Below, one piece after another: positions 1 to 64,000 of a DNA stretch of 64,000 nt. Below the pieces are notes generated by a model that was not told where the DNA came from, did not search any database, and saw nothing but the letters and a program-made list of their open reading frames with translations. The position numbers and the translations under genes were made by a program. The DNA is from Pagrus major (Eukaryota; Chordata; Actinopteri; Spariformes; Sparidae). The first letter of the stretch is position 1; each line of letters starts with the position of its first letter. Location: positions 25,161,806 to 25,225,805 of the forward strand of contig NC_133215.1 in NCBI RefSeq assembly GCF_040436345.1, read 5' to 3'.

Positions 1-3000
1 CGGCCGGGCCACACACTCCCTCTAACCTCCCTCCAGAAAACTGCCAGAGGAGTCAAGAAGTCATTCAGAAGAGGAGCCCGCGGAGCTGCTCCCATATCTC
101 TATTGAGGCGGATGAAAGAGAGCCAGTAACACTACACCCTCTTCCCCCCCTCACCCCTGTGTCCCTCATCCTCCCCCCTCCACCCCTGCCCGTCCCAGCA
201 TGCTGTTGGTATTAACTTGCTGTGAAGTAATTACTACCTGCTGCTCGTGGAACTCCGGCCATCAAATTCCAGCCAAGTCAATTAGGGCTTCAGTTGGTCA
301 TCCAGACAAGCAGACAGATAAACAGGATGAAGGGAGACACATCAAAACAGTGCCCGAGCGGATGAGCCGGCCACCCCTAATAAAGTCAAAGGGGAGGGGA
401 ATAAGGGGACATCCCCGGAGGAAAAGCAAACACAGATCTTGTTACTGAGCTGTTTGGCCTCCTGACTCACATGTTAGTTTGAGGGATTTGAAGCTGATGC
501 CTGGACTGATGCTCCTGAGCTGCTCTTTAAAGTGCAGAAGCCATTTGCTCATTTGCGTGTGTGTGCATCTAAATGGGGTGAGTAATTGGGGAGGTGGGAT
601 ATTAAAGAGGTTTGGGGGGGCTCAAATTGAATCAGAAAGCGGTGAAGAGGCGGAGAGGAATGTGTTGATTTGCAGAGTGGTGTGATGGAGGGAGGAGAAA
701 GAGCAGCAGCAAGGCGAGACACCTCTCAAGTTGTTAACTCTCATACACGACCTTTTGCCACCGAGGTGTGAGATCCACATGTTCGGAGGGGGCGACCCCG
801 CTGGCTGCCCCCTGTTCGCCCCGACAGTGTCTGATAACGGAACAAATCCTCTCCTAAATATTTGGCTCAGCTCTTCATCAACAGGGCAAGAACACACACA
901 CTCTGTGACCGCAGAGCTGTTCATCACACAGCGGAGATCAATCTGAAATCCTGCTTCAGTCCCATACGGCATACAATATTTACTCAGATTAACTCAGTCG
1001 ATTAATATCTGAGTTGTGAATTAAATTTTTTTCCAAGAATTGAGGAGAATTTAAGTTTTTATCGCATTGTTCAGAGAAAAAATGCATTTTTAAGGGTGCA
1101 GTATGTAGTTTTGGGAAAGAAATAGTCTCTTGTAGTAAGCTGTCAAGACGTAATCGATCATTTAAAACACCATATCCAAGATATTTGATGTATAAGGCTA
1201 TCCGATTAATAAAAAAGAGCAATGAAACATTTACACTATTTACCTTTATTTACTTATTAATATCAAATAATGGCAGAGAGCTTTTTTTTTTATTTGACTT
1301 TTATTTCACAAAAAGAGCCTTACTGAGATTAAAATCTTCATTTTCAAAAGACAACACAAATACACCAAAACAGAATTAAACAGAAATGCAAATATATTTT
1401 CATGAATAAAAATTCTAATCCAATCATTTACAAGATCTCATCCTACAAACAACCCAAACAGCACCTTAAACACACAGTATGTCATTTCTGCTGCAAGGAG
1501 TCTCTCCATCAAATCAAAAAAAGACATTGTAGCATGGGATCATGGGAGCTGTTGTTCCTTGTTAAACAACCACCACTGCTGATTAAAATGTATCTATGTG
1601 ACTCAGCCGCAAATGTTCATGAGCAAGAGAAAGCTTTAAATTTTTATTCATGTTACATTCACCAACGTTTGCTAAATATTTTTTTTCCCTTCATCATAAG
1701 ACGTATTAATCCAGAAATGTTGCATGTTATATCTTTAAAACACCCCAATAGTGATGGAGAACAGGCTTTTTGGACGTTTTACCATAAATCAAACAGAGAC
1801 CTTATAAAAAAAAGAAATCACTGCCTTCCACAAAGTTTTACCTAAACATGTTGATACCTAGAACTTGTTTCCAGTGTCCTGATATATATATATTACATCA
1901 TTTCTGCACTAATGACAAAAAATGCACCTTTTAGTGTGTGATGTGAAAGGTATCCCATAATGGACATATTTTAGGAACAAAAATCATTCATAACTTTTAC
2001 ACCAAACCAGCCTGACCAGTGTTCCTCCAATATAAAACTCTACATCAAACAATGCGTTAAGATGTTTTGTGTGCAGAGTAGAGACAGCTTTACAAGCCGT
2101 ACAGTACAGTGTGACCGGCGACGTGAGCCTCCCCTCCAGCTGTCCCTGAGTGGAAACAGAGAGCTGTGATTTTTCACCACCGACCGGAGGGTGACAGTCT
2201 GTTCTGTGCACTAATCCTCCAGTTTTAAGCGTGGATGTGTCGTAGGACGTGCTGAGGTTTTCAGAGCTTAGCAGAGGTGTTTCTGAGCTCAGCCTTCATA
2301 AACCAGATCAGACGTTATCCTGACATATCGTGCTAGTTTATTTATTTATTTATTTGGCGGACCCTGCCACCTTCTAGCGTCAAACAGTGTTCTGGGACCT
2401 TATTTTCCTCTGAGAACAACTTTGTTATTCTCATTAATATTGTAAATATTAAAATTCTGAGTTTAAATTTCTTCTCCAAAACTACATAGTGCCCCTTTAA
2501 GTGTGATTTTTTACTCTCGACATTAGGGGGACAGGTTGCTAGAAATAGTAATCCTCTGGTTTTAACTGGGATGTGTTGTAAGATGTTCTGTCTTTCTCTG
2601 GGAGATTAAGGTGAGCTTTTGTTGAAGTGGGCTTTCATAAAACATACATGATATTAAGTGATTTATAGGCTATGAAGAAGCTTAAGTTTAAGCTATATCT
2701 TCATGGAATTATCTCTGTTTAACTTAAACACTGTTCTCCTCTCAAACAGCGTTACGATCTTTGCCTTGGGGAATAATAAATGTGACTTATGGCGCCTGTA
2801 GGTTTAAAAGACCAGACCAGTGGTTTGTGTGTTTAGGTTTAATAACTGCAAATTGCTTGTAATATACATTTCTTCCTACCATTATCCAAATTATAGGCGA
2901 TGGTGGGTTTTTACTTAATCTTCCTACTTTCCAAGAAGCCATTGTTTTCCATTTATTTCAGCACTTTATGCATAAAGAGTTGAAACTTGTTTGAGAAGGG

Positions 3001-5054
3001 TAATCCATCACAATGACGATTTGTCATCTTTATTTTAAATCACTGTTATGTTTATTGATGCTTGTAAAAATGTTGGTGCATTCAAGGACATCTGAAAGGA
3101 AAGGTAAAAAATATTCCCACTCGGCCACGAGTTAACATTGAATGGATGGAAGGCGATAGATATTTTGTTATGATGAATTACCTCGAAGCAAGATCCAAGT
3201 TTCAGTGAGAGGATTTGTTAATGTACTGACAGGAACTGAAGTTGGGAAATCAACTCAAAGTATGCTTTAAAAAACAGAGGTTCTCAGACTGTGAAGCATT
3301 AGGCAACCGATGTAGAGTTGAAGGGGAGGGGGAGAAGGAGAGACACCATGAGACAAAGATATTGTGTGAGATGAGATGCAGTTAATGTCCTTTAAAACCC
3401 TCATCTGAATGCCGCTCTCCATTCCGCTAACAGAGAGCAACAGTAGCTGACGTTAGTTTAGAAATGAGAGTCCAATAACATAAACTAACGACCGGCTTCC
3501 ACCTCAATACAGAAGTTCCACAGAGCCGTTTGACTTACACTTTACAATGTGACGATGTCTTAATCTCCTGTTTGCATTAAAATAAATATCCATAAACCCA
3601 GCTAGGAATCAGGAACGGACATTCATCTTAACTCCAGGACTTGCCAGAGAATTTTCACATTTTTAAGTTTTTTTCAGCATTAAGTAAATTAGTGATCATT
3701 GGCACTTTGCAAGCAAAACTGCTAATAACTCATCCGGCCTACTTTTTATTTTTTTATTTATATAAGTTCCTCCTTAATCAACAACTCACAAAATTGAGCA
3801 ATTTCATAAGGGAGTCTGGGGAATTTCTCTTCCTCTTCATCTCCTTGCTGTTGTTGACTGTAGCTGATGCTGCTGCTTTGACCTATAAAATGTTGGTTTA
3901 TAGTGACTTCTCAACTGGGATTTCCCTTCTCCCTTATCAAATAATAAAAAATGAAAATAAAAGTTAAAAAATGAAAACAAATAATAAATACATATTATAG
4001 TAGTGATAGAGAACATAAACAGTCTTTTTGGATGTTTTGCCAGAAAACAAATAAAATGAAAATAGATCAAAATAAATTGGTATACAAAAATAAATATAAA
4101 TATAAAAAATATAAACAGATCTGGTAATTCGTCAAAACAATAACAAATATAGGCTAAAAATAAACAGAGCTCTAGTTGAAGCAATAGCTAACTAACTTAC
4201 TGCATCAATGGCAATGCTATACTTCCTGTTTACATCTCCAAAAGCATTATGGGAACCACAGACCTAAAACTTAGAGCATGATAGCCCCCAAATCAAACCA
4301 ATACAAAGAATACATAAGAGTGACTAAATTAAATGATATGAACTTTTTTCATGTTTTTTCAGAGTAGTCAGGGGTACTGGGGAGGGCTCAAATGTCTAAC
4401 TTTGTCTGGAGGGGTTCCCACAGTGTCAGGAACAAGTCTACAGTTTTTTTTTTAAACAATAAACTTTATTAATCTAGCACCTTTGATTGGAAGCATCTGA
4501 GGTAAACATGTAACTCCACCTGTGTGGTCCTTAAGAGGCAGTTTATCACAAAAACAGTGTAGCGCTCTCCTCAAATATCTGCAGAAAAAGAAAAACTAAA
4601 CCTGTGTGCCCATTCAAGAAAATACCTATAATAACCAATAGAACCAATTACAGAACTCGATGAGCTTTTTTAGGGATCCATGTTAATTAAAATGCCAGTC
4701 ACATTTCTTTGAGGTTACTGGGAGGTCTTGTTACAGTTTGGTTGAGCACACAGCTAATAAAGTAGATACGATCTCTGTACTGGACACCATCACCGGATGT
4801 TTGGCTACAGCGAAAGCCCCGAAGTGAAAGTATTCTCCAGTACACGTCCTTGAACCTGATTGATTACATGTGCCAAAAATACTTTCCTTCCTCTCTATCT
4901 CTGCTTCTGCATCATGTGGACATTTACTAAAGCAAAAATAAATGTTAAAATGGGAAAGTAATACAAAATAAATACCCCTTTGAAAGTAAAATCCACCCAT
5001 TTACAATATTTTAGTGGAAACAAACCTCTCAAATTTTACTGATTTCTCCCGCAG
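1..5054. other. Probable cxcl12 intron 2, no exon seen
   Basis: No chemokine exon 2 (the CXC-bearing part) was found, so this stretch is taken as intron 2, with exons 1 and 2 upstream of the window. Open frames at 1402-1845 and 3641-3967 are AT-rich and lack family motifs or splice context. About 150-470 is unusually free of repeats, with homeobox-like TAATTA-type sites, and could be regulatory. A MITE fragment lies at 2338-2503 and a MITE-like end at about 1090-1160. The rest holds nothing I can name. Confidence 0.55.
2338..2503 (-). mobile_element. MITE family A, truncated copy
   Basis: On the - strand this reads TTAAAGGGGCACTATGTAG, then GGAAAATAAGGTCCCAGAAC and GGTGGCAGGGTCCGCC, matching the left half of the copies at 7551-7797 and 60225-60600. 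It stops at a short TTTA tandem run (about 2337-2355). Confidence 0.7.
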
Positions 5055-8000
5055 TGCCAAGCTGAAGAACAACAGGGAAGTTTGCATCAACCCGGAGACC
5101 AAGTGGCTGCAGCAGTACTTAAAGAACGCCATTAACAAGTAAGAAAAAAACCCTCCTCACTCTCTCTCTCTCTCTCTGCAGTGCAGACACAGCATTGCTG
5201 ACATAGAAATGAAATACAGCTCTCTTCTCCACAGAGTTTAGATCTTACAAAGAAGACATAAACCACCGTTACAAATGGCCAACATTGCTCAGTTTCCTGC
5301 TGACAATTCCTCTCTGAAATCACTGATGTGGTTGATGTAGGCAGCTGAGTTATTATCTGTGAAATGATTAGCATCCAGTAAGAAAAGTGATAAATCTCCC
5401 ACTGCTATGTCTGCTTCCTTCTTTCTCGTAAGCATGTGTCTGAGAGCCCAGACTGCGGACGAGTCAGATGTTGATCATTTTTACCCTCCCTGCTCGCTCA
5501 CAGCAGTTCATGTACCTAATCATAATATCATTGTATGAGGAAGCTATTTCCACATCGTTATCATCACTAATTGTACATCAGCGACAGGGTTGGGGAGCAG
5601 CATTGTGGGTGAAAAGTATTCATAGTAAAAAGTGCAGCAGCTCATTCAGTTTTTAATGAGCTATGCAGTTAAAATGTGTGCATTCCTCGTAAAAAAATGT
5701 TCCCTACATGTCTGGTGGTGATTATTGCCAGGCTGCATGTCCTGCTTCTTAAAACACCATAAACACTTAAAGCACAATGTGAAAACAAACAATAAAGTAA
5801 TTTGCAAGGATTTGTGAAATTTTTTACTGTGTTGTTGAAGGTGCAATATGAAAGAATTAATTGAAATTATTAACAGAATGTGACAAAATAACATTTTTGA
5901 CATTCTGTTGTGACATTAGTCTATAGATGTAGGCTGTTGTGGTGCAAAGATATCCACTGGAGTTAGCATGCTAACCAGCTAGCCCCAACCCATCACGGTC
6001 AACATCAAATCCCCCCGATTCTCAGAACTCCCAGTCCAGACTGCTAGCTGCATGGCTAAGTGAGCTAACTAGCACATGGCAGCTACAGTTTGCAGCAGTT
6101 AGCGGTTACTCTGGTGATATGCTGCCCCCTGTTTGTTTTAAATTCAACAGGTGGTCAATTCTTACATATTGCAGCTTTAATGGACATGTGCCACTTACGT
6201 TAGCATGCTTACCAGATATTCCTGCCCCATCCCAGTCCAAAGCTCCTGTGCTAACTAGCTAACTGCAACTACAGTTAGCAGCAGTTAGCGGTTACTGTGG
6301 TGATATGCTGACCCCTATTCTTTTTAAATATGAATTTGACAGATGGGCAATTCTTACGTATTGCACCTTTAAGTCTTATCCTGGGAGATATCACAGTTAA
6401 TTGAGGCTGGCATGTGTCAGACTGTAAAACAACAACTGCTTATGTTCTGTCTACTGTATGTGTTTCGATACATGCAGTACTTTGTGTATCAAGTACACAT
6501 CGTGACTGCTGGGCCTTGTGTTAAGTTTTCCCACCAGGTATTCTGAGCAGTAGGGTTTTATACACAGAAAAGACGTTAAAATGGCTAAAACTGCAGTTAC
6601 AAGGTTCAGCGTGGGAACATAGCTAAGTGTGTTAAGTGTGTTTGCACTTTATAGGCGCTCATTATAGCACTCCTGAATGGATGGAGTGAGTGTAACTTTA
6701 AAAACTCCTGTTCACACCAGAGTCCTGTGTTGTTAGGTAGAAGAGGGATTGCCAAGAACGTGTACTGTACAGCAATATAGTGCGCTTACATGTGTGTGTG
6801 AGTAGAGGTGTTCTTATAGAGCGAGGGATTTTCTGTAACATGGCTGCTCTTTGTCACAAACACTCTTCATTCTCAGTTACAGTCACTCATAAATAACATT
6901 TATATGCTATGATGTTCACCTATCACAACTGTTTGCCAACACCTGAGGCCCCTGACGTGTCCATGACTGCATGTTAGAACAGCAGTTCCTGACGGGGCCC
7001 TGCTGCACATTCATACTGTATCCTCTATTAGATGAGACGTACATCACCAGCCTCCCAGACGTTATGTTTGTATGCTAGAAATGTTTTTCTTTTTTTGAAA
7101 GGAATCATTATTGCTGTTTGGTTGATTTTTCTATATGGTAGGAAGCGCTGCGTTTATGTACTTCACACAAATTGCAGGGAGGAGGTCTGGGAGTCACTTA
7201 ATCAATCAAGACTTTATTTGTATAGTACTTTTCTTACAAACATACAATGCTTCACACAAATAGCAATATTAGAGTTATTTGGTCAATTAAATTTAAGTAC
7301 ATCGCCAAATTTAAAATATACTCTTAACCCGCAGGATATCCATGTTTGTATATCATTCACAGTGTTGTAAAAAAAAAAAAAAGTACACAAAAGTCATATC
7401 TGAGTAAAAGTAGAAAGATATTGTGTTACAAAATTACTTTGGTGGAGGTGAAAGTCACACATATTAATATTATTTGTGTGTGAGTCCTAAATTATCTGAT
7501 AATAAATGTACTTTACTATCAAATGTAATTTTCTGGCAATTAATGTACTAAAGGGGCACAATGTCATTTTGGGAAAAGTAACATGTACAATATTTATAAG
7601 GTAATAATATTTACTTTTTCCACTGTTTGAAGCTATAAAGGTGGCAGGGTCCGCCAAATATAAACAAAGTAAAACAGAATGAAACTGTGCTGTCCTTTAA
7701 GGTCCGTTTGTTAATCAGTCATGAAATTTAATCAATGAAGATTTTTCTCTTTTGATTAAAATTTCTTCCCCAAAACTACATTGTGCACCTTAAAGTACTC
7801 AAAGTACAGGAAAAAGTACATTATACATCTATTTATATATACACTGAATACTAGTGGTTTTCTGATTACCCGCCTGTACTTTAACTGGATGTTCTGAACT
7901 TCTCTGAATGTTTGAATCAGTGTTCTTCTTATTCTGATTGCGTGTAAAATTAATTAATTTTAAAATATGCTCCTTTGGCTCCGACAACATTACAGCAAAA

Positions 8001-8116
8001 CACATGTCAACCTTACTTTTGTTTTCTTGCCATTCTCAGTCTAATAAATAACTTCTCCCTCTGAATCTCTCTCCAGGGTGAAGAAAAACCGAAGACGCAA
8101 TAACAAGAAGATCTAA
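5055..8116 (+). CDS. cxcl12: CXCL12 (SDF-1) chemokine, exons 3 and 4 (partial gene)
   Basis: Secreted CXC chemokine; in vertebrates it binds Cxcr4 and Ackr3 and guides migrating cells. Exons: 5055-5138 (acceptor CCCGCAG) and 8077-8116 (acceptor CTCTCCAG). The first base of exon 3 completes an Ile codon from exon 2. Exon 3 then reads AKLKNNREVCINPETKWLQQ and on to YLKNAINK, the family's third beta strand with its last conserved Cys and the C-terminal helix. Exon 4 adds a basic tail, VKKNRRRNNKKI, and TAA at 8114-8116. Exons 1 and 2 (signal peptide, CXC motif) are outside the window. If the exon 3 donor (GTAAG at 5139) is not used, translation ends on TAA at 5140-5142 after ..INK, as in the mammalian alpha form. 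I cannot tell which teleost paralogue (a or b) this is. Confidence 0.93.
5159..5178 (+). repeat. CT-rich microsatellite in cxcl12 last intron
   Basis: Pyrimidine run, mainly CT units, just inside the intron after exon 3. Confidence 0.7.
5834..6373 (+). mobile_element. Two adjacent copies of a MITE-like element (family D)
   Basis: The first copy runs 5834-6180. It starts with AAGGTGCAATATGAAAGAATT and ends with AATTCTTACATATTGCAGCTTTAA, an imperfect terminal inverted repeat. A second, 5'-truncated copy (about 6185-6373) repeats the right half: the AGCAGTTAGCGGTTACT block, the TGGTGATATGCTG block and the end TTCTTACGTATTGCACCTTTAA. A third partial copy is at 33150-33300. The interior is rich in TTAGCATGCTAAC words. 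No coding capacity; lies in the last cxcl12 intron. Confidence 0.7.
7360..7960 (+). mobile_element. hAT-like non-autonomous element relic split by a MITE
   Basis: 7360-7550 begins CACAGTGTTGTAAA, then has AAAGTACACAAAAGTCATA and GAGTAAAAGTAGA, words typical of the ends of abundant fish hAT-type non-autonomous elements. Similar text resumes at 7797 (AAAGTACTCAAAGTACAGG). The piece between (about 7551-7796) is a family A MITE, so one element appears to have landed in another. Family recognition is from memory. Confidence 0.55.
7551..7797 (+). mobile_element. MITE family A, complete copy
   Basis: The termini are an imperfect inverted repeat: left AAAGGGGCACAATGTCATTT and right CCAAAACTACATTGTGCACC. 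The interior carries GGTGGCAGGGTCCGCC followed by AAATATAAACAAAGTAAAAC, then TGTCCTTTAAGGTC, all found again at 60225-60600 (+) and partly at 2338-2503 (-). About 245 bp, no ORF. Confidence 0.75.
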
Positions 8117-8439
8117 ACAGAAGAGAAGACCTGTGTGTCATCAGACCTGGCGCCCCCGGGTCGAACCTGTATACCTCCCTGTCACTGCTATGGATGTATG
8201 TAAACACGCTGTATGTACCCGTCCACCTCTCTGGACCGCTTGCAGAACCAGCACTTCACCGCCAAACTGTGCCGTCCCCAGCGCCGCCGCCCATCCCTCC
8301 GGACACCCGCGCAGTCACCTCCACCTCCACCTCCGCTTCCACCTCTCCATGTCAGCACCAAGTGCAATTATACCTATGGATTCATGCTGATGTCAGATAT
8401 GTGTGTGTAAGTGCTGGGTGAACGGCCAGAAAGACAGAG

Positions 8440-8486
8440 TGTGTGTGTGTGTGTGAGAGAGAGAGAGCGAGAGAGAGAGAGAGAGA
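8440..8486 (+). repeat. Compound (GT)n-(GA)n microsatellite
   Basis: A GT run followed directly by a GA run, inside the probable cxcl12 3' UTR. Confidence 0.9.
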
Positions 8487-9835
8487 ATGTGCTTTACAAG
8501 AACTAACTATATAGTTTATCCTGACTTCACGCAGCTATAAAGGAACAATTTGAGCTTTCCGTCTCACACACAAGGCTTTGTGGGTAATGCTACCTTCACT
8601 TCCTGTCAAATTAACTGTAAATATGAGCCTCTGAAACATCCACATAAGCCTCCTCAGAGGACTTTGTTGGCAGGTTCTGCTAAATAGCCCAAATGTGGTT
8701 TGGAAAACTTAAGAAGTGTATCATTCACAAACGGAAAAGGGAAAATTATCAGCTATATTCACAAAAACACACTTCCTTTCACTTTCACCATTGTTGAAAA
8801 GAGTGAATTCTGATTTTTTTTGTTGATCTGACATTCATTAATAGCAGATATCTGGGATTAGGGTGGTGTTACAGGCTTTAATCTGAAAACTTCCTCTGAT
8901 ATGAGGTGAATTTGGCATTACACCACGACTGAGAGCTCGAGGGGCAGACACAGAGAGGCTGGCCAGCAGGGTCACAAGCAGCGACCAATCAGGGCAGGCC
9001 ACGCTACATCAGAAGCTTGAACTGTCTTCCAGCTTCAGAAAACAGATGGAAGCTCACACACACTGCTATAAGAAACAAGCACTGATTTTATGGTGCTATA
9101 TATTCAGTATGAGGGGTCAGAGCCATCGACATAATTATATTTCACTGTTTATTTTATGCAAGATTTAAGATGGGATGTTGTGACCTTTATGTCTTAAATG
9201 AAACACACGTCACACAATATTTAAAGCGCTGGTGTTAGAGTCTGATATGAGAGATGAAAAGGAAAGTTGATGTAATGTTAGGGCCGTATACTGTACTGAT
9301 AAAGACTATAAAGAAGTGGAATAAAACACTTATCAATGCAGCTTTTTTTATTGATTGAACATATCGGTAAACAGAGACCAAATATTTAAACAGAGAAACA
9401 TACAACATGAAGAAACCTCAAAGAGCATGACTTTTAATTTCATTTACTGTTGGAAAGAGGTAGAAGATCACCATAACTCTGTAAGGGACTGGGTAACTGT
9501 ATATTGTGACAACAGAGCAATTTAACTGCAGTATTTTCATACCAACACCTGTCCTTGGTAGGAATAAAAAGCTAATAAATTGTCACATAAAACGGCGGAA
9601 TGATAAATGTCACAAAGGGAATGTCCACGGTGGCAAAATGAACGTTTTTAATTATCCTTTTTTTATATATATTTGAGCCACTTTATTATCAGATGTGTCT
9701 TTTAAATGTAATTGTTTTATTTTTATATTGTGTATAACCTTACTAAATGCTTTTTTTAATGCAATGTACAGTAGGCAGTAGATACTAAATGAAGGCTAGT
9801 CCATAAAAGGCAAGAAAGAGTGTTAAACTTCATTT

Positions 9836-10130
9836 TTAAAGCAACATTATGTAGAAATTGTCATTTTGTGCGATTTGGCGCCCGCCACAGTTTCTGAGTG
9901 CAACACCACTGTCCTAAATACAAATCCCAGGTCTGTTTGTAGGTGATAACTACAAACAAAACTCATTACGTCATAACAATATTATGTGTTGAAAACTTGT
10001 ATGTTGAAGTAAACAAGAAAAACAAGTGACAGAGACACCATTCACCCTGTTACAAGACACTGTACCATCAACATGATTTTGAGATGTTATTTTAAGGTTT
10101 TAAAAAAAGTTGCATAATGTTGCTTTAAGA
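9836..10130 (+). mobile_element. MITE family B, complete copy
   Basis: The left end TTAAAGCAACATTATGTAGA and right end TTGCATAATGTTGCTTTAA are inverted repeats. The interior has ACAAATCCCAGGTCTGTT and CACCATTCACCCTGTT, found again in inverse orientation at 24738-25030. About 295 bp, no ORF. Lies in the possible long cxcl12 3' UTR. Confidence 0.8.
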
Positions 10131-12264
10131 TTTCATGTAATATTTCACATGTATGTTATGGTTTGTTTGCAAGTATGTTAAACACAGTATGCAACACATT
10201 CCTTTACCAGAGGAATAAAAAAAGATATTTTTTTATCATTATTTTACAATATGGATTAAAAGAAATCAGCAACTACAAATCAAATATCCTCCTCCTGGTT
10301 TGTTGTTTGTTGTTTCCTTATCAACCAACATGAGCATGTATCAAAGGTGAACCGAATAGTAGTCCAACACACAGTGACTGAAAACAAAAGCAGCTGTCGT
10401 TGTGTTACATGAGTCAGGAAACTATTCAACTCGGCCCACCAGTCGTCCCCGTCGAACACTTGATTCGATTTTTACTGAGGTTGATGTATGATGTGTCAAT
10501 AGAGCCGCTGAGCCAAAACAGAACAAAACCTTTCAGTTGTGACCGACATGTGCTTTCAATCTGGACACTCCCAGCACCCCACGGGCTTTCTTTTCAATTT
10601 CACTCAACCGCTGCCATGCCGCAGAATTAGAGACTTTTCTTTTTTTTTTTCTGAAAGTATGTTCTGGTGCTTTTCATCCTTGTTATGGTCTTTTTTTCTT
10701 TGTTTTACATGGTCTGTTTGCTGAGTGGTTGATAACAGGTGATAATCATATCAATTTGCAGCTAATGTTGCAATAATCCTGTAAGTGGGATTAATTTCCC
10801 ATTAATGTAATAGAAGGTAATGAATATTCATTTCATGTTATTACACTAATTTGTTTAAACACATTGCTAAATAAGCTTAATTTTCCCAAATGGACTGATA
10901 TACATGGATAAGTGTCTTTTATTCATTGTGTAATTTTATTACAACACCACAACCCATTTATTTACCTTAGAGGAAAGTCTAGAAAGAAGATTATGTTGTC
11001 ACTTCTGCAAACTTTCTAATGTATAATGTGATAATAATCTCACTAACAGGAAAAATATATTACATTACCTGTGGTAAAAATGTATTAACCACACTGTTAG
11101 CAGCATTTGTTACATTCCCTTTTATATTAATTAATTAGTTTTATTAATTAGACTATAAGTGCTATAAGACTATAAGTGTTTAGTAATGTGGACCCTGTTG
11201 AAACATTTAACATTTCAGACAGATATATAGACTCCTGTATCATCGTACAAATAGACCTTTCACAGGAAGTGTATGTGTGTGGACCATTTACACATCCAGG
11301 TCCACATTTACTCATCATTAATGTGCGAAGAAATAAATCAAAGAGGTTGCATGTGTTCTACTTTGGACCCCGAGACAATGTGAAAAAACTTTATTTCTTT
11401 CGAGGCAGCTTCTGACACATGTTCTTCAAATACGTGAGATGTATTACTCGCTGTATTGTCACTGTTTGTAAACCAACAGGCAGTATTTTAGCCATGATAC
11501 TCAAGCCCTTTTTCAATAAAGTCATATGAAACAAAATCAGTTATATGTGACTGTGTTTTCTTTTTTCAAACATGATGTTTATTTGTGTTTTTATTGATTC
11601 AAAGCTACTTTAAGGGACAGAGAGGTTTCCAAACAAATTTAAATCGGCTTGTCAAGTTGTTATGAGCGATGTTAGAAACTAACTACCAAATCCAGCAGAC
11701 ATGGAGCAACATGAGCATTTCTACCCAGTATTCACTTTCCTTTTAGCTTTGAGAAAAATATCTGATCTTAAGCTTGTTGGATGATGTTTATTTTGGCTCT
11801 CAGCACTCAGTTTGTCTGTGAAGTGTGTGCAGTACTGTATGGAGGTGTTGGTAAGAGCCATGACTGTCTATATGGTTACTCTGTCTCCTAGAAGTCATGT
11901 TTATAAGATACTAAACTGCAACAGCAAATATATTTCGCGAGAAAAATAAGGGCACCTGAATTATATGTTTAAATAATGAGGAAAAATGTTTAAATCGTTG
12001 AGCTGGCAAGAGACAAAATAGTACTGTATGAAACGATTAAGTTTAAGTTTACGTTCTAACGGCTACGGTTAATGGGAGCAAAGGAGCAAGTCAGGTGACT
12101 TGTGTAGGGAAGAGGTGGTAGTTCTGAGAGTTGTTTCGTCCATGGAGAAATTGCATAATTTGTCATTTAATTTCCAAGGTTTGGTTTATCACAGTGATCT
12201 GCAAATTGATTAATGATAAAGTTTTGTATTTGTTTTCCAAACTTACAATACTGTACTTACTCTT

Positions 12265-12556
12265 ATCAGCTACATACGGAAGCCCTGAGGGGCAAGTGAG
12301 GATTATTTTTTCCATCTGATTATTTTGTAAGTCTGATCTGAATTGTTTTCTCTCCTGTATTTATGAGTTAAGAACTGGGGAAATTTTTTCTAAGTGCCTC
12401 AATTTTCATTTAATCTGGGAAAACACAGGAATTTCTTTTTCAGGGGTATTTTTTTCATGTGTTAAGCCAAGTGATTTTTTCTGTTTCTTCTTCAGTGGAT
12501 CAACAGAACAAAAAGAAATTCCTCACTTGCCTCTCAGGGCTTCTGTAGCTACAGCC
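12265..12556. mobile_element. Palindromic MITE-like element
   Basis: Left arm 12268-12302 (AGCTAC, then GGAAGCCCTGAGGGGCAAG) and right arm 12521-12550 are near-perfect inverted repeats (right arm inverted: AGCCCTGAGAGGCAAGTGAG), about 220 bp apart. The interior is T-rich without an ORF. Long inverted arms with no coding suggest a non-autonomous DNA transposon; family unknown. Confidence 0.65.
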
Positions 12557-14379
12557 AATAAATATTCTACTGGGTGTTTTAGGCATTCAAAGCAATTGGT
12601 TACATTCAGGGAAATGTTTTGGTTTCATACTTAAAGTGTAAAAGTGACATTAAGCATGAAACAGGCAGTATTTAACTTATAAATATTTAAGCAAGATGAC
12701 AATCTTTACCTAATCATAACCAAAGTGCTTTTGGACTTGAGTCCTTGTCTCCTGTTCCTTATCGCTATTCCTTATTGTCCAGGTGGCAAACATTCATGTG
12801 CGATTCTACGTGACAGCGTAACACAAACTCAAACTCAGTGCTTTGTCTTACGTTAACTCCGTCAGGCTCGAACCAGTTTCGGACGTAAAAAACAGAACGC
12901 CTGTCCATTTCGGGTCAGGCTCAGTCAGGTTTGGACAGAAAAACGTGGTCCAGGTCGCACTCTTTTTCCACATTACAGGAAGTCAATTGGTTAAATAATA
13001 ATACCTTAAAATATCATTTGATGCAGTTTTGAAGCGGAAAATGCCCAGCAGGAGGAGTGTTGAGAAATATCTCTCTTTCAAGAACTGTCGTGAGGTGTTA
13101 TTTACTCACTTGATGGTAATATAAAGTGGCGGCAGCCACCTCATACAGGTGGGATAAGTTGTACCACAGACCGCGAAATTCTCTTTCCACAGAGAGAAAT
13201 AAATCACAGGGGACCAGACTTCCTGCTGCGGGTTCTTCAGCTCAAACAGAAAAGCATCAGCACGTCAAAGCCTCACGCAAAAACAGCTTTGAATCCCTCA
13301 GAAAAACCACTTTGAGGCTCAATAAATAATTCAACAGAACTATCACTTGACATTTTCCACCTGAGGACTGAAACCTATTCAGGAAAATCTCTTTCCAGTG
13401 AAGGAATAAAGAGCAAAGGCACATGTAATGCCCATTAACATCCCCGCCTGATATCTTAACACCTGGGGTTTCAGAAGTATTCATTTGTGCTGGTTCATTA
13501 CTCGTCCTCAGCACCAGGGAGCCCATGTAGTTTTAAAAAGCTGTCAGCTCTAATAAAGTGGAACCATGTAGAGCAGATTAATTTCATGGTACAGCTCTTA
13601 CCTCTGACCTGTGTGTGGATGTATACGAGGAACATGAGACATGCTTTGGACGTGGACCAAGCGGTTTGGAGGGTGAGAGTTGCATGTTTGGGCCTGTTGG
13701 GTACATTCAGAAACGATTATGGGATTTATCTGCAGTGCTTACTCAGCTGAGACCCGGCCATGATGGAGGTGGCTGACATACACACAGAATGTTTATTGAT
13801 ACGTATTTTTACTGACACGTTCCTCTGATCCAGTCCAGCAGAGGAATTTAGAAGTTTTTACAATAAGAGCGAGGCCTCAGGTCGGTGTGTGAAATATTCT
13901 TAATAAAACTAGATAAAACATTACAAGTCAGTGGTGACTAATAAAATAAGTCCAGTGGGCTCATTAGAGTCTGAATCTGACGTGAGATGTCCAACAGAGA
14001 ACAATAAAAGCACAGACTGATGAAGCGACATATCAGCAAGTGAAGCAGCAGCGTAAATGTTGACACAAATGGTTCCGGGAACACTGGACCTCACACACAG
14101 TTCAAGGAGACAGCGAAGGATAGCGTGCGCTGCACATAATACTCTTTTCTAATACAAGGTATAATAGGTCGTACTTGGTGTGCTCTCAGTCAGCATAACA
14201 ATATGCTAACATGCAAACTGTAAGGTCTAATGGTGACGCAGGAACGCTTTGGGTGGTCAGTAACATGATGCATCCATCTTCATTCATTCATTTTTGATCA
14301 AAATTTAATTGGTGGTGTAATAAGGAGAATTTGTATGGCTCAGTGTTTTAGAAAAAGAAGTGGGGACATGACAGAGAGT

Positions 14380-14545
14380 CTGCAGCCACGCTAGCAGCTC
14401 GGTGAGGTTGTGTTTAGGCACAACACTGCTTTGAGCTAAATGCTAACATTGGCATCGCCATGCTCACCATCTTAGTTTACCAATTAGCACTAAACACACA
14501 GTACAACTGAGGCTGAAGTGAACATGATAAGTGTTATCACAAACA
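14380..14545 (+). repeat. Dispersed fish repeat fragment (GCTAAC-rich)
   Basis: Contains GAGCTAAATGCTAACATTGGC, CACCATCTTAGTTTACCAAT and TAGCACTAAACACACAGTAC. From memory these are words of a very common percomorph intergenic repeat. Another part of the same repeat lies at 30915-31360. Confidence 0.55.
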
Positions 14546-15308
14546 AAAGTGTTACAAATTAAAATGTTGTCTCAATGGTGGTGCCACATGAAAAGTAAAA
14601 GAATAATAATTATAATAATGTTCAAAATTGCTTTTCCATTATAGATCCACATTCAAGGAAAGACAAATATAACTTTAATTAAAGTGGAAACAGACAACTT
14701 AACTAAATTAACTCCTAGTGTTTCCCTGTGGTATTGTTGGCGAAGCTGTCGCAAACACAGCGTTCACAACATTAGCTACCACTAGCAGCCTGGCTACTGT
14801 CCAAAGCAAAGGTTATAAAGGCTTATAGGGAACCAATGTATACACAACTGGTGCCATTTTGTCACAGCAATTACACTGTACAATCAGCATTTACTTCGAT
14901 AAGTAAAAAACAGTTGTCTATCACCAGTTTGCATTTGTAACTTTTACTTTTTGCTTTTGATACTGATTCTGGTCCAGACTCCTACTCTGCACCTGCATTG
15001 ACCATAATGGTCAACTAAACACCTAAAACATAAACAGGTATTTTCTGTGAATCTCCTCTCATATTGACTCGTAACCACATGAGAACGACTCTGCTTCAGT
15101 CAGCACACTGCAGCCTTCAACTCAAATCACTTGAGACAGAGAACATAACCAGGCTGGACAACAAATTGCCCGGCTGATTTGGTCGTGCAGGTTGTGGGTA
15201 ATCCGCTGTGATTTGAGGCTCTCAGCCGTACATCTTTGAACAACTTAATACCCAGCCGGCTGAATGGAAGTTAATAGGAAACATGTTGGCTGTAAAACCG
15301 CACAGGGC

Positions 15309-15451
15309 AGTGTGTGTGAGAGTGTGTGTGATTGTGTGTGTGTGTGTGATACGGGTAGTGACAGCGAAGGATGTCAGTGGGAAGAGTTCACAAACTGAGC
15401 ATAATTCCTCCGGCTTCCTGAAGAAAGTTGCTGCATGACAAGAAAGCCGGG

Positions 15452-15509
<58 letters not shown>
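15309..15509. repeat. Opposed (GT)n and (AC)n microsatellites
   Basis: Interrupted GT runs at 15309-15348 and a long AC run at 15452-15509. They are mutually complementary with about 100 bp between, so they could pair as a hairpin. Open frames read through them are low-complexity artefacts. Confidence 0.9.
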
Positions 15510-15512
<3 letters not shown>

Positions 15513-16720
15513 CCAGCACTAAACAAAGACTTAACACCCTCAGAAGCATAGAGGAATGTGCTGTCAACCATTTTTGACTTCCTCACATGTTGAAACTTTG
15601 TGCATTGGATTGTTCTTTCTGTTCTAACCTGAGCTGCAGTTGTTATATATGATATATCAGTGGAAGTGTATGGTGCCTTCACACCAGATTAACCTCACCT
15701 ATGAGCTGACCACTCTGTGATCCCTTCAGCAACATGTGCCTCAGTCCCTCCTCTCTCTGACTCTGTGGTGACCTTTCCATATACATGCAAGTTGTCCGAC
15801 ACACACAATATCAACAATCGGCATCAACAAACACAGCCTCAATAAGACAGAGGAGGTCTGTGTTGCCGACGACCACTCTTTTCATTTTAAAGAGTAGAGA
15901 GACAAAGGCACTGTAGACAGAGAGAAGTAAGGACGATAGAGTTCACAATTCCAGCCGTCACAGAAACCACATATTCTACAAGACACTTCTTTTCTATCGA
16001 ACCAACAGGCATTAGCGTAAACAGCTCAGGGGGGTTTTGGAATGTCCTCAGATCCATCACGGCCGAGCGTTTAATGTTTCCCTAACCTTGCAGCGGAGAA
16101 AAGGGTCGCGGCTAACGCTATTGGAAACAGGTCGATCACTGTTTCCACACAGGGACGTCCCTTATGTGTGAACGAGAGACAAGACAGAGCAGAGGGGGGG
16201 AAGAAGGAGTGAAAAAGAGATGAATATCATCATTTATCAGAAATGAGTCCCGATTGTTCCCTAGCAGAGGAAAGGATGTAATACGTCTTTGTTTATTAGC
16301 ATTTTCTGAAAACCGGGGGCAGTCATCATTCACGGCTCATTTTGGAAGACGTCACGTACAAAAGGCTCGCAATGATCCCCATTTAATGAGTCATTCCACT
16401 GAGATGCAGGACTGAGCGGGCTGTGTCTTTGTTGCCTGGTTATCAGACTCCTCTGCTGGCATTTAACAGACAAGCATCATTAACTAAGTGAAGAGTTGAC
16501 TTCCCAGCTATTTCCTTTTGTAAGACAGGCCTGCCCTGCAGGCAATTACTGCTGAACCACTCGGACTCCACTGTAAAAGGTGGCAAACATTTTTACAATT
16601 TATTCACTGTTTTAGGACTTTTAGTGAGTTTAGTTAAGTGACTTTTTGTTAACTCAGGTAATTGAATACTTTTGTTTTGCAGGATTGATACTTTTATGTC
16701 TTCCAGTGTTTTACAAATAT

Positions 16721-16735
16721 CATATATATATATGT

Positions 16736-16796
<61 letters not shown>
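16721..16796. repeat. (AT)n microsatellite
   Basis: Nearly pure TA alternation, with minor GTATA interruptions near the left end. Confidence 0.95.
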
Positions 16797-18324
16797 TATA
16801 TAATTTTGTTGCACGATGTCTTTAATCAGATTATTCATTATTTCAATTTGTAAGAAAAAACATGATCTTGATCACAATGATCTTTTTATTTCCAAGCGAA
16901 TGTTACTGAGCATGTTTTAACATATAAAGAGAACATCTCTCCTGTTTTAGGGATTAAGTCCTGCCTGAGTGTGTGACTGAAGTTTGAGTATTTGATTAAT
17001 GATGGACATTTTTTACAGCGTAACTCCACGTAAGAGCATTTAAGAGTCGGGCCTTTGACAGCGACAGTTGTCTGAAGTCTGATGAACCACGGAGAGAAGA
17101 GTTCAGGCAAATCTGCCAACGTTTCTCTGAAGCACGTCATAACTCGCTCCCCAGCTCTGAAACAACATACATTAAGTCCGCTGCTTTCTCTCAACTTCCT
17201 CATTGTTTACCATAATTATTGCTTCTACTGTCTGCTGTGTCATCTGTTGAGTTTTCTTTTTACACATCTGGTGTCGGAGGAGGCGGTGTGAAATTTCTCC
17301 ACAGCACTATAGGAAGCTCTCCATCACAGAGTGCTGCGGGTGGAGCAAACATGACAATATCCATCTTGTATTCAGCAGGATGGAGAAATAAAAAGTATGT
17401 TGTAAGAGTTCAGAAAAATGTTCGTCGACCACATTAAAAATAAACCTTTGCTAAAGTAAAACTGCATTGGAAACGTAATGTTTTCATTCAGCAGGTGGGT
17501 CCTCTTACCTGTTTGAAGAAAATTAATATTGTACAAGACTAAATACAACAATAAATGCATTCCCCACCCAAAAAATCCTCAGGTGAAGCTTTTAGTGGTT
17601 TGGTTTCTGGTTTAAAGCCAACGTAAATGAATGATAATGTTACCAAATGTGTCAGAGCAGCAATTTGAGCGAGGCAACGACAAACTCGGCTCCTCCTACA
17701 CAGTTTTTTTCAAGGCTTTGGCCTGGAGTAAAAGACAAACAAGCTCCTAACATTTTCTTTTCAGTGTGGTTGTTGGAGTAAGACATCAGATTATATTGGA
17801 CTGGACTTCCCTGGCTGACCCTTGAGAGGTTAAGTTTTTCTCATACCCAGTATGGAGTCCCGATCATGAACCCGCTTTACTTGGGAAAAGGGCAAAGTGA
17901 AATCCTCATATGTGTTTCATATGTTCCTGTCTCATGTGGCCTCATTTTGTAGGTGTGATGTCAAATACAGTGTACGGACACATGGGCGGACACAACAACA
18001 AAGGAAGTGACCAAATGCAAACACATAGAACGAAACTCCCGTTAGAGTTAACAGTTATTTGATCATGTCAAATCAAATTTTCAACACATGTATTTCAGCA
18101 GTGAGCAGAGCATTATAGACAAAGATCTGGTCTCAGGACGTTCTCATTGTTTGAGGCTGTAGACACTCGAGAGCTTCTCATGGCCCAAACAGAAGGCGGG
18201 GTCACTCAGTGTATTTGCCAAGAATTCAGACGTTTCATGACCGCTTATTTCAATGTGAACTTGAACCTGAACCGTACAAATGTAAATGCACCACTGTTGT
18301 GTGGATTCTTTTGGTATTCCTGTT

Positions 18325-18520
18325 CTGGGTGCAGTAGCATCAAGTTTAGAGACGCAGGCTTGTTAACTGTAAGGTCACCGGTTCAAACCCCAGACAGGCT
18401 GAGAAATGTGGGTGGGAAATGCTCTGAGACTTTTCCATTGCCTCATCAATAATACTCTTGACCCCCATGTATTACAACAGAGCTGGTCAGTGGCCAATAT
18501 GTGTTTCTGAAGAAATTAAG
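18325..18520 (+). mobile_element. tRNA-derived SINE
   Basis: A Pol III B-box-like GGTTCAAACCC sits at 18380-18390, preceded by AAGGTCACC and an A-box-like GTAGCATCAAG near 18332. The head thus resembles a tRNA gene, but the remainder does not fold as a tRNA and continues as unrelated body sequence. This arrangement is that of a teleost tRNA-SINE. Family not assigned. Confidence 0.6.
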
Positions 18521-21224
18521 AAAAAGACATTTCCCTGACTGAGTGAGTCCAAGAAGGTCTTACCAAAGGTGCTGCTGTGTTGCAATTACCAAAATCACTA
18601 TGAATACATTTACACTTCGTGGATATGCAAACCAATGTTTGTGCAAACATGCATTGCCAACATCATGTTTAAACTTTACAATTCTTTAAGTTATGTTCCC
18701 TAATGTTGTTTCTTTACGTTGTTTTTTTTTTAATTTTATGTTGTGACAATGCTGGTCTGGTAGGCACAGAAACCATTTGGTTAGGGTTAGAAGGAGATCA
18801 TGATTTGGCTTGTGGTTCTGTCACCACAGCCACTGCTGGAGAAGGTCCCAACATGTCATTTAAATTATCCAGTGGTTTCATGTTAACAAATGTTGAAAAG
18901 CCATCTTGAACAGTGGTTTCTCTGGCTTGGCAGCCATTTCAGCCATCTGTAAACGCCACCACTAACCCCTATGAACTACACAGAGAGTGACTAAGAATCT
19001 TTGAATTTAAGTGTTGAACCTCTCAATAGCAGGCCTGTTAGCATTAGCACTAACATAGTCTCATCAGTGGGTGATGGGAAGTTTTTTTCCCTGTTCTGTT
19101 GTGTGGGAAAGCTCACAAGTGCGATACAGCACATCAGTGTCACTGACATAATGTCAACACTGTTGTTGCTTCACACTCATAATCTTAGTCCAATTTTTTG
19201 AATTAACTAAATAAAAAAATTCTGGCCATATCTTACAAATTGCCGCTTTAAATAACTTGTTAGCTAATGTTGACATCCAGCAACTTCCGAGCTAACATGT
19301 GTGTTTCACTTCCAGGTTCAGACAAATATCTCCAAAATGTGTGTTGATATTTCTGAATTAATTTTATGCTTTTCGTAGTCGCATCGCTTTGAAACAGAAT
19401 CATATCAAACAAGAACATTAGCAGGATTGTGGTTGGATGCTAATGTTAGCTGTTTTCTAATGGAAGCTAACTGGTAATCAAACCTGTGGTTTTACCTTGA
19501 AATATGGTCCGATGTCCCTCGGGATGAAGCTATCTGTTTTCTTTACAGTTGCTATCAATCATGAAACAATGAAATGATAACAATTGTCCAACATTAAAGC
19601 TAATCTCAAGATGCGTAGAATTAGGGAGGATATGGACAAAACACAACAACTAGCTTTAGCGCCATTATCTTCCATGTCAGCGCTAATAATGAGAGAAATT
19701 AGATTCATCTTCATTTCAGACGATGTTCATACACAACTGGACAATGGGCTCTCCAGCTACAGGGTACAGCCATAGAGAGTTACAAACTTTATCAAAATAT
19801 TCTCTGGCATCGATGTTGTCTTTTGGCTTTACATCAACAATGAAGCACCTCCTTACATGGCATCCAAGAAATGCTGGCTATAAATAAGAGGGGAGCTTTT
19901 TCCCCCTCCATCAATCATGAGAAGATTTCTCACGACTGATGGCTTGACAGTTTTATATTACAGACATTAAACTGACAGCAAGTGAAATACATCAACCACT
20001 GGCCCTGTTGGTTAACCATGATTCATAACGTGGAATTCTCAACATTTGTTGGAGCCATTCAACAACGCACACATACACGTATGTACAGTATACTGTGTGG
20101 ACGCAGCACAATGAACAGCGGCTTCATTTAACAGTGTAATCTCAGGCTTCAGATTTTATCAATTTGCAGTTGGTAAACTAATAACTCAAAGTGCTCGCTA
20201 TGGGTGGGAAAGTACAATAAAACGCTGCACTGAGAGAGAATTGAGCCGTGACTCCCTCCTGTGGCGAGACAGGTCACATGATTTGACAGCCAGAGAGGGA
20301 TGTCACGTAGGTCAAAGGTTGTGGAACTACCTTGGGTGGCATCGTTTAGCTTTCCCCTGCAAAATCCTCCCTCAGGGAGCCATGAGCAGACTTATAATAG
20401 ATGTGAACCAGGAAAAACGCACACTGATTTCTCAGTACCCCGCTGCGTCTTCAAATCTACACACTATTCCCCTGATGAACATCAGGGTGCACTGGGAAAG
20501 AGCTGGTGAGAGATGCTGATGATGAGTGTATAGATTTAGGGCAACAGACAGCGTCGGCCCAGTGGGGTTTTGGTAGGCATGGGAGACTTTCAGGGCATGT
20601 CAACTCTAATGTGAATAAAGAGTAGAAAAATCAAGTACTCCCTCCTCTTGTTTTTCATACACTTTTGATTTATTGGTAGTTGATGAAGAATAAAAGATTA
20701 GATCTGGTAAGGTTGTGGTTGGACATTCTAGCTGCTGAATCTGACTCGTTGACTTTCACTTGGATAGAACACAGACTTTAACATTTCATTAATATTTGTC
20801 AGAGGAAAAATGTTGCAAACCTGGTTGGTAATCTACAGAGAAATGCTGAGAAATCAGTGAGCAAAGAAGAAATCCTGAGCCATCTTTGATTTTACATGGT
20901 TTATACAAGAAGTCCTCCAAATTAAAAGACAAAGTATGTCATTGGTTCATGCCCTCCAGAGCAATACATTTTCTTATCTAACATCCCTTTAAAGCTCCAA
21001 TTGGTAAGACAGTTGATTTTTGAGTCTCACTCCCAACTAATCTATTAGTGACACTTTGGAAAGGCCGACCCGATCCACAGTCCCTTAGCATCAGCATTTG
21101 ACGGGTTGGGAATGAGACTCCAAAGTGAAAAATAATACTGTATTCTGATCGTACACAGCTGTTGCTTTGTTTCCACTGTGGCTCAGTGCAACTTGACTTG
21201 ACTCGCTTGGAACCCTTCATTATT

Positions 21225-21560
21225 GTTTTTTCCTTTGTCTTTGTCTTCCTTTTGGATAGTACCTGGTACAGTCATCAGCCACCATCACCACCAGTGTCTT
21301 TATTACTTGAGTGTAATGTCTCAGGCTGAGTGCGTGGTTCCTGTATAGCTCGCAGCTATCAAACTGCACATCCTGAAATACACCTGGATGTGATCGGGAT
21401 AATTCCACAGCTGCTTGATCAGCAGGTGAAACTCTTCTCGCTCTTGTCTTGTTTTCAGGATTGGATGGATCTAGTAGGCTATTGTCTTTTCCTTTTCTCG
21501 GGAAGTGAGGACCACAAAATCATCTTCACTGCTCGACGACTCTATCTTGTCTCATATTGT
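21225..21560 (-). pseudogene. PIF/Harbinger transposase relic
   Basis: On the - strand from about 21555 down, a broken frame reads KIESSSSEDDFVVLTSREKE, then IHPILKTRQEREEFHLLIKQ and LWNYPDHIQVYFRM, then after a one-base shift VQFDSCELY. This is the N-terminal pattern of fish Harbinger transposases: [W]-I-H-P-I, then E-F-H-x-L-x-x-x-L, then Y-F-R-M, then F-D. The residue before IHPI, normally Trp, is a TAG stop (21471-21473 on +). With the stop and the frameshift it cannot encode a full protein, and no DDE catalytic part was seen downstream. Family call is from motif memory. Confidence 0.6.
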
Positions 21561-22268
21561 GAATCTTCATAACAAATACAATAATAATAGTGTGCAAGGT
21601 TTCTGTGCATACGTTTTTTATCGGATAACAGATTACAAAAAACACATACGAAGACTTGGTGTGCAAAGGCCTTAAGCACCAAAGACTGTCTGATAAAACT
21701 CAATTATCACAAATAATCTGCTGAAATAGACATTGTCTTTACTTCATTCACTTGTCTCTCCTGATTGAAATAGTAATTCCTGGGCTGTTGCACAAAAACA
21801 TTCATTTTATTTCAGGTAGCTTGAGCGTCCAATGTAAAAAGCACTCTTGGACAGAGTTGTAACTGTTGACTTGGAACATATTGTTCAGATTATCTCATTA
21901 GGTTTTGTTTATAAGATAACCCCGTGCAAAATCTGTGCATTGTATATTGTTTTCTTCAATCCAGTCGTTATAGTACAATGACACAAGTTTATTGACAAAA
22001 CGTGTTTCCATCACTGTGTGATTCTGAGATACACAGAGAGATCAGAAATACTTGATGTGTACATTTAGCAGGCGACGTAATTAAGTTCCTCATAACAAAT
22101 ATAATTAGATGAACAATAACATGAATGAGTTGTTCTAACATGCATCACCTACAAATCTACTGTGTACACAAGGCTTCAAATGGAAATCTGCACGTATGCC
22201 ATACTTGTGGCATGTTCTCTGGCATCTGTAATGTATATCTGCGTGGTTTGCATTGTAATGTATGTGGA

Positions 22269-22295
22269 TGTGTGTGTGTGTGTGTGTGTGTGTGT
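22269..22295 (+). repeat. (GT)n microsatellite
   Basis: Pure GT alternation. Confidence 0.95.
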
Positions 22296-22645
22296 ACGTG
22301 ACTGATAAATGCATTGTATTTATAATGTATTTATAAAAGTGCTTTCAACAACACAGGTTTAGAACAAAGTAGCTTTTAGAGAACACAGGATATAAACAGA
22401 ACAACTATCAGACAATCAGATACTGAAGAGATTGCAGGCGGGGTAAGGCTGGTCTAAAGGGGATTTTAGAAGGCCACAGGAGGCCACTAAACCAAAATAA
22501 AGACCGCTGGTGCTTTCCCCAACTGTTCAGTCCTCATTCAGTCTTCACTACATGGTCTGATAGCCTCTTGTAAACAGCTGGTAGATCTATAATTCTGAGC
22601 ACTGGACGTCTCTGGGACCAGACGGAGACAGCATTAGACGTAGGC

Positions 22646-22662
22646 CACCGCCGCCGCCGCCA
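22646..22662 (+). repeat. Short (CCG)n run
   Basis: About five CCG units in otherwise ordinary intergenic sequence. Confidence 0.8.
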
Positions 22663-23935
22663 CACATAAAGCACTTTGATAAATTCAAGGGAGGACCAGA
22701 TTAGGTTGGGAACAGCGAAAGAAGATGTAAATCTGGATGTGAAATGAGAATTCAGGGTCGCGGCTGCCAAAGTCACTAACACAGTGCATTCTTTGTTGGA
22801 GAAATATGGCATCAGAGTCACGTATGGTGAGCAAAGACAGAGATCTGGTAGTGTTTGAGTATCATCATCAGCTGATCATAATCTTAAATCTTTCACTTTC
22901 ATATAAAAATCAAAGATATATTATATTGCACATACTTTTCAGATGATTGAACCAGTCTTTGTTGCCATGTTTGTCACACGCCACTTGCCAGATGCCAGGA
23001 CACATGTAGTCTGTACTGGCCGAAGGTAGAGCCGGAGAGCTGGTTTACACAGTGAGGCCAGTGGCTTAATGGCGCTTCGACCCAACTGCTAACGTTAGCA
23101 TGCTAACAGTGTCATGGCAGACCCCTTTACAGAGAAGCTGCGAAATAACGCCAGGCTGAAGAAACTTTTTTACCCCACCTTTGTTTTTCACACTGATCAA
23201 AACAACGCCACATAATGCCACCCCAGTGTATGATATCAGAAAGCATGCCGACGAGCAAAGGAGGCATGACATGTAACACAACAACATCAGCGTTTAGTGT
23301 GATGTTTTATAAGCACATCGGGCCGCACTTTGGCATAACATGGCACTAACAATCATTAACCATCCCTGTTATATGGCGGCTGATCTCGTCCTCTGCTCGG
23401 AAAGTAAGTAGCCTGTCATTCATGTTTTGTCCAGTGCTGCTTCCCAGGCCAATTACAGTGATTCATGTCTTCTGCTGTTCTGATCCAAAATGAGGAGTTC
23501 CAGGCAGTGGGGTGGGGGGTTATACACATGTATGCATGCATGTGTGTGTTAAGCATACCACCACCAGCACAACAGGGCATTTAGCCATGTGCTGGGTGTC
23601 TGCCGGGCCTCGATGACTCTGCCGACAGCTCTGTCAACAGAGCATGACCATTCACGCCGCATTTTATCTGTTGACTGAGGAGGGTGTGATCACCTCTGAG
23701 GAGAAAACCCGGCATTAAAAAGTCATTAGTCTTGATTAGCTATCTTCATAATTATTCAAGGAACAAATGCTGCCATCTGGTCTGGAAAGTGCTGACCACA
23801 CAAGTTAAAAAACGGCCTGAAATTCAGAGCAAACTACACCCAAGCTGTCTATATACAGGGTTAGGGCTAGACGTGCTGCAGCGAAACAAAATGCCTCTGT
23901 CATAGATTAAAGCAGAGGCTAAACCGGCTGGTTTA

Positions 23936-23963
23936 GAAAATGGAAAATGGAAAATGGAAAATA
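23936..23963 (+). repeat. Short tandem repeat of GGAAAAT
   Basis: Four 7-bp units (GAAAATG register) in direct tandem. Confidence 0.8.
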
Positions 23964-24737
23964 CGAGTATATGAGAAATGTGCATCTGTGTCATCATATC
24001 TAATTGTATAGAAGAAGAAAATTTACGCTGAAGTGGAGGGGGAGACAAAAAACATAGAAAATAGAGAATAATATGGTCGGTCATGACCATAACCTTAATT
24101 AAGAAAAGGACCAGCTGTGGTTTGAACCCACCACTGATGCTTTATGCAGAAAAGATGTTAGAGGTAACAAGACTTTTGTCAACACATTGATGTTTCCATG
24201 TGCTGGACTATTTTTGCCAACAAATTTATGGTGTACTTTAGACAAAAACACAAGTTAAAGACAGAGGCCAACAAAGTCAGCAGAACAAAGCGCAGCAGAT
24301 TACACAGAAAACAGTATTTGCACAGCTTTCCCTCACATGAGTGGTGCCATGCAGCTGAGCCAAAGTAAGTATGCACTCCTGATACAGGCCTTTCAAATAA
24401 ATAGTTCAAGAAGCCAATTCAAACTTATTAACATGTTAACAAGACAAGATAAATGATTTAATTATTAGTTAGCACAACAGGATAAATGTTTAAAATGATG
24501 CGTTTGCTTTTTCTGTTGTTATTACATGTTTGGATAGTATCGAATAGAAGCAGAAAGAGAGTCAAAGTTTGGGAATAATTGCTGAATCAACTTCAGCTGT
24601 GACTGATGTGATGAGTTTTCTCAGACATGCTCCCACTACTGAGTGCAGGCCCAGATCTAGACAATTATGGTGCTATAAGCCTGACATCCACTGGCAGCCC
24701 TGAGGTACGGTGGCCCTGAGAGCTCAACATACTGCAA

Positions 24738-25030
24738 CTTAAAGCAACATTATGTAACTTTTTTACCTTAAAATAACAGCTTGATGGTACAGTGTGTTGC
24801 AATAGGGTGAATGGTGTCAAAGCCACTCCGCCCCATCACCTGTTTCTGCAGTATGTAACTTCATACATGTTTACTTCAAGATACAAGTTTTCAACACATA
24901 GCATTGTAGTTAGCACCAACATTACGTCCGACAAATTGTAACAGACCTGGGATTTGTCTTTACGACAGTGGTGTTGCACTTGGAAACTGTGGGGTGCACC
25001 AAATTGCACAAAAAAAACGATTTCTGCGTT
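24738..25030 (-). mobile_element. MITE family B, truncated copy
   Basis: The left boundary TTAAAGCAACATTATGTAAC is the terminal repeat. The interior has GGGTGAATGGTGTC, ACAGACCTGGGATTTGTC and AGTGGTGTTGCACTTGG, the reverse complement of the copy at 9836-10130. The other terminus is lost near 25030, where an AAACA-rich stretch starts. Confidence 0.75.
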
Positions 25031-27704
25031 AAGAAAACACAGGCAAATAAACAAAACAGAAGCAAATTAAGAAAACATCTCCACGAATTTGACAACACAT
25101 GCACAGCATTTAGAAAAAAAAGTAAAGTGAGAAATCATGTGTTGTATACCAACACATGGGAATAACATGGAGAATCTGGGACGGTAAAAGTGTGCACTTA
25201 AAATGAGTTTAAAATATCATGAGCACCACCTTAACTTTCCCCTCCATGATCTGAAAACAGTCAGCCTACACAGCAGCCTTTGTTCCTGTACGTCCCCCAG
25301 GAGTGCTGCACCCTGCTGATAATGCAAAACCACTTCATTCACACGAAGGTTCAAATCCACCAACAGCAGATACATCATGGTCAGGTCCCTGTCAGCCCTC
25401 TCTGGACACTGAGGGAGAGATCTCAACACTAAAGAGGGTCAAGCTGTTATAAATTAAATTAGAGCGCCATTTCTGAGGACTTTTAAGAGGAAGCGGGGCA
25501 GTTTTGTTGACAGTATGTAGCATGTGCACTGCAGAAATGTATATTTGTCTTCATGTGTAAGGAGTGAACACATGAGTGATTAATCATTGTACATTCCTGT
25601 CAGTTGTATTTGTGATTTTTCCTGATTGAGCTGACTGGTGAGAGGTCACCTGAGGCTCAGTGCTGCAGGGTGCAAGACCTCAGGAGAAAGTCCTGTTCAC
25701 TGTCAGCTTCAAGAGAGACAGCAAAGTGCTGCATGCAACACCAAAGACTGTGGTGGTACCAAACTGTAGTGGTCTAACAACGGGATGAATAATATGAAGT
25801 TTGTTTGTTTGTTGAGCCATACTGAAATCAGATTCCGATTCAGCTTCCAGACGATGAATCCAGCTGTTCTTTATATTTAAATCCATCTAAGAAATGTTAG
25901 CATGCTATTATTAGCATTTAGCTTAAAGCACAGCTATGCATACGTTTAGCATCAAGAGCTGCTAGCATGGCTGTAAGCTCAGCTAAGATCCCACTACAGG
26001 ATTTTGGCCCTGATTTCCATTCGCACATGTTTTTTGCAGATCGTTGACAAAAAGCTCCAGATCAGCGGCAAGTTGGTGTGTGTTACTGTGTGCGACGATC
26101 ACCATGTGTGAACTCTTCAAAGACACAGTCCAGTAGCACATCAATGCGTCACTGGCGCCTGCTTGACATCTAGCAGGCTAATCTGGCTAGTCTGCTGTCT
26201 CCCTCAGTAGCTCTCTGAATCCAGTTTTTTCAGGCATTTCAGACTCAGCAGGCAGTTGTTGTCAGTGAGAAAGCTCTAAAAACCAACAGTACACTACCTG
26301 CTCAGCACCAAACAGCAGACAGATACAGTTACCATCTAGCTGTTGAACATTTAGCAACAGGAGAGCCTATTTTTAGAGATATTTTCCCTGAGAAGTTGAT
26401 GGAGATCAAAAATAGAGCTGGAATTACATTCATCAGATGAAACACAACTCCAGCTGAAAGATCATTTTGCTCCATAATTGCTGGATGTGTGAATAAGCAA
26501 CTATTTTTTAAAAGCTGATGACAAAAATAATAATATCGGCTAAAATAATAAACACATAATACGACCCAGAATATCCCTCCACCAATTAAACAGCTCTTTT
26601 CAAGTGAAGCAACATCAATCACTGCATATTACTTTGAAAACTGCCAAGTGTGTGTAGCTAGAATCATTGTTAAGTGCAAATGTGTTCAATATAATCATAT
26701 CAAATGTGACACTGAATGTTGACCTTTCCACCAAAACTAATTTTATTGGCACTTTGCGTTCAGCACTTTTTCACCCTGGATGGATACTATAATCTACGAC
26801 GATGGCTGTTGATATTTCACCACTGAGGATTATCAGGATCTGTGCACATTTGATGAGGAATTATACTTGTAGTCATGTCCACCAGAGGCCCTCTAAAAAG
26901 ATGACATATTGGTGCTCACGTCTGCTTTGAGATCAACAGGAGATCGCTAATGTCATAGTTAAAACAATCCACCTTATCATGACTGGAATCTATCACTAAC
27001 ACTTCGCCTCTGTTTGGACAAAGTCGTACCCCCTGAATGGTGAAATAACAGACTTTTTCTGCGTGAGGCTCATGGAGTATTTCCTTTCCTCATCAGGACC
27101 AGATGGCATCAGCCATTAGTTAAGAACTTGATCTCAGCTGGAAAATGTTGGATTTCACAGTCAAAGCCGATGCCTTATGTGCCTTAGCTACCTGCAGTTG
27201 ATGGCAATGCAACACAGATGCTTTTGAACCTATGAGTAATAGTTGTATATTGGAAATGGAAAATATATTCATGCCCTGAAGTGTTGTAATCACCTTTAGA
27301 TTGGTTTTCCCTGAAGCTACCTCACTCTGCAGTGTTTATTTGGACACACTGAATTTACACATGAAAAGAAAAGTGCCATTAGGTGAGCCTAATGTGCGAT
27401 GAATGTGTAAAAGAAAATATGAAAAGGGTAGAGGAGGAAATAAAGAGGCTTTTAGATGCCGATCAGCATAACATATGAAGCCAGCAGGGACATGTGTAGG
27501 TCTATGTAGCTCAGAGTCCAGGCGTCTGCTGCCAGCTGAGCAAATAACACAGCAGGAGGAAAGCAGAGGGCCACAGGACAGAAAGTGGAGGAGATGTGGA
27601 GCGAGATAAAGGACATTTATACTCATTGTTTTCATTAGGAGATATGTAAAAGATAGATGGAATGAGGATGGGGTGGGTGTAATTCCTGTAGCGTAGTGAT
27701 AATC

Positions 27705-28425
27705 TACTATACATTGCCAAAAGTACGTAAACAACCAATTATTACAGTCATATATATATAGCTGAACATCTCATTTTGCTGGTAGAACAGCCTCCGCTCT
27801 TCTGGGAAGGTTTTCCACAAGGTTTTGGAGCCAGGCTGAACCTGAACGTCAGCCATGAGCGCATTAGTGAGATTAGGGAGGCACTGATGTTGAGCAATAA
27901 GGCCTGGCTTGCAGTTGCCATTTCCAGTTCAACCCAGAAGAGTACGATGGAGTTGAAATCAGGGTTCTGTGCGGGCCAGTGACGGCTTTCCATACCAAAC
28001 TGGAAAAAAATCATTCATTCATCATTGAGCCTGGTTTTGTGTTCTGAGGCTTTGTCATGTTTAAACAGGAGAGGATTTCCCCCAGACCTGCAGCACCATA
28101 TTGCATACCTGGTCTGCCAATTTTTCACCCCCAATGTGCCCAACGTGCAAATGACCCTGCCCGACCTGCATCACTTGTCACGGCCGCTGAGAGTGGATGA
28201 AATAGCTCCCAAGAAGAAGAAATACTAATTTAACTGTACTTGATGCGAGACCTTCCCCTTTTGTGATTTAAATTTTAAATTTTCATTTTTTTGGACATTT
28301 TGTATGTTTTGGTTGAGGATACCCTAGACAATCTCTTTTTTCACAGCCTTACGTTGGCAGGTGCTATAATCTATAATGACGTTCTATGCTGTAGAGCGTC
28401 CACATACTTTTGGACATGTAATGTA
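27705..28425 (-). mobile_element. Tc1-like transposon relic with foreign insert
   Basis: The ends are inverted: left TACATTGCCAAAAGTACGT (27710-27728), right CACATACTTTTGGACATGTA (28401-28420). Both resemble the CCAAAAGTATGTGGAC terminus of a common fish Tc1 family. The - strand at 28014-27748 encodes a transposase C-terminal piece, including WPAQNPDFNS. The family's DDE glutamate, in the P-[I/T]-E-x-[L/F]-W context, is replaced by Val here (IVLFW), so the product would be inactive. Similarity to the family stops near 28095; about 28095-28360 is unrelated (see the separate entry). Confidence 0.7.
28095..28228 (+). pseudogene. Coding-like fragment inside the Tc1 relic
   Basis: A + frame ending in TAA (28226-28228) reads FTPNVPNVQMTLPDLHHLSR, then PLRVDEIAPKKKKY. 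Base composition is GC-richer than the flanks and the tail is basic, which looks like the C-terminus of a cellular protein rather than transposon filler. There is no acceptor at its left edge and no poly(A) behind it. It may be a 5'-truncated captured or retroposed exon. I do not recognise the source gene, and chance is possible. Confidence 0.35.
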
Positions 28426-30914
28426 TGTGTAAAGAAATGAGTAATCCATTTAACAAGCTGGCACAGTTTGTTTTTTATGACCTCTGCAAGAAACAGCGCC
28501 ATCTCTTAAATAAAAAAGCAAAGCGGATCAATATCAATATTCTAATGGAGGTTTTGTTTACAGTCTGTATGTAAACCTTGAAAGTCAAAGTAAAATCAAT
28601 ACGCAGCAAAGAGATTCATGTTCTGCCGTTTCTCAGTAACTCTCATGACTCTTTGTTGAGCTGTTCTGGTCACACTTCCAGCTCCATGGCCACCCATAAA
28701 AAATAGACTCGGTTGCCAGATTTGAGTCAGAACATGAAGCAGGGCGATGATAAAGAACAAAAGTGATCATTGTACCTCCTTTGTGTCTAAATTCTAACTA
28801 TTGACCACAGGTCTAAAAGTTTCTGCCGTCAAGTTGATGTAGAGCACAAGTGGATTTTACAACAATAACAGGTCCTTAACTCAATTAATACAGTTATTCT
28901 CATGATTTCTTTACAAGCAATAACTCATGACCCATCGTACTACCATGCTGAATTTATTTTGGAGGATGAAGAGAGCATCGGATGCATGTGCCAGAACAAA
29001 TACCGTCGTAATTTGACGTAGAAATTACCCCAATTTACGCTCTCTGTGAAGTGAGAGAACTGTATAAACATGCTATTACGAATCTAAACGAGCTGCCAAG
29101 ACACAGCGGCTCAGTGAAATCTGTATGTATTGAAAAGTCTGTGCTGGACTTTAACCAGATACAATTCATCATACATTTGTAATGGTGAAACCAGAAAGTT
29201 GTCCTGGGCAACATCTGTGCAGAGAAGACAGATAGTAGCTACACAACCGATGTTATATGGATGATGTTGTGCAGGAGACGGCCAAAGTTATGTCAAGTGA
29301 AACGACTGTAGACTCTGTTTTAAAGTGATACAAGCACCAAAAACATCTTATTTTCTCATTTTATTTCTGAGTTTATGCATTTGCTGTTTCTGTATTGGAG
29401 ACTGGCTTTGAGACAAATATTTAATGATGTCATTTAAAGATCCTACATGTTGTTTTAATTACGCTCACAGCCGGCAGCTGAAACTACAGGGGCTTTCAGA
29501 CTCACCTCTTGCAGTACAAAGTGGTATTACGAGACAGGACGGGCGGGGGCTAGCTGGTTAGCATGCTAACTTCAGGATACATCTCTGCAACACAGTACAA
29601 AGACGTCACTTTGTTGATAATGTTAGCCCATTTTTTTATTTAAACTTGAAATCAAAGATGCTAGCAAAGCAACATAATACATAAAATAAGCACAGTAGAA
29701 ACGTTGAATATATGCTTAAAAGTAACACAGATAAAAATAAAATGTACTGATATCTACAGTATATAATGTAAATCATCTGCCAGTTGTTGTTGTCATTAGA
29801 GCGGGCATTCAATTTTAGCTTTGATGCATGTCGTTGGAGGAGAAAGCTAACAAACTAAAGTGTTGTCCGACAGCTATGGTTCGAGTAGCATTACGTTCAT
29901 AATATTTAAGCATTCACGTTGTTCCCCATCTTAGAGTCATTGCTATAGAGACCTAACAACAGTGGTGCTGCCATTTTTGGCAGTTATTTTGGTCTATGTC
30001 CGACTAATTCAGGATTCCTCACCCAGGAAATCCTTCAGTCAAGATTGCTTTGTAATACCTAAATTCCTATCAAATGCAATACGGAAACATGTTTCTCTAA
30101 GACCAAAAATCATAAATGTTTATATTCTAAATTGAGAAAGGATTTCAGATTTAGGAAGTTTCTGTAATGAGGCCCCAGTAGAATAAAGTCACTGGCCTCT
30201 AATCTCAGAGTGCCAGACAGAGAGTCTGTTTACCTGCAGTGTTTACGAGAAAACCTGGAATCCCCCTGCTGAATGACAAAAGGTGGACGTGTGCATGTGC
30301 AAGTGAGCTGTGTTTGTATGTGTGTATCTACATGCACTCTGAGAAGCAACAGCTCTCCAGCTCAGCGGCATGTTGTCTCACTGTATCTCTGATTGGTTTA
30401 GGTGTGACCAGCTCTGTTTGGAGCCTGGCCTCCTGCTCTCCCCCAGCTCCCCTCTGTCTGCTGGGCAGCGAGGTCGGGAGAGAGAGAGCGAGCAGGCGAG
30501 GGAGCAGCCCTGACCTCCGGCGCTCAATGCGGAAACAATGGCGTCGCGCCTCAGGGTGACAGCGGGAGACAGGAACAGGCACAAACACAGGAACCGTCCA
30601 TTCTGCCACTGAGACAGACCTGCAGAGGCCTGAGAATCTGGAGGAGGAACTGTCTCTCTCTCCCTCCTGCTCCATTGCTCTCTCTCTCTTTTTCGATATG
30701 CCCTAATATGACAAAAAGGGATCCACTTGTTGATTGTATGCTGTTATTAGCTAGTGGTCCCAACGGGAGAGGCTCCGAGCGCCACAGAGTCGTAGGAAGT
30801 GAGACAGCGGTATTTTAGGATACAATGATAGTCTCTCTCAACCCTACACCTTGCTCAGGAAATAAGAAGCTTCATTCCAAAATAAGATAATCACCCTTTA
30901 ACTAGACTGAGAGT

Positions 30915-31360
30915 CTACAGTCATGCTAGCAGCTGCAGCTCTGTTGCTTAAACATGCTTAAAAATGCCCCTGCTAACATCCTGATTTTCAGCAGGTATAA
31001 TTCTTGCCACGGTCATCTTTATGGCTTTTCATACATCCATTTTTAACCCAGGGTTAGCCTGGGCCCAGGGTTATGATTCACAATACACTTCTACTAGCCT
31101 TTCAAGTGAAAACCCCACAAACATGGGGCTAAAGCTTGATTTATGCTTCTGCATTGATTGTTGCAACGACTATGATTGGTCCACTTGGGAGCATCGCATT
31201 TTCTGGCTTCTCCTCCAGTCAAAGATCATTTAGAAAATGTATCCTGAAGGTGACATGGGAAAGTCAATGTGATTCATTCTATGGAGGACATGAACGTTTG
31301 TACCAAAATCCATGGCAATCCATCCAATAGATGTTGAGATATTTCAGTCTAACCCTGTTA
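30915..31360 (+). repeat. Dispersed fish repeat fragment
   Basis: Starts with GTCATGCTAGCAGCTGCAG and ends with CCATGGCAATCCATCCAATA followed by GATGTTGAGATATTTCAGTC, a signature of an abundant percomorph repeat (from memory). Open frames at 31021-31330 lie within it and are not genes. Confidence 0.6.
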
Positions 31361-33149
31361 TGCTGCTGACATGGTCAAAGAGGTAATTTACTGACATAAA
31401 ACTATACTAAAGCAGTTTCCAAGGTTGACTTAATCTGACTGCATCCAGACTAGGTGAATGAGTGCATTAACATTTACACTAGTGTCCTGGTTAAGATCGA
31501 TTTACCTGGTTATGTGATGCACTAACAATATGCTGCTTTCAGAAACCTGGACAAACCTGGTCTTGCTAGCTGGAGTTGTCCGATAGAAACCAGTGTGGCC
31601 ACTGTGGCGTGTCAACACCTTATCTGTTTCTGATCACTCTGGCTGAGTTGTTGAGAAGCTGCAGGCAGAGGATCAGAAACCTAGATACTGTTAGAATCGT
31701 GTATACAGGGAGATGCATAACCAGGATTGTCATGTACCATGTTAACATCGTATCCCAAATAAGATCAAAATCAGGATAAGATTGAAAACTGGGATACTAG
31801 CACATGTTAATACAGTCAATGATGAACTTTAGGTCAAACACAAGAAAGTAATTTCAAAGCTTTTTATAAAGAGATTAACAAAACCAGGCCGGTCTGTCAG
31901 AGGTTGTTATGGATAACTAGGAACAAAATAGCACAAAAACCAAAGTATGTGTGCCTGACTTGTGCTTGCATGTGTGTGTATGTGTGAGTGTGTAGATGGT
32001 AATACCAGGCAATACCCTGTCAGTTCACGGCAGAAATAATGACTAATAGGCTCAGCTGATAGTTAAAGCAGGGTGTAGTCTGTGCTGAACAAATGGTCCT
32101 TGAGTTTGGACTGAAATAACAAGATTGTATCGGATTCCTTGTGAAAATGTATCAGGTTGTGGAAATCAGATCAGTTTTTTCTTCACCTTGACAAAGGAAA
32201 ACTTTTAACCCTGAAAGGTGAACAAGAGCAACACGTAAAATCACGAGAGCAGTGGCACATTTTTTGTGATGATATTGATGGTGATAATACTGTGATGTAT
32301 TATAAGAACATTTGAAAAGCTCTAGTTATAACCTGTCCAGATACAACTGGACTGTTGATGTGCAGATGATGAATGACAGCTGTATGTTCGGGTAATTACC
32401 TGATCGTTTTGGCCATATGAAAACACACTCATTTTAAATGAGCTATAGCCAGTCTCAGCTTAATTCATCTCATGCACGGCTTTATGCAGAGGTATTAAAG
32501 ACGTACATTCATCTTTGCTGTAATGTCTCCATGCTACCTTGATATTCTTCTTTCCCAAGGCCACAGATATTTCGGGGAGATGATGTAGAAAAATGAACGT
32601 GTGCTGAGCTCATTTGTCAACAGCTTTCTGTAAGAATAATGGGAACAGGAATACAAAAAGTGTCTGTAGTTTAGGTGCTGTCTTAAAGAAATAATGAGGT
32701 ATTAATTTACACATGAAGCACTTGATTTTTCCATTTCACTGTCTCATTAATTGTGCGTTCTGGGAAAGCCGACATGCTTTTAAGGAATTATTTTCTGGCA
32801 GAGATTTATTTTTCTCTCTGAGGACGTCAGATCACGAACAGTAAGCAGAGTGTAAAATAATGCATGCGCCGAAACTTGACCTAGTGTCTGTGAACCCTGC
32901 AAAAATGAGGCTTCACATTTATTGCGGTAAATTACCTCGCTGGAGAAAAATTGTGGAAAATTCTGCCACACACGGAGCTCAGAAAGCAGTGGTCTTGTTC
33001 ACTGACACTGCCTGCAGGCTGTGTGTAAAGTGGAAACAAAGTCAACTTCACATGTCCTCATATGCTGTAAAAAATGTTGTCTAATATGGTTTTGTGAGAT
33101 AATGCCAGAGTGCTCAGTGGGACTTAATGTCTGATTTCTTAAACTAGCA

Positions 33150-33300
33150 TTTAAAGATGCAATATGGAAGAATTTTAGTTGAAAACATTGAAAGCTTTAC
33201 ACCAACAGCTACAGATAGCAGCAGTTAGCAGTTACTCTGGTGATATCCTGCCCCCTATTTGTCTTGAGACTGATTTCGACAGGTGGCCAACTCTTACATA
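33150..33300 (+). mobile_element. MITE family D, partial copy
   Basis: Begins TTTAAAGATGCAATATGGAA, with interior AGCAGCAGTTAGCAGTTACT and GTGATATCCTGCCCCCTATT, ending ACAGGTGGCCAACTCTTACA. The same order is seen at 5834-6180, with an internal deletion. Confidence 0.7.
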
Positions 33301-34446
33301 TAGATACATATACATATTTGAGTCCACCTGACAAATGTAAGTCCAATATGTCTGTTTTAGGTCTTGAGCGTCCCCTGAGGGAAAATATCTGGCTCTTTAG
33401 CTGCAAAATGATCCACTGTGTTCACCAGCTGGTCTCTGACTGTGTCAGTCAACCGCTTGGTGCTGACAAGATAGTGTACAGTGGGTTTTGTGGGCTTTTG
33501 CACTGAAAACAGCTGTCTGCTGCAGCTGGAAATGGCATGAAGAGAGCAGTGGCTGAACCTAAACAGAGAAGTAGCTGTTTGGCCCTGAAACCAAAACAAT
33601 TAGCTGAAAGAAGCTTAAAAGCTTTATAAAGATGAGGTGAACTACAGAGTCGGACAACCATTCCCTGCGTTTTTCACTATGAACAAAAACATTCTCATTA
33701 CACATACACATTTTATCCATTGTTAATAATATCAAATATTGATAACTGCAGCTTTAAATTACATGAGATGGGGTTATTCAGCTGCAGGTAAAGAGAGCCG
33801 CTACACTTTATATTGGATTAGTTAGACAGTTAAGTTGAGGTAAGAAGATCGGCATGGTTTCTGAGATGCAACCAATCACAAGAAATTGCTCAAAATTCAA
33901 TACAGGCGTAGAGAAAAGTTGTGTATAACTTAAAACAAGTTTTCTTACCAACACTAAATCCAATATGGTGCTTCATCTTGGTCACAAATCTACCATTTTG
34001 CCTGTGTGAGCACTCCAGATTAAATGTTGTCCAGCCTGTATGCAGCATTAACAGAGTAGGTCAATAGGTAGCAACTGCAATAAAAAAAACACAACAACAA
34101 AGGAACACTTCAGTTTCTAATGGAGCGTTAATAATAATAACTTATGCTGTCATGGTATTACCCACATTGTTTGCATTCTCGCTGTATTTCACTGCCCATT
34201 CTACATCATGAATGGCTCACAGGCTATTCTCGCTGTATGCACACTGTATCTGCATCTCTGCATCTCATAAACTGTAGTTTACACAATGGAGCTGCTGATA
34301 AAGGCACGATTAAGCTATAAACCTGCCAACCGTTGATGTACACCAAAACACCGACTTCCTGTCTTGCTTATTGTGCTGCATTCAAGGTAAGTGCCTGAAG
34401 CCTCAAGGGGCAGCGCGACAATAACTGACCAGATTACATCACTCAG

Positions 34447-37281
34447 CACCCGAAGGGCACCTACCACCAAACCTCTACACACCCTCACACAATCCTGCTA
34501 CATCCAGTAATGTGGCATTGTTCAGTATTGATGAGATTGACCTTGAGGATATCCCCCGCAGCTCTGCAGTGGAGACTGTCAGTCTGACGAGGGCTGCCAA
34601 GGTAAACACAGTTAATCAGCCAATCAGTTTCCTCGGTGCCAATCTGACACCTGTCTAACAAGGAGGCGGGCTGTTCTCACCTAACAGCAATTAAACCGGA
34701 TCGGGAATAGCACTGGGAACACAGTGTTGGGAGCAGAGTTGTCTTCCTCCCTCCATCCTGTATTAGTCTCTGAGGCCGAGGCTGAGTCGCGTTCCTCTTT
34801 TCAGCAGGAACCCCCCGCTGGGTGAGGCATCGTTTTCAAAGAATTCAAATGTGCAGCGTGGCCCACAAGGCTTTTCTCTTTAGGTCGGGTGTGAGAACTG
34901 GTCCCACATGCTGGCTTCAATGTGTTTTTTTAAGGAGGGAAGTAGAACGACAAAGATTCGGTACAGCCCTGTGTGTCAAACGGGTGCAAATGTTGCACAC
35001 ATTAACCCTTGAACTTTGCTGGCTTCCCTGTGAGGGTGTTAATGTGCAGCATTCAGGTCTCCATCATATGCATTTAGAGCACTTCATTAACCATAAAAGG
35101 ACAGATGGAGCATATATCCAATCCAGTGCTATTTGGGAAAATCCAAATGGGAAAAACTTGTATGCTGTGAACATATTTTTACTTTTCTTTATAAGCAATT
35201 GCATTTTGAATGTTCCCTCAGTGCCGCCTCGGACACAGAAATAGAACATTTTTGTTGTGGATTCCCTGGTGAAAGAATGCTGTGCTGTTAAAAAAAAAAA
35301 AAAAGGAGAGATTTTGGGTCCGGTTCAAAGGAGGGAATATTTGGGCTCCGTGTATCAAACTAGGAGACATTTCACCCCAGAACACAATGGATGTTGTGAT
35401 GCAGCCTATCCATTGTCTATTGTCAGATTCACCCTGCCTCGCCCTGTGTTACCCCACAACACATCCCCTCCACTATTACTGGAAAAAACATCGGGTGAAC
35501 CAGTGTATCCCTAAGTCTTTATGTTTTCACAAACATCCCATTAGTGAGATCTTTGTGTGGCCTCGGCCTGCGTTGCCAGGGTGGTGGGACTCGACGCTCC
35601 CTAAAAACAATTGATGAAACAGAAGATGGCGTGAAGCGTGTCCAAGAACATGGCTTCCCCGACTAGCAGGGCTTACAGAGCACATCTCCCAGTCCTCCTT
35701 TTCTCTTTGATTTGAAAGAAAAAACCCTGTCTGTCTCACTTTTTGTTCGCTCTGCAGACTGGAGGGTATATAATGGCTGGTTTTGGAAAGACACACAAAG
35801 TAACAACCACTTTAGTAACTTGCCAGAGAATTTGATAAGATTTATTATTATTCTGTGCAGAGAAGCAAAAATGATGCATAAAATCTCTTTAGGATTTCAG
35901 TAGTACAGTACTTGATTAAATTTACTTAGTTACATTCCATCACTGTATATATCCCACTGTATATTTTCAGTTTTGGTATGGCTTGATTGTATGATATTGA
36001 AATGTTGGCGTTTCCATAGACTTTTTTGCAGAAATTACCAGAGTAAGTAGAAGAAATAACCTCAGTGTTTTCCCCTCAATAAACAGTCACTCCGCACTTC
36101 AACATTAATAAATGACATGAAACTTTACACTGATATGTCCACATACTGTATATACTTTCTAGGTGTATATGTGTACAGGTAAATACACCGATCAGCTGCA
36201 ACATTAAAATGACTAACAGGTAAAGTGAATAAAATTGATCATCTCATGCATTGTTGCACCTCGGGTCCTTACATTCCTTTATCTACAACTTATATTGCAT
36301 TGTAACACCCTGTGTTGTAAAATGACAATAGATAAACCTTTATAGAGTCGAAGAAATAGAGTCATTAAGTAATTTGCACATCAGAGGGTTCAACAGACAG
36401 AACTGTAAGTAAGCTGCCCTTATAAAAACTGTTTTCACTTTAAAAAATAGGATTTCCCATCACTAATACACAAGTTTTCTAATCAGGCCCAACTCCATGT
36501 GTTTTAGATTTCCTTGGAGACACAGTGGATAAAGATATAAAGGGGATCAGTGAAAAAAAAAGCTATATGGTACATTTCAGAGCCCAGCAGATAATCCTAA
36601 CTCATCATAACCACACTTAAAGAAAAAAAACTTCTGTTCAGTGAGCATGCTGATTTGTCATGGTTGGAGAGTATACTGCTGAACAGCTCCACTCTATGTT
36701 CACAATATGGTTTATCTTTGACAAAATATAAAAAGAAATACATGGACACGAGTAAATATACATTGAAAAACAGCTCACCCTTTGTCAAAATAATTGTAAA
36801 TGAAGGCCAACAGTAGAGTCTTCCTGCTTCGACTATGAGTCAACCTGCAGAGGTTTGTCTGTAACATAACCCCACAGTTCAGTGATGTCTAATTGGAACA
36901 TACGGTAAATGTATGACTGTTCCTTTCCCCTGTCTCATTACCTTGTCTCGTAGGTTCCCTCCATCCTGCCCTCCCATCCACCTGCACATTCTAACGAGGT
37001 GATCGCAGCATTCAAATACCACACTGTGATCACATCGCATGCCTGCCCCATGTGTACACTTTCCTCTCTTTGTTAGCCCACAGCCTTGCACACACATGGA
37101 GGCCCGAGCTGTTTCCTGCAGGCCAACGTAGGGAGGTGTGTTTCTAATTATAAACCTGATGCGGGGTTAAGCACTCTCTCTGCAGGCCACCACAGCCACC
37201 AGGATTTATGGTACCAAGGTCCAGCCTCCAACCCCTGAGACCCACCAGAGAGGCAAAGCTGTTCACTTTCTGCAGCTATAA
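34447..37281 (+). CDS. Candidate exons of an unrecognised gene (partial)
   Basis: Three segments have open frames, GT-AG borders and compatible phases. Segment 1 is 34447-34601 (51 codons, donor AAG/GTAAAC) and includes NVALFSIDEIDLEDIPRSSA then VETVSLTRAAK. Segment 2 is 36954-36998 (15 codons, VPSILPSHPPAHSNE). Segment 3 is 37186-37281 (acceptor CTCTGCAG), encoding ATTATRIYGTKVQPPTPETH then QRGKAVHFLQL and TAA. The acidic SIDEIDLEDIP stretch and Pro/Thr-rich tail suggest a cytoplasmic or disordered C-terminus. No upstream exon was found, so the 5' part is missing. Segment 3 also has a second open frame and a strong donor (GTAAGT, 37288) just after the stop, so its frame is uncertain. I do not recognise the family. 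TMEM72 neighbours CXCL12 in human, but I see no sequence match to it. Confidence 0.35.
35885..35945 (+). mobile_element. hAT-like element end fragment
   Basis: GTAGTACAGTACTTGATTAA, then ATTTACTTAGTTACATTCCA and TCACTG, resembles the right end of the abundant fish hAT-type non-autonomous elements. Only this end remains. Confidence 0.5.
36178..36275 (+). mobile_element. Tc1-like 5' end fragment
   Basis: AATACACCGATCAGCTGCAA, then CATTAAAATGACTAACAGGT and AAAGTGAATAA..ATTGATCATCTCA, matches the start of a common fish Tc1 family (ACACCGATCAGCCATAACAT, as remembered). The relic at 47388-47745 belongs to the same family. No transposase remains here. Confidence 0.6.
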
Positions 37282-37874
37282 ATCAGGTAAGTATGGCCGG
37301 TAGCTGCCAGTCTAGGGCAAACCAGTGTTATATGCTGCAGGAGGTGAGAAAACAAATCTGCTCCCTGCACTCTTGTTTGATAGATGTGTCACTTGAATGC
37401 CTTTATTTGTGTGGGCTTCTCAAATATGAAACTTTAGATATCCTTCTCTCATAGTGTTACTTTTGGCTACTCCTGTTTATGCCACACCAAAGTCTATCGT
37501 AGAGTGAGAGAGACCAAAGTGAAGGAATCACCAGGTGCAGATATATGGGATCCAAACTGATCAGATGTCACAGCAGTTCAGGCAATTAAGTGGAAAAAAG
37601 ACTTTGTCTGTTATAAATGAAGAGCAGTTTACTTTATGCCAAAAATAGTTAAAACGTACAGTTTTAAGCAATTGTACATGAGCCGTATCACTGCAAATAC
37701 ACAATATTTCAAACCCGTCCAGTCCATATCAGTCACTGAAAACTCAGCACGTACTATCCAAGGAAAAACTGCTGTGCATGGCATTTTTAGTACATTCCGA
37801 ACCAGCTTCATTACATCCACACCTTCAGTGAATATATAGTATAACATTTGGGAAACAAAGACAGAAGTTTGACG

Positions 37875-38000
37875 AGAACATTGATACCACTTTCATCTCT
37901 GTGCGCTAAGAATGGAGCGAGAGCCAGGGGGAGACAATTAGCTTAGCTTAGCATGAGGCAAGAAGCAACAGGGAACAGCTTGCCCAGCTCTCTCCATTCA
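37875..38000 (+). repeat. Dispersed fish repeat fragment (GCTTAGCTTAGC type)
   Basis: ACATTGATACCACTTTCATC, GCGCTAAGAATGGAGC, AATTAGCTTAGCTTAGCATG and CAGGGAACAGCTTGCCCAGC are words of a very frequent percomorph repeat. A diverged copy lies at about 45230-45660. Confidence 0.6.
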
Positions 38001-38289
38001 AAAATAAGTGTACTAGCATCTACTGTATATTCTATTGTTTTTCTGTTTTATTAATCGATCAAACAATTTATTACCATCTTCTAAATATTATTGATTCTTT
38101 TATTCCACTGAACTCCTTGACATATTTTATTTGATTGTATTTTATTCTAATTTTATTAATTACTCATGTATTTTTGTGTCGACATGTTACTGTATATTTT
38201 AGTATGCGTGCAAGGCAAGCTGTCAATAAAGTCTGAATCTGAATTTTGGTAATACTTTGGATCTTGTTTGTTTATTCCCTTATTCCCTC

Positions 38290-38594
38290 CCCAAAACAAA
38301 GATGTTAAAATATGAAGCTACTGTATGTGCTGTAACGATCTTTGTGAACAGCAGTTGTTACCTTGGAGTGAGCCTTTCATATCTTCAGAGGGAGCGGGCC
38401 CTCTTCTATGAAGTCTGCCATGTTGTACCATCATGTTTCTACAGTAGCTCAGAACAGACAAACCAAACACTGGCTCTAGACAGGGCCTTTCGCGTTTTTT
38501 GTATTTTCAAGCCACAGTAGGGGAAAGGGAGTCAGTTGGTAGTAATTTGCAGCCACACCGCTAGACACCAGTAAATCCGACACACTGGACCTTT
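38290..38594 (+). mobile_element. MITE family E, near-complete copy
   Basis: Ends with AAATCCGACACACTGGACCTTT, the inverse of the element start AAAGGTCCAGTGTGCAGAATTT seen at 63604. The interior GGGAGCGGGCCCTCTTC.. and GTCTGCCATGTTGTACC matches the copy at 63604-63845 in the same orientation. No coding. Confidence 0.7.
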
Positions 38595-40859
38595 CTTACA
38601 TAGACTAAGAATAAGAATAAGACACAGACCTGAGAGTGGTATAAACCTTGTCATCTAATCCTCAGCAAGAAAATAAGGTTTTTATTGTCCAAAATGTGTA
38701 ACTACTCCAAATGTCAACTCATTAAGAAAAACATTACTAATAAACAGTATTGTTTCGATATGTCACACAGATGTTGTGTCTCACAATGCAAGTCTGTGGA
38801 TGAGATAAGTATGCATGCATATGTTACCATGAAAATAATGTGTATTGTTTAGTTCATAATAGTCACTGAGGAAATGAGCCATACATTTTGACAATGACCG
38901 GTCAAGAGGGACTGAAGCACAGTTTTGTGTAATTGCTCAAGGTCAAACGCCAGAAAAATGTCACTGAACAAAAACAAAATCCCAGAATATTAAAGGCCCA
39001 CACTCTTGCTACTATCCCCGAATAGCCTTTTTTTAAAAAAACCACTATGACCTAAAATTGTGAACCAAGCCAAAATGAATCCAACTCTGGATTATTTTAG
39101 CCTAAGCCTTTTGATTATTGAAAACAAGAGGAAATCCTTCACAGACAGGGAGGTTTCCCTTTTGTGTAATAAAGATCCAAAATATTGTGCCAAAAACAAT
39201 CTGGAATGTGGTAAACAATGTTAGGGAACAAACTACCCGCATGATACATGAGTGATCACCAGGATCTGGCATGGCCAGACAGTTGATCATAGCAGAGTCA
39301 TGTAAACCCCAGGGAGCAATGGCCTTAGTTTAGCACTGACAGGGAGTGAGACAAACACCATGTTATTCAGGTTGCATTGTGATTGTAGTGGTCATTCATA
39401 CTTAAGGGTATTACACACCAGTTCTTAAAAGCTGCATGCACCTTCCTACATATTGTTAATGACTAATGAGTCAAAGAGAAGCAGCCAAATTCTTTATAAA
39501 CACAGGAAATTGTATTGAATATAAAAGCAAAATCACTCGGGTAGCACTGGAGTCGAGGTCAATGCAATATTGTTGATCATAGGAAGCTTGTCTCAGTTAT
39601 TAACAATGACAAAAACAAACAGAGGTGGGTCTGTAGTTGGACGCAGTGGAGCAGGACAGCAACAAGTAGAAGTGGGGTTTTCCTACAGGGGAGCAGGGCT
39701 CTCCTGGGCCCTTCAAGACATGAAAGAAGCCCTCTGGGCTGCCAGAATCCCTTTCAATACACGGAGGTTTTGCAGAGGAAAAAACTGCGATCTGGGACCT
39801 TTGTTCCTTTGTTCATGTTCTCAAGTGTTCTTTTGGGAGTCCATAGGTGAACTGAGTGTGCTCTTTACCAAGGGTGTGACTGCACCCTTACAATAACATC
39901 CAGTTCAATCCCTATCTGCTGGACGTTTCAGGCTCAGTAGATGTATAGATTAACAGAGCCCAGTCTTGTAAACAGCGAGCCATAGGAAGACCAACCATAC
40001 AAAATATGACAGGGACATGTAAACCATACAGTTCCCGTGCATTGTCAGCTGGTGCCGGTGCAGGACACATGTTTATGTCTTTGCGTCCGTGGCATCATGT
40101 TGAAGAAGCAATGAAGAGCAAAGAATGTGGTGATATAACATAAAGTGACAAACAAACATGAGGTTAATGGTGATAGATGGGGGTCGTTCCTGCAGAGTTT
40201 GGTGATACATTGTTAGAGCACATAATATTCATATGTCAGTCAAAGGGAGCAAGACAGCCTGGAGAATAACCATCATTGCAGCTGATGAAGTGAGCCAAAG
40301 GTTTACTGCTCCATCACTATAGCTGACCAGGGGCACTGACACTCTGCGCAACCGCTTAATGATGTTGTACAATACATCTCGACGTACATTACATGGAGTC
40401 TAGTGACACCTGGCGGTCTAAATGAGATACTACAATACAGAGTGTGGTGATGATGATTGAGCTCCATGCTCACCAGTGAATGTAGGTATGGACAAGGACA
40501 AGTGTGTTTGCAGTTAGGTTGGTCCTGTTAACAAAAATAAGCATACAGTAGTTTATTGCAGCCGGAGAGGATCTATATGAACCAATGAGTGAAACAAGAT
40601 GAGTAGAAAGCTGGCTGTATTTGTAATGATAACCACCAGCTTTGATACCAAGATGTTTTAAACAATAAACTATAACTTTGCATCCTCAGAAAATAAATCT
40701 CTCAAGTATAAAGTGACCCGTATTTTGCACACAAATCAAAGTGTTTTTATTTGATCGTAAATTAGTTCAAACTTTCCTCAAAACAGCTTTAAAATACGTG
40801 TTTTGCTGTTTAATCACCACAGACTGTTTCAGTCATGTTGAACACAACACACATATCAG

Positions 40860-41174
40860 GTATCAACACATGCTTCGGATGAGGCCCGCCTTTTCTCTGT
40901 GTTGAGAAATCTGATTGGTGTAAAATAGGTGGCTCCAACCAATCAAAATGCCTCTTCTCTCAAGACGCACTCTGATTGGCTTCTTATCATAGGAACCCCG
41001 CCCCCTGTACATCGTGTCCCTGCAGTCTTTCGACAGGCTATAAAGTCGGTGTTATAACAAGGTAAACAGGCCTTTTGTGTCATTTTCTGAATACACAGTA
41101 ATAACACATAGCATGTGTGTGTGTTTGCACAGACAGAGAGCGTATTTTCAAAGTCTAAATCGTGTTCAGAAACC
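40860..41174 (+). promoter_or_regulatory. Probable hmox2 promoter and non-coding exon 1
   Basis: ATTGG/CCAAT boxes at 40914, 40939 and 40974, a GC box (CCGCCCC, 40998-41004) and a TATA-like CTATAAAG (41038-41045) occur in the order of a focused promoter. A strong donor CTGTAAGT at about 41174 would end a non-coding first exon starting near 41070 and splice to 41714. An alternative donor AAG/GTAAAC lies at 41061. Inferred from motifs only. Confidence 0.55.
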
Positions 41175-41744
41175 TGTAAGTAACTGTACTTGCATAATAG
41201 CGAGGACGTGCAGTGTCAAGTGTTGTAACTGTTCACCTGAATGTCATCTCTTCGCGTCGACTTGTTTCTAATACAGCGCAATATTTTGACAGAAAAAACT
41301 CAAAAACTGTTATGTACGACTGTTATTCAGATAATGTTTTAGAGCTACAATGCAGTTATCTGTCATTTAATGTAGCTAACGTGCTTACAGGGAATTATAA
41401 AGCATTGTAGTGAGTTTTATCTTCTGTGGTGTCAAAATAAAAGTCCTTAACTTACAAGTACCCCAAGGGCATAAAAGCCATAGTTATATAGGGGCCAGTT
41501 GATTTCTACATCTCTACACATTATTGACACGTGTTATGAAGTAAAAGTGAGTTATCTTTTTCTTAAAATAATAAAACCATGTATATTAAGAGTAATCATG
41601 ATGTTTTATTTTTTAGCTTTTCCTGTTGTAGTGACACAACAGTCTTTCTGCACAAGTCATGGTGTCTTATATCAGTCTTTTATGTGTCATTAACTCTCTT
41701 CTGCTTTCTTTAGGTGAAAACATTGTGACTCTACAATCTACAAG

Positions 41745-44051
41745 ATGGAAACCAAGGTGACATCAGAGCCCAAATCCAACGGCGTGATGAATGGAGGAGC
41801 AAGGATTGTTGTGGATGATGATGACGACGTTCTTAGGTATGGAGATCTGGCACTCGCACATTGTAGGAATGATTTAAATGACAGCCGAATGGCACAAGCA
41901 TTCATGTCTGTCCCCTCCTTCCTTTGTCCCTTTCTCTTCCACCAAGTCCAACTGACCTGTCCGAGATATTAGCTGAGGGGACCAAGGAGGCCCACGACAG
42001 AGCAGAGAACTGCCAGTTTGTTAAAGATTTCCTCAGAGGCCGCATCAAGAAGGAGCTGTTTAAGGTTGTCACCCAAAGCTTCTTGCATTTTTGTCACTGA
42101 GGATGTTGGCAAAAATGTCTGTTGGCATAAACTTAGAAACAAACTAACAGCCAGTACAAGTAAAAATAACAGTATCAACATGCACTATCGGGTTAATCAG
42201 TTATTTATGACTGTTTTGATAATGGATACAACCTCTCTCTCCACTTTTGTGGTTTCAGTGTATGTTACAGTTCCCTTTCAGTGATTTTATAGCCATGACA
42301 TTCGATCAGAAACTGAACTACCGAGAAATGAGCAAAATGTAACTTTTAACAATTTGAATATTAAAGTCACCAGTTTGATCCAAAAGCCAGAAAAAGGCAT
42401 ATTAGACATTTCAGTTCACATTTTATCTGTGTCCGTCTCACATTTCTGCCTCTCTGTCTCTGTTGCCAGAGAGGCACAGCAGCTCTATACTTCGTCTACT
42501 CGGCCATGGAGGAGGAGATTGAGAAGAACAGAGACCACCCTGACATCGCCCCGATCTATTTCCCCACAGAGCTGCACCGGCGTGAGGCCCTGGCCCGGGA
42601 CCTGGAGTACTTCTATGGAGAGGACTGGGAGAGCCAGGTCAGCATAAAGCACACAAAGGCTACATGTCAGTCTCAGAACATAACATTTTGAGCCTCAGAC
42701 ATGAACTAGTGCAACTTTAAGCCTACTGACATTCATAGTGTTCTCTCTCTCACAGATCAGCCTCTCTGCAGGCACCAAGCCTTATGTGGACCGCATCCAT
42801 GAGGTGGGAGAGCAGGACCCGTTGCTGCTGGTGGCCCACTCCTACACCCGTTACATGGGTGACCTGTCAGGCGGACAGATCCTCAAGAAAGTGGCCCAGA
42901 GAGCACTGAAGCTCCCCTCGACAGGAGAGGGTCTCAACTTCTACCAGTTTGAGGGCATCCACAGTCACAAGGGCTTCAAGCAGCTTTACCGAAGCAGGAT
43001 GAACGAGCTGGAGCTGGACGCTGAGTCCAAAGAGAGGATTGTGGACGAGTCCAACCGAGCCTTTGGCTTTAACATGATGGTGAGGGAGCAGGGAGGATGG
43101 GTTGGGAGAGTCCTGACGACAGTTGTTCACAGTAAACAGCATGATAGAGAAACACAAGGCAGAAAAAAGACAAGAAGACACATTGTTTGGGGAGGGGAAA
43201 GATAAAGCTATGACAAGAATCTACTTTTATTCTGAAAACAGGTATTCACAGAGCTTGAGGATATTGGGAAGACCGTCAAAGACGAAGTCCAAGATGCAGG
43301 TTTGGGACACAGTCATGCAGAGATCATGGATGGAGGTGATATCAACAAGTGCCCGTACTACGCAGCAAAGATGGGTAAGACATTAATTGAAGGATTCAGG
43401 TCTGAAAGAAGCAGGCATTCCTAACATTATCTACACTAGAGAAATACAGAGGGAAAAAACATTGCTTCCTGAACGTCACATCACTTCAGTAGACTGGATT
43501 TCTAAAATATTTTGAAACTTATTTTCCCATATATTCAGTACTTGGCAATAGGGCCATTTGACTTAGATGTTTTTGAGCTTGTGAGCTTAAGCATGAACTT
43601 TGAATTGTATGTCATTGTCTAAATGTCTAAATGTCATTGTCTTTTAGAAAAGGAGAGTAACCTCAAAACCTTCAGCTTCAATATGAGAACATTTGTACAA
43701 ACACGCCCCTCGGCATGTTAGAGATAGTAAAAAGATTAAACTCAGGCCACTTGAATTATGCACTTATAGTGGAGCATGTGCAGTAGTGAGGTGAATGACA
43801 CTGTAGCTGCACTGAGGAGGCTGAAATCCCTAAAATGACTTGTTGATGATGACTTTCTTTTTGCTCTTTCTGGCCTCATTCCTTTATTCTTTTTGTCTGC
43901 TCCCCATCTCGTCATCTCCACAGTTGCCAGCGGGAATCCCAGTCACGCATGCCAGTTAGCCATGATGCTCCTCAGACATCCACCCTGTCAGATGGCTCTG
44001 GCCGCCTGGGTGGCCTTCCTCGCTGGTTTCACTGCCTGGTACCTCATGTGA
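41745..44051 (+). CDS. hmox2: Heme oxygenase 2
   Basis: Cleaves heme to biliverdin, CO and iron, with electrons from cytochrome P450 reductase, at the ER membrane. Coding exons: 41745-41836, 41947-42064, 42470-42637, 42756-43079, 43242-43374, 43924-44051; 320 aa, near the human 316. The acidic N-terminal extension (VVDDDDDV) precedes [20 protein letters not shown] with the proximal heme-ligand His at about 47. The family signature [18 protein letters not shown] lies at about 150-167. A heme-regulatory Cys-Pro (NKCPYY) is at about 271; the second mammalian Cys-Pro is replaced (HACQLA), so only one HRM remains. Residues 300-320 form a C-terminal membrane anchor. ATG chosen because exon 2 starts at 41714 with UTR and the frame matches HMOX2. 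The donor after exon 3 (GTTGTC) is weak. The N-terminal extension and Cys-Pro distinguish it from hmox1. Confidence 0.96.
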
Positions 44052-44704
44052 GCTCGTTCTGCCAATCACCTCTGAGGAAGGAGCAGAGGACACTGTTGCA
44101 TCCTGCCAAACTAAACCTCTTTGCTTTGAATGTTTTGGTTTAAATACCTCAGATACAGTATTTATTTCTTCTTATTTTCCCTTGTAGCAGTGAACCAGCT
44201 TTTGGGATTATGCAGATGTAGTTTGACCATGAAGACACAACAGAGACTTTATGATGCATTTGTTATTTATGAAGTATGCATTGATAATATGAACGTGGTT
44301 AAAGACATTTTACCATGCAGAAATATTGAAGGCATTCTCTTCCTTCGTGTGATTTTGAATGTTATTAGCTGTTTCATTTCAAAGATACACGGATGCACAA
44401 ATGTGTGTATACTTGTTGTGTTGTGCCTAAACAAGTGTTATCAGTAAAAAAAACAAATGGTGAACCCCATTTGGTTTTTGTGTCCTTACAAGTAACTGAA
44501 AGTACTGTCTGCTTGTTTTGCCCTTTGGTTAAAGTAAAAGCACACTACAGGAACTTGATTGGGGAGATAAAGGATGGGATCAGTTGAGTAAGCAGTTGAG
44601 AGCGGATGTGTCAAACATTCAGATACAGAAGAACCAGAGACAACTAACAAGGCGACGAAGACGCAGACTGATGTTAATGTGAGGAGACAACAAAGTCACT
44701 TGAT

Positions 44705-47700
44705 ATGAATCACATTCTAACAGTGTTGGTGTTGCTGTGGAGCTCAGGTAGGACTGGGTTGTTTATGTTGGATGTGTGAAATATTCATGGAGATTCAGCT
44801 TAATTATCAACTGCACTGAGCGAGAAAGTGTGCGTGTGTGTGACATTTTGGGAGACTGAGGAGATTTTGTCAGATTGTTACTTCTTCATAGTGCTGTTTG
44901 AGGTTTAAGACTTTTAGGCTTCAGGGTTAACGTCAGAATTAGGTTAAGGCCAAACTGACGTGATGCGTTATGTCAACCAGATGTGTGTGTGTGTGTGTGT
45001 GTGTGGGTGTTTGTAAAATCTAACATGAAATAAAAAAATAAACATACTTCCTTAAAATGGCAACATTGTTAGCCTTGATCATAACTCATAACTTAGACCT
45101 CTCAAAACCTCTAAACTAGAGGTGAGGGTTTGGACTCAAACAATAACTCAAGAAAATAACATGAACAAAAATTAGCCTAGTTTCCCTGACTCAACATTTG
45201 GAGAAACACATGTATTTGCTGTCTTGGTAAAAAGAAGTTACACAGCATTCTCATGTCTGTATGTTAGTAAGGAGGTGATTAGCTTAGCATTAAGACAGGA
45301 AGCAGGGAGGAAACTACCCTTACTCTCTCTCCAGAGTTTGAACAGTTGACTACAAGTACTGATTAACACACATCTCTTTTATATGATCTGTACACAAACT
45401 GAAATGTAAAAATGACAATGTGGCCTTTACGAGGAGTTGTGTTTAGGTATGTTTAGGTATTCCCTCTTTAGGAAGTTAACCCAGATGACATCATCAGGGT
45501 TGGACTTCAGAAAGCTTCCCCAGAGCTACAAACAATATCATACAGCTGTTTTCACAGACTAGTAGTACTTCCTGTGTCAATTTAATGTTTAAAAAAGGAA
45601 CTCCACGGATTTTACATATCAGTCCATTAAGCCTACAGCTCCTGGAAAGTAGACTACTACTGCATAAGTGAAAAAAAGTTGTATGAAGCCTTTCGTGGCT
45701 CCAGAGGGACCTGTGTAAAAATTTTAAGCAAGTTCTAAGAGTCTCACTTGTAACTTTCGCACTTTTGAGCTTTAAATCAGCTTAAGTTGACGGCCCATGC
45801 CTTGCAATTTCCCCATATATAATGCCAGCACAAATGAGGGTTAATTTAGGAACAGCCCTTTGGACTGAAAGAGAAATCAAACTTTTTGAAAGAGACCACT
45901 GTGATGGTAGAGGAGATTGAAGCGAGGCAGCAACTATCATTCAGTGGTCCAAATAGACAGCTGATAGCCAAACATGCAGTTTGCAGATTGTTCATAAAGT
46001 TGCAAAGTTCACCACAGGCTTGGATGCATTTGTGTCTCCAGCTGCAACACCCCTACATAACCAGCAGGAAAATCATTCAGCAGAGTCTGTAACATCCAAG
46101 TGCTTTTCATGCTTGTTTATTCTTTGACCTTTTTCTCCTCAGGCCTCCAGGCAGAAGAAAATGATTCACCAGGTAATTTGAAAATAACAAAAAGAGAAAG
46201 TCATGTTTTACTTTCAGTCTCCTCTAATCTTTACAGACTGTATATTCATGTTGCTTACTCTCTTGTCTCCTTTCAGAACCTGGCAACATCAGGTTGATGG
46301 GAGGAGCCACCCGCTGTGCAGGTGGACTGGAAATGAAACTCTACAATGGCTGGAAACCAGTGGATGACCCTTCGTTTGGCTGGAACCTGAGAACAGCAGA
46401 TGTAGTGTGTAGACAGCTGGACTGCGGATCTGTTGTGTCAGCAAAACTCAAAGACAGTTACGTAGCAAGACATGTATGGAAGATAAATGCTTACAATGTT
46501 CAGTCTAGATCTGCACTGACAGCAACTGCATCAATGAAGCCCAAATATTCCCTCACCAGCTTGGAGATCACGTGCTCAGGTAACACGATCAGTGTCACCA
46601 TCCATGATGATCACCTTTAAAGTATTTCTCCTTCAAAGCCATCATTGAAACTATTTTTTCTTTTTACATGCTGTATGTTTGTATTCTTGCTTGTAGACAG
46701 TGGTGGAAGAAGTAGTCAGATCCTATGCTTAAGGAAAAGTAATATCACAATGAAAAAAGTCCTCATTCTGCCACAGAATGGCTCCTGGTGGTACGACAAC
46801 AGATACTTCTGTATCTTTTATCAACAGGGTAAACAGACAGTGGCTGGGGTGGGTGTTATCTTTTAGTATCCTTTGGGCTCTGTGCAGACATCTAACTTCA
46901 CCGATGTCACTGCTGCTCTGCAGATGGGTACCAGTGATGTTCTGGACCATTTTAATCACTCACTGTAGAGCCCTCCTGTCCTTGTCCATTGTTGATTTGC
47001 TCCTGATATGAACACTCATCATTGTTTGTAATGCGATGATGGTGGTGTCGTCCACATGCTTCACTCTAGAGTTCTCTTGATGTCTGGTAGTGCAGTCATG
47101 TCGTGTACGGTGTGAACAGGAGGGGGCTGAGCACACAGCCCTGGAGTGCTCCAGTATTGAACAGGTGTTGAGGAGGTGTCCAGTATCCATTTGCAGTATG
47201 TTGTGCTCAAGCTCTGAGTGTGAAGTTTTCCAATCAGCTTCATGGGTGAGATTGTATTGAATGCTAAGCTGAAGTCAACAAACAGCATTTTGATGTAGCT
47301 GTTGTTATTTTCAAAGTGTGTGAAGACTGAGTGGAGGGCAGTGGATATGTATATATAATGTGCTCTTTTGACAGCTGTCAAATACACTGACAGGCCTGAA
47401 CATTAAAACCACTGACAGGTGAAGTGAATAACATTAATCATCTCGTCGTCATATGAAATGCTCTTCTGTGCAACCTTAGGTTCTCGCATTCTTGTGGATG
47501 CTTGACATGCACCCACCCAGCCACCGTTGCAGACCAAGTTCACCCCTGCACGGCAATCCCCGATGACAGCGGGTCATCCATTAGGACAATGTGCCTTGAC
47601 ACACGCAAAACCTGCTCAGGAATGACCCAAGGAGCGTGATAGAGCTCAAGGCGTTAACCTGACCTGCAAATTCCTCAGATCCCAATTCGATCAAGCATCC

Positions 47701-50323
47701 GTGGTAGCTCCTGGAAAATGTGAGATCTATGGAGGCCCCTTACAATATGATGTCATAATAAACAGATTTGGAAAGTTTTATGTCAGATCAAAAGTCATGG
47801 GGTCAATACCTGCAACAACAACAGAGTGTGGTGCAGATGAATAAGTAGTGACGTAGCTTAGCATGATATATAGTTTATTTTTAGCTTCTTTGCTGTTGGT
47901 TTGTTTGTTGTTGTTCATATTTTTCAGTCAAATTTCTGTTTGTTACTCTTGTAATAGTGCTCTCTCTCAAACTCTCTCTCTCCCTGTGCAGAGTCTGTCA
48001 GGCTGGTGAATGGGACTACTCTGTGTTCAGGCAGAGTGGAGGTCAAAGCTAACCAGTCATGGTCCTCAGTCTGTGAAGGTGATTTTGACTGGCAGAATGC
48101 AGAGGTAGTCTGCAGAGAGCTCGGCTGTGGGGCTCCTTTAGACCTGGTTCTCTGTGAAAACACAAAGGCTCTCAAGTGGATGAACAAGTTTAAGTGCAGA
48201 GGTGCAGAGTCCACTCTCCTGGACTGTGAAAGTTATGAGTCAGCTAGAACTACCTGCTCACCTATAGGAGTCACCTGTTCAGGTAAAGGAGAAGTTACTG
48301 CTGTCACTCTCAATAAATACTTTCTTTAGAAATCAGTCTCACCTTAAGGTCCATTTAGTAGCTGTTCTGGAGCTTTAGATCACATGAAATGATAATCTGT
48401 AGATGGAGTTCGCTAAATTTTATGACTCAAATCAAATTTTACCCCAACCCTTGTTTTTGAGTGCCCCCTTGCCTCTCAGAACAGAGTCACAAGATGTAGT
48501 GGTTGTAATCTCCCTGTATGAAATGGTATAACCCTTCAAGACCCTCATATGTCATCAGTAGTAGACCGGACATATGCCGTCTTCAGTGGTGGTGATTTCT
48601 CTGGCATTACTGATATGCTAACAAAAAGCTCTGGTACAGTCACTAAATGGACCTTGCAAAGAAGATTGTTTTCTTTACTGTCTCCAAGCTCACTTTTTTT
48701 TTGTCTCTGTTCAGAGCCTGATAATGTCCAGTTGTTGGAAGGAAGCAGCCGCTGCACTGGTAGACTGGAAATGAAACTCCAGGGTGACTGGAAACCAGTG
48801 GATGGTGCGAAGGGAGACCTGAAGTCTGCAGCTTTAGTGTGCACACAGCTGAAATGTGGTTCTGTGGTTTCAACTGCATTAAAGCCTTCTGCAGTGAAAC
48901 CTGTGTGGGGGATCATTTCCTCCAGAGTTCAAGCTGGATCTGCACTGAGGGAGTGTGTATCAACAAGGCCCTGGCACTCCCGGTCCAGCCTGGAGATCAC
49001 CTGCTCAGGTAACACCTTCAGTGGCATCAGCCATGATTCTAATTCTTACAGTTGTTATTCATCACAGCAACTGCTAGAGGTTTTAAGTGATCCAGGACAA
49101 AGGTCATTATTGCTTCAAACTAGACTAGATTTGCAAGCTTTTGACCCAGTGTCTTTGTTCTAATGGGGAGTTTTGATTGTCAGGACAAACTAGTGTCTTC
49201 TCACTCAACTATCTCCCTTGTCTTTACAGATGTGTTGTATCAGCCAACAATCTCCGTCTCTCCCTCCATCGGTCGGGTCGATGAGTTGTCCATCTTCACC
49301 ATCAGCTGCTCCATTAAACCACAGTACCCAGGAGGCTCTTTCCAGCTGACCCTCACCACTGCCAACACAATGCAAAACTACACCCAGAAAGCCGTCAATC
49401 ACATCGCCCACTTCCTGTTTCCTTCTGCAAACCGTGGCCACCAAGGGAACTACAGCTGTGTTTATCAGATCGACGTTTTCTCTCATAAGTTGTCCTCAGC
49501 GAGCCGCCCACTTTCTCTCATCATCTCAGGTAATGTGAAGGAAGGTGCAAAGCTGGGTCAGACAGGGACATGTGCCACTAGTTGTCTTTACATTCAAGAT
49601 TTTGAAAAAATATCTCTAATGACAAAAACAGGGCATGGAGAGCTTTAATCAGCAGTTTCCAGGTTAAAAAAAAAAGGAAAAAAAAGTTGTGCTATAAAAG
49701 TAAATATAAATATAAATAAATATCAACTCCTGCCACTGGCAATGAGTGTGAATCAGGCCATTAGTGTGACTAATGTATAGTCACACTAATGCAGCATGTA
49801 CATGACAAACATGGGAAAGACTATATTTTTTTTCTCTTAAGATCAAGTTTCTGCAGATTTTTTAATTTAAATTACTAATTAATTACTTTGAATGAATAAG
49901 ACAGTTGCACACTATACAAAGGAAATTCAATTTTGTGATATTAGAGGTTTAAGGCATCTTATATTATATTATTAAGGCTGTTGTATTGTGACATTCCATG
50001 ATTTGATTTGATTGTTGTGAATCTCTTTCAGACTCTCCAGTAGTTTACATCCCAAGATTCACTGTCCTGCTGCTCACTTTGGCCTTGTTTGTGTTTGCCA
50101 TTTGTTTCCACAAAAAGGTAGGCCAACTGTGCTCACAAAAATGTTCTTAATCCGTATGCAGTGTGTGGGGAGTGCCTTAAAGACATCTGCGCCTATGTCC
50201 TTTCAGGCCACCAGGGGGCAGCAACCGGGAGGCCAGGAGAAGCTTGACCATTATGACCTTGGTGCTTCCAGAGCTGAGGGTTTGCTAAATGAAGAGGCAG
50301 CAGCCCAGAGAAGAGATCTCTAA
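44705..50323 (+). CDS. Membrane receptor with three SRCR domains and one Ig-like domain
   Basis: Eight exons, all internal junctions phase 1 until the last: 44705-44747, 46143-46172, 46277-46579, 47992-48282, 48715-49008, 49230-49529, 50032-50117, 50207-50323; 487 aa. Exons 1-2 give a signal peptide (MNHILTVLVLLWSS then GLQA). Exons 3, 4 and 5 each encode one SRCR domain. Exon 6 is an Ig-like domain with Cys in FTISCSI and GNYSCVY. Exon 7 is a transmembrane segment (TVLLLTLALFVFAICF), and exon 8 a 39-residue tail with one Tyr (DHYDLG) and no ITAM or ITIM. SRCR 2 has all eight group B cysteines plus one extra; SRCR 1 has four and SRCR 3 five. The build recalls the CD5/CD6/CD163 class of scavenger-type immune receptors. 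Ligand unknown and no one-to-one mammalian orthologue recognised. Starts 654 bp after the hmox2 stop, same strand. Confidence 0.85.
44982..45004 (+). repeat. (GT)n microsatellite
   Basis: GT alternation in intron 1 of the SRCR-Ig gene. Confidence 0.95.
45230..45660 (+). repeat. Diverged dispersed fish repeat in SRCR-Ig intron 1
   Basis: TCATGTCTGTATGTTAGTAA, GATTAGCTTAGCATTAAGAC and TACACAAACTGAAATGTAAA follow the same order as the repeat family of 37875-38000, extending further into its body. No coding. Confidence 0.5.
46697..46775 (+). mobile_element. hAT-like element end fragment in SRCR-Ig intron 3
   Basis: ACAGTGGTGGAAGAAGTAGT, then CAGATCCTATGCTTAAGGAA, resembles the common fish hAT-type start (CAGTGGTGGAAGAAGTACTC, as remembered). 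Ends against the LINE relic. Confidence 0.55.
46840..47387 (-). pseudogene. Non-LTR retrotransposon reverse transcriptase relic
   Basis: On the - strand, broken frames give in order MLFVDFSLAFNTISP (RT motif normally FVDFSSAFNTI), a degraded QGCVLSP region, HVDDTTIIAL (normally FADDTTV, the catalytic DD block), then GTHLQSSSDIGEVRCLHRAQ and RILKDNTHPSHCLFTLL (the typical fish LINE C-terminus, SILKDPTHPSHxLF). The order fits one element inserted antisense to the host gene. Several frameshifts make it inactive. Clade not assigned. Confidence 0.75.
47388..47745 (+). mobile_element. Tc1-like relic, internally deleted
   Basis: Begins GAACATTAAAACCACTGACA followed by GGTGAAGTGAATAACATTAA (element start), then jumps to transposase-derived text: TTGCAGACCAAGTTCACCCC, CTGCTCAGGAATGACCC, AAATTCCTCAGATCCCAATT, CGATCAAGCATCCGTGG. 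The last is the DNA of the P-D-x-N-P-I-E-H-x-W block, diverged. Most of the transposase is missing. Same family as 36178-36275. Confidence 0.7.
49760..49790. repeat. Perfect 13-bp hairpin
   Basis: ATTAGTGTGACTA, then ATGTA, then TAGTCACACTAAT: a perfect stem of 13 bp with a 5-nt loop, in the intron between the Ig and transmembrane exons of the receptor gene. Confidence 0.9.
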
Positions 50324-50895
50324 GAAGCTAATCTTGGAAGCAAAGAGATCATTCAGGTTTCTTTAATGGCTTTTTGGTCAAAACTCCACTAACTACTCCA
50401 CAAATTTTGTTGTCTTTTCTATTCCACACATTCTTCTTCCTTGTCAGAACCCGGTGCCTACATTACCCACAGTGCAACTCAACTGCCAACAGTTCAGTCA
50501 GAGATTCGGATGGGTTATGGTAGTAGCAGCCCATGTAGCCACAGGTGTCTGGTATACTCAGTTCTTTCAAACTTGTGGTCTTCAGACCCAGCTGATGCTG
50601 CTGACTCAAGTCACATCACTGAGGCAGTTTGGCAGATTTCACAAAGCTCGCCCTGGAACCACAAAAGGCTTTTTACATCTTTTTTTGTCACATATTCAGT
50701 TTTACAAACCAAGACATACAGGTCTTGGTGTTTGTGTAAAGTCCAATATTACACTGCTCAAATATTTATCTTGATATGCATATTGTTCAAAAACTGTTAG
50801 TTACTCAAGTAAGAAAACAAAATGTAAACTTCTGCATGTACATAACAAGCAATATTTTTTAAGTTTTGACAAGTAATCCAATAATTTTTGTTTAG

Positions 50896-50901
50896 AATAA
50901 A
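50896..50901 (+). terminator. Poly(A) signal of the SRCR-Ig gene
   Basis: AATAAA 573 bp after the stop. The frames at 50441-50800 lie in this 3' UTR. Confidence 0.5.
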
Positions 50902-51173
50902 TGTAAACACATGTATAAAAGTATCATTTAAAAAATTGTGTTATGAGCAAAACCCCAGTTTTAAATCTAATATAGACCAGTCACAGGTCACAGCTGAACA
51001 GACTTGGGAAAGTGTTCATTAGTTGACTCAAAATAGTTTTTTTGTAAGGAATATCAGTGTACTTTTGCTTAGCCAATTATTTCATGCTGCAAAGTGTGCT
51101 GTCAGTCTTTGTTTTAAGATGTGCTGCTTGAAAAAAACATTAGAAAAGACATCTGTACCAAGAAAACTGCGAT

Positions 51174-51179
51174 TTTATT
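51174..51179 (-). terminator. Poly(A) signal of tmem186
   Basis: AATAAA on the - strand, about 190 bp after the stop. The SRCR-Ig gene and tmem186 converge here with their 3' ends about 270 bp apart. Confidence 0.55.
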
Positions 51180-51366
51180 TTCCTTTTCGACTGCTTCATA
51201 CATTTTAACACTCTAAAAGATCACAGTCCTGCTGAGACCTACAGATATGTATATGCGTTTTTCATGGAGAACAGTTCCTTTTCATTATAACAGGTTATAA
51301 TATTGGAACATTATAATTAGGATAATTCATTGTTGACTATTACTGCTTCATCTGTACTTGAACAAA

Positions 51367-52903
51367 TTACTTTAAAGTTCCAAACACCTTCTCAAAACCC
51401 TGTCTGTCCACCACCTGTCCAAACAGTGTGGTGAAATACAATGTCTCTGGACTGCTGTATCTCTTTAGTTTCCATATTGTCTCGTTTACGGCGTCTCCTG
51501 TATCCCCGATGGTCATTACATCTGACACAGGCAGGTACATGTCACAGCGTCTACCCCAGAAGTTGAGGTGGGACACTTTGAGTGTGGTCTGGGACGGGTC
51601 CAGGTACATCATCCCAACAACCCTCCTGAAGAAGTGACTGGCAATGTACAGCATGGCACCAGCGAACAGCGCTATCCCTGTTGTGTAGCTGACAAGAAAG
51701 AAGGAGACTTGTCCTTGGAAGTAGAAGAAAAACACTGGGGGCAAGATGACCACTGTGATCGCAGTCTGGAGCAGTTTGAGCCTGGACACGGCTCTGAGGT
51801 GCTTAATGTGTGGCAGCTTGTAAATCAGAGTGTATTTCTCTGTGGACAAGTCAGAGTACCTGACCAGGCCTGTGACTGTAGGTATAAGGGGTCCATGGAA
51901 GCTCTGCTGGATTGGTGTGTGACCCGGTGAATGAGCCTGCACCACCCCATTAGGTATCCGACCTGTGAGTAGGCATGATCCTCTGGTGCAGGACAGAATG
52001 CTGGAGGTTAACCTGCGATGGAGCACTGACCTGATCTGTGGGGAAATGACAGATATATTTGACCAAAACCATTCGCAAATTGATTAATTGATTGACAGAA
52101 AATGTATGGGCAAAATTTGGATATATTTTAATTATGCCAACTCTGGTTCCAGTATATAAATATTTGCTGTATTTCTTAGTCTTCTATGATAGCAAACTGA
52201 GTATCTCTGGGATTTTGACTGTAGGACAGACAAAACAAGCGAAGTGAGGGAACCTCGCTGGGCACTTTTTACTATTTTCTGACATTTTACCTGCCAAACT
52301 ATCAAGCAACTAAATAATCAGCAGATAAATAAATACATTACATTTTTATTATACAAATGAATACAACACAGCATAATATATAACCCCCACTAGCTTAACA
52401 TGAGAAAGTTTAAACAACATTTTAACATTAATAGTAGGGTTACTGAGTTGAATTGCATGACATTATATATTGTGTTTGTGTGTAATTATGGCGATCCTTT
52501 GGGCATAACATATGCATAACATCATGGCTGCAGTTGCACTTTGTATTACGTAGATGAGTAATAGTTTTTCAATTCAGATTCAGTCCCCAATGGGAAATCC
52601 TCCTTGCAACCAGATGGATAATAGTATGAGCAAATTAATATAAGCAATAAAGCATATGCACCCGTTTTGTTTTAATTAACTTAACTTCTTCATTCGATAT
52701 AAGGATGGCTGAATAATAACCATGAACATTTATTTTTTAAGCATAAAAATTAGTGGTAGGTTGGCTACAGACCTTGGCTGTCATACATCCCAGGTAAAGC
52801 AACATTTAGCTTATGTGGCTAATTTAACTTTCATATCATGTTATGATGTCTTGCAAAAGAGTGACAGTTATGATAGAGTTTGAGGAAGAACGAGGCTCAC
52901 CAT
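51367..52903 (-). CDS. tmem186: Transmembrane protein 186
   Basis: A mitochondrial inner-membrane protein that in mammals joins the MCIA complex in respiratory complex I assembly. Two coding exons on -: 52903-52901 (ATG alone, donor ATG/GTGAGC) and 52035-51367 (acceptor TTTCCCCACAG); 223 aa against 213 in human. The joined start reads MIRSVLHRRLTSSILSC, a basic amphipathic N-terminus as expected of a mitochondrial presequence. Exon 2 alone has no early ATG; only the splice supplies one in frame. The family core is clear: RLKLLQTAITVVILPPVFFF, a second hydrophobic stretch (FFLVSYTTGIALFAGAMLYI), FRRVVGMMYLD, VSHLNFWGRRCDMYLPVSDV, and the end GFEKVFGTLK. The gene lies head to head with gde1 and tail to tail with the SRCR-Ig gene. 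Confidence 0.93.
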
Positions 52904-53531
52904 GATCGCCGACAGAAGAAGGAAAACACAGAAACACGAATCTTCTTTTTAGAAATGAGAGACATACCAAAGGCAACACTTGCAGAGGCTAGCTAACATG
53001 AAGCATAATGTCAGCTACACCATGACCCGGAAGTACTCCACAATGTTAACCTTTTTTAATGTTTTGTTTGCTCGTGTGCCCCCTAGCGGGAACGTTGTAC
53101 ATTATCACTTTAGATATACTTATTTAAGTTTTTATTAAACTCTCTCTTGAACTTGAATCTGTAAGTGTGGCTGTAAAATAATTCCGGTTTGCGGTGACGA
53201 CACGTGACGTGCGGCAGAGCTGTCACTTCCGCCACAGAGAGCAACAAGCTGGTAAACAGACCGACACTCTGGTATCGGTTTAAATGTCAGACCAGTTTTG
53301 CAGGTTTTCTCCGCTGTATTATTTATCTTATTATTTATCGGCTGCAGTAACTAGTTAATGTTGCCACTAGGGTCGACAGAGCATGACTTTATCTGAAACA
53401 CAGCCTTTGAAGAGCGCGGCGGGACTGGCAGCTAACATTAGCTAACGTTAGAGGAGTCCGGCGGTGCATTATCTACCGGGCGGTGCTGCTTCCTGTTCTC
53501 TGACAGGTCCGAGAGACTGAGGGGGACCACA
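52904..53531. promoter_or_regulatory. Shared tmem186/gde1 bidirectional promoter region
   Basis: The 628 bp between the start codons of two divergent genes. An ETS-type CCGGAAGT is at 53027-53034 and an E-box CACGTGAC at 53201-53208 inside GACACGTGACGTGCGG; another ETS-like TCACTTCCG is at 53223. The gde1 side is GC-rich and no TATA box is seen. Such spacing and motifs are typical of housekeeping bidirectional promoters; exact start sites are not determinable here. Confidence 0.6.
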
Positions 53532-56500
53532 ATGCTGCAGCTCGGAGATGAAGTCACCCTGTACTCGGTCGTCTTCGTGCTTGTCCTGCTGGGGACCCGG
53601 AGCCCGCTGTGGACGACCGCCCTCACCGCCTCCCTCTACCTCTTTATGGCTATGTTCCGGTTCCCCCAGGTACCGAGCAGCCGGGCCCAGCAGGTGCTGC
53701 ACCCGGCCAAGGGCACGGCAGGCTCCGGCAAGGTGTCAGTGGTAGCTCACCGGGGCGGTGGGCACGACGCACCGGAGAACACGCTAACAGCCATCCGGGA
53801 GGTGAGAGGAGGCTGTGGGGGCGTCTCTTGTCCTGCACATGTGCTGGCATGGTTCTCCACACTCATAGCAACCCATGTGTTGCCAGTGATTACCAGGGAC
53901 ACAGCTGAGAGAGGCTGAAATATGACACGTGATAAAATTGGGGGGGAAAACATGCCATAGTTCTGTAAGCTGGCAGGGTGTTAAATGTGCCTTTTAAACA
54001 GCTTACTTCAGCTGCAAACACTGTCCACACTGCCATCCACTGAACTGTAGTATCCATAGCAGGCCAGTGGTACAACACATGAATGTTTGGACAGTCACAA
54101 TTATGCACCACATTGCCCAATAGATACTGTGTTTTAAGGCAGACATGGATAGATATTTGAGAAATCTGACAATACCTTATCTTTTTGTCCAAAGACATAA
54201 CACAAGCAAACTTATTTGCAAAATGTTTTTTTTGTTTTTTTAAACAATGTGTGCTGAACAGGGCATTATGAATTTAAAAAATCACAATCTAAGTGCTCTA
54301 CAGTGTCCAACTACACAATGGAGATACTGTATTTAAATTAGAGCTTCCTTTTTTTGTATTGCAATCTCTTGTTATTTATTGGTCATGACCAGAAACTAAT
54401 CCTCCCGAAATGGTTCAAACCGTTTTATTTGTCTATCCTGCTCTAGGCCAGCAAGAATGGGGCGACAGGCGTGGAGTTGGACCTGGAGTTCTCAGCAGAT
54501 GGTGTCCCAATTCTGATGCATGATGAGACTGTGGACAGGACCACCAACGGGTCAGGACCACTCAGCCAGTTCAAACTGTCCGAGTTGGGTAAACTGGACG
54601 CAGCAGCTAAACATCGCCTCAGGTAAGAAAGAAGGATATAGCGAGGGAGGCGCATACAAGCATGCAGATCATCGAGCGGACAATGATTATTGTCTCTTTT
54701 AGGTGTTTATTGCAGCTTTAGATTCAGGATAATACAGGTTTTTGCAGCCTGAAGCAATAGCTTCTTGTTTAAACTGAAGGTTACAGCTATAATTTTTGCC
54801 TTTTCTGCTAATTTCTTATCATTGTCAGGGTGGGAATTGCAGTTTTTGCATTTTGCATTAAAAACCAGGCTGATGGCATTCTTTTAAAACCATCTTCTCC
54901 TTGGGGCAGATGGATAGATATTATTTAAAGTGATGTTGCACCAGGTCAGACAAGTAATGCATGTTTTCTGAGCTAGCTGGAGGCTTAAAGTGCTGAATAC
55001 TATGGGCTGCATTATTAATCACTGCACTGTGACTTACTGAATGTTTGTTTGCACCTTGCTGATGTAGCCTTTATTTAGCAACACATCAGAGTATTGTCTT
55101 TCCACTCATAAGCTGGTATTCTCTTTCAAATGTACTTTTTGCAGTAGGACTGCCTGCTACAGAACAAATTGTTGCGGTACAGTTGCCAGGGATGCTGAAT
55201 TGATAAAAAAACACATTGCTATGATTAATCCAGACAGGAGAGAGGCAAGGTGCTATTGATACAGAAGCATGCTGTTGGTAAAACATAGACGACATATAAT
55301 TCAGCGGTTTCTAAAAACAGAAGAAGACAAAAAAAAGCAAAACAGTCCCTCTAAGAAGAGAAGCTGAGAGGCCGCCGGTAGAGACGGGGACACCATCTAG
55401 GACCCTGCCGCAAAAAGATTTAAATTAAAAAGTTATAAGTCGAATCTTGTAATATAGTTATCAAATCAAATACCAAAATGTACTCCCTGCCACTGCTGCT
55501 ACAAAACAATTACAGAGGAAATACTGTATAAGCTTTATGTGGGTTTGGCAAGGCAACTGTAGTGAAGACAAGTTACCCAATGCCCCTAATTGAAGTTATG
55601 TCCCTAAGTTACATAAATACTTGACAACAATTACCTTAAGGTTGAGGTCTGCAGATACTTGGGATGATAATTACAGAAGCAAAAACTTCTCCCATTACCT
55701 TAACGCATATGAACCACCAGGAGACTCAAGTGCTCCTTTCATGCATACTATGGTGATATACGTATTTACTCCACACTGTCAGTTTACATGAGACAACTAT
55801 ATCCTGAAGTCATTTTTACTGGACATTTAGTAGAAGAAGGCAAAAAAAAAAGTTCAAGTAGCACAGGAGCATAAAGTCTGTACAAGTCTGATGCTCTGAT
55901 CAAAGCTAAGAGTTGTTCCCCAGGTTAATGTGTTTTGAAAAGCATGATATGTGCGTGAGCTCGAGGTGGCTCTGAAACAATTGTGTCCTCTGTCACCAGG
56001 GACAAGTTTGCCGGAGAGAAGATCCCAACTCTGGAGGAGGCTGTGGAGGAATGTATCAGACTGCAGCTCATCATCTACTTTGATGTCAAAGGTCATCCGG
56101 ACGAGGTACAGCCAACAAAACAAACAAACAAACAAAACAAGACTTGATTATGTGCAACATGTCTGTCATGCTTGTTGATTTAATTGATCTGTACCTAGTC
56201 AATATTGCATAAAGAAGAGAACACGAAGCTGTGATGTTAAGTGCCCTGGTACAAAATGATCCTAAAATATCTGTAGTGTACTGGATGTTCTAGTGCAGAA
56301 AATAACAAGATGATTGATTCATTTATCAAGTAGTTACTAATGAATTTACTCGTTACTGAGGGTGGAAAGCAGCCCTAAATGTTTCTGTCATACATCTCTT
56401 GTTGAGGAGTTGATTGTAGATTTTGGCTGGGTTTCTTTAATGATGTAGTCTGACACAAATCACCCTTTTCCTCCCTGTGAAAATCAATACTTAGAGCATT

Positions 56501-58633
56501 ACACAGCTGCATTACTGAAAAAAGTAATGTGGTCACGGTTAACTTGAAACACTGATATAAATTCTACCTGCTGATCAGGTAAATAAAACGCTGGCAGATT
56601 CGGAAATAATTTAATAATCATTAGTTCAAGTCTTATCATTACCAGTGGGTCACAGTTACTTTGACAAACATTTATTCCAGTTTGTACTGTCCTTTGGGAC
56701 ATTTTTTGTTTGTTATTTGCTAACATTATTACAACATCACTAGATGTTTCTGGTTGATTTGTGCTCAAAAAACTTTACATACTCTATCTGATGTTAAAAT
56801 ATGACTGAGCCAAAGCAGCTCTGAGCTGAAAGATGCAATTAAGTCATTTACTCACTGCAGTGCCATTTCCATTTCATTCTGCATATTACAAAGCTAAATT
56901 AAAAGCTTTCATCAAGCCAAGGCGAGTTTATTTATACAGCACTATTTAGACACAAGGCAATTTAAACTGCTTTATAAGAGCATAGAAATACTATAAAAAT
57001 GGGACATTAAGGTAGCATCAAAATTGCCTTTACAAGACAGTAAAAACAAAAACAAGCAAATGGATAGATAGGAAAGATATTGTATTTAGAAGACAATAGA
57101 GACAAAAGCAAGAAAAATAAATATTTACTGTACATTTTAAAAAGAAGTATCTGATTAATTGGAAAGCCACAGTGAACAGCAACGTTTTAAGCCTTGATTT
57201 AAATGAGTAAACAGTTTTAGCGTACCTTATGTATTCAATAAACTCGTTCCACAGGTGGGGAGCATAGAAACTAAAAGCTGCTTCACCTGACTTGGTTTTG
57301 ATCCCAGGAGCAATAAGTTAACCGGTTCCAGATGACCTGAGGGGTCCGGGTGCTTCATAACGTATCAGTAAATCAGAGATGTCTTTTCATTGTACTTTGA
57401 ACCACTTGATGAGCGGTTCCACGTTTTTACAAGAGTAAGGAATGCTGCAGCGGTCATTGTTGTTTCAGGCTGGTTCAGTCTTGCGTTCGGGGCCCACAGC
57501 AGTGTGTCTACACACACACACACACACAGCTGCTTATGACCACCAAGTGGTTGGACAGGAACACACACAAAGTGATATAAAGCATCACACAAAAGCAGCT
57601 GACTGTCCTACAATAACCTTGTGTTTTCTCCTCCCCCATCCAGGCAGCTGCTGCCCTTAAAGAGCTGTATAAAAAACATCCAGTCCTCTACAACAGCAGC
57701 ATCGTCTGCTCCTTCGAGCCCAAAGTCATCTACAGGGTAAGAGGGAAGTTTTTCAGGATGGTGGAAGTGAGTCAGATGTTCTGTGTTTGACTGTTTATCT
57801 TCTAATGAGACGGTGTGAACATTTTGATAACATTTGGTCGCATCCCTCCCGTCAGGGCTCAAGCACTCAGCTTATTTACGCTAAATGTCCATGTCGTCTA
57901 TAATTAGGTGTAAAGCCTGACCACTGTAGGAAGATGAGCTTGCACCACAGATGATGCCATTACAAATGAGTTTGCATTTTTGCCATATTTTCAGAGATAT
58001 GATTGTATATGAATTTGACTGAATGGTAACATAATAAAAAGGAGTTCTGATTCTAATCATTTGAAAGCCACAGTAATCATTAACACTGCGTGTCTCTCTG
58101 CTCCACTCCGGCCCAGATGAGACAAAGTGACCCAGAAGTAGTCACAGCATTGACCCACCGCCCGTGGAGCCTGAGTCGGCTCGGAGATGGAACCCCACGT
58201 TTCTCGTCGCTATGGCAACACCATTGGTTCACGCTAATGGACATGGTGTTGGACTGGGCGCACCATCACATACTGTGGAAGCTCTGCGGCACCTCGGCCT
58301 TCCTCATACAGAAGAACTTTGTCTCACCGTGAGTTTCTGCAGCTGAGACCCATGAGTACTCTACTATACATGTACTGCATAAATCTGTAGTGAATGTGGG
58401 AGCCATTAAAAGTCAAGATTAACCTGTGTAATATTGTTGTTCACACCAGAGGATATAACTGAGTGTTTCTGTGTGCTGTCTGCAGGGAATACGTCCAGTA
58501 CTGGGCCCAGAGGAGGGTGGAGGTGGTAGCCTGGACAGTCAACACAAAAGTTGAGAAAGAGTATTACCAGGAGCTGCTGCAAGTCAACTACATCACAGAC
58601 AGCCTGGTGGAAGACTGTGAACCCCATTACTGA
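53532..58633 (+). CDS. gde1: Glycerophosphodiester phosphodiesterase 1
   Basis: Membrane-bound GDPD enzyme; the mammalian protein hydrolyses glycerophosphoinositol and N-acyl glycerophosphoethanolamines. Exons: 53532-53801, 54447-54622, 56000-56105, 57644-57736, 58117-58328, 58486-58633; 334 aa (human 331). An N-terminal hydrophobic segment (about 10-42) is followed by VVAHRGGGHDAPENT with catalytic His at about 73, then GVELDLEFSADGVPILMHDE with metal ligands Glu 100 and Asp 102 and catalytic His 115. Also present: GEKIPTLEEAV, IYFDVKGH, ALTHRPWSLS and the end YITDSLVEDCEPHY, all closely GDE1. Hydrophobic residues in exon 5 may re-contact the membrane. All junctions are GT-AG and phases match. 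ATG is the first in frame, with a GC-rich leader. A poly(A) signal variant ATTAAA is at 58675. Confidence 0.97.
56116..56140 (+). repeat. (AAAC)n run
   Basis: CAAA tetranucleotide tandem just after gde1 exon 3. Confidence 0.85.
56905..57375 (+). repeat. Dispersed repeat in gde1 intron 3
   Basis: CAAGGCGAGTTTATTTATAC followed by AGCACTATTTAGACACAAGG, then further on CTCGTTCCACAGGTGGGGAG, AAAAGCTGCTTCACCTGACT and GATGACCTGAGGGGTCCGGG. These are the ordered landmarks of a widespread fish repeat, probably derived from a retrotransposon 3' region. About 7205-7260 holds a short fragment of similar text. Confidence 0.6.
57508..57528 (+). repeat. Short (AC)n microsatellite
   Basis: AC alternation upstream of gde1 exon 4. 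Confidence 0.9.
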
Positions 58634-61180
58634 GAAACACATGAACCCAGCACATGACGTGTTGACACATAAACATTAAAAACGATCATATGAAAGGAAC
58701 ATTTCACTGTCTACTCATCACCCATAATGTGGCATCAGGTAAGAGAACATGTGCCACGCTTTTATTCCCACACACACTTCGAATACCATGAGAGTGTGTG
58801 TATGAGTGTGCATGTTTATTTGAGGCAGTGAAACAAGGTGCCATACAATAGGCCAAGTAAGAGACATTTTGAGGCATTTATAGGCATTCTGGTCATGCAG
58901 TAAGTGTCTATGATAGACATGAATCAAACGTACTGTATTCAACAACTCAGGACTGCAATGATGATTTTTTTCCTTGATAATCTTGTCAGTCTTACTGTCT
59001 TCAGACCTATAATGTCTTACATTGATTGTACTTTGTACTCAGTAAGACCATTAGTCTGAAGTAAACTACCTAAAAATGATTCTTACAACTTGTGAATAAT
59101 GTCATCATATTTAGAACTAATATAAATATTTTATAACTGTGATGTACAAAAGGACACACAAGATAGGCATACAAATAGTTCTAGCACCGCCCAATGCAGG
59201 TTTATATTGCACATACACCACCCAGTATCATTATCACACAAAAGAGTTAATTATTATTTTTTTTAAATGTTGTGATCTTTGTTTGAGAAATATCAATTGG
59301 TTCATGCTGGTTGTCCCCACTGTATCCGTAGAGCGGATACCAGTGACTCCAGCACCGTCTCAGCTTTGTTCTGTCCAATCCATCTCATGTCACCTCAAGG
59401 TTATATGCTGTACTGTATATGAAAAAACTGTAGGACAGTGCAGGGGAACAGTAAGGGATGATGTGTAGTACAATAAACTATAAACCAGTAAAGAGAACAT
59501 TCTCACTGCAGACGTGTAAGCAGAATCACAGGTGTATCTAATAACATGAACAACATCTCTGTTGCATTTGGGTCTGAAAGTAAGTTGTGCCAGTTAGCCA
59601 GCACCTGCAGTGTCAGCATGGTACGTACATGGAATACTACCATTATTATTAATGTTAATCACATGTGTTGGAAAACTTTAATTCACTATTGTAGAAGTTT
59701 CCAGAAATAATAAGACTGCTATCATACTGATTATATGTTATTATCAACCTCATCTACATTTGATCTATGTTTAATTTAATCTGATATGACTTGACAGTTT
59801 TAAAATAATTAAAAATGATTCATTGCAATGCTTAACCCACAGTTGGTCTTAAAACTGGAATAAATACATTCTGGAGATTTTGTGCACATGCGAAGTCAGA
59901 CGATGCTGGATTTGTCATTTTTAAGAGAAATGTTTTCTGTTCGATTTTTCTTTTTTGTGCACCCTTGGACAGCTGAGAGCTGGAGTCACCAAATGGGTCC
60001 CCACAGATCAGCTGATTCAGCTGACATTCTGCAGCCAGGCACTGTGCAGAACTGACATGATTCAGAAGATCAACATTAAACTAATGGTGTTACGGGCACC
60101 ATTAACAAGTCTTTTGACACCCATGTTTGCAGTCATGCTTTTTTTTTTTTTACAGATCACACAACCAGGGAAAGAAAAGTCGAAAAAAACAAATAAAGGG
60201 AACTGTGCCACTTTTCGTGAGTAAACTTTAAGGGGCGCTATTTAGTTTTGGAGAACAAATTCAAACTCAGACTTTTAATATTTACAATTTTAATGAGATA
60301 ATAATACAAACTTACAAAATCATATTTATTTTTTTCCATAACTGAATAAACAAGCTGCTCTCAGAGGAAAATAAGGTCCCAGAACACTGTTTATAGCTAT
60401 ATTTGGCAGGGTTTGCCAAATATAAACAAAGTAAAACAGTATGGCATTGTGTTGTCCTTTAAGGTCAGTTTGTTTATTCAGTCATGAAAACAAAGATAGT
60501 TTGCTTAGTTAGTTTGTTTAGGCATTAAAAAAATCTGTCCATGAAGATCTTTCTCTTCTGATAAAGTTTGTTCCTCAAACTTCATCATGCATATTTGAGA
60601 AGCAAGCTTGGGTGATTGAACTGATGGGAAAATGAACAGGAACATCAGCTGTCCACACTGTTATTAACATTGGCTGTAGAAAGGTACAGGGACAGTGTGA
60701 GAACTGATAAATGCATCTTGTTCAATACTGAGTAAACATCCTTTGACCAGGGTTTGACCTCCGCTGTTAATGCTGAGCCTGTGTAGCGTGGACTGTTGAT
60801 GATTAGCCTCTTGGCTCAGAGTCTCAGGTGATTGACCCACATAGTACAGATGAATGAGGGGTGAGTGGGAGGTGTAATGTTAGATATCACCGTGGATAAG
60901 CCTGTCTGAGCCGCTCCTCGTCCCCCTGATCTTAAGTTACTAAACGCAGCCTGTGGAGAGGAGCCACTCAGGTGAATTTCACCTGGACGACACAGGTTAC
61001 CTGTTCTTACTCTGTAGTACATCTAAGATAAAGGGTTTTCATGCCGTCAGTCCTTAGATATATTAGTTAAATTGTAAATATTAATCAGACTGTCTTAATT
61101 ATTATTTAATAAGCTATTAGGTGAAAAGTAAATGTACAAACTGCAGCGGGTATGTCAGTTTTTTTCGTTACTGTCAGCAC
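58634..61180. other. gde1 3' UTR and intergenic flank
   Basis: No gene seen. Short AT-rich frames (59139-59468, 59955-60224) lack motifs. Holds one MITE A copy. Confidence 0.5.
60225..60600 (+). mobile_element. MITE family A, long copy
   Basis: Starts TTAAGGGGCGCTATTTAGTT; the interior has GGAAAATAAGGTCCCAGAAC, TTTGGCAGGGTTTGCCAAAT, ATAAACAAAGTAAAACAG and TTGTCCTTTAAGGTCAGTTT; the right end is CTCAAACTTCATCATGCATA. It links the copies at 2338-2503 and 7551-7797 by carrying the words of both. Confidence 0.7.
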
Positions 61181-61189
61181 GTTTATCTG

Positions 61190-61345
61190 CCTGCGCCTTT
61201 GGTTTAATAGGTGAAAGGTGATCGCTCCCACTCCTCCTCCAATGCACCGTCTGAGGGGCGTGCAGTGACGTCACGGAGGGGGGGTTGCCCTGCTCCGTCA
61301 AGCAGCCCGCGCACATAAACAGAAACAACAGGAGCGGAAATGAGG
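61190..61345 (+). promoter_or_regulatory. CpG-rich block with a CRE site
   Basis: Palindromic TGACGTCA at 61266-61273 beside GGGGCGTGCAG and a G-run, with CAGCCCGCGCACATAAA following. This looks like an upstream promoter or enhancer of the gene starting at 62.7 kb, or of an unseen - strand gene. Motif evidence only. Confidence 0.35.
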
Positions 61346-62732
61346 AGACTCCAACTTCAAAGTAAAGGTCACGACAGTTATGAGACTGGATAACTTAAAA
61401 ATCTTAAGAATAAAATGGGAATTAAAAGGATTTTAAGTACTTATTTTTTCTGCAAAGTAAAAGATAGCACATCCAACTAATTAAAATGCCGGTGGAATGG
61501 AAAGTGTCACTTCAGTCTTGAAAACAGAAGATCAATCAAGACAATATATTTATTTCAATGACTATAATTATGATAGTATTTCAAACAAGTCTTGCAACAG
61601 TGATCTTGAATAGACACGTGTGGGACAAGTCTCTCAATAATTATCTGTGACGTGTGTTCAATCTGTCACAGATCACCCACAAAAATGTGTGACGATGAAT
61701 AAATTGATGAGCAAGAGCAAAGTGCAGGATCGTCTTTCTTCTGCAAAACGGAACAAAGAAGTTATCCAAAATAACAAAAAACATAAAATAGACATGTAGA
61801 TATGCAATATTGGTTTACAATTTCACATGGTTATATAATATTTACAACTCATAAAGAAGTACATCTGATGCAATTTCATCACAGGATATGGAAAATGCAC
61901 ATCTGAAATTCCCAAAGTTTATTAACAGGCTGTCAAATAGCACGAGTACATTCTATTATTTTAGATAATTTATTATATTACATCACACCCTATGGTGTAA
62001 TAATCCAATGTTGGCTAAGAATGAAAATTAGAGGCCCACCCAAAGACTGGACATCAAAAATTAACTATTCATAATTGAAATGATGCAAGATGACGTTGTG
62101 TAAAATCTGTTATCAAACATGGCTTTTATTTTTGAAAACTCTGACCGGAAGTGGTGCTCATCATTCTTTCTGGCATGACGCTTGCCAAGCATGGTAGCTT
62201 TCCGTCCTGATGAAAATATCAAAGTGTGCGGTGCCCTTGTCTTCTGTCACAGAGCTGGTAGTTATTGCGGTGAGTCCCGGAGCACAGAGGGAAGACTGTC
62301 CCGCCTGGAGTGTCACTGTCCTCGGCCGTCAGGAAGCACCGTGTCCCCCCTCTTCTGACTGACTGATCACCTGCATGTGGAGCGGCTTTCTCCTTGGATG
62401 ACCTACACGCAACCTCTCTCAGGAGCAGCAGACGTCGCTTCATTACAGTTGAACACCTGCTGGTCAGGAGGAGCAGCGGGACACGTATCAATATACAGCG
62501 GGCAACAAGTCAAAGCGAGAGTCCCGCAGGCCTCAGGCCGACTCCAGAGCAGCTGACCTGGGGAACAAAATACGACGTTGCTAATTTTTTTTCTCCCATC
62601 GTGGCTGCGTCAGGAGGGGCAGACACCGGAGTGGAAGTCCTGCAGAGTTGACAGTCAATGACAGCACCTGATAAATAACAAGACAGACGGACGGCCTTTG
62701 AAGAGGGACACTACATCATCCGTGGAGGTTAC

Positions 62733-63016
62733 ATGATGTACACAATCACCAGAGGTCCCAGCAAACTTGTTACACAACGGAGGACAGGTTAGTGAATGGA
62801 TGCGCATGATGCAAAGTCACATCATCAGATCCACTGTAAAGTTTGGGCTCATGCAGCAGTGAAAAGCCCCCGTGTTTGCCTGCGGAGGGGTTAAAGGTAA
62901 ACTGCGCCGTGCGTGAAACTATTCAACCCTACATTTTGTCTTGAAGGTCCCACGCAACAAATCGAGAGCAAATTCAGCGACCTGAAGCTCAAGCCGACGT
63001 CTTGGCTGTCATCGAG
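62733..63016 (+). CDS. First two coding exons of an unrecognised gene (partial)
   Basis: Exon 1: ATGATG at 62733, ending at 62787 before GTTAGTG. Exon 2: 62947-63016, acceptor GTCTTGAAG, donor AG/GTAAGT. Joined in phase 1 they read MMYTITRGPSKLVTQRRTGP then TQQIESKFSDLKLKPTSWLS, leaving a split codon in phase 2 for an exon beyond the window. The context is a CpG-rich leader (62150-62730), as expected at a 5' end. The segment is basic with no transmembrane stretch or known motif. Translation could begin at either Met. I do not recognise the family; strong sites and an uninterrupted frame make a real gene likely. Confidence 0.6.
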
Positions 63017-64000
63017 GTAAGTGTCCATACTGATGTGTTGTTTTGGTGTATTTGTTGTGAGATCGTCTCTGCGGGCCGTTTGAGCCGCGTGGGCCCAAAA
63101 TACTCACGCACGTGCGCCGTGAGTGCGATCATGTAACCGTGACTTTGGTAAAGCCGCTGCACCCATTATCGGACGCAGCTTTTCCCCGCAAATTCTCGCA
63201 GTTTCTCTGCGGTCTATTACCGCGTGATTTTGCGCGAGACAGCCGACGGTCCTTCCCCCGCCTGTCGGCGGGCTGTGACGCCGGTTCTGACCCACCTGTC
63301 CTGCCGGGGTTCCTGTGCTCCCTTCAGGTGCTGCTCGGACATAGCAACACCATTCAAAGACGTACTCAGCTGCCAGTTTGTAGGTGCACTTAGCTTAAAC
63401 AGCTCAAATGAGGAGGACAAAACCTCTCGGTGTGATGTAATGCACATAAACATAGTCATTCAAAGCCTCTCTAAAACATTTATAACGTTGATGAAATTTG
63501 GACGTCTTGCAGGAATGTTTGAGAATGCATTAGTGTTATGTAAGAGGTGTACCAAGGACTTGTTGAAAGGCATTCTGGGAAAAAGAAAGCAACGTTCAGT
63601 CATTTAAAGGTCCAGTGTGCAGAATTTAGAGGGATTTGGGGTCAGAAAGTGAATATAATATTGATAATTGTGTATTCATTAGTGTTTAATTGCCTGAAAT
63701 CAAGAGCTGTTGTGTTTTTGTTACCTTATGAACCTTTTATGTCCACAAAGGGAGCGGGTCGTCTTCCACAGAGGCCGCCATGTTGCACCGCCATCTTTCT
63801 TCAGCAGCCCAGGCAATCAAACACTGATGCTAGAGAGGGTCTTTAGCATGTACGCATATTATCTATTTAACAATAGAACTAGATACCCAAGGATGGCACC
63901 TATTCAGTTCAATGAGACTTGCTCGCCAGGCTCATACACCAGAAACAAGTTTCTAGTTTCTGAGTTTACTTCCTGGTTATGCGGCCGATACACGAGTCCC
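63017..64000 (+). other. Probable intron of the preceding gene
   Basis: Begins at the GTAAGT donor. The first 300 bp are GC-rich with several CpG, so frames at 63112-63459 are open by composition only. A MITE E copy lies at 63604-63845. No further exon seen. Confidence 0.5.
63604..63845 (+). mobile_element. MITE family E, partial copy
   Basis: Starts TTAAAGGTCCAGTGTGCAGA; the interior has AAAGGGAGCGGGTCGTCTTC and CCGCCATGTTGCACCGCC, matching the copy at 38290-38594. The right terminus is not found. Confidence 0.65.

Follow-up and report, generated by a model that had tools for sequence, protein, structure and literature searches.

The window analysed here, the whole stretch of 64,000 nucleotides of Pagrus major DNA at contig C1:25161806-25225805, contains an intact gene for a predicted membrane receptor with three SRCR domains, an Ig domain and a transmembrane segment. 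On balance it is probable, in our judgement, that this gene belongs to a multi-copy fish family in which a string of SRCR recognition domains stands on a leukocyte-receptor-type base and is coupled to an ITAM adaptor. An ordered loss of cysteines from the first and third SRCR domains, on which an earlier sequence-only reading had centred, appears to be mostly a family trait of a known type; the new points would be the leukocyte-receptor-complex-like Ig domain, a weak resemblance, and a transmembrane arginine kept in six of seven copies. In our view the build itself, SRCR on a leukocyte receptor with a transmembrane arginine, and two odd cysteines of the window copy hold more interest than the cysteines that were lost.

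Eight open exons on the forward strand (44705-50323), with GT-AG borders at all introns, join into a frame of 1464 nt encoding 487 aa, and the product reads in order leader, three SRCR domains (D1, D2 and D3), Ig domain, transmembrane segment and short tail. The SRCR-SRCR-SRCR-Ig-transmembrane gene proposed earlier was thereby found whole, with Pfam matches to SRCR three times and to Ig_2 once. SRCR domains like D1 and D3 are named A-type and those like D2 B-type; C1 to C8 denote the SRCR cysteines, and contigs are always called by that word. The features of the gene, all on the forward strand, are:

44705..44747, forward strand: exon 1, ATG and start of a putative leader (signal peptide), with a GT donor and an N-terminus that is hydrophobic by eye
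46143..46172, forward strand: exon 2, a 30-nt mini-exon with the remainder of the leader; AG/GT borders, phase 1
46277..46579, forward strand: exon 3, SRCR domain 1 (D1), A-type; Pfam SRCR 39.3 bits; C1, C3, C4 and C8 only
47992..48282, forward strand: exon 4, SRCR domain 2 (D2), B-type; Pfam SRCR 76.3 bits; eight cysteines and one extra
48715..49008, forward strand: exon 5, SRCR domain 3 (D3), A-type; Pfam SRCR 40.6 bits; C1, C3, C4, C6 and C8
49230..49529, forward strand: exon 6, Ig domain, leukocyte-receptor-complex-like with weak scores; Pfam Ig_2 36.3 bits; PDB matches
50032..50117, forward strand: exon 7, transmembrane segment with arginine as exon residue 9; hydropathy 2.28 over 19 residues
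50207..50323, forward strand: exon 8, short cytoplasmic tail and stop codon; no ITIM by pattern

Each domain was scored alone (Pfam cut-offs 26.1 bits for SRCR and 27 bits for Ig_2), and all three SRCR domains lay above the curated cut-off of the superfamily profile. The SRCR and Ig exons are in phase 1 at their 5' and 3' ends alike, and phase-1 borders on both sides of an exon are typical for mosaic extracellular proteins. A single exon per domain is a trait of group B SRCR domains (PMC3100851), and D1, D2 and D3 each occupy one exon (exons 3, 4 and 5). One polyadenylation-type signal was found in the stretch scanned, 573 nt 3' of the stop codon. Searches at E up to 10 gave no further convincing SRCR or Ig matches in the window, just short weak ones. 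Upstream of the gene lies a heme oxygenase exon (42708-43202, forward strand), and downstream, on the opposite strand, an ORF of the TMEM70/TMEM186/TMEM223 family (51370-52083, reverse strand). An ORF within intron 3 (47061-47402, reverse strand) resembles by eye a LINE reverse transcriptase fragment (FVDFSLAFNTI). The start of what we take from its letters to be a GDE1-like gene, near position 53500, had no Pfam match to that effect.

The four bonds of SRCR domains are described as C1-C4, C2-C7, C3-C8 and C5-C6 (PMC3100851; PMC11525585), in agreement with the pattern quoted in the sequence-only reading, and the cysteine count of group B is given as 6-8 (PMC2906472). With the columns assigned by alignment to CD163 SRCR1, SRCR3 and SRCR5, D1 was found to keep C1, C3, C4 and C8, and D3 to keep C1, C3, C4, C6 and C8, while D2 holds the full eight and one extra cysteine between C4 and C5. 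D2 thus has all eight cysteines of group B, D1 has four and D3 five, and the states first read were exact in all three domains. The motif WKPVD, noted in place of C2, was also borne out, column C2 being D in D1 and D3 alike. Were four of eight cysteines kept by chance, 6 of the 70 possible sets would comprise two whole bonds, and with five kept 24 of 56 sets would include two whole bonds, so that the D1 pattern by itself is no strong argument. The losses in D1 and D3 are likewise not independent evidence, because these domains are 51% identical to each other (D2 is 27-29% identical to either). The idea that D1 and D3 lost cysteines independently and convergently, as a sign of co-ordination, was therefore rejected, given this identity and the absence of C2 and C7 throughout the A group. 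The two domains were sisters in the tree, without firm support (71/87), and their codons at cysteine C5 differ (AAT in D1, AGA in D3), so that one loss and two are not separable. Structure models built from three-row alignments had a mean pLDDT of 47.3 for D1 and 47.6 for D2; since D2, an ordinary SRCR domain, scored no better than D1, the models are silent on stability. Foldseek returned 101 matches for D1 at E <= 10, none at E <= 0.001 and with no SRCR structure among the best 50 listed, and 15 for D2, led by CD163 and CD5L, again none at E <= 0.001.

The genome searched (786 Mb, 25 contigs) holds at least 147 SRCR matches. D3 as query gave 60 matches, three of which are the window gene's own domains, with A-type domains among them on contigs C1, C2, C5, C12 and C20. 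Modules of the window gene recur at six further places in the same genome, and the loci compared were those at contig C1:34.85 Mb, on contigs C2, C5 and C12, and at two places on contig C20. The gene had been put forward as the best candidate for an undescribed lineage-specific receptor; it does not stand alone, being one copy of a dispersed multi-copy family with relatives on several contigs. The predicted copies are arranged as follows:

Contig C5 copy: predicted A-(B-A)x4-Ig-transmembrane-tail, ordered by position
Contig C2 copies: two predicted Ig-transmembrane ends, with alternating A and B domains upstream
Contig C12 copy: predicted A-B-A-A-Ig-transmembrane
Contig C20, two near-identical places: predicted A and B domains, then transmembrane segment and tail; no Ig detected

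An Ig exon was sought in the contig C20 copies and none was detected, the distance between the D3-like exon and the transmembrane segment being ~284 nt in one of them. These two SRCR clusters (contig C20:26.93 Mb and contig C20:27.23 Mb) are near-identical, in opposite orientation and ~0.3 Mb apart, and could reflect either a recent duplication or a duplicate made by the assembly. An A-type domain at contig C2:1932331-1932633 carries an in-frame TGA. Many SRCR matches of the genome occur as halves (profile ~1-53 and 54-100), as if encoded by two exons, on contigs C15, C16 and C6, at contig C20:20.3 Mb and elsewhere. No relatives were found in IMG/VR and GTDB genomes, as expected for a fish gene.

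For the cysteine table, rows were hand-picked by position and score. The A rows were 28 of the 60 D3 matches, window D1 and D3 included, of which one fragment without its 3' half was dropped and 27 were used; the 15 B rows, window D2 included, were drawn from the at least 147 SRCR matches at the same loci. A B-like domain with an internal deletion (contig C2, ~1923450), shorter pieces and the contig C7 loci were not used, the last having been fetched and then excluded as short or weak matches. Because they were picked for likeness to D3, the A rows lean to its cysteine pattern, by which retention of cysteines C5 and C6 is not forced. C2 and C7 were each absent from every one of the 27 full A domains, two of them from the window and 25 from elsewhere, and the loss of these two cysteines consequently belongs to the family; a full eight-cysteine set was found in 0 of the 25 relatives of D1 and D3 in the same genome. 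Cysteines C5 and C6 are both kept in 24 of the 25 A domains outside the window, giving these six cysteines, and the exception (contig C5:15899895-15900176) has Tyr at C6. All eight cysteines are present in 15/15 B domains, with an extra one only in window D2. In the tree, A domains form one clade (100/100) and B domains another (98/95). A single loss in the A-type ancestor would explain the missing C2-C7 bond most simply, and loss of C2 and C7 has described precedents in bovine CD163A SRCR8 and CD163c-α SRCR5, with domains lacking up to three cysteines described in mouse, chicken and platypus (PMC2906472).

As judged from these alignments, what is peculiar to the window copy is a broken C5-C6 bond, with both cysteines gone from D1 and only C5 from D3, together with the extra cysteine of D2. 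Both window A domains are among the three broken ones of 27, for which the value is 0.0085, post hoc and ignoring kinship. Loss of the halves of a bond one after the other would be the ordinary course, D3 and the exceptional contig C5 domain representing a half-way state. Of the co-ordinated loss first suspected, the joint disappearance of C2 and C7 as a bond stands; it is mostly a family trait, and the loss of C5-C6 is uneven.

The base of the receptor was characterized through its Ig domain and transmembrane exon. Alone, the Ig domain gave 31 matches against the PDB at E up to 10, 26 to leukocyte-receptor-complex or Fcγ receptor chains (LILR, PIR-B, NCR1, KIR, CHIR-AB1 or Fcγ receptor) and five to isocitrate dehydrogenase; the best E of the single sequence, 0.00025, belongs to a score that sums several Ig domains, with no stretch passing alone. 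A profile built from six Ig domains of the family found 20 targets at E up to 1: LILR, NCR1, KIR or OSCAR accounted for 18, DSCAM and a phage tail protein for the other two. The best E of the profile (0.0048) is weaker than the 0.00025 of the single sequence, and that of the full-length search was 0.21. The domain thus appears, weakly but consistently, to resemble those of the leukocyte receptor complex (LILR/KIR/NCR1). Its relatives lie on contigs C2 (two), C5, C12 and C1, and the window Ig is ten residues short compared with the contig C2 and C12 copies and seven compared with the contig C5 copy.

The transmembrane exon measures 83-86 nt in the window, contig C5, both contig C2 and contig C12 copies, as taken from the longest consistent acceptor and donor. 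In six of seven copies an arginine was read close to the outer end of the segment: at residue 8-9 of the exon in the window, contig C5 and two contig C2 copies and, for the two contig C20 copies, within the segment that matches. The contig C12 copy has isoleucine where the others have arginine, and no transmembrane segment was found in the 699 nt following the Ig at contig C1:34.85 Mb. An N-terminal transmembrane arginine, as NxxR, is described for the FcRγ partners LILRA2, PIR-A, NCR1, GPVI, OSCAR and FcαR (PMC2413239); the window segment lacks the NxxR motif and has YIPR instead, and its arginine may sit at the membrane edge, with only 17 residues before HKK. A stimulatory fish LITR is reported to pair with FcRγ and CD3ζ-like adaptors, and in a catfish LITR adaptor binding persisted when the charge was neutralised (PMC4810170). 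A pattern scan of the window tail revealed no ITIM, YxxΦ or acidic dileucine. This tail is related to those of contigs C20 and C5 and weakly to those of contig C2; the contig C20 tails, LDYYNL and LDYYYL, fit the ITIM pattern [ILVS]xYxx[LIV]. Following the transmembrane exon of the contig C12 copy, the tail region (L014, contig C12:27799000-27807000, minus strand) is a long cysteine-rich repeat in one open frame, with units like AGRSCCASDAGRSCC, then AGRCGCAPD, perhaps a coding minisatellite.

Given this organization, the product is proposed to be a type I membrane receptor in which an A-B-A string of SRCR domains, extending up to A-(B-A)x4 in the contig C5 copy, would stand on a membrane-proximal leukocyte-receptor-type Ig domain and a transmembrane segment bearing an arginine close to its outer end. 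The string would bind its ligand without the usual cation cluster, and an ITAM adaptor of the FcRγ/CD3ζ type would report binding, its acidic transmembrane residue pairing with the arginine; we infer signalling through an adaptor because no ITIM is present in the window tail. In the window A domains, whose ancestor had the C5-C6 bond, this bond would have disappeared in steps, leaving their folding to rest on C1-C4 and C3-C8. Against the adaptor stand the contig C12 copy, which is without the arginine, and both contig C20 copies, which have the arginine plus an ITIM-like tyrosine site.

A CD163-like membrane scavenger that takes up bacteria or haemoglobin by endocytosis, without any adaptor, is an unlikely but better-placed alternative than those that follow. 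CD163, PIT54 and CD5L, as SRCR matches, head the PDB lists, and the heme oxygenase exon ~1.5 kb upstream (42708-43202) would fit haemoglobin uptake; as a clue to function this neighbourhood was retained solely for the scavenger. Ligand binding by DMBT1 SRCR domains goes through cations held by acidic residues, and it is abolished when two of these residues are mutated (PMC7043408). Counting placed the residues directly behind C2, as an acidic pair, and close to C7-C8, with one acidic residue ahead of C8. The pair position reads DP in D1, EG in D2 and GA in D3, compared with DD in CD163 SRCR3, and the C7-C8 loop was three residues shorter in each window domain. The pair is kept in 0/3 window domains, which makes a scavenger mode dependent on the cation cluster less likely. 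By the same alignment CD163 SRCR1 (NN) and SRCR5 (DS) are also without DD, and so its absence from single domains does not exclude a scavenger. Also against uptake, the tail offers no YxxΦ or acidic dileucine pattern, and most relatives lie on other contigs, the heme oxygenase neighbourhood having been viewed in the window only.

A lymphocyte co-receptor like WC1 of cattle γδ T cells or CD6, binding a protein of a partner cell, is more doubtful still: the window gene has three SRCR domains and a transmembrane segment as does CD6, and by analogy a cod group B SRCR gene annotated m130 is reported to mark a T-cell cluster with putative tcrg/tcrd (PMC9276791), but no tyrosine signalling motif was found in the window tail by pattern.

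In nine comparisons with paralogues, dN/dS of the window exons ranged from 0.38 to 0.69 (D2 0.40-0.45 in three; D3 0.44 and 0.55; Ig 0.38-0.50 in three; D1 0.69). These values argue that the gene is not dead, in which respect the earlier reading held, and by them D1 is, at the level of sequence, the least constrained domain. A copy decaying under relaxed constraint, with D1 and D3 losing bonds, is very improbable: D1 does sit on the longest branch among the three window domains (0.66) and its dN/dS exceeds that of the other eight comparisons, D3 has an orphan C6, and the Ig is shorter by the ten and seven residues given above, but all eight exons are open with intact splice sites, and dN/dS is 0.38-0.55 in D2, D3 and Ig.

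To return to the adaptor-coupled receptor, two odd cysteines are peculiar to the window copy among the domains compared, the extra one in D2 and the C6 left alone in D3. These may be bonded to one another or to a partner, or may remain free. The extra cysteine of D2 agrees in position, between C4 and C5, with C191 of human AIM/CD5L SRCR2, which bonds IgM (PMC11525585). A fuller proposal, to which we give little credence, would be a teleost family of SRCR string, leukocyte-receptor Ig and adaptor-pairing transmembrane base, with an ITIM-like site in the contig C20 members, in which the two odd cysteines of the window copy make up for the lost C5-C6 bond with a new one, either from domain to domain or with a ligand or a partner chain.

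The window gene shares features with several known systems. FCRLS, the mammalian Fc receptor-like scavenger, has Ig domains followed by SRCR, and the window gene differs in placing three SRCR domains first and one Ig next to the membrane. Like the window gene, FCRLS joins Ig to SRCR; it is described as a chimera of FcR-like Ig with type-B SRCR, was called unique as such, and has no transmembrane segment and an exon for one SRCR domain (PMC7940838), whereas the window gene has a transmembrane segment. CD163/M130, M160 and WC1 are alike in their group B SRCR domains, with D2 42% identical to CD163 SRCR5, and some domains of the CD163 family are described as missing C2 and C7 too, with C5 or C6 absent as well in a few; the SRCR domains of bovine CD163A number nine (PMC2906472), in contrast to the three SRCR and one Ig seen here, with A and B alternating. 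Teleost LITR and mammalian receptors of the leukocyte receptor complex (LILRA, NCR1, PIR-A, OSCAR) resemble the window gene in the Ig (weakly), in an arginine towards the outer end of the transmembrane segment and in the short tail; their ligand-side domains are Ig, whereas those of the window gene are SRCR and its transmembrane segment is without NxxR. CD5L/AIM also has three SRCR domains and, in domain 2, a cysteine without a bonding partner between C4 and C5, but is described as soluble, with four bonds per domain (PMC11525585), while the window product is a predicted membrane receptor. A search of open-licence PMC papers gave none that deals with a family of SRCR-Ig membrane receptors in fish. 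In databases, fish proteins with such an architecture are annotated M130-like or DMBT1-like.

The copies form a natural series of the shedding of SRCR disulfides, a single genome containing domains with eight, six, five and four cysteines. The only other described Ig/SRCR-B chimera found in the open-licence PMC literature is the soluble mammalian FCRLS. If the proposed pairing with an adaptor is true, fish would have placed SRCR recognition under leukocyte-receptor signalling.
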